IMG/VR virus record: IMGVR_UViG_3300012931_000019
Span: 18,154 to 82,153 of that record
DNA length: 64,000 nucleotides
Strand: one strand, 5' to 3'
Origin: a virus
Positions 1-64,000 of the stretch are shown here, piece after piece. Under the pieces are notes generated by a model, which saw only the letters and a program-made list of their open reading frames with translations, was not told where the DNA came from and did not search any database. Every line of letters begins with the position of its first letter. Position 1 is the first letter of the stretch. The position numbers were made by a program, and so were the translations under genes.

Positions 1-163
1 AACAATATTCACTGTTTTGATCTGTAAAAATGCCCTTAAACTGTATTTTTGTGTATTTAATGTCAATTGCCTTTTCAATTAGCTTTATGCGTTTATTTAC
101 TTCCTGTAATGATGATATTTCATCAATTACAAGTGTTTTCTGTGATTCAATCTTTATTTTCAT
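1..163 (-). CDS. Small hypothetical protein, cut by the window edge
   Basis: An open frame of at least 54 codons starts at ATG 163 behind AAGGAGG and runs off the left edge. The visible protein begins MKIKIESQKTLVIDEI and looks like a small soluble alpha/beta protein. TATAACAG lies between the ribosome binding site and the start. I do not recognise the family. It is the last visible gene of the leftward small-gene array. Confidence 0.6.
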   Translation of the reverse strand, partial: MKIKIESQKTLVIDEISSLQEVNKRIKLIEKAIDIKYTKIQFKGIFTDQNSEYC

Positions 164-222
164 GCTGTTATAATCCTCCTTAAACCTTATGAATTGTTCA
201 TTTTATTTGCTCTGTTATATGA

Positions 223-489
223 CTACTTGATAACATGCTGATATGTTGATATATCAAAATAATGATAGTATTTATATGGTTTGCAAGCACCAAAAGCATT
301 TTTGTGTCGTGTTACCGATATACAGTAACAATCGTGTTCTTCTCCGCAAACATCAGTAATTTTAAAAGTATCTTTTAATACTTTCATTTCTGATAATCTT
401 TCACCGAAAAATTTTAGAGTATCTGCATCGAAAAAATGAGACTCTCCACCTTTATTGATTATTTTATCTTTCAATTCATAAAATTCCAT
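223..489 (-). CDS. Small hypothetical phage protein
   Basis: ATG 489 is chosen because GGAGGT sits about 7 bases upstream; the frame is open to 504. The 88-residue product (MEFYELKDKI start) contains HFFDADTLKFFGERLSEM, a pattern seen in small phage proteins of unknown function, and a central region with two cysteines. It is probably cytoplasmic. A CTGTTATA motif (TATAACAG on the coding strand) follows the stop codon by 3 bases. Confidence 0.7.
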   Translation of the reverse strand: MEFYELKDKIINKGGESHFFDADTLKFFGERLSEMKVLKDTFKITDVCGEEHDCYCISVTRHKNAFGACKPYKYYHYFDISTYQHVIK

Positions 490-553
490 TGTAAATACCT
501 CCATATAATAATATTATTTATTCGCTGTAACAAAAGGATAAGGCTGTTATACC

Positions 554-1150
554 TTATCCCGCAATCTCCTGTAATTCATTGGCTAATTCGTATAAATCAC
601 CGTCAAATATTTTACTTAATTTGTCGGCTTGTTTCTGACATGATTTCCAAGTCTTTTCTGCTGTTCTGCTGTCTTCATCATAACCAAATTCAGAACAAAA
701 TTCTTCAAAAGAATAATCTCCGCTTATTGCATCAGATACAAAACAGTAAAAAGCATTTAATATATCATACTCTCTATTGAGAATCGGGTTATTTATACTT
801 GCCCAAAATTCAAAAGTTATACTCTGCTTTGTTTCCGTGTTGGTTACTTTAACCATATGATTATTGAAATTGTCACTGTTACAATTCCATTTTTTGTTGC
901 CTTTATAACTTGCCTTAATTTCAAACTGTTTAAATGTTGCCTTGTTTGTTTCCTGTTCTGTATGCTGTTCTTCATTGTATTTGTCAAAGATTGAAATGAT
1001 TTCTGTTATGACTTCTTCGGGAATAGGTTCAACAAGCCAAGAATGACCATATTTATAGCCGTTATCCTCATACAAATTAACAGCTTTTAATGCTTCGCAA
1101 ACTTTTGTGTAGTCATAATTATTTGTTTCATTCCGTCTCTTTAGCTTCAA
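554..1150 (-). CDS. Hypothetical protein with TTG start
   Basis: This 198-residue acidic protein has no ATG near its start; the first usable codon is TTG 1150, which overlaps the end of the upstream gene by 23 bases, so translation may be coupled. The N-terminus is basic (KLKRRNE) and the C-terminal third is rich in E/D. It contains the motif EFWASINNPILNREYDILNAF. No domain is recognised. Most neighbours here are under 100 residues, so it is one of the larger products of the left arm. Confidence 0.7.
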   Translation of the reverse strand: MKLKRRNETNNYDYTKVCEALKAVNLYEDNGYKYGHSWLVEPIPEEVITEIISIFDKYNEEQHTEQETNKATFKQFEIKASYKGNKKWNCNSDNFNNHMVKVTNTETKQSITFEFWASINNPILNREYDILNAFYCFVSDAISGDYSFEEFCSEFGYDEDSRTAEKTWKSCQKQADKLSKIFDGDLYELANELQEIAG

Positions 1151-1295
1151 TAACTTTCATATCTGTTCCGCTATAAACAATCCAGTACATAATATGTACA
1201 GCTTCATGCTTTGCGTCATCTTCATCAATTGCGTCAACAGGAATAAAAACAGTATTGTTATTGAGTTTCATTTCAACCATATATTTTTTATTCAT
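1128..1295 (-). CDS. Small hypothetical protein (55 aa)
   Basis: ATG 1295 follows GGAGGTTAAAACC, an ideal ribosome binding site. The product MNKKYMVEMKLNNNTVFIPV... reads as a compact beta-rich protein with a short helix (DDAKHEAVHIMYW). It is the first gene after a promoter-like sequence and overlaps the next gene. Function unknown. Confidence 0.65.
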   Translation of the reverse strand: MNKKYMVEMKLNNNTVFIPVDAIDEDDAKHEAVHIMYWIVYSGTDMKVIEAKETE

Positions 1296-1325
1296 GGTTT
1301 TAACCTCCGTTCTGTTATTACCTTA

Positions 1326-1354
1326 ATGTTATAACCAATTAAATGTACTGTCAA
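1326..1354 (-). promoter_or_regulatory. Candidate sigma-A-type promoter, leftward
   Basis: On the minus strand TTGACA (1354-1349) is followed after 17 bases by TAACAT (1331-1326), or after 15 bases by TATAAC. It sits directly upstream of the 55-residue gene that starts at 1295 and would feed the last genes of the left arm. Confidence 0.45.
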
Positions 1355-1375
1355 TACTTTTTTAATTTTATTTCA

Positions 1376-1546
1376 TTAACAACCTACGCAAAACATTTTT
1401 ATGACCATTTTTGCATCTTCTGGCTTTACTTCCTGTTCTTTGCTCTTTACTTTAAAAGCAAATTTCAGAATGTTCCATGCTTCTTTTGTTTCCTTTTCTG
1501 ATTCTGTTATAAACTTTACACGATTTAATATTTCCTGTGCTGACAT
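1376..1546 (-). CDS. Small hypothetical protein (56 aa)
   Basis: ATG 1546 follows AAGGAGGATTAAACC. The product starts MSAQEILNRVKFITESEKE and is a lysine-rich, mostly helical small protein ending in MFCVGC. No family recognised. It is one cassette of the leftward array. Confidence 0.65.
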   Translation of the reverse strand: MSAQEILNRVKFITESEKETKEAWNILKFAFKVKSKEQEVKPEDAKMVIKMFCVGC

Positions 1547-1563
1547 TGGTTTAATCCTCCTTA

Positions 1564-1713
1564 TTACGCTATTAATTTTTTATTTTGTTCTTGTTCATGC
1601 TGTTCTATTTCCTTGTTTGCTTCACTGATCGTGTCTGTACTGGCAATAAATTTGCCGTATAGAGTTATTATAAAATGTCCGTATTCCGGTTTGATTGTAT
1701 ATGTATTTATCAT
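1564..1713 (-). CDS. Small hypothetical protein (49 aa)
   Basis: ATG 1713 follows GGAGGCAACAAACG. The product (MINTYTIKPEYGHFIITLYG...) has a beta-rich first half (ITLYGKFIASTDTI) and a charged helical tail rich in E, Q and K. Function unknown. Its stop lies just before the ribosome binding site of the next gene. Confidence 0.65.
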   Translation of the reverse strand: MINTYTIKPEYGHFIITLYGKFIASTDTISEANKEIEQHEQEQNKKLIA

Positions 1714-1727
1714 TCGTTTGTTGCCTC

Positions 1728-1838
1728 CTAAATATTATGAGAAATAATATCCAGATAGCAAACTAGACAATAGACAAATACAATAACCTCAAATATGCCT
1801 ATCCCGTGTTGTAAATGATAAATAAAGCGATTTTTCAT
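1728..1838 (-). CDS. Very small membrane-like protein (36 aa)
   Basis: ATG 1838 follows AAGGAGTGAATGAG. After a basic N-terminus (MKNRFIYH) comes a hydrophobic stretch (IGIFEVIVFVYCLVCYLDII) long enough for one membrane segment. Its stop overlaps the ribosome binding site of the next gene. It may be a small membrane protein, but short length makes the call uncertain. Confidence 0.45.
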   Translation of the reverse strand: MKNRFIYHLQHGIGIFEVIVFVYCLVCYLDIISHNI

Positions 1839-1897
1839 TCTCATTCACTCCTTTTTATTAATATGTTTTTGATTTTATTTACAAAATACTTTATAAA

Positions 1898-1934
1898 CCG
1901 CATAACAGCCAATCTTTGACCTATCGTTATGCAG
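1898..1934 (-). repeat. Intergenic hairpin of the left-arm array
   Basis: CCGCATAAC (1898-1906) pairs with GTTATGCAG (1926-1934) with one mismatch, around a 19-base loop. It lies between two small genes, like the hairpins at 3713, 4067, 5152, 5729 and 6171. Confidence 0.5.
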
Positions 1935-1971
1935 TCTAACAATATTCTATATCTAACCCTTTTTTGATTGA

Positions 1972-2133
1972 TTAATCTTTGTATCGTCTTCTTGATACAA
2001 CATTATTTTTATTTAGATAATAATAACCGTCTGCATGATATACAATTCTTTCTCCGTCTTTACCTAAACAGATATTTTTTAATTGAAAACCTAAACTAGT
2101 GTTAACATAGGCCGTTTTAATGATATGATACAT
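1972..2133 (-). CDS. Small hypothetical protein (53 aa)
   Basis: ATG 2133 follows AAGGAGGTAAAAACATA. The product (MYHIIKTAYVNTSLGFQLKN start) is tyrosine-rich and ends in a basic tail SRRRYKD. Predicted as beta-rich, cytoplasmic, function unknown. Confidence 0.6.
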   Translation of the reverse strand: MYHIIKTAYVNTSLGFQLKNICLGKDGERIVYHADGYYYLNKNNVVSRRRYKD

Positions 2134-2194
2134 TATGTTTTTACCTCCTTTTATGCGTTGTTATACCTTTCAAATACTGGTTTGATAGGCTCTG

Positions 2195-2368
2195 TTATTC
2201 TAATCTATCAGAGTCTTTCCATATCTTGTAAAGTTCATTATTAAATGACCATATATCAAAACTATTGTGTAAATCAAAGTTGAATTTTTCACTTTCCCAT
2301 GTTCCCATAGCTTCAATTTTCGTTATAGTTTCAATATCATTTCTGTTAACTTCTATAATCTTTTTCAT
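2195..2368 (-). CDS. Small hypothetical protein (57 aa)
   Basis: ATG 2368 follows GGAGGTTAACAGATC. The protein begins MKKIIEVNRNDIETITKIEA and has several tryptophans near the C-terminus (DIWSFNNELYKIWKD). Its TAA stop is inside the CTGTTATT motif that recurs after genes here. No family recognised. Confidence 0.6.
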   Translation of the reverse strand: MKKIIEVNRNDIETITKIEAMGTWESEKFNFDLHNSFDIWSFNNELYKIWKDSDRLE

Positions 2369-2411
2369 GATCTGTTAACCTCCTTTAATTTAATTCCATT
2401 AAAAATTGGTT

Positions 2412-2642
2412 TTATGCCGTCTTTCTAGTAAAATATAACATTGTATTATTACCGCCGTAACAAGTCGCTATTTTCTGTATAGGAATATTAAATTTCTTTG
2501 ATATTCCTTCTTTATGCAGATATTCGGATAATGTTATATCAATGTTATTTTGTGAATCAAGATATAAAAAACCTATATCATCCATATGTTTTTTAATACC
2601 TTCAATATCACATTCAAACATACATTTTGGTATATAATTCAT
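2412..2642 (-). CDS. Small hypothetical protein (76 aa)
   Basis: ATG 2642 follows AAGGAGGAAAAATAA. The protein has the segment DIEGIKKHMDDIGFLYLDSQ and a beta-rich C-terminus. No catalytic motif seen. A small AAAACCAGTTTTTAAACCGATTTT-type hairpin lies just upstream (about 2658-2682). Confidence 0.65.
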   Translation of the reverse strand: MNYIPKCMFECDIEGIKKHMDDIGFLYLDSQNNIDITLSEYLHKEGISKKFNIPIQKIATCYGGNNTMLYFTRKTA

Positions 2643-2694
2643 TTTATTTTTCCTCCTTAAAATCGGTTTAAAAACTGGTTTTCATAGGCTTTTG

Positions 2695-2964
2695 TTATAC
2701 TCTTTTATGATTAATTTTTTGAATCACTTTCAAATTATAACCAACAATATTTTCAAGTTCATTAAATAAGCTTTTATATTCTTCTGGTTTTGCTTTCTGA
2801 CAAGAGTAATAATAATCATAACCGGCTTCTGCATGCTGTCCTATATGCTCATAACATAATATATTACCTCTGTTTGCCGGTTCATATGGGAAAAATGCCG
2901 TAATTGTGTTATCTCTTTTGTCCTTCTTAAAAATGACTTCTGTTATTATTTTTCCTTTTTCCAT
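2695..2964 (-). CDS. Small hypothetical protein (89 aa)
   Basis: ATG 2964 is chosen because TAGGAGGTAAAAAGGAA lies directly before it; the frame is open to 3000. The product begins MEKGKIITEVIFKKDKRDNT and contains TAFFPYEPANRGNILCYEHIGQ, a pattern I associate with small phage proteins of unknown function. The TAA stop is embedded in GTATAACAAAA. Confidence 0.65.
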   Translation of the reverse strand: MEKGKIITEVIFKKDKRDNTITAFFPYEPANRGNILCYEHIGQHAEAGYDYYYSCQKAKPEEYKSLFNELENIVGYNLKVIQKINHKRV

Positions 2965-3025
2965 TTCCTTTTTACCTCCTAAAATTTTACTTCCGAGCAA
3001 ATGTTACATTTAACGGTTCTGTTAT

Positions 3026-3418
3026 TTATTCCGCATAACGTTTTGTTTTGTCTGTTTCTCCATATACAATGGAATCATAAACACGGTTTAAAGCTTGATA
3101 TTCTGGATTGTTATATAAATAATTGTCAATTTCATTCTGATAAATAAAACCGTGTTTTGTTTCTGCATCTTCACAAATTGCATTGATTTTATTTTCTAAA
3201 TTTTGTGCTATTTCCTGTATGATTTTATGTTCTTCAAAGTCAGTCATATTATGGATATTAGGAAAAGATATTTCTTTTATTTCATGCGTTTCATGATTGG
3301 TCATTCTGAATTTACTTTCTCCTAAATATTCAACAATAGAATTTTGAAAATCTTCTTCTGAAAAAGTATATTCTTTCTTAAACCATGCCGATATTTTATT
3401 GATTAATTCTTGATTCAT
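3026..3418 (-). CDS. Hypothetical protein (130 aa)
   Basis: ATG 3418 follows GGAGGTTAACAAAA. The acidic, helical protein starts MNQELINKISAWFKKEYTFS. It shows no metal-binding or catalytic motif and no membrane segment. CTGTTATT follows the stop by a few bases. Confidence 0.65.
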   Translation of the reverse strand: MNQELINKISAWFKKEYTFSEEDFQNSIVEYLGESKFRMTNHETHEIKEISFPNIHNMTDFEEHKIIQEIAQNLENKINAICEDAETKHGFIYQNEIDNYLYNNPEYQALNRVYDSIVYGETDKTKRYAE

Positions 3419-3470
3419 TTTTGTTAACCTCCTTTATTGGATATGAAATTATTGTTTGATTGGTTCGTTG

Positions 3471-3674
3471 TTATGCTTGCATCACTATAAAGTCACTCAT
3501 TATAGTATAATTATCTGTGTATCTAATTTCACTCATATAAGCGTCTTCTGTCTTATATTTTGCCTTTTTATCAAGCGTATCAATAAATTGCTTACTTGCT
3601 TTTGATATGCAAGTGGCTTTAATTGTGGCTACTTTTGTTCCTCCCGATCTGTAAACGTTATATGTTTTTAGCAT
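3471..3674 (-). CDS. Small hypothetical protein (67 aa)
   Basis: ATG 3674 follows AGGAGGTAAAAAGCT, with TATAACAG fused to the ribosome binding site. The product (MLKTYNVYRSGGTKVATIKA) is beta-rich and reminiscent of small DNA- or protein-binding folds, but I cannot assign it. Its stop lies in GCATAACAACG. Confidence 0.6.
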   Translation of the reverse strand: MLKTYNVYRSGGTKVATIKATCISKASKQFIDTLDKKAKYKTEDAYMSEIRYTDNYTIMSDFIVMQA

Positions 3675-3712
3675 AGCTTTTTACCTCCTGTTATATGATT
3701 ATTAGAGATATT

Positions 3713-3769
3713 AAAAACCTCTATAAAATGCGATATCGGTTTGATTATATCGCATTCTAACAGGTTTTT
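3713..3769 (-). terminator. Long two-part intergenic hairpin
   Basis: AAAAACCT (3713-3720) pairs with AGGTTTTT (3762-3769), and inside it ATGCGATAT pairs with ATATCGCAT. Read on the minus strand the stem ends in a T run, so it fits a factor-independent terminator after the gene starting at 4033. The outer arms match those of the hairpin at 4067-4123. Confidence 0.6.
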
Positions 3770-3775
3770 ACAAGT

Positions 3776-4033
3776 CTATTCAATTTCAATTTTTACAGTG
3801 TTGATAATTTCATCGTCTTCAATGTTTGAAGTTCCTTTTGTGTCAAATACTACGATGATATTATCATTTATTTTTAAATCTGTTCTGTCTTTTAATAGCC
3901 AGCCGTTACCGTCCATTGTGGTTACTTCTACAATGTTATTTGTATTATCTGTTATTGTTCCGTTCATAAGGGCGATATTATCAGCCGGAATTGAGGTAGT
4001 AAGGAGAAAAGATACTAACAAGGCACTAATCAT
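3776..4033 (-). CDS. Small secreted or periplasm-facing protein
   Basis: ATG 4033 follows AAGAAGGAATAAAA and gives an 85-residue protein whose N-terminus (MISALLVSFLLTTSIPADN) is a short hydrophobic segment resembling a signal peptide. The mature part is beta-rich (GTITDNTNNIVEVTTMDGNG, DKTDLKINDNIIVVF-like pattern), similar to small OB/SH3-like proteins. A longer frame to 4138 would read through the upstream hairpin and is less likely. Confidence 0.55.
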   Translation of the reverse strand: MISALLVSFLLTTSIPADNIALMNGTITDNTNNIVEVTTMDGNGWLLKDRTDLKINDNIIVVFDTKGTSNIEDDEIINTVKIEIE

Positions 4034-4066
4034 TTTTATTCCTTCTTTCTTTTTAATTTTAGGTTT

Positions 4067-4123
4067 AAAACCTCTATAAACGGCATTAATCAAGCTGTTA
4101 ATCAATGCCGTTAAACAAGTTTT
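4067..4123 (-). repeat. Two-part intergenic hairpin
   Basis: Inner stem AACGGCATT (4079-4087) pairs with AATGCCGTT (4104-4112); outer arms AAAACCT and AGTTTT pair imperfectly. The outer arms resemble those at 3713-3769 although the inner stems differ in sequence, which suggests conservation of structure. It overlaps the stop of the gene at 4122. Confidence 0.55.
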
Positions 4124-4820
4124 AAAATTTGTTTTCAATTTCCGCTACTGCCTTTTTGTATTCCGCTTTTGCTTTCAAATACGCTTCAATTTCCGTTTTT
4201 TCCGTGTCTGTTAATTCAATTTTTTGACCATCGCCATAAAAACAGTAGCTCCCAGCCTTGCCGTAAATTGTGCCGTTCCACTTTTTGCCGGCTAATTTTG
4301 CCGGTACTATTGGTTTTTGAATTTTAGTAATTTCCGCTTGTTTTGCGTCCTGTTTTTTAGCAATTTCCGCAAGGGCCGCCAGATCAACGGCTGTTATATG
4401 ATTTGTGATTATTGCGTTGATATTTTTAACTTGATTAATCTCATTATCAAGGCTGTTAATGTCTGTTATTTTATACCAACATTTTTTTGATCTTGTCTCA
4501 AGGATGCCTAGAAATCCGGTCATTGGCTTATCTCCCCAAGAGTAACCAAGAGTCTTAATATCGTCTTTAGCTGGCATTGTATTACCGTCAAAGTGTAAAA
4601 TTATTTTTTGTGAAAATGGCTCAACGTCGATGATTAGTGTCAATGGAGTCTCTACCTGTTTTTGTCTCTGCTCCTTTGCCCAGCATGACGGACACTGAGT
4701 ATAATTTGATACTGCCCAAGATTCCCACGAATCAGCTTCACGGCGATTTTGTTTTATTGTAGATTTTTCAAACTTTGCACCACATTCGGTACAAGTGCAA
4801 ATTACTGTTGCTTTTGCCAT
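4122..4820 (-). CDS. Zinc-ribbon hypothetical protein
   Basis: The 232-residue protein starts with a probable zinc ribbon: C8-x-C-x2-C near the N-terminus (CTCTECG) and CPSC about residue 43, followed by a globular region (residues 55-125) with YSWGDKPMTGFLGILETRSKKCW and a lysine/alanine-rich helical tail. ATG 4820 follows GGAGGTAAAAATATT. It may bind nucleic acid; no catalytic motif is seen. It is the largest protein of the left arm. Confidence 0.7.
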   Translation of the reverse strand: MAKATVICTCTECGAKFEKSTIKQNRREADSWESWAVSNYTQCPSCWAKEQRQKQVETPLTLIIDVEPFSQKIILHFDGNTMPAKDDIKTLGYSWGDKPMTGFLGILETRSKKCWYKITDINSLDNEINQVKNINAIITNHITAVDLAALAEIAKKQDAKQAEITKIQKPIVPAKLAGKKWNGTIYGKAGSYCFYGDGQKIELTDTEKTEIEAYLKAKAEYKKAVAEIENKF

Positions 4821-4838
4821 AATATTTTTACCTCCTTT

Positions 4839-5111
4839 TTAAATGTCCCATTCCATAAAATCGGTTAAAATTGTATCGCAACTTCCGTCAAAGACATTTA
4901 CACCGTAATCAGACGCCTTGCACATAATATAGCCTGTCAAGATGTGATAATACTTGTAATAGTCTTTTTCGCTGTTTGTATATGCATTTGCTTTTTCGGC
5001 ATTTCCGTATGTTTTAATGTCCTGTAATAACTGATTTTGGGCGTTGTTGATATGTCTTTTTAACTCTAGTGCTATATGATCATTTTTTAAGGCGTTGAGT
5101 AAGTTGTTCAT
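4839..5111 (-). CDS. Small hypothetical protein (90 aa)
   Basis: ATG 5111 follows GGAGGTATTAAC. The product (MNNLLNALKNDHIALELKRH start) is helical and charged, with a C-terminal DGSCDTILTDFMEWDI. Function unknown. Confidence 0.65.
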   Translation of the reverse strand: MNNLLNALKNDHIALELKRHINNAQNQLLQDIKTYGNAEKANAYTNSEKDYYKYYHILTGYIMCKASDYGVNVFDGSCDTILTDFMEWDI

Positions 5112-5151
5112 GTTAATACCTCCATTATATAATTCAATTTGTTATAACCCT

Positions 5152-5211
5152 ATAACGGCTTGTTATTGCCGTTATTCATCTTAATTTTCAAAGACTCGTC
5201 GGAGGGTCTTT
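5152..5211 (-). terminator. Paired intergenic hairpins, one terminator-like
   Basis: ATAACGGC (5152-5159) pairs with GCCGTTAT (5168-5175). A second stem AAAGAC/GTCTTT (5190-5211) overlaps the stop of the next gene to its left-reading upstream neighbour. Together they repeat the hairpin-between-genes layout of this arm. Confidence 0.45.
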
Positions 5212-5383
5212 ATTCTGGCTGATAAATATGAAATGATTTTAATTTGTCGCTGATATCTTCCGCATATCCGTAAAGTACATCAGCGTCATTCATTGTAACG
5301 TCTTCTGTCTGAAGCAATTTATCAAGCGTACTTTCAAGTTCTTGACATTGTTTTAATAATTTTTCTAATTTGCGTTTTTCCAT
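5210..5383 (-). CDS. Small helical hypothetical protein (57 aa)
   Basis: ATG 5383 follows AAGGAGGTATTTAAA, better than the longer frame to 5440. The product MEKRKLEKLLKQCQELESTL... is a leucine/glutamate-rich helical protein likely to form a coiled coil. Function unknown. Confidence 0.6.
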   Translation of the reverse strand: MEKRKLEKLLKQCQELESTLDKLLQTEDVTMNDADVLYGYAEDISDKLKSFHIYQPE

Positions 5384-5414
5384 TTTAAATACCTCCTTAA
5401 TGGTAATGAATTTG

Positions 5415-5669
5415 TTATTTGATTGGATATACTGCATCAAGTGCTTTTTCTGCTAATGTTGTTATGTGACTGTCATTACAATCATATTTATCATACCAGT
5501 CACAAATTTCTGAAGACTTATAAACGGCTCTTAAACAATCGTTAGCAAGTCTAATTTTAAAATTCTTATAATCTCCACTTGCTTTTAATTGTTCTGCATA
5601 TGGTACAATTTTATCAGCTATTTTATTAAATCTGTTAATCGTTTCTTGTAATTCGTTTTGTAATTTCAT
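5415..5669 (-). CDS. Small helical hypothetical protein (84 aa)
   Basis: ATG 5669 follows GGAGGGTTAAAAA. The product starts MKLQNELQETINRFNKIADK and is mainly helical, with a cysteine-containing middle (EICDWYDKYDCND). The TAA stop is inside AATAACAAATT. No family recognised. Confidence 0.65.
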   Translation of the reverse strand: MKLQNELQETINRFNKIADKIVPYAEQLKASGDYKNFKIRLANDCLRAVYKSSEICDWYDKYDCNDSHITTLAEKALDAVYPIK

Positions 5670-5728
5670 TTTTTAACCCTCCATATTAAATATATTTGAT
5701 TCCTGTCATACTTTCAAGCACTTAAATA

Positions 5729-5750
5729 GCACTACTTTGTTAAATAGTGC
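5729..5750 (-). repeat. Intergenic hairpin
   Basis: GCACTA (5729-5734) pairs with TAGTGC (5745-5750), extended by AAGCAC/GTGTT outer pairing. A TATAACAGCC motif lies between it and the upstream gene's stop. Confidence 0.45.
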
Positions 5751-5779
5751 CGTGTTAAATGTTTGAGGCTGTTATATTG

Positions 5780-6094
5780 TTATTCAAAATTAAAATTGCC
5801 AATCGGGATATAAATTGTTCCATATCCGTTCATTTCTCCACTGGTTACAATATCACGCATTAACAAGTTACCAGTATATTCAGCCGTATCCATTGCAGAC
5901 TGTTTATTTGCTCCGCTGTTAATTGCTAACAATGCTCCGAAAATGATATTGGTAATTACTTTCTTTTCCTGTTCTGTTGAGTCTCTTCTATTATCGTAGC
6001 TATTGCCGTTTACCCATGTTCTGACTTCAATTGTTTCCGCTTGTTTTTCAGCGTATTCTTTCAATTCTTTTTCGGAAAAATGCTTTCTTTCCAT
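5780..6094 (-). CDS. Hypothetical protein (104 aa)
   Basis: ATG 6094 follows AAGGAGGATATTAATA and is preferred to a longer frame to 6178 that would run through the upstream hairpin. The product begins MERKHFSEKELKEYAEKQAE and has a hydrophobic patch (VITNIIFGALLAINSG) in the middle and a beta-rich end. Function unknown. Confidence 0.65.
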   Translation of the reverse strand: MERKHFSEKELKEYAEKQAETIEVRTWVNGNSYDNRRDSTEQEKKVITNIIFGALLAINSGANKQSAMDTAEYTGNLLMRDIVTSGEMNGYGTIYIPIGNFNFE

Positions 6095-6170
6095 TATTAA
6101 TATCCTCCTTATAATAGCCGTTTTAGGCTTAAAATTAACGGTTTGAGCAACTTTTTCTAATCGCTTAAAA

Positions 6171-6195
6171 GAGTACACTATTTTGTAATGTACTC
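6171..6195 (-). repeat. Intergenic hairpin
   Basis: GAGTACACTA (6171-6180) pairs with TAATGTACTC (6186-6195) with one mismatch around a 5-base loop. It is the strongest simple stem between the two first genes of the array. Confidence 0.5.
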
Positions 6196-6221
6196 ATGCT
6201 AAACGGTTATGCTATTGGCTG

Positions 6222-6512
6222 TTATAACGTTTTATTTTGCTTTAATTTGACCTGCTGTAATGGATTTAAATCAATGTACCATATTTGCAACATATCGTCT
6301 GATTCACTATCATAGTAGTATTTTAATTCTGGCATTTTCTTTTCAATCCATAATTTTTCGATATTTTCGGGATTTAAAAATTCCGCTTCATCTGATCCTT
6401 CCTCAAATATCCAGCATGATATCTGTTCTAACTCTGTTAAAATATCAAGTTGTTCCATGATATCAAGCTTTCCGCAGATACTATCAATTGTAGATGATTC
6501 TATACGTTTCAT
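6222..6512 (-). CDS. Small hypothetical protein (96 aa)
   Basis: ATG 6512 follows GGAGGTATAACAAA. The acidic protein (MKRIESSTIDSICGKLDIME start) has SCWIFEEGSDEAEFLNPENIE and no clear domain. It is the first gene of the leftward array; its TAA stop is the TAA of TATAACAG. A GGCTTAAA/TTTAAGCC hairpin (6564-6586) lies upstream. Confidence 0.65.
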   Translation of the reverse strand: MKRIESSTIDSICGKLDIMEQLDILTELEQISCWIFEEGSDEAEFLNPENIEKLWIEKKMPELKYYYDSESDDMLQIWYIDLNPLQQVKLKQNKTL

Positions 6513-6599
6513 TTTGTTATACCTCCATACATATTATAATATCATTTTATACTATCGTTTCAAGGCTTAAAATTAAGGTTTAAGCCCTTAAACAATAGC

Positions 6600-7402
6600 A
6601 CTAAACCAAGGATAAGTTATTACTTGCAGTCAACAGTTATGTACTCATAGTTGATAAAATCGCGAATCACTGGCAGATATCTATTTGATATTACTATCAG
6701 ATATTGCCGTTTAGTGATTCCCTGTATATAGCGTTTTCATGGTTAATCCTTATTTTATGGCTATTGCATTAATATGTATTTGTTTTTGATTTTATGTAAT
6801 ACTTTTTAATCCTTCCAATCCTGACATCTACAATTAATCCCTTTACCCATTTAGGCAACAGTATCATAGATATTTGTCATCGCATACCCTCTTATAGACT
6901 CCTTTGATACCAGTCTTCCCTATTCCGCACGCTTCACAGCGTTCAATTGCTAAATTACATCTATAAACTATCAGATACTCAACTATTACAATATAGTGTT
7001 AATCTTTGTATCCTTTTATATGCTTTACTTCATATTCTAGTAACTAACTTTTGACTCTAGGCTTATTCGTTATTACTCATTCACATATACACCTATCATA
7101 TATATGTTACTCATTCTCTAGCTATCGTAATACCCGGATAAGTTGCGTTAATCCCAAAATATAAGCAATATCTAATCATATAAATTGATGTTGATTTTAT
7201 GTAATTTTCAATGTTCTGTTTATGGATTTTCACCAATGGGAGACTTGGAAAACCTTACTCCTTTTTCGCCATCTTATCCCCATGCTATATCGGAGACTTG
7301 ATTCTAACGGATAAATATGTAGTTGTTTAGGCTGATTGCCTTGCTACCGGAATCGGTATATGGTCAGAATGACCGTTTTGTTTAGGCTATGCCTAATTTT
7401 AT
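6600..7402 (-). ncRNA. Candidate structured noncoding RNA or long leader
   Basis: No convincing gene occurs here, but the segment is dense in stems. The strongest is nested: AATCACT pairs with AGTGATT and, inside it, GGCAGATATCT pairs with AGATATTGCC (about 6665-6721). Others are TTAGGC/GCCTAA, GGTCA/TGACC and ACCG/CGGT near 7330-7395. TTGATTTTATGTAAT occurs twice (about 6787 and 7190). A possible leftward promoter, TTGCAA-16-TAAAAT (7424-7397), would start transcription at its right end, towards the small-gene array. Strand is inferred from that. It could also be part of the replication or partition region. Confidence 0.35.
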
Positions 7403-9047
7403 CATTGTCAATATGTATTTGCAATACTTTTCATCAAAAATACACGTTTTATTTATAATTTTATTTGATATAATGATAAAAATTAATTATCTGATAGAGT
7501 AAATAATATATATAGTATATTTTTGATTATTATTTGATTTCAGTATACTATATGTTGTATGATTATTTTGATTGATATTCATGTATTTATTTTAGTACAA
7601 AATACATGATTGTACTGGATTGTATTTTGTAAACTATTAATGGGATAATAGTAGACAATTGCAGTTTTGTACCAATATTTTAGAGTATTAATAATCTGCA
7701 TAGGCTGAATACATTGCAATATAAGGGATTCAATGCCATTTTAATTCTAACGGGCTTTTATGACATAGGTGGATAGGTAATACCTTTGTAAATAAAATCG
7801 CTTAAATCGAATGTTTTAGGCATTGTGATTCGTATTTTATTTATGATTTTATCTGGAAATGATTGATTATGCGTGATAATTGCAACATTATTAACTATTG
7901 ATTAGTGTACGAATATTGATATTGCAATGGTTTGATGAATTAAATGTATAGAATATGTATGGTGTGAATAGATATAAATGTATATTGATTATAGAATATA
8001 GTACAATTCTTTAGTGTATGAAAGTATAGTAATATAGTAGGAATAGTATTGATTATATCATAGCATATTGGTATGGATTAATGTATAGTAAAACAGTATG
8101 AATTAATATTCTCTTTTGTATGCACAATTCAATATAATTTATATCATAGTTATTTGATATGATTTAATTCATAGTATAATAGTAGGATATAGGTTGTATC
8201 TCGGAGTTGCTGATCGAGTATTTATATCATAGTAAATTAGTATGATTAATATTAATTTAATTCATAGTATTTTGATATGAATAGTATAATATAACTATAC
8301 TTTATGCCTTATTTGTAATTTATTTCCTACTATTCCTAGTAGTTTAGTATGATATAAGTCTTCACCGCTTGGGTCCATGTTACCCGCGACCTAAAAACAC
8401 GAACAATCATTGAAATATCAACGTTTTCATTCGTAATGGTATGAAGTTCCTAGTAATTACCAATACTTACAATGATTATGCTATTCCTTATGCTATTAGT
8501 ATGCCCAAAAATGATTCAATTATGTATCAATCTCTTATCTTCCACATAACTTATATTATGCGGAACGTTTCAAGCATTGATTTTACTGCATACCCGGCGT
8601 ACTTTACAAATCCATGACAATTTTTTACAGGGAATATCTTCCTATCACTTCCATCCACACACTAGACTTAAAATTTCATTATTACATTAATTTTATAAAA
8701 TCTTTTATAAAAATCACGAACATTATTTTATAAAACTCTCTCAAAATTCATATTTTTCTTTCGTACCCTGTTTCGTAAAAACCCACTCATTCCAACTTCC
8801 CCGTAGGTTTACAATTTTCAAATTTTACATTTACATTATCTACTACTACCATATAAAATGCTATTACTTATTGATATTCCAACGTTCCCAAACCATTATT
8901 AATACTCATTCACGACACCACTTTTTAACTAATAATATTTTTCTTAAAATCTCTTATAATCGTTTAAATTTCAATATATTCTAATAAATCTTCGATATTT
9001 TACCGATAACACATTATTTTCCTACTTCCTATAAGACAGATCAAAGA
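7403..9047. other. AT-rich gene-free region with inverted repeats
   Basis: I see no supported gene in 1.6 kb. An 11-bp perfect inverted repeat TACAAAATACA / TGTATTTTGTA spans 7596-7631. The right half carries the CATAGT repeat array described separately. 8360-8640 is less AT-rich and has a few short stems but nothing I recognise. The location beside a replication-initiator-like gene fits an origin or partition site. Confidence 0.5.
8025..8351. repeat. Array of eight 17-bp partial palindromes
   Basis: A 17-bp unit close to CATAGTAAATTAGTATG occurs at 8025, 8059, 8084, 8145, 8170, 8228, 8263 and 8335. Three pairs (8059/8084, 8145/8170, 8228/8263) recur about every 85 bp; the first of each pair is preceded by TATAT and the second by ATTAATG or TTAATT. 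Ends CATA and TATG are complementary. Such arrays usually bind an initiator (iterons) or a partition protein. Confidence 0.65.
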
Positions 9048-9048
9048 C

Positions 9049-9080
9049 AATAAAAAATAGAGATATTTCTATCTCTATTA
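9049..9080 (-). terminator. Factor-independent terminator, leftward
   Basis: On the minus strand AATAGAGATA pairs with TATCTCTATT and is followed by TTTTTATTG. It lies just after the stop of the GIY-YIG fusion gene and ends the leftward initiator operon. Confidence 0.7.
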
Positions 9081-9088
9081 ATTCTTAT

Positions 9089-10027
9089 TTAAGATTTTAA
9101 ATTTTTAATATCCTCATTTACTTTATTTAAACTCAATTTTATTTCTTCTGAATTATCTTTTAATTGTTGCGCGTGGATTAAATTTTTTTGTTTTTTCAAT
9201 TCAATAATCTTCAAACCATTATTTATATATTTAAAGATAATATGTTCTTCTTCGTTCTTTGGATTGGATGTATTCAATATTTTATAATATCTCTTTTTAG
9301 GAATACCTCTTACAGTCATATTGATTAATTTCAAATCAGATAATCTTTTAATTGCAGTTGTCTGTGCACCTTCTTGTAATCCACATGAAAGTTCTAGATC
9401 ATTAATAGTACAAGAAAACTCTTCATATTGTTTATTTGAATTAGTTTGATACCAATGCCATTTATTTATTAATTCACAATAGATTATTGTTTCATTTAAT
9501 CCCAATGAATGAATTAATGGTTTTTTCAACATAATATACCCACCAGTTTCAAAATCTATATCTAATAAAATATCTCTAATGTATTCTGCATTAAATTCTT
9601 CATGTTTTATATATTTTCCATCATGATCCTGAATGTTATAAATAACTTTTTCTAACATTTCTATATGATTTTTATCGATAATATTTTGATTGAATATACC
9701 TTTTCTGCCTTCCAGCATTTCATACAAAGTATATTCAATATTATATCCACTATTAATACTGTCATATTCTTTTATGTATTTATCTTCATATACTAATAAA
9801 ATTAAATGATTTAAAGAATGTCTAAAATTATTTTTGAGTTCTTCTATTATTTCAAAATCAAAGTTTTCTTCTCCATATTCATTCCAATCATCCTGCAATT
9901 TATATGAATGATGATTACTACTGTTTAAATCGTTTTTATGCTCTTGCCATCTTCTCTCAATATTTAAACTTTCTCCTATGTAAACTTTATTATTGATGTT
10001 ATTCGTAATTTTATAAATTCCTTGCAT
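9089..10027 (-). CDS. GIY-YIG nuclease domain fused to winged-helix domain
   Basis: Residues 1-65 form a GIY-YIG nuclease domain: GIYKI at 3-7, VYIGES at 15-20, then NIERRWQEHK with the conserved arginine, and a YGEENFDFEIIEEL block with the acidic residues. The middle is a linker (70-150). Residues about 165-260 look like a winged helix of the replication-initiator type (SCTINDLELSCGLQEGAQTT followed by KRLSDLKLINMTVRG). A lysine/glutamate-rich coiled coil ends the 312-residue protein. ATG 10027 follows AAGGAGAATATAG. It is encoded just after the initiator-like gene and probably shares its mRNA. A homing-type nuclease that borrowed an initiator domain, or an initiator with a nicking domain, are both possible. 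Confidence 0.7.
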   Translation of the reverse strand: MQGIYKITNNINNKVYIGESLNIERRWQEHKNDLNSSNHHSYKLQDDWNEYGEENFDFEIIEELKNNFRHSLNHLILLVYEDKYIKEYDSINSGYNIEYTLYEMLEGRKGIFNQNIIDKNHIEMLEKVIYNIQDHDGKYIKHEEFNAEYIRDILLDIDFETGGYIMLKKPLIHSLGLNETIIYCELINKWHWYQTNSNKQYEEFSCTINDLELSCGLQEGAQTTAIKRLSDLKLINMTVRGIPKKRYYKILNTSNPKNEEEHIIFKYINNGLKIIELKKQKNLIHAQQLKDNSEEIKLSLNKVNEDIKNLKS

Positions 10028-10062
10028 CTATATTCTCCTTATTTGTTTTTAATTTTACTTCA

Positions 10063-10935
10063 TTAGTCTTCATCCTTATAAAACTCCTTCTCTTGTTTAT
10101 ACTGTAACTCATTCAGTTTTTCTTTCAACTTCTTATTTTCTTCTTCAAGACCTTTAATCTTTTCATTATTATTGATCTTCTGTTTTATACTTCTTTTTTT
10201 ATTACTTACAATCTTATCAGTATGTATAAGCCCTTGTACTTTAACTACATTTTTTAATTGTTCATTAAAACCTTTTTCATCATCATATAAACCTATAAAA
10301 GTAGCACAGTAATGATGCTGTGGTGTTAAATAATCATTATTAAATCTAATCAAATGCAAATCATCTTGAAGGATTCTATTATATCTTTTAATAGTTCTGG
10401 AATCACTAACAAGAGATTTAATTTTGATCTGTGGTAAATATCCAAATTTATTATCTGTATTACATACTCTCATACAGGCCACAAAGTATCTAACAAAATC
10501 ATATTTACTTACATTGGTAGATTGTAAATATTCAAATATTTTATTCATTTCCAAATCATAAATTTTAAAGTAACCATCTTCAGGAGGACTAGGCAATTCT
10601 ATGTAAAACGAAGTATCTTTACTTTTTATAATATTATCAATTATAATATTCTCATTAATACCATTACCTGAAAGATCATATATACTAGTCACATATTCTT
10701 TTTTCATAAGATTAGCAATAATATCTTTAATATCATTAAAAATCTTTTTATTATTATGATAATTTATATTCATAATATCTAAAAGTATCTGTATATTACA
10801 TAAAGATATATTTTTATATTGTTGATAATTTCTATACAATAGAATCAATATTGTTAACTCATCATTGGCAATATCTAAATCATCATAAATGCTATTAGGT
10901 AACTTAATATAATATTCTTTGAAATTTAAATTCAT
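10063..10935 (-). CDS. Replication-initiator-like winged-helix protein
   Basis: The 290-residue protein begins MNLNFKEYYIKLPNSIYDDL and has a first helix-turn-helix-like block (DELTILILLYRNYQQYKNIS, then NIQILLDIMNINYHNNKKIF), a second block around 120-200 with KSLVSDSRTIKRYNRILQDDL, and a C-terminal coiled coil (EEENKKLKEKLNELQ). This two-winged-helix-plus-coil layout resembles plasmid and phage initiators of Firmicutes. ATG 10935 follows GAAAGGAAATAAATT. The AT-rich array at 8025-8351 is a plausible binding site. The identification rests on fold pattern, not on a signature motif. Confidence 0.5.
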   Translation of the reverse strand: MNLNFKEYYIKLPNSIYDDLDIANDELTILILLYRNYQQYKNISLCNIQILLDIMNINYHNNKKIFNDIKDIIANLMKKEYVTSIYDLSGNGINENIIIDNIIKSKDTSFYIELPSPPEDGYFKIYDLEMNKIFEYLQSTNVSKYDFVRYFVACMRVCNTDNKFGYLPQIKIKSLVSDSRTIKRYNRILQDDLHLIRFNNDYLTPQHHYCATFIGLYDDEKGFNEQLKNVVKVQGLIHTDKIVSNKKRSIKQKINNNEKIKGLEEENKKLKEKLNELQYKQEKEFYKDED

Positions 10936-11052
10936 AATTTATTTCCTTTCATTTTATGTAAGAGAATCCCACTCATAATGCGGTAGCATTATATAGTACT
11001 CTTTATATACTTATTTATATCTTTATTTATATTTTTATTCTTTATTCTTATT

Positions 11053-11241
11053 TTACTCTTTATTCTCTGTGATGTTTACCCCAAAACAGGGGGTATATTC
11101 TTGGACTGCATACCCCATTTTGCGTACAAATTCTAAGACTGCCCCTACCATTTTGAGTACAAATTCTAAATCACCTTGCTTTTTGTACGCATTTTGGTGT
11201 AGGCAGTAAATCGTATTTAAAATCTCTGTGATTATTGCCAT
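11053..11241 (-). CDS. Short repetitive reading frame, doubtful gene
   Basis: The 62-residue frame contains an internal repeat (FVLKMVGAVLEFVRKMGYAV) that comes from a DNA repeat, AGAATTTGTAC-N-CAAAATGG, present twice at about 11100-11155, with a further GTAC...AAAATG copy near 11185. It overlaps the frameshifted gene at 11171. TACCCCC and GGGGGTA flank it as an inverted repeat. It may be noncoding repeat DNA or a gene remnant. Confidence 0.25.
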   Translation of the reverse strand: MAIITEILNTIYCLHQNAYKKQGDLEFVLKMVGAVLEFVRKMGYAVQEYTPCFGVNITENKE

Positions 11242-11436
11242 ATGTAGCTTTGAGGCGTATTAATTCATTAAGACTCTTTTCAAAATTATAGGTTTTCTCA
11301 AATACATAAGATATTGTGTTGTCATCTTGTATGTATTTATAGTATCGAAAACCTAAATAAGACAATGCTTCAGCTAGATATTTCTTCTTTACGGTATAGA
11401 ATTCATTTTCTGTTTTATTTTAATTGGTTCATCCAT
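11171..11436 (-). pseudogene. Frameshifted DUF5659-like phage gene
   Basis: A frame starting at ATG 11436 (MDEPIKIK, behind GAAGGGAGAAG) shifts by one base near 11415 and continues as NEFYTVKKKYLAEALSYLGFRYYKYIQ and ISYVFEKTYNFEKSLNELIR. This matches the DUF5659-like pattern (lA.aLsyLgf.y followed by YsFe.t) common in clostridial phages. As read, the two parts are in different frames and the C-terminus drifts into repeat DNA. An error in the sequence could also explain it. Confidence 0.5.
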
Positions 11437-11494
11437 TCTATTCTTCTCCCTTCTAAACACTATAAGACTAAGGCATAGTCACCAACTACACCTG

Positions 11495-12780
11495 TTTGAC
11501 ATACTCCCCATGCTTAAAGGCAGGAGATTCCGGTATCTACAAGATTAGCCTACAAGCGCAGGTCTTATGATCTCTACTCCTAGAGTCGATGCCCCGACTC
11601 TTTCTATATTTAGTGCCGCATTATAATCTCTATCATGTATTGTATTGCAACATTCACAAGTCCATTCTCTGTCTGATAATGTGAGTTTTTCATTAATTGT
11701 TCCACATACATGACACGTTTTACTTGAAGGATAAAATCTAGGAATTTCAATTACTTGAGACCCATTTTTAGTGCATTGGTGTTTCAAGATATTGACAAAA
11801 CTGCTATGACTTAAATCAGATATTTTCTTTCCCCATAATCTCTGCATTGCTTTGATATTCAAGTTTTCAATACATATTACCGCATATTCTACTGATAATT
11901 GCGATGCTAGTTTAAAATGAAAATCTCTTCTCTGATCGGCAATTTTCTTATGTGTTTTTGCCAATTCACGCTTCGCTCTCTTATAATTATTTGATCCTTT
12001 CTTTTTCTTCGATAGTTTTCTATTTAACTTTTTTATTTTATTTTGACTATGTTTGAAAAATTCTGGTGATTTTATATCATTGTTATCTGATGCTTTCAAA
12101 AATGTCTTTAGTCCAAAATCATACCCGACAATTTTACCTGTTCTTGGTATAACTTCGTTCATTTCTTTTTTACATACTATAATAATATAAATATCTCCCA
12201 AAACATCTCTTTTGATTGTTATAGTTTTTACAGTTCCTTCAATTTCTCTTGATTTTGAATACTTATATATTTGTTTGCCAATTTGTATCTTATTCCCATC
12301 AAGTAGTCTATATCCGGTTTGAGTTAAAGTATAAGACTTATATTTCTTTACTTTCTTAAATGAAGGAGGTGCTGATTTAATACCATGCTTTTGATTACGA
12401 AAAAATAACTTATATGCCTTGTCAATACGCTCCACTATATTTTGTATAGTCTGTGAATTTAACTCATTCCAATAAACATATTTTCTTAATTTCTTTAATT
12501 TAGTTATATGCTTTTTAAGCTGATAATAATTGAGACTTTTACCATATAATCTATAATACCGTTTATGTAAGGCAATACAATGATTATAAATACGAGCAGA
12601 TATATTAATTTGTTTGTGTATATTTTTATTCTTTTTGTTTTTATATAGTTTGAATTTATAAGAAACCATACTACCTTACACCTCCTTCATATGTCCTTTT
12701 GATTTTTCTATGTCAAGTATTTTGTGCCTTATATTCCCATAGCTGAAGCTAGGGGTTTACGGCACGTTCGGCTAAAGGCA
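11495..12780 (-). mobile_element. IS200/IS605-type element carrying TnpB only
   Basis: The right end has the typical hairpin ACTCCCCATGCTTAAAGGCAG near 11502-11522 and the left end the typical CCCATAGCTGAAGCTAGGGG hairpin at 12736-12755 inside GTGCC/GGCAC (12724-12765). Both ends are of the kind cut by Y1 transposases (TnpA), but no TnpA gene is present, so the copy depends on a transposase elsewhere. Exact ends are estimates. The 3' end of tnpB and the right end should hold the omega RNA scaffold. Confidence 0.8.
11545..12669 (-). CDS. tnpB: TnpB RNA-guided nuclease
   Basis: The 374-residue protein is full length for TnpB (about 350-410). RuvC-like residues are all present: D184 in GYDFGLK, E268 in VICIENL and D348 in HDRDYNAALN. 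Between them lies the zinc finger C319-x2-C322 and C338-x2-C341. The N-terminal helix-rich half (RIYNHCIALHKRYYRLYGK) is the wedge/REC region. ATG 12669 follows GGAGGTGTAAGG. The family cuts DNA at sites chosen by an omega RNA made from the element's right end, next to a short TAM motif, and keeps the element in place after excision. Nothing suggests inactivation. Confidence 0.92.
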   Translation of the reverse strand: MVSYKFKLYKNKKNKNIHKQINISARIYNHCIALHKRYYRLYGKSLNYYQLKKHITKLKKLRKYVYWNELNSQTIQNIVERIDKAYKLFFRNQKHGIKSAPPSFKKVKKYKSYTLTQTGYRLLDGNKIQIGKQIYKYSKSREIEGTVKTITIKRDVLGDIYIIIVCKKEMNEVIPRTGKIVGYDFGLKTFLKASDNNDIKSPEFFKHSQNKIKKLNRKLSKKKKGSNNYKRAKRELAKTHKKIADQRRDFHFKLASQLSVEYAVICIENLNIKAMQRLWGKKISDLSHSSFVNILKHQCTKNGSQVIEIPRFYPSSKTCHVCGTINEKLTLSDREWTCECCNTIHDRDYNAALNIERVGASTLGVEIIRPALVG

Positions 12781-12808
12781 TAATCCTAAATTATACCTGT
12801 CTAATCTT

Positions 12809-12837
12809 AATATACTCTTCTCGAAATCGTTTGTCAA
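12809..12837 (-). promoter_or_regulatory. Leftward promoter, copy of the rightward one at 14344
   Basis: On the minus strand TTGACA (12837-12832), a 17-base spacer and TATATT (12814-12809) match consensus. An A/T-rich block with AAATTAAAAATAATTT lies upstream (12841-12872). About 70 bases including upstream tract, -35, spacer core TTTCGA, -10 and the start region are nearly the same as the rightward promoter at 14344. It feeds tnpB and the initiator operon. Confidence 0.8.
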
Positions 12838-12840
12838 CAT

Positions 12841-13194
12841 TTATTTTAAATTATTTTTAATTTTATTTAATCTTATTCAAAATTTACAACCCCTTTTAAA
12901 ATCTCACAATTAAATAGCACTACTTCTTTCCCAAGTGGATACCCAATACCATTTTCACTAAAAACTCTCTGTGTATTTAAAACAAATTGTCATACAGGGT
13001 TCTAAACACCACTACTATACCCTGTTGTTTTTAGCTTATTATAAAAACGTTATCTGAGACAGATTTAAGCGAGTTTTATCTAATCATTGACCACTTATAC
13101 CAAATCTGTCAGAAAAACGAAATTAGATGTCATTTCGTCGTTATTTCTCTTTAAAACAGGGTATAAGAATTATACTAGTATACCTGCCTTATTA
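12841..13194. other. Gene-free region with several inverted repeats
   Basis: Between the leftward promoter and the recombinase stop I see four inverted repeats: ACAGGGT/ACCCTGT (12994-13025), GACAGATTT/AAATCTGTC (13058-13110), ACGAAAT/ATTTCGT (13117-13138) and GGTATA/TATACC (13160-13184). Their density next to a tyrosine recombinase suggests arm- or core-type recombination sites. No gene is supported here. Confidence 0.4.
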
Positions 13195-14241
13195 TTATTT
13201 TCTATTATCCATTATATATTTCATTCTACGAATAACATCACTGCCACATTCGCTAATTAATTCTATCAATTCTTCTTTTGTCATATCTTTAAAAATATCT
13301 ACTCCAATAGTTTCACCAAGCATATAACTACCCTGTGAACAATAATTCTGGCTACTATCCAAATAAATTCTACTGGTTATATCAATATGGTCATGTTGCA
13401 TATGATCTTTTGTTTTGACCAAATCACCAGTGGCTTTATATACAGCTAACCCTGAAGCCTTTTTAATACTGTGGATAACAACTTTCTTTCCGTTCTTTTC
13501 TTGTAGTCCATATTCTTTTCTAAACTCGTCAAAGGTCTTTTCAATTGTCTTGTCAGAAATATTAAATATTTTCTTAGAACCTTCTTCACAAACAGTAATT
13601 AATTTTTCATAGAATTCATCTGTAATAGATTTTTCTACATATTTGCCTTTTTCTTTATATTTTATTACCCAAGCATTTTTCCCAGAATTATAATCATAAT
13701 TTTTAGTAATCATGTCTTTGGTCAACATAAATGGCATTTCTTTTCTACAGCCAACGACAAACAAGAATTCAAATATCATACTTTGAACATTGCCTTTATA
13801 TTTACATTTAGCGAACTCCAGAAGCAATTCAACTTCATCTGTAGTTAATATTGCATAACTATTATCTTTTGAGTCAAGAGGTTCAAAATCAAGAACATCT
13901 AAGCTTACATTATTATTATGCCTATGCAGAGACTCCCATAATTTTTTAATTGCAAACAATTTCTGATTACAGGTATTCTCTTGATTTCCTTTTGCAAGTT
14001 CATGTTCCTGATATTCTTCTACCTTTGTATATGTGATTTGTAAAATATCATTCCAAGTAATATCCTCTAATCTTTTACCAACTGTGAACCGGAAGAATTC
14101 ATTATAATATCTTCCATATGCATCATAGGTATTATCAGATTTTCTTTTTTTCTTTTCCATAAAGAGATGAATCACATTATATGCATCATTGACACCTATT
14201 ATTTGAACATTATTTAATGCTAAATTCCCGTTTGTATTCAT
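13195..14241 (-). CDS. Tyrosine recombinase (phage integrase family)
   Basis: The 348-residue protein has a SAM-like N-terminal core-binding domain (residues 20-110, YDAYGRYYNEFFRF) and a catalytic domain with R166 (VGCRKEM), K in KYKEKGKY about 195, H257-x2-K260 (HSIKKASG), H283 (MQHDHIDITS) and nucleophile Y293 (SRIYLD). The second catalytic arginine of the usual HxxR is lysine here, which is uncommon but seen in some members. ATG 14241 follows AAAAGGAGAAAAG. It lies between two opposed, near-identical promoters, so it could be an integrase, a resolvase or an invertase of its own segment. Confidence 0.85.
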   Translation of the reverse strand: MNTNGNLALNNVQIIGVNDAYNVIHLFMEKKKRKSDNTYDAYGRYYNEFFRFTVGKRLEDITWNDILQITYTKVEEYQEHELAKGNQENTCNQKLFAIKKLWESLHRHNNNVSLDVLDFEPLDSKDNSYAILTTDEVELLLEFAKCKYKGNVQSMIFEFLFVVGCRKEMPFMLTKDMITKNYDYNSGKNAWVIKYKEKGKYVEKSITDEFYEKLITVCEEGSKKIFNISDKTIEKTFDEFRKEYGLQEKNGKKVVIHSIKKASGLAVYKATGDLVKTKDHMQHDHIDITSRIYLDSSQNYCSQGSYMLGETIGVDIFKDMTKEELIELISECGSDVIRRMKYIMDNRK

Positions 14242-14343
14242 TTTTCTTTTCTCCTTTTTATATTATATATTCGGCATAATTAATTTATATCACATATTAT
14301 ATCCAGAGTCAAGATAAAATTAAAAATAATTTAAAAATATTTG

Positions 14344-14372
14344 TTGACAATCGTTTTCGAATGGAGTATATT
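14344..14372 (+). promoter_or_regulatory. Strong rightward promoter of the polymerase operon
   Basis: TTGACA (14344-14349), 17-base spacer, TATATT (14367-14372), with an A/T block AAATTAAAAATAATTT upstream. Transcription would start near 14379. It is the mirror copy of the leftward promoter at 12837 and is expected to be read by host sigma-A polymerase, giving early expression of the phage polymerase. Confidence 0.85.
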
Positions 14373-14499
14373 GATATTAGAACAGAAATATGAAAGGGGC
14401 GTAATGTTATTGGGGGTGTAATTTAGAAAATATTGAAAAATATTAATAGATAAAAACAAAAATAAAATACATATTATAATGAAAGGAAAAACACAATTA

Positions 14500-14802
14500 A
14501 TGAACAAAGAATTTAATGGGAAATTAGAAATAAAACATGATAGGTATATACTACAGAACGGAGACTATGAATATGACCTATCCGATATATGTAAAAAATC
14601 TTATGTTTACATAGAAATTAATAGTAATGATAATGAAGATATATATTTAGGAGATTATAAAGTTTTTTATGAAACTCCAGATGGATATAAAATCGCTTCA
14701 TGGTCTTTACAAGATGAAGATATAGACAAGTTCTTATTCAATCATATTGGTGAATACATGAGTGTCACTATCAAAGCGGAAAGATTGGAGAGTGACAAGT
14801 AA
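14500..14802 (+). CDS. Hypothetical protein (100 aa)
   Basis: ATG 14500 is preferred because GAAAGGA lies 12 bases upstream; ATG 14479 has no binding site. The beta-rich protein starts MNKEFNGKLEIKHDRYILQN and contains YDLSDICKKSYVYIEINS. It is the first gene after the rightward promoter and is followed without a gap by the cysteine-rich gene. Function unknown. Confidence 0.65.
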   Translation: MNKEFNGKLEIKHDRYILQNGDYEYDLSDICKKSYVYIEINSNDNEDIYLGDYKVFYETPDGYKIASWSLQDEDIDKFLFNHIGEYMSVTIKAERLESDK

Positions 14803-14803
14803 C

Positions 14804-15055
14804 ATGTGTACAATGGCTAGAGATAATTGCAAAATATGTTTATATCATTCTTGTCTAGGATGTAATAAGGGATTTAGTAAATATAGTAAAGACTGTATGT
14901 TTGAAGGGGAATATAGTGAAGATCAATGGGGTACATTTGATGAAGAAGAATTTTATTATAAAGAACAGGGCGTTGATAAAGTAGAAGATGATGATGTTGA
15001 GAATGATGATGATGGATTAAATGAAATACAAAAGAGATTGAGAAATGAATACTAG
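14804..15055 (+). CDS. Small cysteine-rich protein with acidic tail
   Basis: Start ATG 14804 follows GGAG; ATG 14813 is an alternative. The N-terminal half has six cysteines (CTMARDNCKICLYHSCLGC and a later DCMF) fit to bind zinc; the C-terminal half is strongly acidic (DKVEDDDVENDDD). It sits immediately before the RNA polymerase gene, so a role as a polymerase accessory factor is possible but unproven. Confidence 0.6.
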   Translation: MCTMARDNCKICLYHSCLGCNKGFSKYSKDCMFEGEYSEDQWGTFDEEEFYYKEQGVDKVEDDDVENDDDGLNEIQKRLRNEY

Positions 15056-15063
15056 GAGGACAA

Positions 15064-17685
15064 ATGGCATTAAATAAACAGGTACATATTTATTCGATAG
15101 ATACTAGTGCTTTTTACAATGATGATGAAATAAAGATACATAAACGGATGTCCAAAAATCATTTATTTAAAAACACCTTAAAAAAGAAAAAAAAGAAAAC
15201 ATTAAATGAAATTAAAAAAGAAACCCGCAAAGATATTCGAGAAAAATTAAATAAAAGATTAAGTAAGATAGAACTATATATAAAAAATTGTTCTGAAAGA
15301 TTAAAGAATCAAAAGGAGAAATTATATTTAGAGTTTAAAAAAAATGATGATACTAAAAATGTTAGGTGTTTAAATAATGAGTATTTGAATAACAAGAACA
15401 TAATCTCAGTGTTTGATTCTTCCCTTACTAGAACTTTGGAAATAAACGAAAATACACTATCTCTTAATTTTATGGTAGTACAAACTTATTTCTTTGAAGT
15501 GATTGAAGATATTATATTAGATGGATTCATGTATAATAATGAAAAATATATTTGTCTTACAGCAAGCGCAGGACAAATTAGAACTAAAAAAACAGTATTT
15601 ATAAGAGAAAATTCATTAATTGAATATCAAAATACTTTAATGTGTGGTTTAACAATTGAAGAAATAAATGAACTTGGTGGAGTTAATATTAATAAATATT
15701 TAGCATACTTGGCTCTTTGTAATTCTGCTACAGATGCTTGGGGTGAATTTAATATTAATAAAACTATTGTAGTTGATGATATGGAAACAGTTGTTAATGG
15801 GTTAGTAGATTTTATTGATGATAAGACTTATTCTATTGAACGAAAATATATGGATATTCAGATTAATCATACTGATGGTTGTGGTATGATACTTCCAAAA
15901 ATAAGTGATAAAAGTTTTATGGTTCGTCTTCCTTGGGTTAAAGGTTTATTAGTATCATTTGCTTTTGATAATTTTATTATAGAAAATAAATTGAATGGTA
16001 AAATAATTGATATTTATGGAGTTGAACATGATGTAATTACTGAAGGTATTGAAATCATATTTACTAAGAGTCAGTTCAAGATGTATAAATATTATAAGTC
16101 TTGGAGTGATTATAAAGAAAGATACATAAAATATAATTGTCAAGCTGGTATTTGTAACGAAGAAGATGATGATTTTAATAATGTAAAAATGGGATATCAA
16201 ATGATTCAGACATTGACTGATATGACAGATTTAGAATTAAAAGATTTATCTAAAACCACAATACATAATATAAAAACCGTTGGTAATGATCGTAAGACAA
16301 TGTTAAGGGTTTTAGGTGTTACATTAGCAAATATAAGTAAAAACTACTATCAGCAAGCATTAGAAATCTACCCAGAACTTTTAAATGATACATATAGTAA
16401 AGAAATATTAAAACAAGTTAAAAAAAGTATTGTTAAAGATGGTCGTTCTGGTAAATTAAACGTAAATGGTGCATATACTTTTATCTGTCCAGATTTATAT
16501 GCATTTTGTGAATATTTATTTATGGATAATAACAATCCAGATGGATTACTTAAAGATGGTGAAGTATTCTGTAGTTTATTTAAACAATATAATAAGTTGG
16601 ATTGTTTGAGAAGCCCCCACCTTTATCTTGAACACGCTATTCGTAAAAATATAATTGACGAGAAAAAAGATAAATGGTTTATAACAAATGGTTTATATAC
16701 CAGTTGTCATGACATAATTAGTAAAATATTAATGTTTGATGTAGATGGTGATAAAAGTTTAGTTTGTGTTGAAAAAACATTGATTTCTGTTGCAGAAAGA
16801 AATATGAAAGATATAGTTCCTCTTTATTATAATATGGCAAAAGCGGAGGCAATGGAAATTAATAATGCAACAATATTTAGTGGATTAAAACTGGCATATA
16901 CAGGGGGGAATATAGGGCAAGTTAGTAATAATATATCTAAAATTTGGAACAGTGGTAATGTAAATTTAGATGCTATTAAACTACTTTGTATGGAAAATAA
17001 TTTTACAATTGATTATGCAAAGACATTATATAAACCCCAAAGACCAACAGAAATTGATGCTCTAATTAAATCGTACACTAAACTAAAAGTTCCACATTTC
17101 TTTATTTATGCTAAAAATAAAAAAATAGAGAATGTTGAAAAGATAAATAAGAGTGTGGTAAACAGATTAGAAAAAATAATTCCTAATCCAATTATTAATT
17201 TTAAAGCAGTTGGGCTTAATAATTTTGATTACAGATTATTATTGAGCGATCCAGATGAAATTATTGAGTTGGATAATGACATTGTAGAAAAGTATAGAGA
17301 ACTAGATTTAAAAAAACATTTTATGATGAATTTATCTAAAAATGACGAAAAAAATAATAATATTACGCATCAGTATCAAATGATTAAAGAACAAATTTTA
17401 GAAATTGATTCGGATTTTCGATATGTTGTTAATGTATTGGTTGAATATCTTTATATGCATAAGAAATCAAATTATAAGACAACACTTTGGGAATGTTTTG
17501 GTGATGTGCTTGTTGAGAATTTAAAAAACAATATTAAAAATAAGACAATTTATTGTGAGTGTTGTGGAGATATAATTGAACAAACTGGCAATAGGAAAAA
17601 ATATTGTGACGACTGTTGGAAAGAAAAAGAAAAGGAAATAAAAAGACAGACATGGCATAGAAACAAGGAAAAATATAAAAACTAG
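15064..17685 (+). CDS. YonO-like single-chain two-barrel RNA polymerase
   Basis: The 873-residue protein carries the catalytic DVDGD (residues 559-563, LMFDVDGDKSLV), the hallmark that binds magnesium in QDE-1/YonO-type two-barrel polymerases. Upstream, HTDGCGM (about 270-275) and LPWVKGLLVSFAF (about 289-301) fit the first double-psi barrel, and DGRSGKLNVNGAYTFICPDLYAF (about 459-481) the segment before the second barrel. A zinc finger (C831, C833/C834, C849, C852 region) ends the protein. Length fits phage members (SPbeta YonO is close to 900). ATG 15064 follows AGGAGGACAA. By analogy it transcribes phage late genes from DNA. It is the third gene of the rightward early operon. Confidence 0.82.
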   Translation: MALNKQVHIYSIDTSAFYNDDEIKIHKRMSKNHLFKNTLKKKKKKTLNEIKKETRKDIREKLNKRLSKIELYIKNCSERLKNQKEKLYLEFKKNDDTKNVRCLNNEYLNNKNIISVFDSSLTRTLEINENTLSLNFMVVQTYFFEVIEDIILDGFMYNNEKYICLTASAGQIRTKKTVFIRENSLIEYQNTLMCGLTIEEINELGGVNINKYLAYLALCNSATDAWGEFNINKTIVVDDMETVVNGLVDFIDDKTYSIERKYMDIQINHTDGCGMILPKISDKSFMVRLPWVKGLLVSFAFDNFIIENKLNGKIIDIYGVEHDVITEGIEIIFTKSQFKMYKYYKSWSDYKERYIKYNCQAGICNEEDDDFNNVKMGYQMIQTLTDMTDLELKDLSKTTIHNIKTVGNDRKTMLRVLGVTLANISKNYYQQALEIYPELLNDTYSKEILKQVKKSIVKDGRSGKLNVNGAYTFICPDLYAFCEYLFMDNNNPDGLLKDGEVFCSLFKQYNKLDCLRSPHLYLEHAIRKNIIDEKKDKWFITNGLYTSCHDIISKILMFDVDGDKSLVCVEKTLISVAERNMKDIVPLYYNMAKAEAMEINNATIFSGLKLAYTGGNIGQVSNNISKIWNSGNVNLDAIKLLCMENNFTIDYAKTLYKPQRPTEIDALIKSYTKLKVPHFFIYAKNKKIENVEKINKSVVNRLEKIIPNPIINFKAVGLNNFDYRLLLSDPDEIIELDNDIVEKYRELDLKKHFMMNLSKNDEKNNNITHQYQMIKEQILEIDSDFRYVVNVLVEYLYMHKKSNYKTTLWECFGDVLVENLKNNIKNKTIYCECCGDIIEQTGNRKKYCDDCWKEKEKEIKRQTWHRNKEKYKN

Positions 17686-17709
17686 AAGTTTAGAAAAAAT
17701 ACGATATTT

Positions 17710-17776
17710 GTTGAAATTCCAATGGTTTAGAAATTTATAATTTTATTAAATTTTACTCAATCGTTGGAATTTCAAT
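17710..17776. repeat. Two facing copies of the dispersed palindrome
   Basis: GTTGAAATTCCAAT (17710-17723) and GTTGGAATTTCAAT (17763-17776) are variants of GTTGAAATTTCAAC and also pair with each other as arms of a larger hairpin. They sit between the polymerase gene and the beta-CASP gene. Confidence 0.6.
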
Positions 17777-17855
17777 ACTTTTAATTTTCTGTTCGAGAGT
17801 CTCTAAGGGAAACATACTAATTTACAAATATAAGAGTTATGCAAACCTTTCTTTA

Positions 17856-17885
17856 AGGGCGTATTAATTTGCGCCCTATTTGATT
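17856..17885 (+). terminator. Probable terminator
   Basis: AGGGCG (17856-17861) pairs with CGCCCT (17872-17877), followed by a weak T run (ATTTGATTT). It would separate the polymerase operon from the beta-CASP gene. Confidence 0.5.
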
Positions 17886-17947
17886 TATAATTTAATATCC
17901 TTATACAATTTAACTCAGCAAAAATACATACAGTAAAGGATTATGAT

Positions 17948-19369
17948 ATGAGTAAGAAAAAAGATAAGATAAAAATCTCTTTTTTGGGAAATTCCAGCAA
18001 TGATGTTACTGGTAGTTTATATCTTATTTCAACACCAAATAAAAACATTTTGTTGGAATGCGGTATGGTTCAAGGTTTATCTATTATGGATGACTGGAAA
18101 GAGAATGCTAAATCATTTCCATTTAAACCTAAAAATATAGACTATTTGTTTATTAATCATGCTCACATTGACCATTTTGGGAATACAGGAAAATTAGTAC
18201 GAGATGGATTTGAAGGAAGAATCATTACAACAGAAATAACTAAAGCATTAATGAAACCTATGGGGTTAGATTCCGCTAATATAATTCGAAAAGATGCAGA
18301 GTATCTTTCAAAGAAACGTGGAAAGCAGATATATCCCTTTTATACAGAAGACGATGTTTACAATATGCTCAATATGATTGACACATATGGTTTTGATGAA
18401 ATTTACGAACTTGATGATGAAATTAGTTTCCGTTTTTTACATAATTCACATATAATTGGTGCTTGCCAGCTAGAACTATTTATTAAAAATGAAAGTGGTA
18501 GAGTTGACAAAATTTTGTATACAAGTGATCTGGGGAAAATTAAGTCTCAGAATTATTATGTTGATGAATTTGAAAAATGTAAAAATGCTAATCTTGTAAT
18601 CAGCGAGTGTACATATGGAGCAACAGATAAAAATATAAAATTTGATAGAAATAAAGATTTAGAGAAATTAAAAACAACTATTGAACAGGTTTGTAATGTT
18701 CAAAAGGGGCGTTTACTTATACCCGTATTTTCTTTAAGCCGTTGCCAACAAATTATGACTGATTTATATATGATGTATAAAGACGATCCTAGTTTTAATA
18801 CAAAAATTATCGTAGATAGTCCTTTAATATGGGAAATCAACAAGGTTTATAAATCGGTATTGCAAGGTGACGATTTAAAATTATTTGAAGATGTTTGTAA
18901 CTGGGAGAATATTAAATTTATTAAAGATTACAATGAAAGTAAATTATGTGTGGCAGACACTTCAAGTAAAATTATTTTGTCAAGTTCTGGCTTTTTAAAC
19001 AAGGGAAGAGTCACAGAATATGCTAAGTCAATTATAAAATCATCTAAGGATCATATTATATTTGTTGGCTATACTCCGGTTGATAGTTTAGGTGGCAAAA
19101 TTAAAAATGGACAAAAATCAGTAACAATTGATGGTATTTCAATAAAAAATAGATGTACTTCTAGTTCATTAAATTCGTATTCATCTCATATTCAGCAAAA
19201 GGAATTATTAAATTATTTAAAAGGGATATCTGCGGATAAGATTATTTTAGTTCACGGGAATATGGATGGGAAGATTGAATTTAAAAATTTACTAGAAGAA
19301 GAACTTAGTAAAATAAATAGAACAACGAGAGTGGTCGTGGGATCAAAAGGAATGACTACTACTTTATAA
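17948..19369 (+). CDS. Beta-CASP metallo-beta-lactamase-fold nuclease
   Basis: The 473-residue protein has motif 2 HAHIDH at residues 71-76, later metal ligands in HNSHIIGACQ and YTSDLGK, a beta-CASP block (GRLLIPVFSLSRCQQIM and SSSGFLNKGRV) and the C-terminal SSHIQQKELLNYL and LVHGN motifs. Every active-site element of the CPSF-73/RNase J-related beta-CASP family is present. Such enzymes cut or trim RNA with two zinc ions. ATG 17948 follows AAAGGATTATGAT. Its place after the phage polymerase suggests processing of phage transcripts, which is inference. A DNA substrate cannot be excluded. Confidence 0.88.
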   Translation: MSKKKDKIKISFLGNSSNDVTGSLYLISTPNKNILLECGMVQGLSIMDDWKENAKSFPFKPKNIDYLFINHAHIDHFGNTGKLVRDGFEGRIITTEITKALMKPMGLDSANIIRKDAEYLSKKRGKQIYPFYTEDDVYNMLNMIDTYGFDEIYELDDEISFRFLHNSHIIGACQLELFIKNESGRVDKILYTSDLGKIKSQNYYVDEFEKCKNANLVISECTYGATDKNIKFDRNKDLEKLKTTIEQVCNVQKGRLLIPVFSLSRCQQIMTDLYMMYKDDPSFNTKIIVDSPLIWEINKVYKSVLQGDDLKLFEDVCNWENIKFIKDYNESKLCVADTSSKIILSSSGFLNKGRVTEYAKSIIKSSKDHIIFVGYTPVDSLGGKIKNGQKSVTIDGISIKNRCTSSSLNSYSSHIQQKELLNYLKGISADKIILVHGNMDGKIEFKNLLEEELSKINRTTRVVVGSKGMTTTL

Positions 19370-19397
19370 GAATTATAGAAGAATACAAGGAGGTACT

Positions 19398-20585
19398 ATG
19401 GTTGAATTAAACCGTTTAGAAAATGAGAGTAGACTACATTTTATATGGCGTGTATTCAAATATCAAAAAGATAGTGACAAATTAACTAATGAACAGGCTG
19501 GTGAAATTTGCAGAAAAGAATTAAATGAACCATATGATGAAAGTGCATATCGTAAAGTTTATCAAAGTTGGGAGAATATGTGGCTAGAAGTTAAAGATGA
19601 ATATATAAGTGAAGAAGCTTTACTTGAAAGGTTATCTCAAATTGATGATCGAGAAGATGAATTATATAAAACGAAGGTTAAGACTGCTGATAAATTAAGG
19701 GAATATCGAAAAACACTTAGAGATGAAGCTAGAATTGAAAATATTATGGATGTTATAAGTGAAGTTGCTCTTGATCTACCAGAATTTAAATATGAACAAA
19801 AAGAGATAAAATTAAATGGAGAAGCAAATGCAATAATAGAAATTGGTGATTGGCACTATGGTAAGATTTCTGATAATTTTTGGAATAAATTTAATACCCA
19901 AATTGCAAAAGAAAGAGTAGATAAACTTATATTTGATACAATTAAATATTGTGAAATAATGAATGTCGGTACTTTATATATTGCAAATTTAGGAGATTTA
20001 ATTGAAGGTGCTATCCATGTTTCGTGTAGAGTAATGTCTGAAGAAGATTCCATAGAACAAATAATGCATGCTTCCGAATTGCTTGCTTATTTTATTAATG
20101 AATTACATAGTTTTGGTTTAAATATTAAGTATGTTAGTGTATCAGATAATCACTCAAGATTAAATAAAAATTATAAAGAACATATTGAAAAAGAGAATTT
20201 TGGTAAGATTATAGATTGGTATTTACAAGCAAGATTGACTAATTTAAGTAATTTTGAGTTTATTGAAAATATTATTGATGAAAGTATAGCATATTTTGAA
20301 GTGAACGGGAAAAATGTTTTTTCAATTCATGGACATCTTGACAATCCCCATTCTGTAGTACAAGATTTAACGCTTTCTACAGGTATGATTGCGGATATAG
20401 TGCTTATGGGCCATTATCACAATAAAGTAGAGAAATCATTTCATTTTTCAAAAGTATTTGTTAATGGATCGCTCTGTGGGACAGACGAATATGCAAAAAC
20501 CAGAAGATTATTTAGCAAAGCATCACAGACATTAATAGTGTTTGATAATGAAAATATAGTAAATTTTGAAATTGTTTTAAACTAA
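19398..20585 (+). CDS. Metallophosphoesterase with N-terminal helical domain
   Basis: The first 140 residues are helical and charged, including an HTH-like stretch (NEQAGEICRKELNEPYDESAYRKVYQSWE split over two helices) typical of phage proteins that bind DNA. Residues 145-395 form a calcineurin-like phosphoesterase: D151-x-H153 (GDWHYG), D200 (NLGDLIEG), SDNHSR as the GNHD-like motif, SIHGH and GHYHNK. Two-metal hydrolysis of phosphodiesters is expected. ATG 19398 follows AAGGAGGTACT. It may be a nuclease working with the neighbouring replication or transcription proteins. Confidence 0.82.
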   Translation: MVELNRLENESRLHFIWRVFKYQKDSDKLTNEQAGEICRKELNEPYDESAYRKVYQSWENMWLEVKDEYISEEALLERLSQIDDREDELYKTKVKTADKLREYRKTLRDEARIENIMDVISEVALDLPEFKYEQKEIKLNGEANAIIEIGDWHYGKISDNFWNKFNTQIAKERVDKLIFDTIKYCEIMNVGTLYIANLGDLIEGAIHVSCRVMSEEDSIEQIMHASELLAYFINELHSFGLNIKYVSVSDNHSRLNKNYKEHIEKENFGKIIDWYLQARLTNLSNFEFIENIIDESIAYFEVNGKNVFSIHGHLDNPHSVVQDLTLSTGMIADIVLMGHYHNKVEKSFHFSKVFVNGSLCGTDEYAKTRRLFSKASQTLIVFDNENIVNFEIVLN

Positions 20586-20611
20586 AATTAAAAATAATTG
20601 AAAGGATAGCA

Positions 20612-20725
20612 ATGGACATAAGAACGTTTACATTTCACGAATGTATATCTAAAGTTATAATTACGAAAAATGCTGATCCGAAAGTTACTAAAGAGTTTGG
20701 GAAAGCAATAAACAAAATAAAATAA
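20612..20725 (+). CDS. Very small protein (37 aa)
   Basis: ATG 20612 follows GAAAGGATAGCA. The product begins MDIRTFTFHECISKVIITKN and ends KINKIK-like basic. It fills the gap between the phosphoesterase and ClpP-like genes and has a good binding site, so it is probably translated. Function unknown. Confidence 0.45.
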   Translation: MDIRTFTFHECISKVIITKNADPKVTKEFGKAINKIK

Positions 20726-20760
20726 CGCAAAACCAATTAGAAAGGCATAAGCGTGTACAT

Positions 20761-21393
20761 ATGGTTAAAGATTTTGATGTGGACACATTATATGATGACG
20801 ATATAAAAAGTTTGGCGCAACTTAACCTTCCAGACCCTTCTACTTTAGACTATTATAATCGTTTAGCACATAGAGAAATATTTTGGAATGCTGAAATTGA
20901 TGAATCATTGATTGAAATATCAATGTTAATTCTTAAATGGAATCGTGAAGATAAAAATGTAGAAATTGAAAATCGAATTCCAATTAAGATTTATATTAAT
21001 AGTGATGGTGGATGTGTGAATAGCGTTTTTAATTTTATCAATATAATTCAATTATCAAAAACTCCTGTTTATACAATTGGAATGGGTAAATGTTATTCTA
21101 GTGGTGGATTACTACTTATGGCTGGTCATAAACGATTAATATTTGAAGACACTGCTTGTTTAGTACATGACGGTTCAACGGGGGCATTTGGTACAACTGG
21201 TAAGGTTATAGATAGTCTTGAGTTTACACAAAAAATCGAAGATAGAATTAAAAAATATATATTAAAAAATACAAAAATCACTTCTAAATTATATGATAAA
21301 AATTATAGAAGAGATTGGTGGTTATCTGCCGAAGAAATTGTTGAAATGGGTATTGCAGATAAAATAATAACCGACTTAGATGAAATATTATAA
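20761..21393 (+). CDS. ClpP-like serine protease
   Basis: The 210-residue protein has the ClpP/crotonase fold pattern: IYINSDGG at about 80-87, nucleophile S113 in GKCYSSGG, catalytic H136 in CLVHDGS, and D185 in YRRDWW, followed by SAEEIVEMGIADKI. Length matches ClpP (about 195-210). Phage ClpP-like proteases act in prohead maturation or in degrading host or phage factors with a host unfoldase. Position in the early operon rather than among head genes favours the second. Start ATG 20761 has AGAAAGG upstream at a wide spacing. Confidence 0.87.
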   Translation: MVKDFDVDTLYDDDIKSLAQLNLPDPSTLDYYNRLAHREIFWNAEIDESLIEISMLILKWNREDKNVEIENRIPIKIYINSDGGCVNSVFNFINIIQLSKTPVYTIGMGKCYSSGGLLLMAGHKRLIFEDTACLVHDGSTGAFGTTGKVIDSLEFTQKIEDRIKKYILKNTKITSKLYDKNYRRDWWLSAEEIVEMGIADKIITDLDEIL

Positions 21394-21408
21394 GAATTGA
21401 AAGGGTTT

Positions 21409-21663
21409 ATGATGAAAGACGAATATATAGAATGCGATTGTTTAAATTGTGATAATGATGAGTGCGAAACTAAATATGAAATTATGGAAGCTATTGAAGT
21501 AGTTGAAGATATCGTAGAATCAATGGATTGTCATTGCTTGAGTTGCATTAAGAATGCAGTAATGAAAGCGTACTTAGACGGAAAAGAACAGGGTTATACG
21601 GATGCTATGTTTGAGATTCGTGAGCATGTTAATGACAGTTTAGGGATTGATGACGAAGATTAG
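21409..21663 (+). CDS. Small cysteine-rich acidic protein
   Basis: ATG 21409 (or 21412) follows GAAAGGG. The 84-residue protein has cysteine clusters CDCLNCDNDEC near residue 10 and CHCLSC near 45, with acidic linkers, and may bind zinc. It ends just before a strong terminator and so is the last gene of its unit. No family recognised. Confidence 0.6.
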   Translation: MMKDEYIECDCLNCDNDECETKYEIMEAIEVVEDIVESMDCHCLSCIKNAVMKAYLDGKEQGYTDAMFEIREHVNDSLGIDDED

Positions 21664-21702
21664 ATTCAAATACTAAATTCATTGGATTTTGAGCAGATTA
21701 AG

Positions 21703-21728
21703 CCCACATGAATAGTGTGGGTTTTATT
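21703..21728 (+). terminator. Factor-independent terminator
   Basis: CCCACA (21703-21708) pairs with TGTGGG (21716-21721), then TTTTATT. It ends the ClpP/cysteine-rich gene unit. Confidence 0.75.
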
Positions 21729-21801
21729 GTACTCAAAGAGTATAAATTTATTGGCTTTAAATATTGAATGTGTTAGCCAATCACATTTTAGGAGGAAAAT
21801 T

Positions 21802-22611
21802 ATGATGTATAATTCAAAGCTGGTCGTTTCTTTAAAAACAAAAGATGGGAAAATAATTCGTGAACATGGTGAGATAGTTAATCTCCCATTCGGGATGGAA
21901 TATTCGCTCATGATTAAGAATTTAGAAGCACGTAAAGCAAAAGTAAAAATTGAAATTGATGGAACAGACGTACTTGATGGAAATTCTATTTTAGTTAATC
22001 CAAATCAAACTCTTGAATTAGAAGGATTTATGAAAGGGAATAAAGCCGTTAATTCTTTCAAATTTATTGAAAAGACTGAAGAAATATCTGAATTTCGTGG
22101 TGATAGAATTGACGATGGAATAATCAAGGTCGAGTTCGTTTTTGAAAAAATGAAACCCATAACACAGCCAATTACTTATACAAATTATCCGTCATATACT
22201 TGGTATTCCGGGGCATATGGATTAAGAGGAATGGATATTGGTTCTTCTGGTTCTTCTGGTGGTTGTGGTGGTAATGTAACAAAATCTTTATCTGCTACTG
22301 CCGGAGATTGGGTAGCAATGGAAAATTCATGTACTGTTTCTGCAAGTTGTTGTAGTGTAGATTCTTATGGAAGTACGGATGGTATAACAGTCAAGGGACA
22401 AGAAGTTTTACAAGATTTTAAATATGGGTATATAGGCGAATTAGAAGAACAGTCTCACGTAATTTGTTTGAAACTGCAAGGATATAAAGACAATAATGAA
22501 AAGGTAGAACAAATTATAACGGTAAAAGATAAATTGCAATGTAAAACATGCGGTAAGTTCTGCAAATCAAATGCAAAATTTTGTGATAGGTGTGGAACCT
22601 ATTTAGAATAA
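21802..22611 (+). CDS. Hypothetical protein with C-terminal zinc ribbon
   Basis: ATG 21802 follows AGGAGGAAAATT. The 269-residue protein is beta-rich in its first 130 residues, has a Gly/Ser/Cys-rich middle (GSSGSSGGCGGN, VSASCCSVDSYGS), and ends in a zinc ribbon, CKTCGKFCKSNAKFCDRCG. Zinc ribbons of this kind occur in many small regulators. The gene is flanked on both sides by terminators, so it is its own unit. Confidence 0.65.
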   Translation: MMYNSKLVVSLKTKDGKIIREHGEIVNLPFGMEYSLMIKNLEARKAKVKIEIDGTDVLDGNSILVNPNQTLELEGFMKGNKAVNSFKFIEKTEEISEFRGDRIDDGIIKVEFVFEKMKPITQPITYTNYPSYTWYSGAYGLRGMDIGSSGSSGGCGGNVTKSLSATAGDWVAMENSCTVSASCCSVDSYGSTDGITVKGQEVLQDFKYGYIGELEEQSHVICLKLQGYKDNNEKVEQIITVKDKLQCKTCGKFCKSNAKFCDRCGTYLE

Positions 22612-22665
22612 TAAAAGTTAAAAATTAAAATTAAAAATTTATTTCTATTTTTGGATAGATATAGT

Positions 22666-22718
22666 CCACAAGAGTTATTATTTAAGTTATTTTATTTACT
22701 CTCTTGTGGGCTTTGTTG
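22666..22718 (+). terminator. Factor-independent terminator
   Basis: CCACAAGAG (22666-22674) pairs with CTCTTGTGG (22701-22709), followed by GCTTTGTTG. The stem resembles that at 21703 (CCCACA/TGTGGG) in its core. Confidence 0.6.
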
Positions 22719-22813
22719 TGTTCGAGATGGAACATGGTGTTAAAGAAGCTGTTTAATTTGAATTTTAACCACCTTCTTTTTGTTGGAGTATAGGATATAA
22801 GGAGTTTTAGAAT

Positions 22814-23137
22814 ATGGTCTATTTTCTGACTAATGCAGAAAGGAAATATATAAAAATAGGTTATACCAAACATTATTTAGATATAAATAAGAGGATACGT
22901 CAGCTTTCTACAGGTTCAAGTTCAAAATTATATCTTTGTGGTTATATTTTGGATGGCACAAAAGATTTGGAGAAAGAGTGCCACAAAATGTTCAAAAGAG
23001 TCAATCTTGAATGGTTTGATGTGACTGATGGTAGACTTATAGACTATATAAATAAAAATAATGATCATCCTGTTTATGTTGATATAGTAGATGGTCAAAT
23101 TATGGTATATGAGAAAATTGAAATGATTAAAGGGTAA
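22814..23137 (+). CDS. T5orf172-type GIY-YIG-like protein
   Basis: The 107-residue protein matches the T5orf172/MUG113 branch of GIY-YIG domains: VYFLTNAERKYIKIGYT at the N-terminus, RIRQLSTGSSSKLYL, then ECHKMFKRVNLEWFDV with the conserved E, H and WF. ATG 22814 follows AAGGAGTTTTAGAAT. These domains are common in phages as small nucleases or DNA-binding proteins. It stands alone between two terminators, just before the terminase genes, a usual place for free-standing mobile nucleases. Confidence 0.75.
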   Translation: MVYFLTNAERKYIKIGYTKHYLDINKRIRQLSTGSSSKLYLCGYILDGTKDLEKECHKMFKRVNLEWFDVTDGRLIDYINKNNDHPVYVDIVDGQIMVYEKIEMIKG

Positions 23138-23161
23138 GGAGTTTTTAGCTCCTTTTTTAAT
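23137..23161 (+). terminator. Factor-independent terminator
   Basis: AAGGAG (23137-23142) pairs with CTCCTT (23150-23155) and runs into T6. It overlaps the stop codon of the GIY-YIG gene and isolates the packaging operon. Confidence 0.75.
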
Positions 23162-23184
23162 CGGAATAGAAGGAGGGGTTGAGA

Positions 23185-24216
23185 ATGCTTAAAGTTGGTA
23201 AAACAGTTAAACCTAAAACAGCAAAATCTAAAACTACTAGTAATAAGCAATTAACTTGCGCGGCATGTGGAGAACCTAAAAATGAAGGAGAATATTATGT
23301 AAGTTATAACTCAGTTCATTCTACTGGACGTATTCCATATTGCAAGCTATGTTTAAAAAAAATGATAAGTGATGATAACGGAATAATTGACATAAATAAG
23401 TTAAAAGAAACCTTAAGATTAATCGGAAAGCCATTTTTATATGATTTGTGGCAAACATCTGTGGATGACAATGACGATACTTTTGGAGTTTATATGAAAA
23501 ACCTTGCCCTAAAACATAATAGATATTTAGATTGGAAAGATTCAATATTTAAACCTTCTGATGATATAGAAAAAATAGAAGATGAATCTATTAAAGATAT
23601 AAGTTTTAAAGTTACTAATGAAATTATTAATAAATGGGGCGAAGGGTATAAGTCTGAAGAATATAGAGCATTCGAAAGGAAATATGAATTTTTAAAGAAT
23701 AATTATCCTGAAAAGACATCATTACATACTGAGGCGTTATTAAATTATATCCGGTATCGTTGTAAGGAAGAATTGGCAACTGCAAAGGGTGATGTAAAAG
23801 AAGCTAAAGAATGGTCGTCTATAGCGGCAAAAGCCGCTACTGATGCAAAAATTAACCCTTCTCAATTATCAGCCGCTGACTTACAGGGTGGATTAAACAG
23901 TTTTAGTGAAATATCTTTAATGTGTGAACAAGCTGTAGATATTATAAAAGTTTTGCCAGAATTTAAATACAGACCTGTTGATGCCGCAGATTTTATAATG
24001 TGGTGTTATCTTAATTATGAGCGCGATGCACAAGGATTACCAATGGTGGAATATCGTGATGTTTGGCAGTTTTACGATAAAAGGAAAAAAGAATATATTG
24101 ATCAATATGGTGATCCTTATGGAATTTTTACCGACGATCCTACAGAAAAAAATAGACCGAATATAGAAAAATTTATAATATTGCCAAAAGATGAAATAAG
24201 TGAATCAAATGAGTAG
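23185..24216 (+). CDS. Probable terminase small subunit, zinc-finger type
   Basis: ATG 23185 has AGGAGGG 7 bases upstream, better than TTG 23179. The 343-residue protein has a basic N-terminus, a zinc finger (CAACGEPKNEGEYY... CKLC, residues about 24-57), and a helical C-terminal half. It lies directly before and overlaps the large terminase gene. Proteins of this size and layout in that place are usually the DNA-recognition partner of the terminase in clostridial phages. Assignment rests mainly on gene order. Confidence 0.6.
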   Translation: MLKVGKTVKPKTAKSKTTSNKQLTCAACGEPKNEGEYYVSYNSVHSTGRIPYCKLCLKKMISDDNGIIDINKLKETLRLIGKPFLYDLWQTSVDDNDDTFGVYMKNLALKHNRYLDWKDSIFKPSDDIEKIEDESIKDISFKVTNEIINKWGEGYKSEEYRAFERKYEFLKNNYPEKTSLHTEALLNYIRYRCKEELATAKGDVKEAKEWSSIAAKAATDAKINPSQLSAADLQGGLNSFSEISLMCEQAVDIIKVLPEFKYRPVDAADFIMWCYLNYERDAQGLPMVEYRDVWQFYDKRKKEYIDQYGDPYGIFTDDPTEKNRPNIEKFIILPKDEISESNE

Positions 24217-25951
24217 TTATAAAAATTTTCAATCAGATAATAAAAAAAATACTGCCAATAGAAGTGATGTGAATAACCCAGAATTTAATCCAACAGTTTC
24301 TGCTTTAGGTGAAACAGAAAAAGAAAATTTTAACAGAAGTCTTAATAATTACATAAGATTTGTAAGTTGGGCGCGTTGGTATCCCGATTTATTTCTAGAT
24401 TTAATTAAACCAAAAACTGGTGGTATTACATTGGATTTAGATCAACGAATATTTTTACGTTCCTTATTACGTTTTGTTAGTACTTATGGAGTGTTTCCGC
24501 GTGGATATGGAAAAACGTTTATTGAAGCATTAGGAATGTTTATTGTTAGTATATTTTTTCCTAATGTAGAATTGGCATTAACTGCACAAACCAAACAAAA
24601 TGCCGCTGAACTTCTGAAAGCAAAATATAATGAAATAATTAAATATTATCCTATATTAAAGAATGAAATAATGGGCAATCCCAAATTTTCAAAAGACGAT
24701 GCAGAAGTCAATTTTATGAATAATGGGAGAATTGATATCCTTGCTAATTCAAAATCAAGTTTAGGACAAAGAAGAAAAAGAATAAATGTTGAAGAATCAA
24801 ATATTGTTGATAAAGATTTATTTGATAATGTTATAACTCCAATAGTAGAAGTTCCTAGACTTACATGTGGTAAATTAGCTATTCGTGACCCAGAAGAATT
24901 AAATCAACAAATTAATTATTTTACAACTACTGGATTTCGTGGTTCAGACGAACACATTAGAACAATTCAAATGTGTAAAAATATGATTAATCTTACTGGA
25001 GATATAGTATTGGGGAGTAATTGGCTTCTTCCTTGTTGGTATGGAAGAGGATCAAGTAAATCTCAAATATTTGAAAAAAAGAAAAAGATGTCTCCTATTG
25101 CATTTGCTCAAAATTATGAAGAAAAATGGGTAGGTAATGTTGATGGTGCATTAGTTAGTATTAACAAGGTTTTAAAATTAAGGAATTTATCAGAGCCTAA
25201 AAATAAAGGTGATAGTAAATATGAATATGTGTTGGGTGTTGACGTGGCACGTTCACAAAATACTGCTAATAATCAATCTTCTGTAGCGGTTTTTGAAATA
25301 CATAGAAATTCAAATCATAAAATTATTGAATTGCCATTAGTTAATTTATATACAATTTCTAATGCTAAAAATTTTACAACTCAATCATTAGAAATTAAGA
25401 GAATCAAAAATAAATTTGGCGCAAAGATGGTAATTTGTGATAGTAATGGTTTGGGTGTCGGATTAATTGATGCTTTAATGAAAGAAACTTTTGATCCAGA
25501 TACAGGAGAAAATCTAGGTTGTTGGGATACAATTAATACTGATGCGGAACCGGAAATATCTGGTGCAGAAAGGTGTATTTATGATTTAAAACCACAATCA
25601 GCACAGAGCAATATTATTGTAAATTTCATTGATGTAGTAGAAAGCGGTAAAATGAGACTGCTTGAGAAACATAATGATATAGATTATGAATTTGATGATA
25701 GGGAAAATTATGTTGAAAATATTTTACCTTTTATTCAAACAGACTTCCTAATTGAAGAAATATCAAATTTACAGTTAAAAACATTGCCTAAAGGTGGAAT
25801 AACAATAGAAAGAGTTAATACTAAATATAATAAAGACCGTTTTTCAGCAGTTGCTTACGGTGCTTGGTATATTATTAATTTTGAAGATAACTATGTAGAT
25901 GATAGTGGACAAAGTGATCTAGAATTTCTTGCACAATTTGCAATGTTTTAA
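24200..25951 (+). CDS. terL: Terminase large subunit
   Basis: The protein of about 583 residues has the packaging ATPase: Walker A-like PRGYGKTF (about 100-107), LALTAQTKQNAAELL, and Walker B INVEES (about 198). The C-terminal RNase H-like nuclease begins with YVLGVDVARS, then VICDSNGLGVGL and DRFSAVAYGAWYI near the end. It cuts and pumps phage DNA into proheads through the portal. GTG 24200 and ATG 24209 are both possible starts; both overlap the preceding gene by under 20 bases. Confidence 0.92.
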   Translation: MNQMSSYKNFQSDNKKNTANRSDVNNPEFNPTVSALGETEKENFNRSLNNYIRFVSWARWYPDLFLDLIKPKTGGITLDLDQRIFLRSLLRFVSTYGVFPRGYGKTFIEALGMFIVSIFFPNVELALTAQTKQNAAELLKAKYNEIIKYYPILKNEIMGNPKFSKDDAEVNFMNNGRIDILANSKSSLGQRRKRINVEESNIVDKDLFDNVITPIVEVPRLTCGKLAIRDPEELNQQINYFTTTGFRGSDEHIRTIQMCKNMINLTGDIVLGSNWLLPCWYGRGSSKSQIFEKKKKMSPIAFAQNYEEKWVGNVDGALVSINKVLKLRNLSEPKNKGDSKYEYVLGVDVARSQNTANNQSSVAVFEIHRNSNHKIIELPLVNLYTISNAKNFTTQSLEIKRIKNKFGAKMVICDSNGLGVGLIDALMKETFDPDTGENLGCWDTINTDAEPEISGAERCIYDLKPQSAQSNIIVNFIDVVESGKMRLLEKHNDIDYEFDDRENYVENILPFIQTDFLIEEISNLQLKTLPKGGITIERVNTKYNKDRFSAVAYGAWYIINFEDNYVDDSGQSDLEFLAQFAMF

Positions 25952-26009
25952 TTTAAATAAAGTTATAAATAAAATAATATATATTATTATTGAAAGGAGG
26001 TAAGTTCTA

Positions 26010-27659
26010 TTGTCTCAAAAGAGCAGTCGTTATAAAAATACTAATAAAAATATAAATACTAAAAATATTAGTTCTAATATTCAAAATGAAGAATTGTCAC
26101 AAGATGAATTATATGATGTTCTTGAATTTGCAAGGAGAGTATATAGTGGCAATATAACACCAAATGTATATACACCTGAACTTACCAATGCAAGGATGAA
26201 GGATTTAAATTTAAACCCTTTGTCTGCAACTGAAACAAATATAGAAACGGCATTAAAAGACCCTAAAAATAATGAAAGACAATTAATTGGTTACAGTGAA
26301 TTCTTTTATTTAACATCTATGATTTATAAAAGAATGCTTGGATACATAGCACAAATGCCTTCTTTTGATTATACAGTTACTTGTATTAATGCAAAGAAAG
26401 AAGATTATAAATCTGAGAAATATCAAAAAGATATGGATGCGGTTTATGGTTTCCTAGACAAGTTTGATGTTAAAAAAGAATTCAAACAAATTATGGATCA
26501 ACTACTTTTAAATGAGACTTATTATGGCGTTTTAAGAGATGAGTCAACAGATAAATTTGCATTTCAACAGCTTCCAAATGATTATTGTAAATTAACTGGT
26601 AGATGTGAATATTCTTTGTTATTTGACTTTAATATGATTTACTTTTTTAGTCAGGTTGGAGTGGATTTAAGATCATTTCCAAGGATTTTTACAGAATATT
26701 ATAATAGAGTACTTGATATGAAGAATAATGGTTATTTACCTTCTAGTACTTTAGATAAAAGAACTGGTGAATGGGTCTATTGGGTTCAAACAAGTCCTGA
26801 AGATGGCATGTTCGCATTTAAATTTAATATTGGGAATGTAACATCTATACCGTATTTTGCACCGTTGTTTTCTGATGTGGTGCTTGCTCCATTAATGAGA
26901 AATTTGCAAAAAAATGTTAATATCCTCAAGGCACAAAAAATATTAGTAGGTTTGATTCCTTTATTAAAAGACCCTAAAAGTGGAAGTGTAAAAGATGCAG
27001 TTGCTATTGAAGCAACGACATTAGGTAACTTTTTAGGACTTTTAAAAGCAGGACTTCATGAAAGCGTGAAGGTCGGCGGCGTTCCTTTCTCTGATCTAAA
27101 AGAAATAGATTTTGATACAACTAACACAAACATTATGGATGATTATACAAAGACTACCTCTGCAATGTCTGGAATAAATAGCAGATTAATATTTGCAAAT
27201 GATAAAATGTCTAATGCTGAAACGCAAGCTTCTATTGATGTTGATGAATATTTGACTCTTCATATTTACAATCAATTTAATCAGTGTATGGATTTTCAGA
27301 TTAATAAGTTAACTGAGAATTTTAAATTTAAGTTTAAATTTCAAGGAACTGAATTTAAATCAAATAGGCAATTTAGACTTGATAATGCAATTAAACTTGC
27401 TGAACATGGGGTTGTTTTATATCAACAAATTGCCGCCAGCATTGGGATTGAACCTCATGATTTTATTCGTCAATTAGAAGAAGGACAGGCGATGGGATTT
27501 GTAGATTTATTAACGCCTATGATTAGTATGTATCAAACTAATGGTAATGAATCAATAGATAAAGGTGGAAGAGAACGAAAATCTGATAATGAATTAACTG
27601 ATTCAGGTTCCGCGACTCGTGATAACGGTTCTAATTTAGGTCGAGGTGGAAAAATATGA
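26010..27659 (+). CDS. Portal protein
   Basis: TTG 26010 follows AAAGGAGGTAAG at ideal spacing. The 549-residue protein has portal-like features: ETYYGVLRDESTDKFAFQQLP, LAPLMRNLQKNVNILKAQKI (stem helices), STTLGNF and SAMSGINSRLIFANDKMSNAETQ followed by a long helical barrel. Length and place right after terL fit. It forms the twelve-part ring through which DNA passes. The C-terminus is a disordered, charged tail. Confidence 0.85.
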   Translation: MSQKSSRYKNTNKNINTKNISSNIQNEELSQDELYDVLEFARRVYSGNITPNVYTPELTNARMKDLNLNPLSATETNIETALKDPKNNERQLIGYSEFFYLTSMIYKRMLGYIAQMPSFDYTVTCINAKKEDYKSEKYQKDMDAVYGFLDKFDVKKEFKQIMDQLLLNETYYGVLRDESTDKFAFQQLPNDYCKLTGRCEYSLLFDFNMIYFFSQVGVDLRSFPRIFTEYYNRVLDMKNNGYLPSSTLDKRTGEWVYWVQTSPEDGMFAFKFNIGNVTSIPYFAPLFSDVVLAPLMRNLQKNVNILKAQKILVGLIPLLKDPKSGSVKDAVAIEATTLGNFLGLLKAGLHESVKVGGVPFSDLKEIDFDTTNTNIMDDYTKTTSAMSGINSRLIFANDKMSNAETQASIDVDEYLTLHIYNQFNQCMDFQINKLTENFKFKFKFQGTEFKSNRQFRLDNAIKLAEHGVVLYQQIAASIGIEPHDFIRQLEEGQAMGFVDLLTPMISMYQTNGNESIDKGGRERKSDNELTDSGSATRDNGSNLGRGGKI

Positions 27660-27696
27660 TAGAACGAAAATCGTTGATTAAGGTAGGTGAGAATAT

Positions 27697-28221
27697 TTGG
27701 CAAATAGTTTAATAAATGAGAAAGTAGAGAACAGTTTAAATTTGATAATTAAAGAATTTTTCTGGGGTAATAGATTATTGGATCGTATAATGACGAATCT
27801 TGTAATTATGTTTGTAATGCCTAAAACAGAATCAACACTTCATATTCCTCTGGCTCATAAATACCCATTATTTTCAGATGAATTAGGCGGATATATGGAA
27901 AGAAGAAATTGTTTAGTTGGGTATTTAGATACTCCCGCCGATATGACTGTGTATAATACCCCATTAGAAGCATTTCAGAAATATTTAGATTATCAGGTAG
28001 AATTAGAAGACTTGATTCAAGAAGCGATGAATGTAGCTATAGATGAAGGTGATATAATGACAAAAAAGTTTCTTAATAACCTTTTATTAGAAGTTGGTGT
28101 TTATACTAATCAGGCTTTATTATTAGTTGATAAGGCTGGAATGTATGGTAATGATAAGTTTGCTTGGATGATGATGGATGAACATGCAGAAAGTTTATTA
28201 CTTCCAGAATTACAAGGATGA
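27697..28221 (+). CDS. Helical protein, possible ferritin-like fold
   Basis: TTG 27697 follows AGGTAGGTGAGAATA. The 174-residue protein looks like a four-helix bundle. The segment QEAMNVAIDEGDIMTKKFL and LLEVGVYTNQALLLVDKAG recalls the ferritin/Dps pattern (A.dEgD..T..fl...l.E), although the N-terminal metal ligands are less clear. It lies between portal and the prohead protease. A ferritin-like role is inference; a head assembly role is also possible. Confidence 0.5.
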   Translation: MANSLINEKVENSLNLIIKEFFWGNRLLDRIMTNLVIMFVMPKTESTLHIPLAHKYPLFSDELGGYMERRNCLVGYLDTPADMTVYNTPLEAFQKYLDYQVELEDLIQEAMNVAIDEGDIMTKKFLNNLLLEVGVYTNQALLLVDKAGMYGNDKFAWMMMDEHAESLLLPELQG

Positions 28222-28231
28222 TGATTAAATT

Positions 28232-28423
28232 ATGAAGTTGAAAAGTAAATATATGAAATGTTTTAATCAAAAAAAATATGAAGAACTCCTTTCTTGTGGA
28301 TATAAGTTTTTATATGAACAGAATGGAGTTTATTATTTTGAAAACAATGAACATTTAACAAGAAAATTCAGTGGTGAAGATGTTTTGGAAGGTACTAAAA
28401 CCTCAACCTATATTGGATTATAA
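28232..28423 (+). CDS. Small hypothetical protein (63 aa)
   Basis: This small protein (MKLKSKYMKCFNQKKYEELL start) contains YKFLYEQNGVYYFENNEHL. It follows the preceding gene by 10 bases, with GGATGATGATTAA as a weak binding site. Similar small proteins of unknown role occur near portal genes. Confidence 0.5.
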   Translation: MKLKSKYMKCFNQKKYEELLSCGYKFLYEQNGVYYFENNEHLTRKFSGEDVLEGTKTSTYIGL

Positions 28424-28449
28424 AAATTAGAGAAAGGAGGTTTGTGCTT

Positions 28450-30612
28450 TTGAAAGAAGTTATAAATTTTGAATCCGAACTTTTTAATCTTTCTAAAATC
28501 AATCCATTAGTTACTAGATATAAGCTTTTTATAGCATATCCAGATGAACCAGCAAACAATTATATTTTTAGTAAAGAAGTTTTAACTAATTTATCTCCAA
28601 CAATTCGTGGTTGCCCTGTAGTAGCAGGATTTATGAATGGTGAAGATGGTAGTCTTCTTGGGGGACATGAAGGAGATTACGCCATTAACCAAAGTAATAG
28701 ATTAAAACCTACTCCAACTCCTATTCCTGTTGGTTTTTGTGCTTATGATATTGATCCTTGGTTTGAATTGTATCAAAAAAGAGAATATTTAACAACATTT
28801 ATCTATATCTGGGACGGTAGATTTCCTGAACTCGAAAATTTGTCTGAGAGAAAGATATTTCAATCAATGGAAGTTGCTGTGGATGATAAACAAGAAGGAA
28901 GTTATAAAATAGTACAAGAAGCATGGGCAATTGGACTGTGTTTACTTGAAAATGTAGACCCCGCTTTTAAAAATTCTCATATAGAGTTGTTTTCTAAATC
29001 TGATAATAAAATTCAAGTTGAAACAGATAAATTAAAAAATGAATTTGAGCATTTTACAGATAAATATGCTGATTTGGATTTTTCTATTCCTAAAAAGGTT
29101 AAAACCAATGTTCAATTAGGTTTGGATTTACATAGTGAATATGGTCATGGTGGAACTACCGTTGCAATATCTCTTGCTAGGTATTTGATTAAAAATACTA
29201 ATATTGTCCCTGAAAAAATCAGGAAAATTTCAAGTTATTTTTCCAGACATACAGGAGAAGATTTAGGAGAAGAAGATTCTAATAAATATATTTCTTGGCA
29301 ACTTTATGGTGGAGATGAAGGATATAAATGGTCTACTAAAATAGTTGATGAAATGAATAAAATTGATGAAACAAAACTCTCATATATGAGTTTAAATAAA
29401 GAAGGTGAGATTTTGATTAAGAAGTTTTCTGTAGACGAAGACAAACTTGGAAAATCATCTGCAATTGATATTAAAAATGATAAAGAGAGTTCTGCCGCTG
29501 GTGAATGGTCAGACCCCGGAGCCACTTTATTAAATAAGTTATTAGAAGCAAGCAATCATACGTCATTAGTTGATGAAGCTTATTTAGTGATTGATGGAAG
29601 TAATTCTGATAATTTATCTACTGATGATGTACATTATCCACATCATGTAATAAAAGATGAAGATTTGGTAGTTCATTATCGTGGAGTGCAAGCCGCTTTA
29701 AGTAGAGCAAGATCACAAGGATTAACTGGTGAACCAATTTCACATTTAAAGAGACATTATAAAGAACTTGGCTTGAATATGGATAATTTTGCAGAATTCG
29801 ATTTAACCGAGGAAGATTATAATTATATGTTTGCAGATGAAAAAGAAAAGGAGGAAGGTGACAAGGTGAGTATAGAATTTAGTTTAAATTCAGATCAGGT
29901 AAGAGAAATTTTAAGAAATGCATTGTCTGAATATAAATATACGTGTGGAGATTATGAATACAATAAATTTTATGTTGAAACTTATGATGATACTTATGTT
30001 TATGTTTATGACTGTGAAGATGGAAAATGTTACGGGATTACATATCAATTAGAAGATATGATTGCTACGATTGACATTGAAAGTAAAAAATTGGTTATTG
30101 GTGGTGGCTTTGAATTCGTTGATGAAAATAAAGGTGAAGGAGCCGAAATGTCTTCTAATGCTAACGTAGACAATGGTGCAATGGAAGCTCTTAATGAAAA
30201 TGCCGCAGAACAAAATAAAAAATTAGCGGATGAACAATTGGAAGTTGATGATAAAGACAAGGTTATTGCGGGACTCCAAGAAGAAATGTCTAAAATGAAA
30301 GACGATATGGATGTTTATATGAAAGAAAATGAAGAATTGAAAACATATAAAGCCGATATTGAAGAGCAAAATAAAAATTTTGAAGTAGAAGCTACTTTGA
30401 AAGAAGTTATGAGTGTTTTACCAGAAGAAGAAGTTGAAGCTTGCAGAACGTCAGCAAAAGAATTCTCATTAGAAAACATTGGTGGTTGGAAGAATGAAGT
30501 TCAGGCAAAGGCTTTTAAATTTTCTAAGGGTATCCCCGATAAAGAACCATTTGTAAGAATGCCTTTTGTAGAAAATAAACCGAAAACTGAAAAGAAAGGT
30601 TTATGGGATTAA
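28450..30612 (+). CDS. Prohead protease-scaffold with two inserted domains
   Basis: TTG 28450 has AAAGGAGG at good spacing. The N-terminal 200 residues look like a prohead protease (IRGCPVVAGFMNGEDGS, LLGGHEGDYAIN with a candidate catalytic histidine, FQSMEVAVDDKQ with a candidate serine). Then come two domains known from many phage head proteins: residues about 215-310 (LDLHSEYGHGGTTVAISLAR, KISSYFSRHTGE, YGGDEGYKW) and about 375-450 (STDDVHYPHHVIKDEDLVVH, SHLKRHYKELGL). The last 200 residues are an acidic coiled coil expected to act as scaffold. Fusion of protease, inserts and scaffold makes it longer (721 residues) than usual. Confidence 0.75.
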   Translation: MKEVINFESELFNLSKINPLVTRYKLFIAYPDEPANNYIFSKEVLTNLSPTIRGCPVVAGFMNGEDGSLLGGHEGDYAINQSNRLKPTPTPIPVGFCAYDIDPWFELYQKREYLTTFIYIWDGRFPELENLSERKIFQSMEVAVDDKQEGSYKIVQEAWAIGLCLLENVDPAFKNSHIELFSKSDNKIQVETDKLKNEFEHFTDKYADLDFSIPKKVKTNVQLGLDLHSEYGHGGTTVAISLARYLIKNTNIVPEKIRKISSYFSRHTGEDLGEEDSNKYISWQLYGGDEGYKWSTKIVDEMNKIDETKLSYMSLNKEGEILIKKFSVDEDKLGKSSAIDIKNDKESSAAGEWSDPGATLLNKLLEASNHTSLVDEAYLVIDGSNSDNLSTDDVHYPHHVIKDEDLVVHYRGVQAALSRARSQGLTGEPISHLKRHYKELGLNMDNFAEFDLTEEDYNYMFADEKEKEEGDKVSIEFSLNSDQVREILRNALSEYKYTCGDYEYNKFYVETYDDTYVYVYDCEDGKCYGITYQLEDMIATIDIESKKLVIGGGFEFVDENKGEGAEMSSNANVDNGAMEALNENAAEQNKKLADEQLEVDDKDKVIAGLQEEMSKMKDDMDVYMKENEELKTYKADIEEQNKNFEVEATLKEVMSVLPEEEVEACRTSAKEFSLENIGGWKNEVQAKAFKFSKGIPDKEPFVRMPFVENKPKTEKKGLWD

Positions 30613-30640
30613 TTATAAATATAAATAAGGAGGAAATTTC

Positions 30641-31336
30641 ATGGCAATTAGTGATGTTATTAAGGCTAAACTTAATAAAATGAATAGAGCCGCGCAAGAT
30701 GCAGAATTGGGAACATTGATTCAGGGATTTCAAGTAATGACCCCTAATTCAACATCTGGAACTATATTAACAAAAACATATTTTGCACCCGCCGTTTCTG
30801 CCGCAGTTAGTGGTATTTCTTATCATAAGTTATTTGCCGTTGGTGATGTGACTGGAACTACAGCTTATGGTTTTGGTGATCCAACTAAACCAACTACTGG
30901 TATTATGGGATGCTTCGGGCGAACTGCTATTGCAACTGCCGCAGTTACAGATACAGCCGCAGATTTTAGAGTAATTAATAAACTTGTAAATACAGGGGCA
31001 AATAATCTTCAGGGAGCTTATATTAAGGCTAAGAATTATTCTACGGGTACTGTCGGGGGAGATTTAGTAGGTGCGTTTATTGAAACAGTTAATGATGGTA
31101 CTGTAACTGGTAAAACAATTGGATTAAAACTTGGCAAAGATACGGGTGCTATAAATGCGGATATTCAGTTTACAAGTGGTGCTTATTTTGTTGCTTTAAC
31201 TACTGCAATAACAGCAAATTCAACAACCACTACTGCACCGGCTGGAAGCATTGGGGTTACTACTAATGCAACAGGCGTTGGAAAATTATTTATGTCAGAT
31301 GGTAGCAAGTGGCAATATGCTTCGGTTTCGGCATAA
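30641..31336 (+). CDS. Head fiber or decoration-like protein
   Basis: ATG 30641 follows AAGGAGGAAATTTC. The 231-residue protein has a helical N-terminus and a long Thr/Ala/Gly-rich beta region with repeats of TGT/TTT type, ending KLFMSDGSKWQYASVSA, a motif typical of phage head-fiber and tail-fiber C-termini. Position between protease and capsid fits a capsid surface fiber. Confidence 0.6.
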   Translation: MAISDVIKAKLNKMNRAAQDAELGTLIQGFQVMTPNSTSGTILTKTYFAPAVSAAVSGISYHKLFAVGDVTGTTAYGFGDPTKPTTGIMGCFGRTAIATAAVTDTAADFRVINKLVNTGANNLQGAYIKAKNYSTGTVGGDLVGAFIETVNDGTVTGKTIGLKLGKDTGAINADIQFTSGAYFVALTTAITANSTTTTAPAGSIGVTTNATGVGKLFMSDGSKWQYASVSA

Positions 31337-31350
31337 GTTGGAGGACATAA

Positions 31351-31482
31351 ATGAATATTGATTCATTGAATGAAAGGAAACAAACTCTTGAAGAACAACT
31401 AGAACAAGCTATGGCAAATGTAAATGCTATTATGGGTGCAATTCAAGAAGTTGATTATTGGATAAATCAAATTAAAAATTAA
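31351..31482 (+). CDS. Very small helical protein (43 aa)
   Basis: ATG 31351 follows TTGGAGGACATAA. The product (MNIDSLNERKQTLEEQLEQA start) is one long amphipathic helix, likely a coiled coil. It sits between two virion protein genes in the same direction with tight spacing, so it is probably real. Confidence 0.6.
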   Translation: MNIDSLNERKQTLEEQLEQAMANVNAIMGAIQEVDYWINQIKN

Positions 31483-31516
31483 AATGAAAAAGAATAATTA
31501 AATGGAGGTATAAAAC

Positions 31517-32065
31517 ATGTCAAATCATGCGATTTTAGTTCAAGATTCTGTACAGGCGATGAACATTGATGCTTATAATAGAAAAGCAAAAGGTTCTGCC
31601 GATATCGATAACGGTAATGTATTTTATTTAGCCGCAAAAACAGGTACTGCTGGTGAAGGTGAAGTTTGGAGTGCAACACAGCCAGCTACTGGAAGTGGAT
31701 TGTTATTTTCTTTACATTATATTGGTACATCTTATGTGTCTATTGCTGATGGTTCAGTAGGAACACAAAGAGCTACGGCATATCAATTTGAAGTGGTAAA
31801 TAATGATACTGGTATGTGGATGGCTTATAGTCCTGAAATTGTTACTGTTGTAACTGCATCTGGTAAAATATATAAGGGAATTGATCCCGATCCCAGAGAT
31901 TTCACGAATGTTTCTGGTGAGGTATTTGACGCTTTTAAGCCGCAGGTTGGTGATCTTATTACAATGACCGCTGATGGTATTACTGGTAGTAAAACAACTG
32001 GAGATTATGCTGTTGCAACTAATGGTCAATATGCTCTTGCGTGGGCTTCTGCCGCTAATAGCTAA
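31517..32065 (+). CDS. Probable capsid decoration protein
   Basis: ATG 31517 follows TGGAGGTATAAAAC. The 182-residue protein (MSNHAILVQDSVQAMNIDAY start) is beta-rich and acidic, with VWSATQPATGSGLLFSLHYIG. Placement directly before the major capsid gene is typical of decoration or stabilising proteins. No signature motif. Confidence 0.55.
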   Translation: MSNHAILVQDSVQAMNIDAYNRKAKGSADIDNGNVFYLAAKTGTAGEGEVWSATQPATGSGLLFSLHYIGTSYVSIADGSVGTQRATAYQFEVVNNDTGMWMAYSPEIVTVVTASGKIYKGIDPDPRDFTNVSGEVFDAFKPQVGDLITMTADGITGSKTTGDYAVATNGQYALAWASAANS

Positions 32066-32121
32066 AATTAATTAACTAAAATTATAAATATTGTAAAAAT
32101 TATTAAGGAGGAAATAAATTC

Positions 32122-33240
32122 ATGATTACAAGAATTCCGAACAATGTAGTAGCCTTTGCGGGTGAAAAAATTGACATATATAAGCAGTTTAAAGACTACT
32201 TTAATCACTATCATGATAAGAATGGTAGCAGAAAGGGATTGTATAGCGAAACTAATAGTGAAGGTAAAATCGTTTCCCTTTCTGATAAAGAAGAGAGAAT
32301 CAATAAGGCTGTAATGGAAGAGATAGCTAGAATGGCTAATTTACCTACAGTTGAAGGTATCGCCCCAGAAGTATTGGCTACTCATCCGTCTTATGCATGG
32401 GCTACTTTTGCAGTAATTGGTGCGATGGTTGATACAATTCTGCCTGATGCATTGATTGACTCTATTGGACTTTATACTGATGTTAGAGTTGCTGGATATG
32501 GTAATTCTCTTTCATTTGATATTAAACCAAGAGACTTATTTGTAGTTTCTAAGGGTTCTAAGAATAAGAGATATGGAGAAGTACATAAGCAGTTTAATGG
32601 TCAGGTTACGCTTGCTCCAGAATTTCATGATATTACGGTTCAGGTTTCACTTTATAATGTTCTTGCAGGAAAAGAAAATCTGGCTGAATTCGCAATGAAA
32701 GCGGCGAAATCTCTTGAAGCACAGATGACTATTGATGCATTCACTGCATTCAATACTGCTATGGGTGCACTTGACAATGCTGGTGATGATGCTCTTAGAT
32801 TTTCTGGATATTCTCAATCTACTCTTGTTGAACTTGCTCAGAAAGTAACGGCTTGGAATGGTGGTAATAAGGCGGTTATCGTAGGAACGCAATTGGCGGC
32901 TCAGAATGTATTACCTGAAGATGCAAACTACAGATATGAAATTGATAGCGAATTTGTAAAGATTGGTTATATTAAGACTGCGTTTAATTACGATGTTATG
33001 GTTTTACCGCAGGTTGCTGATTATAGAACACCGTTTAAGCTTGCGCTGGATGATACTAAACTTTATGTATTATCTCCATCTGCTAATAAAATTATTAAGA
33101 TGGGTCTTGGTGGAGCAACTATTTCTATTACTAATGGTGTGTATGACAATGCCAATCTTTCTCAGAACACTACAATGAAGAAAGAATGGGCAACTGCTGT
33201 AGCCACAAACGCTGTCGCGGGTGTAATTGAACTTTCGTAA
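32122..33240 (+). CDS. Major capsid protein, HK97 fold
   Basis: ATG 32122 follows AAGGAGGAAATAAATTC. The 372-residue protein has an N-terminal helical arm, an E-loop-like stretch (SKGSKNKRYGEVHKQFNGQV), a spine-helix region (LAEFAMKAAKSLEAQMTIDA) and a P-domain end (ANKIIKMGLGGATISIT). Size, position after the scaffold and strong downstream terminator all fit the main shell protein. It would be one of the best expressed genes. Confidence 0.82.
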   Translation: MITRIPNNVVAFAGEKIDIYKQFKDYFNHYHDKNGSRKGLYSETNSEGKIVSLSDKEERINKAVMEEIARMANLPTVEGIAPEVLATHPSYAWATFAVIGAMVDTILPDALIDSIGLYTDVRVAGYGNSLSFDIKPRDLFVVSKGSKNKRYGEVHKQFNGQVTLAPEFHDITVQVSLYNVLAGKENLAEFAMKAAKSLEAQMTIDAFTAFNTAMGALDNAGDDALRFSGYSQSTLVELAQKVTAWNGGNKAVIVGTQLAAQNVLPEDANYRYEIDSEFVKIGYIKTAFNYDVMVLPQVADYRTPFKLALDDTKLYVLSPSANKIIKMGLGGATISITNGVYDNANLSQNTTMKKEWATAVATNAVAGVIELS

Positions 33241-33251
33241 TAAAAATATAA

Positions 33252-33280
33252 AGAGAAGGGTAATCCCCTTCTCTTTATTA
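33252..33280 (+). terminator. Factor-independent terminator after the capsid gene
   Basis: AGAGAAGGG (33252-33260) pairs with CCCTTCTCT (33266-33274), then TTATTA. It lies 12 bases past the capsid stop and probably sets capsid mRNA apart from downstream genes. Confidence 0.8.
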
Positions 33281-33321
33281 TAAAATTTAGAAAATAAAGA
33301 ATAAAAGGAGAATAAATAAAA

Positions 33322-34011
33322 ATGGCCGGAAGACCTAAAGGTAGTGGTGCTACATCAAAGAGTGCAACACCAAAAAATAATGAATCTGATATAAAAAAAG
33401 AAAATGAACAATTAAAAAAAGAATTAGATGAAATTAAAAAGATGTTAGCAGGACTTACTCAAAATAAATCTGAAAAAGTAGAGGTTAAGAGTGAAGCTAA
33501 TTACATAATTGAAGATAATGAAGTTGAAATTAAACAGAATAAATATATTAAAGTAATGTCTCTTACTTTTGGTAAGTTGGTTTTATCAACTGAAGGTAAA
33601 GGCAGAGGGAAAATATTTGTTTTTAACAAGTTTGGAGAAGTTAAGAATATTATTTATTCCGATTTGGCGAATTTAATTCATCATCAACAGACATTTGCCG
33701 AAGCAGGAAAGTTTTATATTTTTGATAAAAATGTAGTGAGAAATCACGGGTTAGATGAATACTATGCAAAATTTTTAACCAAAGAAATTATAGAAAATAT
33801 ACTCAATTATAATAGAGATGAAATTATAAATCTTTTCAATCATACTACCACATCTCAACAAGAAACAATAGTTAATATTTTAATTAAGAAAATTGTTGAA
33901 GGTGAAGATGTTGATATAGCAAAAGTAGACATAATTTCAAGACTTTCAGACACAAATATTTATGATATTGCAAGGGATAAAATTCAAGAAAAAGAATTAT
34001 TAAAAGAATAG
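33322..34011 (+). CDS. Hypothetical head-region protein
   Basis: ATG 33322 follows AAAAGGAGAATAAATAAA. The 229-residue protein starts MAGRPKGSGATSKSATPKNN, a disordered basic tail, followed by a coiled coil (EQLKKELDEIKKML), then a folded domain with KVMSLTFGKLVLSTEGKGRG. It could be a capsid-associated or internal protein. No family recognised. Confidence 0.65.
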   Translation: MAGRPKGSGATSKSATPKNNESDIKKENEQLKKELDEIKKMLAGLTQNKSEKVEVKSEANYIIEDNEVEIKQNKYIKVMSLTFGKLVLSTEGKGRGKIFVFNKFGEVKNIIYSDLANLIHHQQTFAEAGKFYIFDKNVVRNHGLDEYYAKFLTKEIIENILNYNRDEIINLFNHTTTSQQETIVNILIKKIVEGEDVDIAKVDIISRLSDTNIYDIARDKIQEKELLKE

Positions 34012-34023
34012 TGAGGTGAAAAT

Positions 34024-34482
34024 ATGACAACCTCATTCGATGAGATATATGATTTAGCATTAGTAAGTTTTAGAGATTATAAGCTTGATCAACTTTATGA
34101 TATTTCAGAAAGTGATTTTAAGAATGTGCTTCAAGGATATCTTTTTAAGGCAATTCCTAAATTTACTAATTGTAAAAAAGATTTGGAAGATATAAATACA
34201 ACAACTAAACAATTTAATTCAATATTAACTTTGACTGAACAGGTTATTTTATCTGATTGTACTGTAATTGAATGGATGACACCTAAAATATTAGATATTA
34301 CACAAATGGAATTGCATTTGAATGATACCGATTACAAACATTATTCTGAACAACAGAATTTAAAAGGTAAACAAGATGCCCAAAATGTTTTAAGAGAGAA
34401 AATAAATCAAGATATGGTAAATTATGGATTAAAGAATATTCCTTGGTCGGAGTGGGCAGGAGGGAATTTCTTTGGAACATAA
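34024..34482 (+). CDS. Probable head-tail connector protein
   Basis: The 152-residue protein starts MTTSFDEIYDLALVSFRDYK and has DSESDFKNVLQGYLFKAIPKF-like helices, then LDITQMELHLNDTDYKHYSEQQNL. The pattern matches small phage proteins between capsid and tail genes taken as connector or baseplate-attachment parts. ATG 34024 follows GTGAGGTGAAAAT. It overlaps the next gene by 11 bases. Confidence 0.55.
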   Translation: MTTSFDEIYDLALVSFRDYKLDQLYDISESDFKNVLQGYLFKAIPKFTNCKKDLEDINTTTKQFNSILTLTEQVILSDCTVIEWMTPKILDITQMELHLNDTDYKHYSEQQNLKGKQDAQNVLREKINQDMVNYGLKNIPWSEWAGGNFFGT

Positions 34483-34807
34483 AGAATTACTTATTAAATA
34501 TTATAAAAGACTAATAAATAACATCTATAAATGTTTGCCGATTTTTGAAGGGGTAAAATATAAGACTAAAGAAATTATATATCTTCCTGAAGAAGCTTAT
34601 AAAAACTATCAAATTCATTTGGGTAATTTATTAGTTGAAATATATGGTAATTGTCAACTTTTCTTTTGTTCAGATAACTCTATTAAGCTCACCAGTATAA
34701 TGAAAGGCATGATTACAGAAACAGAACATACAAGTATAAAGCGTTTGACGATGGAATGTATTAATCTTTGTAAGAAAATTATAAAAGAGATTGAAGAGAA
34801 GGAGTGA
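34472..34807 (+). CDS. Hypothetical protein, likely head-tail joining
   Basis: TTG 34472 follows AGGAGGGAATTTC. The 111-residue helical protein has two basic segments and ends KKIIKEIEEKE. It is translationally coupled to both neighbours. Small helical proteins here often complete the head-tail joint, but the sequence itself is not diagnostic. Confidence 0.55.
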   Translation: MEHKELLIKYYKRLINNIYKCLPIFEGVKYKTKEIIYLPEEAYKNYQIHLGNLLVEIYGNCQLFFCSDNSIKLTSIMKGMITETEHTSIKRLTMECINLCKKIIKEIEEKE

Positions 34808-34812
34808 ATACT

Positions 34813-36072
34813 ATGTCTTTACCAATTTATGAATCGTGGAAAAAAGTAGCAGTAACTCCTTCTGAATATTGGAAAGAAAGTTTACAAGCATTAAGTAATA
34901 ATACTTTTGAAAATGCCAGTGATGTTTTTACTGTACAAGAAGAACAAACCTTTGGTGCATTAGATTGGTCATCTGATTTAACTGTTAGAATTACTCATGT
35001 ATTTTCAGATAGACAAACCGGAGAAAAATTAGGTGATGATTTTAGAAATTTAATATTTCCTGATTTAACACGCACATGTGTTTTAGGGCAAAGGTATTCA
35101 TTTGATAGTAATTATTGGATTACAACTAATACAGATAAATATAAGTATCCTACAATTTCAGCAGTTATCCGCAGATGTAACAATGTATTAAAAAATTATG
35201 ATTCCGATGGTGTATTACATACTGAGCCTTGCATTATTGACTATACGGTTAGAAGTGTTGATTTTGATTTTAATCAAAATATTATTATTCCTGATGGACA
35301 TACGACAATAATCATTCAAGGGAATGATTGGACTAAGACTTTTAAATTAAATCAAAGATTTATGTTTGGTGGTCAGGCATGGAAATGTACTTACTTGAAC
35401 AATTATCAGAGAACAAGCACTCTTGATGAAGATAGTGTAAATATTATTCGTATGGTTTTAATGAAAGATTCAATAGATACAGCTAACGATAATGTAACAG
35501 AAAATATTCCAAATGAAAATCAGTACGTATATACAATTTCTATTGATCAAACTGATTTTGAAGGAAATGTTGATGATACTGGTACAATTACGGCAAGTAT
35601 TTTTCTGAATGGGGAATTGGTGGACAAAGATATTACATTTACCAGTTCTGATACTGATATTGCAACGATTAATTCTACCAGCGGAGCTTATACTTTGATT
35701 GCCGAGGGTGATGTGACATTTACCGCTACTATGACTGATAATAGTTTAATTAGTGATTCCGTAAATGTTACAGTAACCGCAAGTGTAGTAGATACATATC
35801 AGGTTATTATTAGTCCAAGTGTGAATGAAATATATTTTGACGAATCCCAGAGTTATTCATGTTATTTATATAAAAATAATGAACAACAGAGTGGCAGTGT
35901 AAGTGTAAGTGCTTCTGGAATTTCAACTACTTATTATACACTGACGATTGTAGACGGAAATCATTTTACAATAACCAATCTAAAGGCTTATAGTGCTGGA
36001 AAGTTAACCTTGACCTGTACGTTGAGTAGCTATTCAAGTACTTTAGAAATCAGCTTAAAAGGTGCATTTTAA
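34813..36072 (+). CDS. Virion protein with C-terminal Ig-like domains
   Basis: ATG 34813 has AAGGAG 9 bases upstream. Residues 1-225 form a head-closure or tail-completion-like domain (IYESWKKVAVTPSEYW, TKTFKLNQRFMFGGQAWKCTYLN). Residues about 235-320 and 325-419 are two Ig-like (BIG2-type) domains (ITFTSSDTDIATINSTSGAY; SVSVSASGISTTYYTLTIVDG). Such Ig domains on phage virions are thought to bind cell-surface or mucin sugars. The fusion exposes them at the neck, if the N-terminal call is right. Confidence 0.65.
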   Translation: MSLPIYESWKKVAVTPSEYWKESLQALSNNTFENASDVFTVQEEQTFGALDWSSDLTVRITHVFSDRQTGEKLGDDFRNLIFPDLTRTCVLGQRYSFDSNYWITTNTDKYKYPTISAVIRRCNNVLKNYDSDGVLHTEPCIIDYTVRSVDFDFNQNIIIPDGHTTIIIQGNDWTKTFKLNQRFMFGGQAWKCTYLNNYQRTSTLDEDSVNIIRMVLMKDSIDTANDNVTENIPNENQYVYTISIDQTDFEGNVDDTGTITASIFLNGELVDKDITFTSSDTDIATINSTSGAYTLIAEGDVTFTATMTDNSLISDSVNVTVTASVVDTYQVIISPSVNEIYFDESQSYSCYLYKNNEQQSGSVSVSASGISTTYYTLTIVDGNHFTITNLKAYSAGKLTLTCTLSSYSSTLEISLKGAF

Positions 36073-36100
36073 TGGAATTTTATAAAGGAGGTAATGTAGT

Positions 36101-36604
36101 TTGGGATATTTTAAAGAGTTAAATCAAAATATAAATGTTATTCTTAAATTGATTTTTAAAAATCAAGATTTATTAAAATATTTAAAATATGGAGATGAAC
36201 TTCCTCTTAGCAATCCAGACATAATATCTCCTAGAAGTTTAATAAATGAAAATATATTTTTAACACCAAAAACCCCAGATGCCATAACAGAACAATGCTC
36301 TATTCTTAATATATATTTTATTTCTAGCAAACCTTATAGAAAGAACAGTGGTTTTCGAGAATTGTATTTATGTTTTGATATTATGTGTCATTTGGATATT
36401 TGGATGTTAGATGATAGTAAAATAAGACCTTATTGCATTTGTGAAGAAATTGATACCATGTTTAACAACCAACAAATTTCCGAGTTATCACTTAACAGGG
36501 TTTATTTTGAGAATGATGTGATAGTAAAATACTCTGATTATTTTTATGGTTATAGATTAACTTATAAATTATCAAGTGATTCAAATGTGGGGTGTCGAGA
36601 GTGA
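36101..36604 (+). CDS. Probable tail terminator or completion protein
   Basis: TTG 36101 follows AAAGGAGGTAATG. The 167-residue protein (MGYFKELNQNINVILKLIF start) has LYLCFDIMCHLDIWMLDDSKIRPY and SLNRVYFENDVIVKYSDYFYGYRL, a mixed alpha/beta pattern found in tail completion proteins. It lies two genes before the tail tube gene. Assignment is by context. Confidence 0.5.
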   Translation: MGYFKELNQNINVILKLIFKNQDLLKYLKYGDELPLSNPDIISPRSLINENIFLTPKTPDAITEQCSILNIYFISSKPYRKNSGFRELYLCFDIMCHLDIWMLDDSKIRPYCICEEIDTMFNNQQISELSLNRVYFENDVIVKYSDYFYGYRLTYKLSSDSNVGCRE

Positions 36605-37320
36605 TAGATGAATTAATGCTGTTAAAGGGACATGATTATAAATTAAAAAATAAGGTCACTATTAAACATCCTACTTTGCAGGAGATATATGATTTTGGTG
36701 AAGAAGAGTATTATAAAATTGTTCATATTTTTACCTGTCAACCCTACGAATATATGGTTTATTTGGATGATGTGGGAATTGATTATGAAACTATTGATGC
36801 TTACGATTTATTTATTATGCTCTATAATTCTGGGATGTACTTAAATGGATTGAAATGGTTAATGGATATTGATGATTTTATTTTGAGTCAGTATGTTAAA
36901 AATGGAATGGTTTGTCTCTTTTCTAAAAAAAAAGATTTTGTTTTGGATAAATTTATCTATTATCAAATTTCTGAATATTTACAAAAAATTAATTTTGTTA
37001 ATATCAAGAGTCAATATAATCCAGCTAACAGTATTACTAAAAAGAAAATTATTGAACAAGAACGGAAAAAGCTGAAAAGACAAAAAAATAAAGAATTTAA
37101 ATCAATATTAAAAAGTAAAATTTCAGCATTGGTATGGGGGAATACATCCGGTATTTCTTTGAAAAATGTTTGGGATTTATATATATATCAAATGTATGAT
37201 GGTTTATATAGATTAAATAAAATAAAAAATTATAACAATGTAATGAACGGCTATTATTTCGGTACGGTTGATATTAAAAAAGTCAATATGGATGAAATAA
37301 ATTGGCTGTCAGAAATTTAA
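36592..37320 (+). CDS. Hypothetical tail-region protein
   Basis: GTG 36592 or GTG 36601 may start this gene, which overlaps its predecessor. The protein of about 240 residues has HPTLQEIYDFGEEEYYKIVH, a pattern found in conserved phage proteins next to tail genes, then a long basic helix (IEQERKKLKRQKNKEF) and a WGNTSGISLKNVWDLYIYQMYDGL end. Function unknown. Confidence 0.6.
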   Translation: MSRVIDELMLLKGHDYKLKNKVTIKHPTLQEIYDFGEEEYYKIVHIFTCQPYEYMVYLDDVGIDYETIDAYDLFIMLYNSGMYLNGLKWLMDIDDFILSQYVKNGMVCLFSKKKDFVLDKFIYYQISEYLQKINFVNIKSQYNPANSITKKKIIEQERKKLKRQKNKEFKSILKSKISALVWGNTSGISLKNVWDLYIYQMYDGLYRLNKIKNYNNVMNGYYFGTVDIKKVNMDEINWLSEI

Positions 37321-37340
37321 TAACATAAGGAGGAAGATAT

Positions 37341-38150
37341 ATGTCTATTGATACTTCAAAATTTGCCCTGCAAGCTGTATTTGAAGTTAAGGTTTTTGAC
37401 CTTGATACAGGTGTTTGTTTAGCATTGCTTGATGATTTAAAGGAAACAACTTGGGAAAATAATGGTGAGGTTGTTTATGCACAGGGTGGCAGAGGTAATC
37501 CTAAAATTATAGGGTTTGGACATTCTAAAACGTCTACATTGAGTACCCAAAATGCAGTAATTATAGCTGGAGCATTAGCTATACAAACTGGTACAGATAT
37601 GGAAACAGTAACTAGTTCTACAGCAGTTACTTTTACAGATATCTTAACTGTGACCGATGATGCGGCTACTACTACTTTTACAGCTACGGGAACAACCGGA
37701 GCTGAAATTGGTTTCGCATATGTTCTCAATGATGATGGAACATTAGGCACGATGTATACCCAAGCGGCGACAGTGGCAACTGGTAAATTTACATATACCA
37801 CTGGAACTAAGAAAATTACGTTTAATACTGATGAAGTTACAGACTCAACAAAAATTATTGTATTTTATAAGCCTACACTTGCATCTGGATTACATATTGT
37901 AAATGAAACTGATGCATTTGCTAAGAATGTTAAAATTATTGCAGATGGTTTATTTAGAGATACTTGTAGTAGTGTAGATTATGCTGGACAGCTAATTTTT
38001 GATAAAGCAAAAACACAAGAAGGGTATACTTTTACTTTAACTGCAAGTGGCGATCCTGCTGTTCAAGATTTGAAGTTTGAAGCACTTAAATCTTGTACTG
38101 CTAATAAATTGTGGGATTTGTATATTTACAGCGAAGATGATTTGTCATAA
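37341..38150 (+). CDS. Major tail tube protein with inserted beta domain
   Basis: ATG 37341 follows AAGGAGGAAGATAT. The N- and C-terminal parts (FEVKVFDLDTGVCLALLDDL; GQLIFDKAKTQEGYTFTLTASG) fit a tail tube fold; residues about 85-190 are a Thr-rich beta insert (FTATGTTGAEIGFAYVL). Length 269. It is followed by a strong terminator, usual for abundant structural proteins. It is likely the tube subunit. Confidence 0.65.
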   Translation: MSIDTSKFALQAVFEVKVFDLDTGVCLALLDDLKETTWENNGEVVYAQGGRGNPKIIGFGHSKTSTLSTQNAVIIAGALAIQTGTDMETVTSSTAVTFTDILTVTDDAATTTFTATGTTGAEIGFAYVLNDDGTLGTMYTQAATVATGKFTYTTGTKKITFNTDEVTDSTKIIVFYKPTLASGLHIVNETDAFAKNVKIIADGLFRDTCSSVDYAGQLIFDKAKTQEGYTFTLTASGDPAVQDLKFEALKSCTANKLWDLYIYSEDDLS

Positions 38151-38160
38151 AAATAAAAAT

Positions 38161-38184
38161 AAATAGGGTTTAAAAGCCCTATTT
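38161..38184 (+). terminator. Factor-independent terminator after the tail tube gene
   Basis: AAATAGGG (38161-38168) pairs with CCCTATTT (38177-38184). It lies 10 bases past the stop of the tail tube gene. Confidence 0.65.
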
Positions 38185-38227
38185 CATCCTATTTTTATTA
38201 TAAAGATGGGATGGGAAAGGGCTTTTT

Positions 38228-38389
38228 ATGGGTATTAAATTATATTGTAAAATATGCGGCAAGGAATTAAAATCTTGTATGTCTTGTTATGAAAGTGGGT
38301 TGCTTTATTGGAAAAATATTGCTTGTTGCAAAGAACATTTTATTGAGTATATAAACAAGGAAAGTGAAAGGAGAAGATTAGAAAAATGA
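38228..38389 (+). CDS. Small zinc-finger-like protein (53 aa)
   Basis: ATG 38228 follows GGGAAAGGGCTTTTT. The product starts MGIKLYCKICGKELKSCMSC and has further CC-x-EH, so it can form a treble-clef or ribbon zinc site. Its stop overlaps the next start (ATGA), showing translational coupling. It is probably a regulator or assembly factor; function unknown. Confidence 0.65.
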   Translation: MGIKLYCKICGKELKSCMSCYESGLLYWKNIACCKEHFIEYINKESERRRLEK

Positions 38390-38685
38390 AAGACTTACAT
38401 AGTTATGGTATGAAATATTCTATCAGAATGAAGTCCTTCGAAGGGGATTCTATTCACGATATTAAGGATTTTTATATCAATGATGCGGAAGACAATAAAT
38501 TTATTTCTGATTTAAATGATTTAGATTTTAATCTTTTAGATGCACAATATTTTATTATAACTGGATTTGTTTTTAAAGATATAATTGAAAAATTATGTAA
38601 AGAACAATATGATCTTGGATATAAACAAGGACAGAAAGAAAAAATTAAAAAGGTTCAAGAAAATGAACCATCTAATAATGAGTAG
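38386..38685 (+). CDS. Hypothetical protein, possible tail chaperone
   Basis: The 99-residue protein starts MKDLHSYGMKYSIRMKSFEG and has a charged C-terminal helix (YKQGQKEKIKKVQENEPSNNE). ATG 38386 overlaps the upstream stop; GAAAGGAG lies 13-20 bases upstream. Place after the tail tube recalls tail assembly chaperones, but there is no visible slippery site. Confidence 0.45.
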   Translation: MKDLHSYGMKYSIRMKSFEGDSIHDIKDFYINDAEDNKFISDLNDLDFNLLDAQYFIITGFVFKDIIEKLCKEQYDLGYKQGQKEKIKKVQENEPSNNE

Positions 38686-38714
38686 GTAGTTTTTATACTA
38701 CCTACTTAACTTAT

Positions 38715-38882
38715 GTTGAAATTTCAACGCCAAATCTTTAAACTTTTTAATCTTAGATTTTTTATAATCTTAACACAATCTTTTAGCCACACGGCGAAAT
38801 TTCAACAATAAACAAAATACAAAATAATATCAATTGGAAGTTTTAACAGATTCTTAATAAAAATAAACGTTAGAATTTCAAC
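38715..38882. repeat. Three copies of the dispersed palindrome
   Basis: GTTGAAATTTCAAC (38715-38728, perfect), GGCGAAATTTCAAC (38793-38806) and GTTAGAATTTCAAC (38869-38882) lie in the 275-bp gap before the spike operon, spaced 78 and 76 bp. A hairpin AGTAGGTAGT/ACTACCTACT overlaps the preceding stop (about 38682-38707). Confidence 0.7.
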
Positions 38883-38960
38883 ATTTTCGAAAATGAATTT
38901 TAAGGGAAAATCCCTTTTAAATAAAAAGAAATAACGAAATAACGAAAAGAGGTAATTTTT

Positions 38961-39299
38961 ATGATGACAATGAGTGATCGTTGGGTCTTTCAAAATGAAG
39001 CTACAACGACAGCAGATGGAGAAGCATTATTTTCTGGTAGATGGGATCAAGTAACTATATATATTACTGGAACTGCTACAAGTAGCACAGTAGTATTTGA
39101 AGGTTCTGACAAGGATGGAAATTGGTACAGTTTACCAGCTTTTAAAATGCCAGATTATACTTTAGCATCACAAACTACAGAACTTGATGAAGCATGGGTA
39201 ATAGATTTATCTAAATGGTATTCTGTTAGAGCGAGAATTGATTCAATTTCAGGTGGTTACATAACTATTGTTGGAAAAGTGGTGAACTCTAATGGTTAA
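38961..39299 (+). CDS. Small beta-rich virion protein
   Basis: ATG 38961 follows AAAAGAGGTAATTTTT. The 112-residue protein (MMTMSDRWVFQNEATTTADG start) is all-beta, with WDQVTIYITGTATSSTVVFEG and VVNSNG end, like small tail or decoration proteins. It overlaps the spike gene by 8 bases, so both probably belong to the same fiber complex. Confidence 0.6.
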   Translation: MMTMSDRWVFQNEATTTADGEALFSGRWDQVTIYITGTATSSTVVFEGSDKDGNWYSLPAFKMPDYTLASQTTELDEAWVIDLSKWYSVRARIDSISGGYITIVGKVVNSNG

Positions 39300-41679
39300 T
39301 CAAGATATTATAGGATTAGCAGTAAATGCTCTTAGAAATGCAAATGTCGATCCTTCCAATTATTTATATGTAGCTAAATCTGGAAGCGATTTAACGGGCG
39401 ATGGGAGTGCAGGAAAACCATATTTAACAGTTCAAAATGCTATTGATAATGCAAGTTCTGGTACAACACTGTTTATTTATCCCGGCACATATACAGAAAA
39501 TTTAACTTTAAAAGCTGGTGTGAATTTAACTACTTCAGCTAAATATAATACATATATTGTTGGTACAGTTACGGCAGATTTTACAGGTACAATTTTTGCG
39601 GAAAAAATTATATTTAAAAGTGCTACTGGTACAGTTCTTGATTTTAAAGGAACGGGAGTTCAAAATTTTCAATGTGCAATGTGTAATTTTGAATCTACTG
39701 GCACAAATGCAAATAGTGCAATTAATTGGACTAATAGTAATGCAAGTAGTAAAATATCGCTTAGTGATGGTGTTGTAACAGCTTATAGCTCTGCTTCAGG
39801 TGCAAGAGCATTTACAAGTTCTTCAATTGCCGCAGGAAGTTTAATTGCAAGCAATACTACATTCCAAGTATTAGATAATTTGGATAATATATGTATCAAT
39901 CTTGCGGGTTCACTTGTATTTACACATACATTAGATGCTATTAATGGACAGGTTGTTACAGCAAATACTGCAAGATTTTTAATTACGTTGGTTAGTTTAA
40001 CTACAAATACAGTACCTGTATTAGTTCATAACTCAACAAATACTACTTCTAGTGTGGCATCGAGTGTTGTTGTAACAACTACGGCAAGTCCAGTTATAAC
40101 AGGAATAGGAGCTTTTGCTCATGTTGCTATTATGTATGGAGGAACTGGTGCAGGTGGAAGTAGTACGATTAATGGAGGTTTAGGGCCAATTGGATTGCCA
40201 ATGGGGAGTGTTAAATTAAGATCGTCATCATTGGTTCCCGCCAACCAAATATCACTTGGATATAATACCGGAGCTTTTGAATTTACGGGAAGTGATTTAT
40301 ATCATACTATAAATACTAATAGATATAAAATGTCTATTTATCCAGAAGTTTATGCTTCACATACTTTATATGTAGATAATTCTCGTACCGATACATATAC
40401 TCCAGACGGTAGTGAGTCAAAACCGTATACTGATGTGCAAAGCGCACATAATGCAATAGGCGGGACTAATTATTTAACAGTAAATCAAAATAGTGTTGAA
40501 ACTGATTTAACTGGATTTGCGGCTAAATTAAGTGCTACATTATCAAGAGATACGACGGAATATAGGTTTGGAAGCGCATCGTTAAAAATTGTTACTCCGG
40601 GAACTGTGTCTGGTGAAGGTGTTACTTTAACAGGAAGTACCGTAACAGCATCAGTTAGTTATACTGCGGAAGTTTGGGTAAAAGGTTCAGGAACAGTTAC
40701 TTTGGCTCTACAGGAACAAACTTCAGGTGGAGTAGTTGTTGGTACTACCACAAAAGCAATCACGCTCTCATCTGTATGGACACGATATGAAATAGCAAGA
40801 ACATTTGGTACAACTGGTGTTTCGGCTGTAGTTTTATTATATACTTCTAGTACACAAGCTATTACTTTTTATGCGGATGGATTCAGAGTCGGATTAACTT
40901 CTCTTGTACCAAGTATTACTAATACTTATGGAATATCTGTAGCGTTGGGCATAAGGTATACTGGAACTTTAGACATTTGGAGAGATTATTTAACAATTTA
41001 TGGTCAAGGAGCGACAAAGGGTGCAGGATTTAAAGGGACAATTAATAATTGGTCGCCTCATCTAACAATATATGGTGTTCATTTAGTAGGAACTTCGAGT
41101 GCAACTAGAGATTGTTATTTTAATCAAACTATGAATGGTGATTATCTTCTTGAATTTAAAGAATGTAGATTGTCATATTGTACAATGAATGTTTCATCTA
41201 CGGGTACTACGGCTCAGAAAAATAATTCATATATACAAATTACGGGTGATTCTAATCTTTGGCAAAATAATACAATCAATATAACGGGCATAAATGGTTT
41301 TGCAGGAATGACTGGTGGTGCGTATGTGTCTAATACTGTTACTGTAACAGATAGTTATTTTTGTCCCGGCTGTTCTTGTGTGGATAGTTGCACAGTTAAT
41401 CTTGAGAGTGGCTCAACAAGTGAATTTTTTAGTATGTATGCAGTACGAAATACTACAAATCTCAAAACAGGTGCGACGCTATATGCTGATATTACTGCGC
41501 TGGCAGATATGAGCAATACGTTTAATAATACAGGCGGTACATTGATTCGCGTATCAGACCCACAAGTAAGAACTACAGTGCTTACTGGACTATCCACATC
41601 GACGAGTGCGGCAATTACCGAAACAGATACAATACTGGAAGCATTAGGGAAATTGCAAGCACAGATTAATGCTCTATAA
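39292..41679 (+). CDS. Beta-helix tail spike with carbohydrate-binding module
   Basis: The 795-residue protein begins with a short helical stretch, then the DUF1565/pectate-lyase-type opening YVAKSGSDLTGDGSAGKPYL and QNAIDNASSGTTLFIYPGTY, with right-handed beta-helix repeats. A second copy of the opening (LYVDNSRTDTYTPDGSESKPY) is near residue 360; between about 390 and 545 lies a jelly-roll carbohydrate-binding-like domain (YTAEVWVKGSGTVTLALQEQ). The C-terminal ETDTILEALGKLQAQINAL is a trimerising helix found in fibers. It likely binds or trims host surface sugars. Confidence 0.75.
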   Translation: MVNQDIIGLAVNALRNANVDPSNYLYVAKSGSDLTGDGSAGKPYLTVQNAIDNASSGTTLFIYPGTYTENLTLKAGVNLTTSAKYNTYIVGTVTADFTGTIFAEKIIFKSATGTVLDFKGTGVQNFQCAMCNFESTGTNANSAINWTNSNASSKISLSDGVVTAYSSASGARAFTSSSIAAGSLIASNTTFQVLDNLDNICINLAGSLVFTHTLDAINGQVVTANTARFLITLVSLTTNTVPVLVHNSTNTTSSVASSVVVTTTASPVITGIGAFAHVAIMYGGTGAGGSSTINGGLGPIGLPMGSVKLRSSSLVPANQISLGYNTGAFEFTGSDLYHTINTNRYKMSIYPEVYASHTLYVDNSRTDTYTPDGSESKPYTDVQSAHNAIGGTNYLTVNQNSVETDLTGFAAKLSATLSRDTTEYRFGSASLKIVTPGTVSGEGVTLTGSTVTASVSYTAEVWVKGSGTVTLALQEQTSGGVVVGTTTKAITLSSVWTRYEIARTFGTTGVSAVVLLYTSSTQAITFYADGFRVGLTSLVPSITNTYGISVALGIRYTGTLDIWRDYLTIYGQGATKGAGFKGTINNWSPHLTIYGVHLVGTSSATRDCYFNQTMNGDYLLEFKECRLSYCTMNVSSTGTTAQKNNSYIQITGDSNLWQNNTINITGINGFAGMTGGAYVSNTVTVTDSYFCPGCSCVDSCTVNLESGSTSEFFSMYAVRNTTNLKTGATLYADITALADMSNTFNNTGGTLIRVSDPQVRTTVLTGLSTSTSAAITETDTILEALGKLQAQINAL

Positions 41680-41835
41680 TATGGGGATAATATAATAGAA
41701 TCAAATTCAGTTTTTAACGGAAGTTTAATAAGGGTGGAGTGAAATATCTTCGTCCTTATTATATTAGATTGAAATCGCAATTTTATATGAATTGAGTTTA
41801 TTAAATAAAATAATAAATAATTTTTAAATTTGTAC

Positions 41836-41863
41836 TTGACATTCTTTTCCAATGTGCTATAAT
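41836..41863 (+). promoter_or_regulatory. Consensus promoter of the accessory block
   Basis: TTGACA (41836-41841), 16-base spacer, TATAAT (41858-41863), preceded by AAATAAAATAATAAATAATT. It drives the membrane protein/agr-like genes and shares the upstream A/T tract of the promoters at 12837, 14344, 49404 and 51419. Confidence 0.85.
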
Positions 41864-41890
41864 ACACATTAGAAAGGATGTTGAGAGAAG

Positions 41891-42295
41891 ATGAATAAGA
41901 TAAGAAAATATGTGACGATACCCGCAGTTATTGGGTCGGTATTAGTAATGATAGCTTTAATATATTATACAAGTAAATTTTATACAAATGCAGAATTATT
42001 ATTCCATCAGAATCAATTTAGCTTTTTTATTGCTTTTGCGTTAATTGTATTGTTTTTAATTCTTCTTTTATTTTATTATATTTTTATTGTAGGTAAAAGA
42101 TTTGAGAAAGCAATGAACGAGAGAGATGTAAAATTTGAGAAAATAATTAATGAAAAAGATGCGAAAATTGAAAGTCTGCTTAACGAAATTATTCAGCAAA
42201 ATGGAATTCATTCACAATGCACAGAAGAACATTTTGATCAAATAATTGAATCGAGTCAGATTATCAATGAATTAATTTTAGATACCAAGGGGTGA
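41891..42295 (+). CDS. Membrane protein with coiled coil, holin-like
   Basis: The 134-residue protein has two membrane segments (about 10-27 and 43-67, FIAFALIVLFLILLLFYYIF) and a charged coiled coil (FEKAMNERDVKFEKIINEKD). Two-TM proteins of this size near the end of a tail operon are often holins or their partners; no lysin gene lies next to it, so the role is uncertain. ATG 41891 follows GAAAGGATGTTGAG, 28 bases past the promoter. Confidence 0.55.
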   Translation: MNKIRKYVTIPAVIGSVLVMIALIYYTSKFYTNAELLFHQNQFSFFIAFALIVLFLILLLFYYIFIVGKRFEKAMNERDVKFEKIINEKDAKIESLLNEIIQQNGIHSQCTEEHFDQIIESSQIINELILDTKG

Positions 42296-42299
42296 TAAT

Positions 42300-42680
42300 T
42301 TGGATGATAATGAAAATATAAATATCATCAATTGGGCTAAGAGAAATTCCATGAAAAATAATCATAATTATTTCTGCAAACTTTTAAAGCATTTTAATAT
42401 AAATGAGTGTGATTATAACTTTTTTTGGAACGGGTATGGGGACTATAGCTTGTTGATCACCTTATCAGCAAAGCAGTATTTAATTGAGATTGATGATAGA
42501 CAAATGTGCTATAATTTATTATTTGAAGCCACAGCGTCAAATCAATGTAGAAAACCGAAATATATCGCACAAACAAATAAGAAAATGGAGCCTATTAAGT
42601 TTTATGGTGAAAACGTTATGTATAAGACATTAAAATATATCATTAATCACTGTAAAAGCAAAGGAGAAAAAATAATATGA
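42300..42680 (+). CDS. Hypothetical protein (126 aa)
   Basis: TTG 42300 follows AAGGGGTGATAAT and nearly abuts the preceding gene, so they are one operon. The protein has many aromatic residues (FFWNGYGDYSLLITL) and two cysteine pairs. I do not recognise it. It overlaps the following membrane protein gene by 4 bases (ATGA). Confidence 0.6.
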   Translation: MDDNENINIINWAKRNSMKNNHNYFCKLLKHFNINECDYNFFWNGYGDYSLLITLSAKQYLIEIDDRQMCYNLLFEATASNQCRKPKYIAQTNKKMEPIKFYGENVMYKTLKYIINHCKSKGEKII

Positions 42681-43135
42681 CACTCATAAGTAAAATTTTT
42701 ATAATGTTTATATTTTCAAGTGTATTTGATGGCTTGATAGTTGTTTCGTATTTTGTTTTGGACAATAATATTGGAAAGCGTTATAACAAATTTATTTATG
42801 GATTTTTTGCAACATCTATGGTAAATGCAATAATGTATGAATTAATGTCTGGTCTTGGATTATGGTTTCAATTAATTTTTATATTATATAGCGGTTTAGT
42901 TTTAGGAATAATATTTAATGTAAATATTAAAAGATCAATATTTTCTGTGTTTAAAGTAATGTGTTTAATGTTGATAATAGAAGCAAGTGTATCTATTTTA
43001 TTGACGGTAATTTTTAAAATTAATATGTTTTCAGTAAATTTTGATGCTAAAACATTGGCATTATGTATGCCACAGAGAATATTAGAATTTATAATTATAT
43101 ATTTTGGGAAGAAAAAAATAATCAAAAAGAGGTGA
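42677..43135 (+). CDS. Multi-pass membrane protein, AgrC sensor-like
   Basis: The 152-residue protein has four to five membrane segments (FIMFIFSSVFDGLIVVSYFV, LWFQLIFILYSGLVLGIIF and others) and a basic end KKKIIKKR. It resembles the membrane half of AgrC-type sensors but lacks any kinase domain. With agrB 130 bases downstream, a truncated receptor or AgrB partner is possible. ATG 42677 overlaps the preceding stop. Confidence 0.55.
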   Translation: MTLISKIFIMFIFSSVFDGLIVVSYFVLDNNIGKRYNKFIYGFFATSMVNAIMYELMSGLGLWFQLIFILYSGLVLGIIFNVNIKRSIFSVFKVMCLMLIIEASVSILLTVIFKINMFSVNFDAKTLALCMPQRILEFIIIYFGKKKIIKKR

Positions 43136-43140
43136 TAATA

Positions 43141-43194
43141 ATGGAACAGGTTCGTTGCAAGTCATGGATTTTTGGTGATACCAGAATCAGATAA
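43141..43194 (+). CDS. 17-residue peptide, possible agrD-like precursor
   Basis: ATG 43141 follows AGAGGTGATAATA, a good binding site, and encodes MEQVRCKSWIFGDTRIR. The cysteine followed by KSWIF could form the thiolactone ring of an autoinducing peptide, and it lies just before agrB. However it lacks the amphipathic leader and acidic tail of usual AgrD proteins, so the call is speculative. Confidence 0.35.
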   Translation: MEQVRCKSWIFGDTRIR

Positions 43195-43220
43195 GTAAAC
43201 AAAAGAATACAAATAATGCG

Positions 43221-43252
43221 GGACTATTAATATTAATAGTCCTTTATTTATT
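43221..43252 (+). terminator. Terminator or attenuator before agrB
   Basis: GGACTATTA (43221-43229) pairs with TAATAGTCC (43234-43242), followed by TTTATTTATTT. It lies between the peptide frame and agrB, so agrB expression may be set by readthrough. Confidence 0.65.
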
Positions 43253-43270
43253 TGTATGGAGGTGAATGGT

Positions 43271-43843
43271 TTGATTATTAAATTATCCATGTATATCGTG
43301 GATATGTTACTTAGTTCAAAAATATTTAAGATACAAGACATAGATGATTTTACCGATAAGGTTATATTCTGTGTCTTTTTTATTATTTCTAATATTTTCT
43401 TTTTCGGGTTGGGTATTTTATTACACTGTGCTCTTCAAGTAATGATCGTATTAATTGTATTGACCGTATTGAGATTATTTTCTGGTGGATACCACAGTTC
43501 AGTTGATCGCTGTCTTATGATTAGCGTTCCGTATATTTTATTAATATCTATAATAGCTAAATATGCAATTAATTATTCAGACTTTTTATGTTTTTTAAGT
43601 ATATTAGCAGGTGTTTATATAATTAAAAAAGTACCTATTATCCCTAAAATTGATATGAACAATAAAATAGAAAAATGGTTTCAAGGAAGATATATTGATG
43701 TTTTTCTTTTATTTTATGTAATCAATTATATATGTTTGTCTTTACATAGTGGAATAGGGAATTTAATTTCAAGTTCAATTAGTATGGCTATTCTTGGAGT
43801 AGCTTTAATGATGAGAAAAAATAAAAAGATAAATTATGATTGA
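43271..43843 (+). CDS. agrB: AgrB-family peptide-processing membrane protease
   Basis: TTG 43271 is preferred (GGAGGTGAATGG upstream); a frame-matched ATG at 43256 overlaps the binding site. The 190-residue protein has five or six membrane segments and the AgrB signature RLFSGGYHSSVDRC with the catalytic His and Cys. His and Cys are six residues apart, one fewer than in S. aureus AgrB. The family cleaves AgrD and forms the peptide ring. Phage-borne agr genes are known in C. difficile phages. No complete AgrC/AgrA pair is nearby. Confidence 0.8.
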   Translation: MIIKLSMYIVDMLLSSKIFKIQDIDDFTDKVIFCVFFIISNIFFFGLGILLHCALQVMIVLIVLTVLRLFSGGYHSSVDRCLMISVPYILLISIIAKYAINYSDFLCFLSILAGVYIIKKVPIIPKIDMNNKIEKWFQGRYIDVFLLFYVINYICLSLHSGIGNLISSSISMAILGVALMMRKNKKINYD

Positions 43844-43883
43844 ATGAAAGAAGAGTTTTAACGGAATTTTTGAAAATAATAAT

Positions 43884-43928
43884 GTTGAAATTTAAACATG
43901 CACTTTACTTGGTTAAAGTGCTTTTTTA
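43884..43928 (+). terminator. Palindrome joined to a terminator hairpin
   Basis: GTTGAAATTTAAAC (43884-43897) is followed by GCACTTTA (43900-43907) pairing with TAAAGTGC (43914-43921) and T7. It ends the agr-like unit. The same composite (palindrome, then CACTTTA/TAAAGTG) occurs at 50291. Confidence 0.75.
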
Positions 43929-43951
43929 TTGGATTAAAAGGAGGAATTTTT

Positions 43952-44521
43952 ATTAATCAAGTATTAAAATTAGTATCACCTATTTCTCCCAGCGTCAACC
44001 ATTACTTGGCGTATCGGGCGATTATAAAAAACAAGAAGCCTATGGCAATGAGTTATAAGACTTCTGAAGCTACAAAATATCAAAAGGATTTTATTAAATA
44101 TGTGAAAGAACAGGTTGAACTTCAAGGATGGGTTAAGTCTGAAAATAAATTTCAGCATTATTATATGGATACATATTTCTATTTCCCAAGAACAGATATG
44201 GATGCAAATAATTATTACAAATGCCTCGCTGATGCGATAACAGATGCTGAAGTTGTTTGGATTGATGATGTTCAATTGTGTGAAAGAGTACAAGGAATAC
44301 TTTATGACTCACAGAATCCTAGAATTGAAATGGAAATAAAGCCAGTAGACTACATAGGTATATTTAAAGATATATCTCAATTAGATCAATTTGAATCTAA
44401 TTGCGTCGATTGTACAAAGTATAACCGAAATTGTAGTATTCTTGTAAAAGCAAAGGAAGGCAGAATACAGGAAGAAATTCAAAATTTAGTTTGTAGTAAG
44501 TTTAAACAAAATAAAAAATAA
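43952..44521 (+). CDS. rusA: RusA-type Holliday junction resolvase with ATT start
   Basis: The 190-residue protein has the RusA pattern: SPSVNHYLAYR at the N-terminus, then DMDANNYYKCLADAIT and VVWIDDVQLCE with the acidic catalytic residues, and PRIEMEI. RusA dimers cut four-way DNA junctions. No ATG, GTG or TTG fits near the start: ATT 43952 lies 7 bases after AAAGGAGG. Upstream in-frame codons are in a terminator stem. ATT starts are rare, known best from infC. The C-terminal tail has a CVDCTKYNRNCSI cluster. Confidence 0.75.
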   Translation: MNQVLKLVSPISPSVNHYLAYRAIIKNKKPMAMSYKTSEATKYQKDFIKYVKEQVELQGWVKSENKFQHYYMDTYFYFPRTDMDANNYYKCLADAITDAEVVWIDDVQLCERVQGILYDSQNPRIEMEIKPVDYIGIFKDISQLDQFESNCVDCTKYNRNCSILVKAKEGRIQEEIQNLVCSKFKQNKK

Positions 44522-44549
44522 AATTATAGAATATAAGGAGATTACATAA

Positions 44550-45236
44550 ATGACTAAAAAGAAAGTTAAGATAGAAAATGACAATATAGAAGTTATTACG
44601 GAAAAAGAAATAGTTGAAGTTATTGAAGATAAAAAAGATATGGTTTCTTTAGTTGATGTAATTAAGAATAATGCTCATTATACGGTTAAATCATATCTCC
44701 CAATTGTACAAAAGACAGCATTAATTAGTTCGATAGTTGATCTGTGTACAAAACTGAATGAAGAAGGAATGTTGGTTGTTGATTATTGTTATAAGCATCT
44801 CTCAATGTGTTTAACCATTATTATCAGTTACACGAACATAGATATTTCTAATTTTGGTGATGAAGAAGCTTATGATGCTCTTGAAGAACATGGAGTTATG
44901 CAGGAAATTTTTAATAAGATGAATCCTGATGAAGTAAAATTCTTAAATGATACGTTGGAAGCTGAACTTAAACAAAAAGAAATAATTACAAATTGTGTTG
45001 AAGGAATTATAAATAGGGCATTGAATAAGGCTGTGGATAAGTTGCCAGATGCAAAAGATGTTGAAAAAATAACGAAAAATATTCTTAAATTTAATCCTGA
45101 TAAATTGAAATTCATGGTTGATCAGAACGAAAAATGGAACGGCACATTTGGAGGTAAAACTATTAAAGATTTACTAGGTGGATTTATTAATAGTGTCAAA
45201 AATGCTGATAAAAAGTCTATTGACACAGTTGAATAA
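44550..45236 (+). CDS. Hypothetical tail-region protein, possible chaperone
   Basis: ATG 44550 follows TAAGGAGATTACATAA. The 228-residue protein starts with a charged stretch (VKIENDNIEVITEKEIVEVI), followed by an all-helical domain (VDVIKNNAHYTVKSYLPIV; ITNCVEGIINRALNKAVDKL). This matches conserved helical proteins encoded before tape measure genes and thought to be tail assembly chaperones. Assignment is by pattern and order. Confidence 0.5.
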   Translation: MTKKKVKIENDNIEVITEKEIVEVIEDKKDMVSLVDVIKNNAHYTVKSYLPIVQKTALISSIVDLCTKLNEEGMLVVDYCYKHLSMCLTIIISYTNIDISNFGDEEAYDALEEHGVMQEIFNKMNPDEVKFLNDTLEAELKQKEIITNCVEGIINRALNKAVDKLPDAKDVEKITKNILKFNPDKLKFMVDQNEKWNGTFGGKTIKDLLGGFINSVKNADKKSIDTVE

Positions 45237-45270
45237 CCAAATCAAATTCGGATTTCATGCCAAATTAAAT

Positions 45271-45300
45271 GTTGAAATTTCAAAGCTCACTTTAGTACGC
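45271..45300. repeat. Dispersed palindrome copy
   Basis: GTTGAAATTTCAAA (45271-45284) followed by CTCACTTTAGTACGC, similar to the composite sites at 43884 and 50291. It is in the 88-bp gap before the small gene at 45325. Confidence 0.55.
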
Positions 45301-45324
45301 TAAACCGATTTAGAGGTAATAAAA

Positions 45325-45567
45325 ATGGAAAATAAATTATTTATTTGCGGTAGCAAAAATAATATACCAGAGATAAGAATTTTGCATGATGAGGACTGTC
45401 TTTTAACTACGGAGCAGACAGAAAGATTATTAGAACTTGCGAAAAATCCATTAAGTTATATGAGCAATTTAACAGAACAAGATGTATTAAATATTAAAGA
45501 TTATATCATTGCGGAAGCTAATACAGTTAAATACGCTGAAGAACAAGAAAAGAGGACTGTAGAATAA
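45325..45567 (+). CDS. Small hypothetical protein (80 aa)
   Basis: ATG 45325 follows TTAGAGGTAATAAAA. The protein starts MENKLFICGSKNNIPEIRIL and ends with an acidic helix (YAEEQEKRTVE). Function unknown; the next gene starts 20 bases later. Confidence 0.55.
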   Translation: MENKLFICGSKNNIPEIRILHDEDCLLTTEQTERLLELAKNPLSYMSNLTEQDVLNIKDYIIAEANTVKYAEEQEKRTVE

Positions 45568-45586
45568 ATAGATTGGGAGTGGTGGG

Positions 45587-46057
45587 ATGGATGTAACTAA
45601 TTATGCTCAACTCTTTGCACAAATAGAAGCGGCGGCTAAAGATGTATTGCAAAAGGAAATGGCTGATGCAGTAAAAGAAAAGATATCTGAAAAAGCAGAC
45701 GAAGATATTTATAATAGATATCCATATCCTAATCAATATCCACGTAGACGTAAAAATGGCGGTATATCTGATGTAAGACAAATGAATCATACCGTGGATG
45801 GACTAACTTTAGAAGTTACAGATGATGCAGATTTTAACAGGGAATTTGCAACGGAAGTTGGCTGGTATGGTGGAGTAGATTTATCTAAGTCATTGGCATA
45901 CAACCTAAACTTTGGCTATGGGGATGATGAATGGTCTGAACCATCTCACTTCATAGACGATGCAAGGAATGAATTAGCCTCATCTGGTGAAGTTAGAGAA
46001 ATTATGCGTAAGGGGTTACAGGAGAGATTAGGAGAAGGATCAGTAACAGTTACTTAA
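45587..46057 (+). CDS. Minor tail component, HK97 gp10-like
   Basis: ATG 45587 follows GGGAGTGGTGGG. The 156-residue protein has EKADEDIYNRYPYPNQYPRRRKNGGISD and a C-terminal AYNLNFGYGDDEWSEPSHFIDDARNEL, typical of clostridial phage proteins of the gp10/neck-completion group (R..GG...d and F....R..l patterns). In most phages this gene lies between connector and tail tube genes; here it is past the spike, in the accessory block. Confidence 0.55.
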   Translation: MDVTNYAQLFAQIEAAAKDVLQKEMADAVKEKISEKADEDIYNRYPYPNQYPRRRKNGGISDVRQMNHTVDGLTLEVTDDADFNREFATEVGWYGGVDLSKSLAYNLNFGYGDDEWSEPSHFIDDARNELASSGEVREIMRKGLQERLGEGSVTVT

Positions 46058-46078
46058 ATAAAATAATTTCAGAATTTA

Positions 46079-46106
46079 AGACACTCTTCATGAGTGTCTT
46101 TTATTG
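46079..46106 (+). terminator. Factor-independent terminator
   Basis: AAGACACTC (46078-46086) pairs with GAGTGTCTT (46092-46100), then TTATT. It ends the unit before the homing endonuclease. Confidence 0.75.
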
Positions 46107-46199
46107 TGCAATTAAAGCACTTATACAGGCAAGATAGTGATTGCAACACGAAAGCCAAAAGTCCTATTGGTTTCTTGCCTATTATTTTAATTATAGGAC
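46107..46199 (+). other. Candidate pseudoknot RNA upstream of endonuclease
   Basis: AGGCAAGA (46127-46134) pairs with TCTTGCCT (46173-46180); an inner GCCAA/TTGG stem presents a loop with GTCCTAT (46161-46167), which is complementary to ATAGGAC (46193-46199). That makes an H-type pseudoknot. A small GTGC/GCAC hairpin precedes it. It ends 20 bases before the endonuclease start. Confidence 0.5.
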
Positions 46200-46222
46200 A
46201 AAACATGAAAGGATGATGTTAA

Positions 46223-47827
46223 ATGTTAATTAGTAAATCAGTTATGATATCATGGAATGGGAAAAATAGGGAAATATATGAAAATTTAGGGTATAAATTT
46301 ACAAAGTGGAAAGATAAATTTGAAGTACAAATTGAAGATTTAAATATCAATAGTGATATAAAAGTGGAAGTTCGATGTGATTATTGTGGGAAAACTATAC
46401 ATGAAACTTATAGTAATTTTATAGATCATAGAAGTAAATCATATGTTCAAAAGGACGCATGTTGGGATTGCAGAAGCTTAAAAATGAAAGATAATGCTTT
46501 AAACAAAAATAAAGATAATAAATTAAATAGAAATGATGTTGGATATTGGCAAATAGAAGAAAATAGATTAAAAGAATTAGATAATTATATTAAAACTTAT
46601 GTGACAATTGATCATATGCGAAAAGACAAACTTGGATATTGTATACTTAATAGTATTTGGAGAAGTAACATGTCTGTAGATGAGTCAGTTATCAAATTAG
46701 GGTATAAAATAGAAGATGTAAAAACAATATTTAGTGTAGATATGTTTAATACATTTGATAAAATATCTGATTGTATTAATCAATATATTGAAAAATATGG
46801 TAGGTTTCCCACAATTACTGAGTGCAATGACAAATTAGGTATAACTCAAAAAGCATTAAAACAGTTTGGCGGAATACATGAAGTAAAAAGAAAAATGAAT
46901 TATAATGGAGTAAATGATTTAAAGGATGATAGAGGTTGGTATAACAAATCTTCATACGAATATATTGTAGCTCAATTTTTAATACATAATAACGTTCCAT
47001 ATAAAAGAGAACAGCGTCCATTTCCAGAAGATGAAGGAAGATATAAAAGCGATTTTACTTTTTATTTAGAAGACGAGATTATACATTGTGAAGTTTGGGG
47101 TTATTATAAAAAGCATGGAGGGTATTCTAAAATTTATATTAAAAATAAAAATATAAAGAAAAATTTATATAGAAAATATAATATAAATTATATTGAAATT
47201 GAGCCAGATATTTTTCGTGATAAATATGAAATGATATATGAGAGACTACGTAATATTTTTGAAAAAGTTTTAGGGTCTGTACATCAGGAATTTAATTTAG
47301 AAATTTTAATTCCACCAAATAAAATGACAGACGAAGAACTTTTAGAAGAAATTATGAAATATAGCGATGATAACGAATATTTACCTTCAGAAAATATATT
47401 GAGAAAATATCATAAATCTAGCATTTTTAATCAAATTATACAAAGATATGGGCATATTGACAATTTTGCATTAAAATTTAATAAAAAATCGAGAAGTTCC
47501 AAAGCTTTCAGCATTAAAAATTATGGACATAATGGCTTATTTCCTATTTATCTGGGATTCATGAATCGCTATGGAGAAATTTTTACTTTAGAAGAATTTA
47601 AACAAAAAGGAATTGGTGATTTACGTAGATATATAGATCATTTTGGTGGTTATGTTCAAAGTAAATTAGATTTTTATAGTTATTGTATTGAAAATAAAAT
47701 AACAATATCTCAAGAAGAAATTATTTGGTTAAAAAAGTTTGGAAATAATGAGTTTAAAAAACTTTATAGGCAAATAACTCCTGATCGGATTAATAAGGCT
47801 AATGAGATATTAAATTTAATAAACTGA
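46223..47827 (+). CDS. Free-standing homing-type endonuclease
   Basis: ATG 46223 follows GAAAGGATGATGTTAA. The 534-residue protein has an N-terminal zinc site (CDYCGKT, CWDC), repeated DNA-binding-like helical modules (GRFPTITECNDKLG; NEYLPSENILRKYH; GEIFTLEEFKQKGIG) and a PD-(D/E)xK/Vsr-like nuclease core at about 245-300: SSYEYIVAQFLIHNNVPYKR, then SDFTF and HCEVWGYY with the acidic residues. This layout fits phage homing endonucleases of the EDxHD/Vsr-related type. It sits between terminator and integrase, inside a structural operon, a usual site for such elements. Confidence 0.7.
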   Translation: MLISKSVMISWNGKNREIYENLGYKFTKWKDKFEVQIEDLNINSDIKVEVRCDYCGKTIHETYSNFIDHRSKSYVQKDACWDCRSLKMKDNALNKNKDNKLNRNDVGYWQIEENRLKELDNYIKTYVTIDHMRKDKLGYCILNSIWRSNMSVDESVIKLGYKIEDVKTIFSVDMFNTFDKISDCINQYIEKYGRFPTITECNDKLGITQKALKQFGGIHEVKRKMNYNGVNDLKDDRGWYNKSSYEYIVAQFLIHNNVPYKREQRPFPEDEGRYKSDFTFYLEDEIIHCEVWGYYKKHGGYSKIYIKNKNIKKNLYRKYNINYIEIEPDIFRDKYEMIYERLRNIFEKVLGSVHQEFNLEILIPPNKMTDEELLEEIMKYSDDNEYLPSENILRKYHKSSIFNQIIQRYGHIDNFALKFNKKSRSSKAFSIKNYGHNGLFPIYLGFMNRYGEIFTLEEFKQKGIGDLRRYIDHFGGYVQSKLDFYSYCIENKITISQEEIIWLKKFGNNEFKKLYRQITPDRINKANEILNLIN

Positions 47828-48131
47828 TTGTACATAAACCCGATGAATTGGTAATTCTATTTTGTCTCAAATTATATACAATATTCGGGACAAAGCATAT
47901 CGGCACTTATTTTAAAAATTGCCAAAGTGCGTAATGAAAATCAGACAAAGTACGTAACAAGGGCATCTTGAACAGAATGTTCGGGATTATATAATAAATT
48001 TGAGAATAACCGTGAGAATAATTTGCGGCTATTTTCTATTTGCATTAAAATACAGAAACTAATTTAAAAATATCGGCATTTTGGTGTAATTTGGAATTTG
48101 TAAAATATGCATATTGCTTTAGGAGAGATAA
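47828..48131. other. Gene-free interval with short repeats
   Basis: I see no gene in 304 bases. CAAAGTGCGTAA and CAAAGTACGTAA form a direct repeat around 47923-47965; GCACTT/AAGTGC forms a hairpin near 47894-47930 and GAACA/TGTTC another near 47970-47982. It may carry regulatory sites or a recombination site for the downstream recombinase. Confidence 0.35.
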
Positions 48132-48281
48132 ATGGAAACGAAGTATTATTACTTTTGTAAATATAAAGACGATAACGATATTTTGCTTGTTCGATCTGGA
48201 CAGGGAAATAGCGTGAGAGAAATAGTAGATTTGTTTGACAAATATAGAATATTGGAAATAGAGATTAAGTATAGAAAGTAA
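48132..48281 (+). CDS. Small hypothetical protein (49 aa)
   Basis: ATG 48132 follows TAGGAGAGATAA. The product starts METKYYYFCKYKDDNDILLV and ends EIEIKYRK. It is probably translated with the recombinase, 15 bases downstream, and could be a small partner (excisionase-like), though nothing in the sequence proves this. Confidence 0.5.
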   Translation: METKYYYFCKYKDDNDILLVRSGQGNSVREIVDLFDKYRILEIEIKYRK

Positions 48282-48296
48282 AAGGAGTTGGAAGTA

Positions 48297-49373
48297 TTGG
48301 CAAAATCTAAAGTAGTTAGAGTAAAATATTTTACACCGGAAAGAATAGCATTAATAAATCCAGATAATTTAGTATTATATGAAAAGTATTTAATGTCAAA
48401 TATAATTAAGAATAAGGATGTTGAACAGACAACTTTTAAAACTTATAAGAACTCAATGCAACAGTTTTTAGTATATCTTGCAGAAAAATGGAATAATATT
48501 GGTTTATATTCTCCTGAATTCTTTGAATCCGCAGTTGATATAATGGAAGGTTTTATGGCATTTTGTGTAAATACATTAAAAAACAATAAGAAGGTTATTA
48601 ATACAAAAGTATCTTCGGTATCAACTTTTTATCTTTGGAGTATGAAAAGGAAATTGGTAGATAGACATCCTTTTGATAAAAAACTTGATAGAATGAAAGG
48701 TGCAAGTGAAGAAAAGATTATTAATTCATATTTTCTAACTGATGAACAGGTAACAGAAATTAGGCGTGGTTTATTAACCGATAAAAAATATGATATTCAA
48801 GACCAATTAATTTTTGAACTGTTTTTAGATAGTGCAAACAGAGTTGGGGCGCTAGACAAAATAACACTATCATCTATGGACTTGGAAAATATGGTTTTCA
48901 ATGATATTAGGGAAAAGAGAGGTTATAAGGTCGAAGTAGCATTCTCTGAAGCAACGAAGGATATTATTAAAGAATGGCTTGAAATGAGAAAAGACATGGA
49001 TAACCTTGACATTGATGCAATATTTTTAACTCGATATAATGGAAAATGGAACAAGATGACATATGGCACGATTCAAGATAGGATAAAACGTATTGGATAT
49101 ATTATTGGTTTAGAAGATTTTCATTGTCACTGTATGAGAAAAACAAAGCTTAACGATATTTATGTTAAAACTGGCGATCTTGCTCTTGCCGCAGAGTATG
49201 GAAATCATAAATCTACAGAAACGACAAGACAAAGTTATATAAAGCCAAAAAGTAAAACAGAAATCAGAGCTAAAATTAATGAGATGATGCAAAAGAATAA
49301 TGAGATAAAGGTAGAAATCGTTGACGAACCTATTGAAATTCCAACAGAATCATCTTCAGAAGAAAATCTTTAA
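48297..49373 (+). CDS. Second tyrosine recombinase
   Basis: TTG 48297 has AAAGGAG 9 bases upstream and is preferred to TTG 48288. The 358-residue protein has a SAM-like N-terminal domain (VEQTTFKTYKNSMQQFLVYL) and catalytic residues R182 (DSANRVGAL), H278-x2-R281 (HCMRKTK), H304 (YGNHKSTETT) and Y314 (RQSYIKP). All are canonical, unlike the first recombinase, where HxxR is HxxK. It lies next to an RNA gene and tRNA-Gln; tRNA genes are frequent attachment sites. The C-terminus is acidic and disordered. Confidence 0.85.
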   Translation: MAKSKVVRVKYFTPERIALINPDNLVLYEKYLMSNIIKNKDVEQTTFKTYKNSMQQFLVYLAEKWNNIGLYSPEFFESAVDIMEGFMAFCVNTLKNNKKVINTKVSSVSTFYLWSMKRKLVDRHPFDKKLDRMKGASEEKIINSYFLTDEQVTEIRRGLLTDKKYDIQDQLIFELFLDSANRVGALDKITLSSMDLENMVFNDIREKRGYKVEVAFSEATKDIIKEWLEMRKDMDNLDIDAIFLTRYNGKWNKMTYGTIQDRIKRIGYIIGLEDFHCHCMRKTKLNDIYVKTGDLALAAEYGNHKSTETTRQSYIKPKSKTEIRAKINEMMQKNNEIKVEIVDEPIEIPTESSSEENL

Positions 49374-49403
49374 ATAAAATCAAAAATAATTTTAAAATAT
49401 GTG

Positions 49404-49432
49404 TTGACAGATAATTTAGAGTATGGTATATT
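49404..49432 (+). promoter_or_regulatory. Strong promoter of the structured RNA
   Basis: TTGACA (49404-49409), 17-base spacer, TATATT (49427-49432), preceded by the shared A/T tract (AAATCAAAAATAATTTTAAA). Start of transcription near 49438. No gene starts for 1.2 kb downstream on this strand, which supports an RNA product. Confidence 0.85.
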
Positions 49433-49437
49433 ATAGA

Positions 49438-50100
49438 TGTACTAAAGATTATCCTTTCTCTTGTACAATATCTTTTTTTGTTCTGATTTGTAGTAAGGCT
49501 TGCTATTAGTGTAGTGAGCCTTACTAAAGCAAAATAAATGGCATAGAAGGAGTATTTTATCGGTTTTATATCGACTAAAATAAAAAATAAGTTTTAGATT
49601 TGTATTATGGCTTAACGCCGCCACGAAAGAGATTTAAATTATCTGAGGTTTGGAAAAGGTAGCCAACACCACACCTAGAAGCTTAGTCGGACGAATGTGC
49701 CGATAGTGCGGAATCACAGAAACTTCCCTATATTTTCAATGATGCATTGAATAGTACGCTAGGGTACGATAAAGAATGTTAGGAGATGCAAGAGTACCGT
49801 CTTGCCAGATAATTTAGATATAAAGATAGGTCATTTGTGACCATGTCCATTAATTGCAATAATGGGGTTGACAGAATACGCCTACTACTGGCGTAATAAA
49901 TAAGTAGATTTTAGGTCTTTGAAGGCCATGTTGGTATGTTGGGCGAACTTCCCACGTGAAGTTGAGGTAGTAGACTATGACGATAGTCGAGGGTGGTTAC
50001 ATAAAATTAACAGTTCGGAAAATCTGAACGAAAGGGTAGAGAAGACAGGAGCAATGTTTTGTTAGTTTTAATGCGAAGAAAAGCCTGTCTGATACATATA
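49438..50100 (+). ncRNA. Large structured RNA next to a tRNA (ROOL/GOLLD-like class)
   Basis: About 660 bases without a frame hold at least nine short stems: TTCAATG/CATTGAA, GTAC/GTAC, GGTCAT/GTGACC, CCATTA/TAATGG, TACGCC/GGCGTA, GAACTTC/GAAGTTG, GACTAT/ATAGTC, GTTCGG/CTGAAC and GACAGG/CCTGTC (50045-50093). Local GC content is above the surroundings. It starts at a strong promoter and runs into tRNA-Gln. Large ornate phage RNAs (ROOL, GOLLD) have this size, tRNA neighbour and host range, so that class is the likely home, but I cannot score it. It could also be a new RNA family. Confidence 0.65.
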
Positions 50101-50103
50101 TGA

Positions 50104-50178
50104 TGGGACTTGGTGAAGATGGCCTAACACAGCAGGTTTTGATCCTGCCATTTCGAAGGTTTAAATCCTTCAGTCCTA
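50104..50178 (+). tRNA. tRNA-Gln (UUG)
   Basis: The 75-base cloverleaf has acceptor TGGGACT pairing with AGTCCTA (one G-T pair), a three-pair D stem GTG/CAC, anticodon stem GCAGG/CCTGC with loop TTTTGAT (anticodon TTG at 50139-50141) and T stem GAAGG/CCTTC. No CCA is encoded. It reads CAA, a frequent codon in this A/T-rich DNA. It is the only tRNA I find in the window and is likely cut from the same transcript as the upstream RNA. Confidence 0.9.
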
Positions 50179-50290
50179 GTAAATAAAGGGTGAAAATGTT
50201 TGAATTTTCATCATGTATATATAAAGTACCTTGCGGTGTATAGGTTAACCGCGTAACCCAATAGATTGAGAATTTTAACGGAACTGAAAC

Positions 50291-50327
50291 GTTGAAATTC
50301 CAACACGCACTTTATCACAGTAAAGTG
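50291..50327. repeat. Dispersed palindrome plus hairpin
   Basis: GTTGAAATTCCAAC (50291-50304), then CACTTTA (50308-50314) pairing with TAAAGTG (50321-50327). It lies between the tRNA unit and the convergent XRE gene and may act as a two-way terminator or operator. Confidence 0.6.
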
Positions 50328-50331
50328 AAAA

Positions 50332-50538
50332 TTATCTATTATTTTTATCTATTTTAAAAATATCATCTAATTCACAATTCAGTACATTACATATCTTTTC
50401 TTCGGCATCAAAGCTAATCGAAGACGTTTTTCCTTCGCATATTTTAACAAGGTGATGGTAAATCAATCCTGTTTCTCTGGATAACCAATATCTTGTTTTA
50501 TTGATCTCTTTTAGTTTTCTGTCTATTTCAATCTGCAT
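50332..50538 (-). CDS. XRE-family (Cro/CI-type) repressor
   Basis: ATG 50538 follows GAGGTGTTTAAAA. The 68-residue protein is a single helix-turn-helix domain: KLKEINKTRYWLSRETGLIY with recognition helix HHLVKICEGKTSSI, then NVLNCELDDIFKI, the usual YozG-like pattern. It is divergent from the papain-like gene, and the region between them has repeated AAAGTGTATA boxes, so it probably represses that promoter and its own. Confidence 0.85.
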   Translation of the reverse strand: MQIEIDRKLKEINKTRYWLSRETGLIYHHLVKICEGKTSSISFDAEEKICNVLNCELDDIFKIDKNNR

Positions 50539-50579
50539 TTTTAAACACCTCATACATAATTATATCCGAAATAGCCATT

Positions 50580-50681
50580 TTAAGTATACTGTTTAAAGTG
50601 TATATATGTTTGGTTGTAACCATTTTGGGTATATCTATGTTAGTTATATCAACTTGACTGTATATACATTAAAGTGTATAA
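50580..50681 (+). promoter_or_regulatory. Promoter and candidate operators between XRE and protease genes
   Basis: TTGACT (50653-50658), 17-base spacer, TATAAT (50676-50681) point right. The box TTAAAGTGTATA occurs at about 50594-50605 and 50669-50680, the second overlapping the -10. AAGTATACTGTTTAAAG and GGGTATATC are related boxes. These fit operator sites for the divergent XRE protein. Confidence 0.7.
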
Positions 50682-50705
50682 TGTGAAAAAAGGAAGGTGT
50701 TTAAA

Positions 50706-51395
50706 ATGAATAAAGCGGAAACAAAAGCTGTAGAAATTGCTATGATTATTGCATTTGTGGTTTTAATTATAACATTGTATATCTTTTTAGCTAAACCAAC
50801 TTGGGTTTATGGTGCAGAACCGAGAATTGATAATCAAGGTTCTAGAGGAATATGCGTTGTATATGCAGTAGCAAATGGAATAGAATATCAGATGCAATTG
50901 CAAGGCATAGAAACCCCAGAAAACGGGTTTTCAAAGGCGTGGCTTTATAATGAATGTAAAAAGATTGATGGTATAGATGGTGAGGGAACTTTAATAAATT
51001 ATGCTTTAGAAGTGGCTTATGAAAAAGGATTATGTCCAACAGATGATTATGGCTCCAAGAATGCTAATGAGATAGCAAGCCAATATAAAATAACTACTTA
51101 TGCGGGTATATTAACTAATCTTGATAGTATTGAAAAATTAATAGATGGTGGACATGTTATTCTAGTAAATTCAAGAGTAACGGATGATTGGAAAGATGGT
51201 ATTATAACCAAACCAGATGAAGATTCGAAAGTTCTTCATGCGACATATTTATTTAGTCATAATGACGATTCTAGAATATTAACTGGAGTTAGTTCGTGGG
51301 GAAGTAAATATGGGTATAACGGAACTTATCAAATGGCGTATGAATGTTTTTATTTTCCTTGTATAATTGGTACTTGGATTTTTGATGTTAATTGA
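50706..51395 (+). CDS. Membrane-anchored papain-like cysteine protease
   Basis: ATG 50706 follows GGAAGGTGTTTAAA. The 229-residue protein has an N-terminal membrane anchor (residues 9-28), then a C1 peptidase domain: Q44 and C50 in DNQGSRGIC, H178 in VLHATYLFSH and SSWGSKYGYNG, where the usual catalytic Asn of NSWG is Ser. The domain should face outside. Papain-like proteins are unusual in phages; targets could be surface proteins or peptide signals. The gene is under the XRE-controlled promoter and alone in its unit. Confidence 0.8.
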   Translation: MNKAETKAVEIAMIIAFVVLIITLYIFLAKPTWVYGAEPRIDNQGSRGICVVYAVANGIEYQMQLQGIETPENGFSKAWLYNECKKIDGIDGEGTLINYALEVAYEKGLCPTDDYGSKNANEIASQYKITTYAGILTNLDSIEKLIDGGHVILVNSRVTDDWKDGIITKPDEDSKVLHATYLFSHNDDSRILTGVSSWGSKYGYNGTYQMAYECFYFPCIIGTWIFDVN

Positions 51396-51418
51396 TTAAA
51401 TAAAATTAAAAATAATTC

Positions 51419-51446
51419 TTGACTTTTTATTTTAGTTTGGTATAAT
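51419..51446 (+). promoter_or_regulatory. Promoter with shared A/T tract
   Basis: TTGACT (51419-51424), 16-base spacer, TATAAT (51441-51446), preceded by AAATAAAATTAAAAATAATT. It lies right after the protease stop and drives the small gene and the Pth2-like gene. Confidence 0.8.
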
Positions 51447-51474
51447 AAAATAAAAAGGAATTGAGGGCGATGTC

Positions 51475-51744
51475 ATGTCGTATTTTGAAAATATAATACT
51501 TGAAGATTCTGAAATAAATCCTGTTGATATGTTGGCACTAAATTCAGCAGATTGGGAACTAAACGAAATACCCAAAACAGCTTGGGTAAAAGAAAGGTTC
51601 ATTCCAAGAATTCTAGTTGATACTGGAATTGTTAAATCAATAAGTGAAGTTAAAAGAAATAAACCAGAATTATGTATTAACATTCCTTATAATCAGTATT
51701 TAGAGATTAAGTGGGGAAAACGAAAGTTTTGGATTTTGGGTTAG
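51475..51744 (+). CDS. Small hypothetical protein (89 aa)
   Basis: The protein begins MSYFENIILEDSEINPVDML and has VKERFIPRILVDTGIVKSIS and a basic end (IKWGKRKFWILG). The pattern suggests a small nucleic-acid- or protein-binding fold but is not diagnostic. It precedes the Pth2-like gene by 17 bases in one operon. Confidence 0.6.
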   Translation: MSYFENIILEDSEINPVDMLALNSADWELNEIPKTAWVKERFIPRILVDTGIVKSISEVKRNKPELCINIPYNQYLEIKWGKRKFWILG

Positions 51745-51761
51745 ATTAGAAGGAGAATAAA

Positions 51762-52118
51762 ATGGATTTACGAATGTATATATTGGTTAATGAAGATGTG
51801 AAAATTAATAAAGGCAAACTTGCTGGTCAGGTTGGTCATGCGGTAGCAAGTTACTTATATTGGAATCTTGTTGATTTTTTAAATCCATTTAATAATACAA
51901 TAAAAACATATATGGAAAATAATCAAAAGAAAATTGTTTTATATGCTTCACAATCTAAGTTAGAAGAATTTGAAGAAAATGGCTATACAACAATTCGAGA
52001 CAATGGATGGACTGATTTAGAGCCGAACACTCTAACGTGTGTAAATATGGGAATAATTGATTATGATAATTTTCCAGAGAATTTAAGATGGCTTAAAGAA
52101 TTAAAATTGTGTAGATAA
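51762..52118 (+). CDS. Pth2-type peptidyl-tRNA hydrolase-like protein
   Basis: The 118-residue protein matches the PTH2 (Bit1) family: KGKLAGQVGHAVAS at 17-30 with the catalytic Lys and His, KKIVLYASQ at 56-64, then D80 and the T84/T90 region (TIRDNGWTDLEPNTLTCV). Length matches the family core (about 115-120). Pth2 frees peptidyl-tRNA in archaea and eukaryotes; bacteria normally use Pth1, so its presence here is notable. ATG 51762 follows GAAGGAGAATAAA. Neighbours are an ART-like protein and, further left, tRNA-Gln. Confidence 0.8.
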   Translation: MDLRMYILVNEDVKINKGKLAGQVGHAVASYLYWNLVDFLNPFNNTIKTYMENNQKKIVLYASQSKLEEFEENGYTTIRDNGWTDLEPNTLTCVNMGIIDYDNFPENLRWLKELKLCR

Positions 52119-52197
52119 TTTATTTAAATGCTAGAAATATTTCCCATAATATTACAATATGTGATATAATTATGAATATCATTGATGAGGGGAAAAT

Positions 52198-52803
52198 ATG
52201 AATGTTGAAAATTTGCCGGATATAGTATATCATGGTACAATATCTATTTATAAGAAGAGTTTACTTGATGGTATAAATTTGAAAAAGGGCAATGAATGTG
52301 TTGATTTTGGGCAGGGATTTTATACTACTACAAACTTAGAGCAGGCTAAATATTTTTCAATTACCCAAAGCAAGAAGAATAATATATTTCAAGAAAGTAT
52401 GAAGTCTAGAAATAATGAATGGATTCCTAGATATTCCAATCCATTAATTATAGGTTATAAAATTAATAAGGTATTATTAAAAAAATATTATGGTTTGTTT
52501 TTTAGTAATTGTGATGTTAGATGGGCGGAATTTATATACAACAATAGGTTAGGTATTGACTTTTTGATTTCCAATTATCATAATATAGATAAGAAATATG
52601 ATTTTATATATGGATTTATGGCTGATGCAGATATTGCAAATATTATCCAAGATGTAAAATTAAGAAAAATTGATTTTGATAGATTTGCTGAAGCAATTCA
52701 ACCATTTGATCAATATAGTCAAGATCAACTATCATTTCATACAAAAAATGTTTTACAATGTATAGAATATGCTGGTGATATTAATTTAAGAAAGGATGAT
52801 TAG
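52198..52803 (+). CDS. DUF3990-type, ADP-ribosyltransferase-like protein
   Basis: The 201-residue protein has YHGT (11-14), VDFGQGFYTTTNLEQAKYF (35-53) and later WAEFIYNNR, the pattern of DUF3990, a group related in fold to ADP-ribosyltransferases. ATG 52198 follows GAGGGGAAAAT; a TGTGATATAAT extended -10 lies at 52161-52170. The next gene is a DUF3791-like partner, as in other genomes. Likely a toxin-like effector on host or phage target; the target is unknown. Confidence 0.7.
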   Translation: MNVENLPDIVYHGTISIYKKSLLDGINLKKGNECVDFGQGFYTTTNLEQAKYFSITQSKKNNIFQESMKSRNNEWIPRYSNPLIIGYKINKVLLKKYYGLFFSNCDVRWAEFIYNNRLGIDFLISNYHNIDKKYDFIYGFMADADIANIIQDVKLRKIDFDRFAEAIQPFDQYSQDQLSFHTKNVLQCIEYAGDINLRKDD

Positions 52804-52804
52804 T

Positions 52805-53014
52805 ATGTATAACATTGCTAATGCTTCTGAAAAAATGTTAAATTATGTAACAAACGAAATTGCTACTAATTATCATTTTGGTAAAAAAGAAGCTAAAAAT
52901 ATGGTTCAAAATTCAGCATTTATGATAATGTTAAAAGAAGAACCAGATTTTGTATTTCATTATAATGTTGAATATTGGGCTAAAGAAATTATTAATGAAC
53001 ATACATTGAATTAA
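52805..53014 (+). CDS. DUF3791-like partner protein
   Basis: ATG 52805 follows AAGGATGATTAGT and overlaps no more than the stop of the ART-like gene. The 69-residue helical protein (MYNIANASEKMLNYVTNEIA start) matches small DUF3791 proteins found next to DUF3990 genes, with the pattern NSAFMIMLKEEPDFVFHYN. It may be the antitoxin or a targeting subunit. Confidence 0.6.
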   Translation: MYNIANASEKMLNYVTNEIATNYHFGKKEAKNMVQNSAFMIMLKEEPDFVFHYNVEYWAKEIINEHTLN

Positions 53015-53112
53015 TATACTATATTGCTCACCTTTTAGTTTATCTAAATGTTCGTGAGCCAGCGTAATTTTTAGTATGGGAATGGATGTCGTTCCCACAG
53101 ATCGTTTATATG

Positions 53113-53150
53113 AAAAAAGACTTCTACATATAATGAAGTCTTTTTTATTT
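53113..53150 (+). terminator. Factor-independent terminator
   Basis: AAAAAAGACTTC (53113-53124) pairs with GAAGTCTTTTTT (53135-53146), then ATTTTT. It ends the ART-like unit. Confidence 0.8.
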
Positions 53151-53215
53151 TTCTAGCAAATTGATGAGCTTTCATATATAATACATATATAAATTATGTA
53201 TATGGAGGTTTTATT

Positions 53216-53803
53216 ATGTTGATTAATTGTCCAGAATGTAATAAAGAAATTTCAGATAGGGCGGTAAATTGTCCTAATTGCGGATATCCTTTAAATGAAA
53301 TACCTGCAATTAAAAGCAATGATAATAAATTAGTTTATCCAGATTTCCCAGAAGATTTGTCATTGGGAGATTCTCTTGTGAAACTTTGCTCTGGATTTAC
53401 AATACATGACGAGATCATTAGTAATATTCCAGAATTCAATAACGGTCGTATTAGACTTGATTTATATAAAAATGGTATAAAAGCATCGAATAATAATATT
53501 TCCATTTTGATTCATAAATCTCAAATAATCTGCCTGTCTGAAGAAAAAAGAACAGAAATAGCGGAGAAAAATAAATCAGTAATCGGCAGGGCAATTGTGG
53601 GCGGAATTTTAACTGGCGGCATAGGTGCTGTTGTTGGTGGTGTTTCTGGCGTTGGTACAAAGAAAGAAAAAGTAACTAAATATTATTTAACATTAAAATT
53701 TTGGGATATAAATATTAGGGAAATAAAAACCATAACTAGTATTGGATTAATGACTGATGAATTTTTTATTAATCGATTTAACAAAGAAATAATGAAAAAA
53801 TAA
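53216..53803 (+). CDS. Zinc-ribbon protein with glycine-zipper segment
   Basis: ATG 53216 follows ATGGAGGTTTTATT. Residues 1-27 form a zinc ribbon (CPECNKEISDRAVNCPNCG). Residues 120-150 (AIVGGILTGGIGAVVGGVSG) are a glycine-zipper, able to sit in or on a membrane. The rest is beta-rich. Such proteins are common in Firmicutes and phages, with unknown role. It is alone between two terminators. Confidence 0.7.
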   Translation: MLINCPECNKEISDRAVNCPNCGYPLNEIPAIKSNDNKLVYPDFPEDLSLGDSLVKLCSGFTIHDEIISNIPEFNNGRIRLDLYKNGIKASNNNISILIHKSQIICLSEEKRTEIAEKNKSVIGRAIVGGILTGGIGAVVGGVSGVGTKKEKVTKYYLTLKFWDINIREIKTITSIGLMTDEFFINRFNKEIMKK

Positions 53804-53879
53804 TAAATGCATGAAAAGGCTTTTAATTATTAGAAGTCTTTTTTTATTCATATTAATAACTAAATATATAAATAATTTT

Positions 53880-53911
53880 GAGAAGTGTTTTATTTCACTT
53901 CTCTTTTATTT
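53880..53911 (+). terminator. Factor-independent terminator before tape measure gene
   Basis: GAGAAGTG (53880-53887) pairs with CACTTCTC (53896-53903) and runs into TTTTATTTT. A similar AAGGCTTTT/GAAGTCTTTTTTT element lies at 53816-53845. The tape measure start is only 22 bases later, so readthrough or a new promoter is needed. Confidence 0.65.
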
Positions 53912-53933
53912 TGCAAGGAAAGGAGAAGTGAAA

Positions 53934-56900
53934 ATGAATGATATTTCAATTAAGATAAAAGCTATTCTAGATCAAACCGCATCAACTGGTAATATTGAAA
54001 GTCAAATCAAACAGATTCAAAAAAAGTTAGATAATTCACCTTTAAAATTAAAATTAGATGAAAATTCCATAAAAAACACATTTGATAAAGATGGCAAATT
54101 AACAAAATCTATATATAAAGTAAATGATGCTTTAAATGGTCATTACACTGTTGTGCAAAAAGCAAGCAAAGTAACAGGAGAATTAGAAACTGCACAAATT
54201 AAGTTATCTACGGCAAATGATAAAGCAGGTCAGAGTTTTTCCAATATTTTGAAAAAAATTGGGACTTGGGGTGTAGCCACTGGAATTCTGTACGGCGGAC
54301 TTCGACAAATTTCGACTGGCGTGGATTACATAATCGAACTTGATAATTCCATGAATGAAGTTCAAATTGTAACAGGATACACAAAGGAAAAAGTCGATGC
54401 TTTAGCACAATCTTATAATGAACTTGGCAAACAGATGAAGGTAACAACTTCAGAGATTGCCGCTACTTCTGCTGATTTATATAGACAGGGTTTAACTGAT
54501 GCGGAAGTTACTGATCGAATGAAAGGTATTATTGAATATGCTAAAATTTCAAGTATTTCATTAGAAGATAGTAATAAGATTATAACTGCAACGGCAAATG
54601 CCACTGAACGTTCAATTGAGAATATAACAGATATTTTCGCTTATTTAGGCGATACAACTGCATGAAAAACCTCGTGCCTTATAATGGTAACATTATAATG
54701 ATAATTTAGTGAACTATATTACTCATAGGTGTATAATCAACATTTTGTAATAGTAGGAAATGACTATGAATGATTATGCTAACAGGGGAGCCTAAGTTAG
54801 AAATAATATGGTAATCCTGTGCCAAGCTTCGTAATTGAAGAAGGTTAAACGACTATCCCATAGGGGAGTACATTGGAAGATGAGTTGCCAATGGAAGTGC
54901 TAAACAACCATAATATTTGGTTGATGATATAGTCTACACACATAGAAATATGTGATAAAAGTGCAGGTGCAGATGAAATTGGCGAAGCTCTTCAGAGAGT
55001 AGCTTCTGCCGCAGACAATTCAAATTTAAGTTTAGAAAAAACAAGCTCATGGTTTAAATTGTAGACCCTTAGTATAGTAATATACTAATGCAAAGTTGGC
55101 TTTTATCGGAAAAAAACCTATAGGCAGGTCAATTCCGAGGATAAGATTAGTATTGTTAAAATATTAAAATCCGTAACGACTATGTACTGTAATAGTAATA
55201 TTATGGTCACGCCAACCTTCCTAATTATAGGAAGATGATATAGTCTGAACTGCATTTATAGCCTAAAAAATAAAGATGCAGAAGTAGGAAGAAACTCCTA
55301 TTCGCCATATTTTATATGGTCAGTACCTAATTTTAGGGAAAGTAACAGACTGAGCAACAATTTCCAGCGTTTCAAGAGAAACGGCTTCCACGATCGGACG
55401 AAGCTTAAACTCAATTATCAGCCGATACGAAAGTATAAAAAAGACAGGATTTTCTAGTGAAGATAGCACTCAATTAAATGATGTGACAAAAGCTCTTTCT
55501 TCAATTGGTATAAATCCAACTGTAAATGGACAACTTCGCGATTTGGGAGTAGTCATGGATGAAGTTGGAGCGAAATGGAACACATTAAGTAAAAATGAAA
55601 AAGCTTATATAGCGACTACAATGGCGGGAACCTATCAACGTAATAGATTTATAACCCTAAAATTTGGGGCTTTAATAGCATAATACATAAACTATTAAAG
55701 AAAATTTTCTCTAATAAATTTACGAAACTCCAGAAGTGGACAACGTAGTGGAAGTTTACACACCAGCAGAGACTAAATGAGAAAACTTCATGTTAATGAA
55801 GATGTAATAGTCCGAACTCATGATATAACTTAATCATGAAACATGAGAAGTATGAAGAAATTCATATTCGCCTAGTAATAGGTTATAAAGTAACAGATTG
55901 AATGAATAATTACGATGATAGTTTAAAAAATTATGACAATGCTCTTAATGCGGCTGGTCAAACACAAAAGAAATATGATACCTATCTTGAATCAAGTCAA
56001 GCTCACATAGACGAACTCACTACATCTATGCAAGGGATGTGGCAAGATACAATGTCTTCTGAGCAATTAAAAACTTTAATTGATTTTGGAACAGGAATTG
56101 TAAATATTATTGATAAAATCGGATTATTGAATATTGCGGCAGTAGCATTATTTGGTATATTAGGTGGTCGTGGTATATTAACAACTGTAGTTAATTTAAT
56201 TCCTCTTACAAAAAGTTTGGCTTTAAATATTGGTATTCTTGCATCTAATATGGGAGTGTCTGAAGCGGCGGCTGTTACTTTAGCCAAATCCCTTTCAGTT
56301 ATGGTTCCTGTAGCCGCTATTTTAGCTGGAATAGCTATAATAGATTATTTAACAGAAGCTTTAGATAGGCAAAAAGAATCTGTAGCAGATTTATCAAACA
56401 AAATTCAGACCTTAACATCTGAACGAGATTCATTAAATCAAAAAATGTCAGAGGGTGCATTAATCGATTCAGAATCAAAAAGATTGGAATTACTTAATGC
56501 CGAAATAACTGCAAATCAAACGCTTTTGAAACAAGAAGACGAAAAGTTGTATAAGATGGAACAACAGTCTAATCTTCCCACAACTAATCAAATGTCTTGG
56601 ACTAGTTATTATACAACAGATAGCGGCTTAAAAAGTGCTGTAGATGAATACAACAGTCTTAACGAAGCAACTGCAACTACTCTTGAACAGCAAGACGAAA
56701 TGAAAACGCGTAAAGCTGAACTTATTAAAGAAATGACTACGGAAGTAGGACAGCTTCAAGCTCATATTGATTTAGGAACAGAGCTTACAGATGTAGATGC
56801 CAAACGGCTTGATCAGATGAATGCAATTATCGAAGCCTACAATAAGCAAACCGAGGCCGAGAAAGCCGCTGACGAAGCCGCAACTGAAACTCAGACAGTA

Positions 56901-58733
56901 CAGCAAAAATTAGCGGAACAATTTTCTAATGGTGAAATTTCTTTAAAAGATTATATATCTAAATTAAATGCTTTAAAAGCATCGTCTAAAGAATATGAAG
57001 TGCAAGCATACAATTTAGGTGAAGCTAGTACATTTTTAGCTTCAATTTCCGATAAAGTTACTAATGCTCAGTCTCTTACCGAAGATGAAGTAAAACAATT
57101 GACATCTTTATATCCTGATTTACAAGGTGCTATATATGAAACGGCAGATGGATGGTCAGTAGAAAAAACGGCGGTTGATTTATTAAATACTAGTGTCACA
57201 TCATTACAAACAGCTTACATGGATGCTCAAAATGCAATGACAGAATTAGCGGCTATTTCGGTTGGTGAAAGACTTAATATTACTGATACAGAATTAGCGG
57301 CTGTACAGTCTGTGGCTGATGCATATGCGACTCTTGCCGGAAAGAAAAGTAGTACTGGAACGGGATATACGGAACATGAATTAAAAATGCTGAATATCAA
57401 CGATCCAACGGTAATGAATACGCTTGCATTAGGTAAGGCTAGAGAAACGATAAACGCTTTGAAGAAGAATTTAGGAAGTATTAATACTAAAGCATTGGAT
57501 TCTTCTTCTTCCAAATCTTCCTCCGACGAATATGACTGGTTTGACGAAATGCTTTCCACTTCCAAGCAATACATAGAGAATCGTGATTTATATGGTGATT
57601 GGGATAAATATGGGGATTCAGCAGTATCAGCATGGGAAAGAATCAAAAAATATACCGAACAGTATTATAAAGATGGAAAAATTAGTTATGAGAAATATGC
57701 TGATGTAATTAATGATATTGATCAATCTTTATATACAGCTAAGAAAGACGCAATCCAGTCAGCCTATGAAGCGGAAGTCGAATACCAACAAAAGCTAATA
57801 GAATCCCAAAAAGACGCTCTTGAAACAGAACTAGAAGCAACGGATGCTCAATATGATAAACACATTGCAAAACTTCAAAAGAAATTAGACGCATTAAAAG
57901 ACGAAGAAGAAGAACAGGACAAACTTCTTGCCATCGAAGAAGCCAGAGAAGATTTAGAAAATGCAAAATCTGATACATCATATCGGGTTTATAGCCAAGC
58001 AACGGGATGGCAATGGACTTATAATCAATCTGCGGTAGATGAAGCGCAAGAAGCTCTAGATGACGCTCAAGAAGAATATGACGACTATGAGGCAGAAGCC
58101 AAACTTGAAAAACAAATATCTAAATTAGAAAAAGCCCAGAAAAAGAATGAAGAAAATATTAATGCTCAGATTGATGATCTTGATGCGCTTGCTGAAACAT
58201 GGGAAAACAGTTTAGATATTAGTGCAGATACAGCAACGTATACAAGTCAATTAGATGCATTGTTAGCTGTTGAAAACTCCAGTTATGCTAGTAGACTCGA
58301 AGCGGCACAAGCTTTTGCGACGGCATATAAGAAAGCATTAAATGGAATAGGACAAACTTCAACGTCTTCAACAACCACAACTACTTCAACCACATCCACA
58401 ACATCAGCAGATTCAACTAATGTTAATACTTATGGTGAAGGTGGACATGTGAATACACCTCAATTAGCGGTAGTCGGAGATACAAGCGAATGGATTATAC
58501 CAGATTCAAATATGCCTTCATTTGTAGATTTAATAGGTAGTAATATAATGAATAATATGTTGAGCAACATTACAGCATCTATGCCATCTATTACTCCAAT
58601 AAATCGTAATACATCAACTGACAGTAGTTCTCATATGACTATTCAGAACATGACTATTCAGGCAAATAATCCCAATCAGTTTGCAAATAAAATGAAAAAT
58701 CTTGTAGCAATTACAGGAAATATGACTAATTAA
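53934..58733 (+). CDS. Tail tape measure protein, split by three group I introns
   Basis: Exons 53934-54663, 54964-55054, 55353-55658 and 55901-58733 join in frame into about 1319 residues. The joined protein reads GDTTA-SGADEIGEALQ, TSSW-LATISSVSRETAS and NRFITL-MNNYDDSLKNYD, the standard TP901-type tape measure core, including ATTMAGTYQRN. ATG 53934 follows AAAGGAGAAGTG. The rest is long coiled coil, hydrophobic segments near 55.9-56.4 kb (VALFGILGGRGILTTVVNLI; AILAGIAIIDYLTEAL), and a GEGGHVNTPQLAVVGD end. It sets tail length and helps DNA entry. Splice sites are predicted from U-G rules and frame. Confidence 0.85.
54664..54963 (+). ncRNA. Group I intron 1 in the tape measure gene
   Basis: 300 bases. 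5' exon ends ACTGCA-T, intron ends with G, and the exons join to restore the reading frame. The P7 pairing GACTA (54851-54855) with TAGTC (54930-54934) sits in the usual ACGACTATCC and GATGATATAGTC contexts. No endonuclease gene is inside, so it is a mini-intron. Its 3' end differs from introns 2 and 3. Confidence 0.8.
55055..55352 (+). ncRNA. Group I intron 2 in the tape measure gene
   Basis: 298 bases. Exon ends TGG-TT and the intron ends AGTAACAGACTG. P7 is GACTA (55178-55182) with TAGTC (55241-55245, GATGATATAGTCTGAAC). The 3' part (GAAGAAACTCCTATTCGCC, then AAAGTAACAGA) matches that of intron 3, so the two share descent. No reading frame inside. Confidence 0.8.
55659..55900 (+). ncRNA. 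Group I intron 3 in the tape measure gene
   Basis: 242 bases. Exon ends ACC-CT, intron ends AAGTAACAGATTG, and exon 4 gives A-ATGAATAAT. P7 is GACTA (55771-55775) with TAGTC (55808-55812). The GAAGAAATTCATATTCGCC block is shared with intron 2. No reading frame inside. Confidence 0.8.
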
Positions 58734-58749
58734 GGAAGGAGCATGAATT

Positions 58750-61074
58750 ATGCTATTTCAACCTACTTCACCATACCCAGAACAAACAGCAATTGATGCA
58801 ACAGCAAGCAATACATTTTCATGCTACTTGAATGCTGAAGGCGGTACGCAAATAACCGAATATGATTTAACCATTAATGATTTAGATGGTAATGAAATAT
58901 ACACAACGGGGGACACAACATTGTCTCCCGTTTTATATAATAAAAATACTTTATCTATAACCGTTCCAAGTACAAGCGGAATGACTAACGGATATGATTA
59001 TGTTTGGAATATTAAACTATATGAAACGAATCCGACAATTTGGGTTACATACGGCACAGTTCAAGCAACAAGTACAACTACGAATGTTTATTTAAGAATA
59101 TCTTATCTTATTGAGGCAGGAATGTATTTAAAAATTGGCAATCAGATCAGATTAATTTCGACTTATGATTCTGATACGGGACTTGCTGTAGTTTCAACCG
59201 CATTTTCAACCGCACCTTCAACTGGCGCACAATATAATATTTATACAAATTATGTGGTTAGTGATGATATTTATTTTAAAGCCAGAGCATTACCCGTAAT
59301 TTCAATTACAACTTATACCGCAACAGTAACAAATAAGGCGTTTACATTTACCGGAAGTTATACTCAATCGGATAATGTAGATTGGAAATATTATACTTTT
59401 AATCTATATGACAGTAGTGGTGAATTATTAGACACTACCGGAGAAGTGAATACTGGTACAATTTCTTATACATTTGATGGATTTTTAACTGGTACAAGTT
59501 ATAGTATTGAATTGGTTGTAGAAACGCAAGATGGGACAAGCGTAACTACTGGACTGGAATCATTTTCTGTTTTATATGCTATAACTACAGTATTTAATAA
59601 TCAGGTTGTTGCTGAATGTTTAATGGCTAAAGATGCTATGCAAGTATCATGGGGAAATCCGTATACAAATTCTTATACACTTACGGGTACAACTTCGCCT
59701 TATTATGAATACTTAGAAGATACTCCCCAAACTGATCAAACATCTGTTTCTTTATATAGTGGTTCAGAGTTATTATATGAAATTGGAAACTCATTAGGTG
59801 CAGTAATTGTACCATATAATTCAACAACATCTTTTAGAACAAGATTACCAATTAGTTTTCAAGGCGATATTATTAGTCTAAATAATGCTGTGGACGAAAG
59901 TTATTATATATTATCTTATACCGATGGTACTTTCTATTATGATATTAATAACTTATACACCGGCAGTATTAAAATTCAAGATGGAAGTGCAACATGGCTT
60001 TTAGGTTCAACTTATGATGAATATACGAACTATGTGTGGGATGATACTCAAACATGGAACGATTCTTTATATTTTTATGAACAAACTGCAGATTTCTTAA
60101 ATACTCATTGGTGTGAATTTACTCTACTTCCAACAGGTATATTGCTTACTTTAATTCCGGTTTCAGATTTAAATTCATCTACTGATTATACGCCTGATAC
60201 TACGTCTACTTCGTCTGGAAGTATTCCTAATGGATATTATACATTAACACTCTACGGACAACAAATTTGCGATTATGTTTGGGTGTGTAATAAAGTATTT
60301 TCTACTTCTGAAATAGAAGCCACTACACCTATTGGATTTGAGCCAACATGGGATACATATACAATGCTAATGGCTTTATATAATGATAATCTAAATGCTG
60401 GAAGTATAGGAACTATTACAGAAGGTGTAACTGATTGGTCTGTATATCGTCAGATAGTTGGAGATACAAGATTATATTTTGTAGAAACAGTTGATGTAGC
60501 AACAACTCAGGTTATTGATTACAACGTAGCTAATCAAACATCATATATTTATCATTTATTCCCAATTACAGCGAGTACTATTGGTGGAGTCTTAAAATCA
60601 GAATCAACTACAACAGATTGGTGGAATTGGTCATTAACTGGTATTTTAGAATCTTCAGATGATGAAAATATCTATTATGCTGATGCTGATAATATTTGGT
60701 TGTTTAGATTAAATTTAAAATCTAATAGTATAGATCAAAATTTAGACATTACTACATACGAAGGATTCACACAGTATTCTAAAATTAGCAAAGGTTTTAG
60801 AAATTATATGACAGGTTCAATTACTTGCTTATTAGGTGATGTTGAAAATGTGGAATATATAAATGATACTGTACAAAAACAAAAAGATTTTGCATCATTC
60901 GTTTTAAGCACGGAATTAAAAGTATTAAAAGACCCGAAAGGGAATATATGGTTAATTGATACAATTTCAAATTCATACAGTATAATAGATGAAATCAGTC
61001 AACAGCCGACTATGTTAAATTTCGAGTGGCATGAAATTGGGGATTTATCGGAAATTTCAATAATAGAATCATAA
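58750..61074 (+). CDS. Distal tail / baseplate protein
   Basis: ATG 58750 follows AGGAAGGAGCATGAATT. The 774-residue protein is all-beta: an N-terminal domain (LFQPTSPYPEQTAIDATASN), fibronectin-like modules around 180-265 (SITTYTATVTNKAFTFTGSY), a long concanavalin-like region and a C-terminal Dit-like end (ISKGFRNYMTGSITCLLGDV, STELKVLKDPKGNIWLIDTI). Position right after the tape measure gene fits the tail tip, with added sugar-binding-like domains. It may carry receptor binding. Confidence 0.65.
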   Translation: MLFQPTSPYPEQTAIDATASNTFSCYLNAEGGTQITEYDLTINDLDGNEIYTTGDTTLSPVLYNKNTLSITVPSTSGMTNGYDYVWNIKLYETNPTIWVTYGTVQATSTTTNVYLRISYLIEAGMYLKIGNQIRLISTYDSDTGLAVVSTAFSTAPSTGAQYNIYTNYVVSDDIYFKARALPVISITTYTATVTNKAFTFTGSYTQSDNVDWKYYTFNLYDSSGELLDTTGEVNTGTISYTFDGFLTGTSYSIELVVETQDGTSVTTGLESFSVLYAITTVFNNQVVAECLMAKDAMQVSWGNPYTNSYTLTGTTSPYYEYLEDTPQTDQTSVSLYSGSELLYEIGNSLGAVIVPYNSTTSFRTRLPISFQGDIISLNNAVDESYYILSYTDGTFYYDINNLYTGSIKIQDGSATWLLGSTYDEYTNYVWDDTQTWNDSLYFYEQTADFLNTHWCEFTLLPTGILLTLIPVSDLNSSTDYTPDTTSTSSGSIPNGYYTLTLYGQQICDYVWVCNKVFSTSEIEATTPIGFEPTWDTYTMLMALYNDNLNAGSIGTITEGVTDWSVYRQIVGDTRLYFVETVDVATTQVIDYNVANQTSYIYHLFPITASTIGGVLKSESTTTDWWNWSLTGILESSDDENIYYADADNIWLFRLNLKSNSIDQNLDITTYEGFTQYSKISKGFRNYMTGSITCLLGDVENVEYINDTVQKQKDFASFVLSTELKVLKDPKGNIWLIDTISNSYSIIDEISQQPTMLNFEWHEIGDLSEISIIES

Positions 61075-61091
61075 AGAAAGGAAGGTAGAAA

Positions 61092-62426
61092 ATGGCGTTA
61101 ACTTATGATGATTATATAAAAGCAATTAAAAGCAAAATTATTCAACCTGTTTTTCGCTTTTCTCTTCTTAATCCAGATGAAAGCGTGAAACAAGATATAT
61201 CAGAATATCTCATTAATGGAAGTGGTTCTTTATCAATAAATTATCAACAAGGGCAAAGAAGGAGTTTAAATTTTGCACTTAGGAATCCGGGTGGAATTTG
61301 GACTCCTAATGCTAATACTAATAATATGTGGATTGGAACAAAATTCAAATTAGATTTAGGAATCCGAATAAAATCGACGTTTTATGTTGACACCTTAGAT
61401 GGGGGAACTGCAAGTTCCACTTTTGCTGATACAGTAGATGGTGGTTCTGCAAGTTCATCTGGTTCAACTATTATAAACGGTGGAGTAGCTAGATGGGAAA
61501 TAGGTTCTGATGGTACAAGTACATATTGGTATTCTAATGGTGTGTTTCCAATTGGTGATCCAAATTCGACGCATAATAATTCAGATAAACAGGTATCCAT
61601 TCAATGTTATGATAAGTTCGCTTTATTAGATGGAACTTTAGGTGGTGTCACGGAAGGAACTTATACTATTTCATCAGGGACAAATATAAAACAAGCTGTG
61701 GCTGATATATTAATGTCGGACAATGGTAATGGATATCCCATTGATATGAAACCATTGATATTTGATAGTAGATATGCAAGTACTGTAACTTCTTATACTA
61801 TAACTAAAAGTCCGAATAGTAGTCTTGGAGAAATTATAATAGAGTTAGCTAATATGATTTCTTGTGATGTTTATTATAATGAAAGTGGAAATTTGGTTTT
61901 TCAAGCTGGAATTGATGACATTGCTCATATTAACAAACCTACTTTATGGACTTATTCTGATAGTGAATTGGAATATATAAGTTCAAATTTAACCCATAAT
62001 TTCAGTAAAGTTAAAAACCGAGTTACTGTATTTGCTACAAATTCAAGTACTAATGTAAGTTATTCTGCATTGTCAGAAAATACAAATCCAACTTCTCCAA
62101 CACGAATATCAAAGATTGGAATTAAAAATTATTACCTAGAAGATAACAATATAAGTTCAGATGATTTGGCTCAAGATAGAGCAGATTATGAACTAAATAA
62201 ATTAGCAATTGTACAATTAACCAATAATTTACAATCTACATATATGGCACATTTAGATGTAAACAAATGTATCGCAGTAAGCGATACTTTTTTTGGTTTT
62301 AAAGATACGAGGTTTATTATACAATCTCTTGATATACCATTGGAAACTGGAAGTCAAATTGACATTACAGCTTCTAATATTGCAGAGTTGCCATTCTATG
62401 ATTCAACAACAGGATCAACATCGTAA
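61092..62426 (+). CDS. Tail hub-like baseplate protein
   Basis: ATG 61092 follows AAAGGAAGGTAGAAA. The 444-residue protein starts with a beta domain (FSLLNPDESVKQDISEYLIN; GSLSINYQQGQRRSLNFALR), has a Gly/Ser/Asp insert (about 95-130, two near-copies of VDGGSASS), and a hub-like core (SVQCYDKFALLDGTLGG-type pattern; SLGEIIIELANMISCDVYYN). The family is common downstream of Dit genes in clostridial phages. It probably links tail tip and fibers. Confidence 0.65.
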   Translation: MALTYDDYIKAIKSKIIQPVFRFSLLNPDESVKQDISEYLINGSGSLSINYQQGQRRSLNFALRNPGGIWTPNANTNNMWIGTKFKLDLGIRIKSTFYVDTLDGGTASSTFADTVDGGSASSSGSTIINGGVARWEIGSDGTSTYWYSNGVFPIGDPNSTHNNSDKQVSIQCYDKFALLDGTLGGVTEGTYTISSGTNIKQAVADILMSDNGNGYPIDMKPLIFDSRYASTVTSYTITKSPNSSLGEIIIELANMISCDVYYNESGNLVFQAGIDDIAHINKPTLWTYSDSELEYISSNLTHNFSKVKNRVTVFATNSSTNVSYSALSENTNPTSPTRISKIGIKNYYLEDNNISSDDLAQDRADYELNKLAIVQLTNNLQSTYMAHLDVNKCIAVSDTFFGFKDTRFIIQSLDIPLETGSQIDITASNIAELPFYDSTTGSTS

Positions 62427-62442
62427 AGGAAGGAGTGTGGAT

Positions 62443-62739
62443 TTGTTGGATATTAGTGAAGACGAATTAATTGAGTTAATAAGAAAAATCGTTAAACAAG
62501 AAATAAAAAATAATTCATCAAATATAGAGTATTCGTATTACGGAAAAGTTTATTCAACCAATACGGATGGCACTTTTAATGTTCAGAATACTTCGGATGG
62601 TGGAATTTATACGAATTTATTAAATCAAACAGGAGCATCTCTTTCTGTGGGAGATGTAGTGAAGATTTCGGCAAAAGGTGACAAAACAGATAATAAATTA
62701 TATATCTGTTTAGCCTCGTATGTACAGAAATGTGCATAG
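62443..62739 (+). CDS. Tail-tip protein disrupted or spliced at its 3' end
   Basis: TTG 62443 follows AAGGAAGGAG. The frame gives 98 residues beginning LDISEDELIELIRKIVKQE-like and containing YYGKVYSTNTDGTFNVQNTS and SLSVGDVVKISAKGDKTDNKLYICL. Related phage proteins end soon after that point with a short Y-I-G-type tail; here the last residues (ASYVQKCA) run into the intron of an IStron. The natural C-terminus is therefore probably encoded by an exon beyond the window. Confidence 0.6.
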   Translation: MLDISEDELIELIRKIVKQEIKNNSSNIEYSYYGKVYSTNTDGTFNVQNTSDGGIYTNLLNQTGASLSVGDVVKISAKGDKTDNKLYICLASYVQKCA

Positions 62740-63060
62740 GACACAGTTTTAATTGCAAGTAATTCCTAAAGCTCTCATGCCACAACATAAGGATGAAAAA
62801 TGCCTAAGTGTGATGGAACGAAAGTAGAAAAAAGTTGAGAGATGGCATATGGTTAAATCCTAAGTGCTTTAAATGGATGTTTATGCAACCAAACTTCGAA
62901 TAGAAGAAGGCTCGACGGTCAGATAGAAATATCGTACCCTCAAGTGAGGGGAAATGGACTGCCCTTAACATATAATGGTGAAGGTGAAGACATGACCTGC
63001 GCTCATATGAAAGTATGAGAAGTTCGAAAGAGAACTGCATAGAATTAACGACTCTATGTG
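62740..63060 (+). ncRNA. Group I intron core of the IStron
   Basis: P7 can form between GGTCA (62917-62921, in CGACGGTCAGATAG) and TGACC (62993-62997, in GAAGACATGACCTG). Downstream are stable P9-like stems CTCATA/TATGAG (about 63002-63020) and AGTTC/GAACT (about 63020-63036). GTACCCTCAAGTGAGGGGA forms a stem between. The P7 sequence differs from that of the three tape measure introns, so this intron is of separate origin. Confidence 0.7.
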
Positions 63061-63185
63061 AACAAGTATGAAATTATAAAAAGTTTTCTTTAATAGAATT
63101 TATAAAAAATATTAAATAATAAGTCATTAAATAAGAATGTTTGATATCATTCTTATTTTTATGCAATCAAGGAGAAGCAACAAAA

Positions 63186-64000
63186 ATGATAAAAGGATTT
63201 AGAATTCAAATATATCCAAATGAATTTCAACGAGAACAAATAATTAAATTTTGTAATGCGGCTAGGTTTGCTTATAATTGGGCGATAGCTACCGAAGAAG
63301 AAAATTATAAGAATGGGGGAAAGTTTATATCTGGATATGATTTATGTACGAGATTTACAGAATTTAAAAGACAAGAAGAAAATAAATGGTTAAAAGAAAT
63401 ATCGGGAAGAGCATGTAAAGTTGCTATATTAAATGCCGCTAATGCATATGAAAGGTTTTTTAAAAAGATATCTGATAAACCTAAATTTAAATCCAAAAAA
63501 TATAGTAAGATGAAATGTGCAACACATGAAGGTACTATACAGTTTACATCTAATAAGGTCAGATTGGAGAAATTAGGCTGGGTTAAGTTGGCACAGAAAA
63601 ATAGAATTCCAATTAGTGAAAATATAAAATATTTAAATCCAAAAATAGAGTATGATAAGATTAATTTTTGGGTTTCTGTTAGTGTTTATATTATTGATAA
63701 TCAAGATAATAATAAACCAAAAACAGAAGCTATAGGAATCGATTTAGGAATTAAACAATTAGGTATTTGTTCAAATGGAATAAAATTAGATAAACCAGAT
63801 ATTAAGAAACTGAAAAAGAAACTTAAAAGACTTCAAAAACAAATAAGTCGACATTATCAAAAAATGATTGATGAAAGTAAACAAACGAAAATCAAGTTTG
63901 AAAAACTTCCTAAATCAAAGAATTTACTTAAACTTGAAAAAGAAATAAAAAAACTATATATAAAAATAGATAATATTCTTACAACAAATATACATGAATT
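63186..64000 (+). CDS. tnpB: TnpB nuclease of the IStron, cut by the window edge
   Basis: ATG 63186 follows AAGGAGAAGCAACAA. At least 271 residues are open to the edge. The N-terminus MIKGFRIQIYPNEFQREQI, RFAYNWAIATEEENYK and the first RuvC motif GIDLGIKQLGICSNG (catalytic Asp about residue 184) identify TnpB. The second and third RuvC motifs and zinc finger lie outside. It differs strongly from the TnpB at 11545, so two lineages are present. Confidence 0.9.
   Translation, partial: MIKGFRIQIYPNEFQREQIIKFCNAARFAYNWAIATEEENYKNGGKFISGYDLCTRFTEFKRQEENKWLKEISGRACKVAILNAANAYERFFKKISDKPKFKSKKYSKMKCATHEGTIQFTSNKVRLEKLGWVKLAQKNRIPISENIKYLNPKIEYDKINFWVSVSVYIIDNQDNNKPKTEAIGIDLGIKQLGICSNGIKLDKPDIKKLKKKLKRLQKQISRHYQKMIDESKQTKIKFEKLPKSKNLLKLEKEIKKLYIKIDNILTTNIHE

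What the first reader, a model, noticed from the sequence alone, without database searches (positions are those of the whole stretch)
53934..58733. Three group I introns packed into 1.2 kb of the tape measure gene
The tape measure frame is broken at 54663, 55054 and 55658, yet removing 300, 298 and 242 bases at T|...G| boundaries restores one continuous TP901-type protein. Each insert has a GACTA/TAGTC P7 pairing. Exons 2 and 3 are only 91 and 306 bases. None of the introns has an endonuclease; introns 2 and 3 share their 3' domain, while intron 1 differs. Three endonuclease-free introns so close together in one phage gene are rare to my knowledge and suggest serial invasion of the most conserved part of the gene.
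Basis: partly seen in the sequence, partly recalled or inferred. Interest (0 to 1): 0.85.

Follow-up and report, generated by a model that had tools for sequence, protein, structure and literature searches.

The report
Phage tail-ruler gene with three introns
This bacterial virus gene for the protein that sets tail length is cut by three small self-splicing RNA introns within 1.24 kb, and related viruses carry similar introns in the same stretch, so it is a striking but not unprecedented case of repeated intron invasion.

Summary
Removing 54664-54963, 55055-55352 and 55659-55900 joins four exons into one 1319-residue TP901-type tape measure protein. An intronless relative (L002) is 74% identical across residues 101-420; exon 2 differs from it by 1 residue but 15 synonymous codons, so the short exons are under selection and splicing very probably occurs.

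All three inserts have group I anatomy (P1 with U.G at the 5' splice site, P3, P7, P8, P9, terminal G). Rfam scores are 61, 40 and 22 bits. A covariance model built only from introns in other phages' tape measure genes finds introns 2 and 3 at E 9e-16 and 1e-10, ending exactly at the predicted 3' splice sites. None carries an endonuclease gene.

The claim of rarity fails. Vibrio phage ICP1 has a tape measure gene with three introns, proven by RT-PCR. In IMG/VR roughly a quarter of the related genes found are broken in the same domain, some two or three times. Introns 2 and 3 belong to different intron clades, and each has its closest sampled relative in another phage's tape measure gene at a different site. 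Best reading: stepwise invasion of a hotspot, with endonuclease loss inferred. Splicing itself is untested.

The parts
53934..54663 (+). exon 1 of the tape measure protein (TMP) gene
   Evidence: TIGR01760 and PF10145 on the joined protein
54664..54963 (+). group I intron 1 (300 nt, no endonuclease gene, P7.1/P7.2-like insert after the P7 5' strand)
   Evidence: Rfam RF00028, 61.2 bits, E 1.5e-14; helices; 69% over 158 nt to a TMP intron in L029
54660..54677 (+). intron 1 P1: exon GCAU 54660-54663 with GUGC 54674-54677, U.G at the splice site
54851..54934 (+). intron 1 P7: GACUA 54851-54855 / UAGUC 54930-54934
54964..55054 (+). exon 2 (91 nt)
   Evidence: 30 of 31 residues identical to intronless L002 despite 15 synonymous codon differences
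55055..55352 (+). group I intron 2 (298 nt, no endonuclease gene)
   Evidence: Rfam 39.8 bits, E 4e-8; model R1 86.6 bits, E 8.8e-16, ending exactly at 55352; 76.6% over 188 nt to the ORF-bearing TMP intron of L006
55051..55067 (+). intron 2 P1: exon GGUU 55051-55054 with GACC 55064-55067
55095..55216 (+). intron 2 P3: GUUGGC 55095-55100 / GCCAAC 55211-55216
   Evidence: changes on both strands in L007a, L069a and MaeS
55178..55245 (+). intron 2 P7: GACUA 55178-55182 / UAGUC 55241-55245
55353..55658 (+). exon 3 (306 nt, length divisible by three)
   Evidence: 86 of 102 residues identical to L002, 39 synonymous codon differences
55659..55900 (+). group I intron 3 (242 nt, compact, no endonuclease gene)
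   Evidence: Rfam 22.4 bits, E 0.006; model R1 60.9 bits, E 1.4e-10, ending exactly at 55900; 92% over 53 nt to the 5' end of a TMP intron in L021
55655..55669 (+). intron 3 P1: exon CCCU 55655-55658 with GGGG 55666-55669
55705..55785 (+). intron 3 P3: UUUUCUC 55705-55711 / GAGAAAA 55779-55785
   Evidence: changes on both strands in L029a and L028c
55771..55812 (+). intron 3 P7: GACUA 55771-55775 / UAGUC 55808-55812
   Evidence: GACUU/AAGUC in L028c
55901..58733 (+). exon 4 (C-terminal 943 residues and the stop)
   Evidence: uninterrupted

Best explanation
A phage tape measure gene carries three autocatalytic group I introns that self-splice from the pre-mRNA, by the usual two-step guanosine-initiated reaction, to give one 1319-aa protein. 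Each arrived separately in the conserved TP901 domain, which is an intron hotspot in related phages. Introns 2 and 3 belong to intron families whose members in other phages often carry a homing-endonuclease-like ORF, so the window's copies are most simply read as forms that lost, or never had, the endonuclease. Shown: exact boundaries, anatomy, kinship, hotspot. Inferred: splicing activity, order of arrival, endonuclease loss.
For: The four exons join into one open frame. Intronless homologs cross all the sites. Exon 2 is 30/31 identical to L002 with 15 synonymous changes, and exon 3 is 86/102 with 39. P1, P3, P7, P8 and P9 can be written in all 14 TMP introns compared; P3 differs at nearly every position yet stays paired (strands picked by eye). 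Model R1, built without the window, finds introns 2 and 3 at E 8.8e-16 and 1.4e-10 with exact 3' ends. The sister of intron 2 (L006) holds a 302-aa ORF, and members of the intron 3 family (L021, L029a) hold 599- and 215-aa ORFs. Other phages show insertions in the same domain.
Against: No RNA data exist. Introns 2 and 3 score below the Rfam gathering cut-off (39.8 and 22.4 against 50 bits). The contig is a metagenomic assembly without reads. Endonuclease loss rather than primary absence is inferred. Intron trees rest on about 300 columns with partly weak support.
Confidence: 0.9

Rival explanations
1. The inserts are decayed, non-splicing introns and the tape measure gene is dead or expressed as separate fragments (exon 1 product of 284 aa, exon 4 product of 943 aa).
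For: Exon 1 and exon 4 are each open, exon 4 has an in-frame ATG at 55902, and introns 2 and 3 score below the Rfam cut-off.
Against: Exons 2 and 3, which would be lost, are the best conserved parts, with many synonymous changes. The core helices and the splice-site pairings are intact.
Confidence: 0.05
2. Introns 2 and 3 arose by duplication of one intron inside this gene, rather than by separate arrivals.
For: They share 77 nt at 78% identity and one model finds both.
Against: In both trees intron 2 groups with L006 (96/88 and 97/95) in a clade separate from that of intron 3. Their P1, P3 and 5' halves differ.
Confidence: 0.05
3. The introns moved between sites of tape measure genes (ectopic spread, for example reverse splicing guided by the internal guide sequence) rather than by homing into identical sites. 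This is compatible with the best explanation and concerns only how the introns arrived.
For: The closest sampled relatives of introns 2 and 3 lie in tape measure genes at other sites. Intron 3 family members at residues 292, 315 and 376 follow CCU or CCUU targets. L176 holds two members of the clade at two sites of one gene.
Against: The sample is biased to tape measure genes; introns of an nrdD-like gene and of other genes fall in the same broad clade. A matching P1 target is needed for splicing whatever the route, so it does not identify the mechanism. Same-site sisters also exist (MaeS and L069a).
Confidence: 0.3
4. Assembly chimera of unrelated fragments.
For: The source is a metagenomic virus contig; one related locus (L019) looks chimeric after the domain.
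Against: Insert ends coincide to the base with group I splice sites and the reading frame is restored three times.
Confidence: 0.01

Closest known systems
Vibrio cholerae phage ICP1 tape measure gene (PMC10448857)
   Same: Tape measure gene with four exons and three introns; endonuclease content of the introns varies between isolates; splicing proven by RNA-seq and RT-PCR.
   Different: ICP1 introns carry one or two HNH-3 endonuclease genes; the window's three carry none and sit within 1.24 kb. No sequence comparison of the two genes was made here.
Staphylococcus phage Twort orf142 (tail tube gene), Landthaler and Shub 1999, as cited in PMC11878797
   Same: Three group I introns in one tail gene; exon skipping reported.
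   Different: Different gene. The original paper was not held, so intron sizes and endonuclease content were not compared.
Bastillevirinae DNA polymerase and terminase genes with two or three group I introns (PMC11878797)
   Same: Several introns in one phage gene; exon skipping in phage SIOphi.
   Different: Replication and packaging genes; mean intron length 802 nt.
Breaks in tape measure genes of L006, L007, L008, L021, L028, L029, L069, L176, L181, L184, L198, L225, L228, L230, L233 and Microcystis phage MaeS
   Same: Insertions in the same TP901 domain, many with group I anatomy and kin of introns 2 and 3.
   Different: Mostly other insertion sites, and several carry LAGLIDADG, HNH or Vsr/DUF559-like ORFs. 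Not every break was shown to be a group I intron.

Membership tests
Group I intron (RF00028) | Covariance-model match | tested here: met
   Intron 1 61.2 bits, over the cut-off of 50. Introns 2 and 3 at 39.8 and 22.4 are under it, but model R1 from other phages' introns finds them at E 8.8e-16 and 1.4e-10.
Group I intron (RF00028) | P1 with a U.G wobble at the 5' splice site, and G as last intron base | tested here: met
   All three.
Group I intron (RF00028) | Core helices P3, P7 and P8, supported by covariation | tested here: met
   Complementary in 14 of 14 introns, with many differences on both strands of P3. Strands were chosen by eye; the P3 of intron 1 disagrees with Rfam's own alignment and is the least certain.
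Group I intron (RF00028) | Self-splicing with exogenous guanosine | not testable with these tools
   Needs RNA work.
Mobile (homing) group I intron | Endonuclease gene in the intron | tested here: not met
   No such ORF in the three introns; no HNH hit in the phage contig. One GIY-YIG ORF lies about 44 kb away on the other strand.
TP901-type tape measure protein | TIGR01760 / PF10145 domain | tested here: met
   118.1 bits (cut-off 28.8) and 97 bits (cut-off 33.2) on residues 1-420 of the joined protein.

The most novel reading that the evidence does not exclude
The conserved tape measure domain is a landing strip in which group I introns move to new sites of the same gene, guided by short P1 and P10 pairings and without a resident endonuclease; in addition, skipping of exon 3 (306 nt, in frame) could give a second protein lacking 102 residues.
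Probability: 0.2. Interest if true: 0.65.

Novelty: new member of a known kind. Interest (0 to 1): 0.42.

Why it matters
It adds an endonuclease-free three-intron tape measure gene to the ICP1 case and shows, across metagenomic phages, that this domain is repeatedly interrupted at about ten positions within some 160 codons. That gives a natural series for asking how group I introns reach new sites: same gene, known empty sites, several intron families, with and without endonucleases. It also warns that tape measure genes of such phages are easily annotated as fragments.

Tried and rejected
DNA search of the introns against phage records gave short matches only: intron 1 to many phage introns, intron 2 best to a TMP intron in Microcystis phage MaeS, intron 3 nothing convincing. 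The idea that the intron 3 family lives only in tape measure genes was rejected: of 20 places with its J3/4-P4 motif 5 flank a TMP, an nrdD-like gene (L026, named from reading its ORFs) shares its P2 loop, and non-TMP introns enter the clade. The intron 2 core 19-mer is common: of 128 places only 2 flank a TMP. L019/L020 were first counted as interrupted but look like contig chimeras. R1 finds no further convincing copy in the phage contig and none in the other 195 genomes drawn from the family of the L021 genome, under strict filters. The second tree has a cruder cut of some 3' halves than the first and should be trusted less. The fraction of intron-bearing genes (about 10 of about 40 after merging near-identical contigs) was counted by eye.

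Full report
Observation. Deleting 54664-54963, 55055-55352 and 55659-55900 joins 53934-54663, 54964-55054, 55353-55658 and 55901-58733 into a single frame of 1319 residues with only the terminal stop. The joined protein is a TP901-type tape measure protein (TIGR01760, E 4e-34; PF10145, E 2e-27).

The gaps are insertions, and they are spliced or the gene is dead. L002, an IMG/VR phage contig, encodes residues 101-420 without interruption at 74% identity; L003, L004 and L005 and the Psychrobacillus phage Perkons protein also cross all three sites. Against L002, exon 2 has one residue change and 15 synonymous codon changes, exon 3 has 16 residue changes and 39 synonymous ones. Purifying selection on exons of 91 and 306 nt that can only be used after splicing argues strongly that splicing happens. 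This is the best functional evidence available without RNA.

They are group I introns. Rfam RF00028 gives 61.2, 39.8 and 22.4 bits when 2.2 kb is searched; in the full 64-kb window only intron 1 passes. For an independent test I delimited introns in other phages' tape measure genes by the break in the protein, removed their ORFs, aligned the 3' halves of nine and built model R1. R1 finds intron 2 at 86.6 bits (E 8.8e-16) and intron 3 at 60.9 bits (E 1.4e-10), and both matches end exactly at the predicted 3' splice sites 55352 and 55900; intron 1 scores E 0.29. In a table of 14 introns, P1 ends in a U.G at the splice site and P3, P7, P8 and P9 are complementary throughout (three P8 or P9 entries have strands of unequal length and were not scored), while P3 changes at nearly every position. 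Examples: intron 3 UUUUCUC/GAGAAAA, L029a UUCUCUC/GAGAGAA, L028c UCUUUUC/GAAAAGA; intron 2 GUUGGC/GCCAAC, L007a AUCCAGC/GCUGGAU. Short P10 pairings can also be written by reading the sequences (intron 2 GCAA/UUGU, intron 3 AAU/AUU, intron 1 AGG/CCU). I chose these strands by eye, so the table supports but does not by itself prove the structure. The P3 of intron 1 differs from Rfam's alignment and is the least certain.

A hotspot. Scanning tape measure genes found by protein similarity, about 10 of about 40 distinct genes have breaks in the same domain (counted by eye after merging near-identical contigs). Others came from intron-motif searches and from phage MaeS. Insertion sites, in residues of the window protein, are near 216, 240, 244 (intron 1), 257, 274 (intron 2), 289-292, 299, 315, 366 and 376 (intron 3). 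In the genes checked the frame is open for at least 289 codons upstream and about 800 or more downstream of the cluster, so the introns are confined to the domain as far as the contigs reach. Several genes hold more than one: L007 two, L069 two, L225 two breaks, L028 and L176 apparently three, and L029 two with a 20-nt exon between them; joining its exons gives an open frame. Not every break was proven to be a group I intron.

Kinship. Introns 2 and 3 share 77 nt at 78% but sit in different clades. Intron 2 is sister to the intron of L006 (96/88, 97/95), which lies at residue 366 and carries a 302-aa ORF; intron 3 falls with introns at residues 291-292 and 315 of other phages. The 5' end of intron 3 is 92% identical over 53 nt to the intron of L021, a Clostridium MAG, at residue 292. 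So both nearest sampled relatives lie in the same gene but at other sites. Sampling favours tape measure genes, and introns of an nrdD-like gene and of other genes enter the broader clade of intron 3 when added, so I do not claim a gene-specific family. Intron 1 is of a third type with a P7.1/P7.2-like insert and resembles the second intron of L029 (69% over 158 nt).

Mechanism. Most likely each intron self-splices by guanosine attack at the 5' site and ligation of the exons, giving full-length protein. Relatives with LAGLIDADG, HNH or Vsr/DUF559-like ORFs suggest arrival with an endonuclease, followed by loss; the alternative, arrival without one, is open. Exon 3 is 102 codons long, so skipping it would keep the frame; exon skipping is on record for Twort orf142 and phage SIOphi (PMC11878797). 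This is untested here.

Prior art. ICP1's tape measure transcript has four exons and three introns, proven by RNA-seq and RT-PCR, and the authors name the tape measure gene as frequently interrupted (PMC10448857). Twort and Bastillevirinae have genes with two or three introns. The window case is therefore a new member of a known kind. Its distinguishing points are that all three introns lack endonuclease genes and that they are packed into 1.24 kb.

Noticed in passing
window 49638-49813 and 50104-50179: A skipping-rope RNA (44.7 bits) and a tRNA lie upstream of the tape measure gene; L008 also has a skipping-rope RNA, a tRNA and a HEARO RNA.
   Followed up: no
window 11545-12669 (-) and 9089-10027 (-): An IS605 OrfB/TnpB-like gene and a GIY-YIG ORF lie close together on the minus strand; no group I match was found near them.
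   Followed up: partly
window 48288-49373: Phage integrase family gene, suggesting a temperate phage.
   Followed up: no
window 17948-19369: Beta-CASP metallo-beta-lactamase-fold protein with an RMMBL domain, a likely RNA nuclease.
   Followed up: no
L166 and L176: The phage sequences here contain in-frame TAG codons in tape measure or intron ORF frames, as if TAG were read as an amino acid.
   Followed up: no
L029 5762-5781: A 20-nt exon between two group I introns in a tape measure gene; the joined frame is open.
   Followed up: partly
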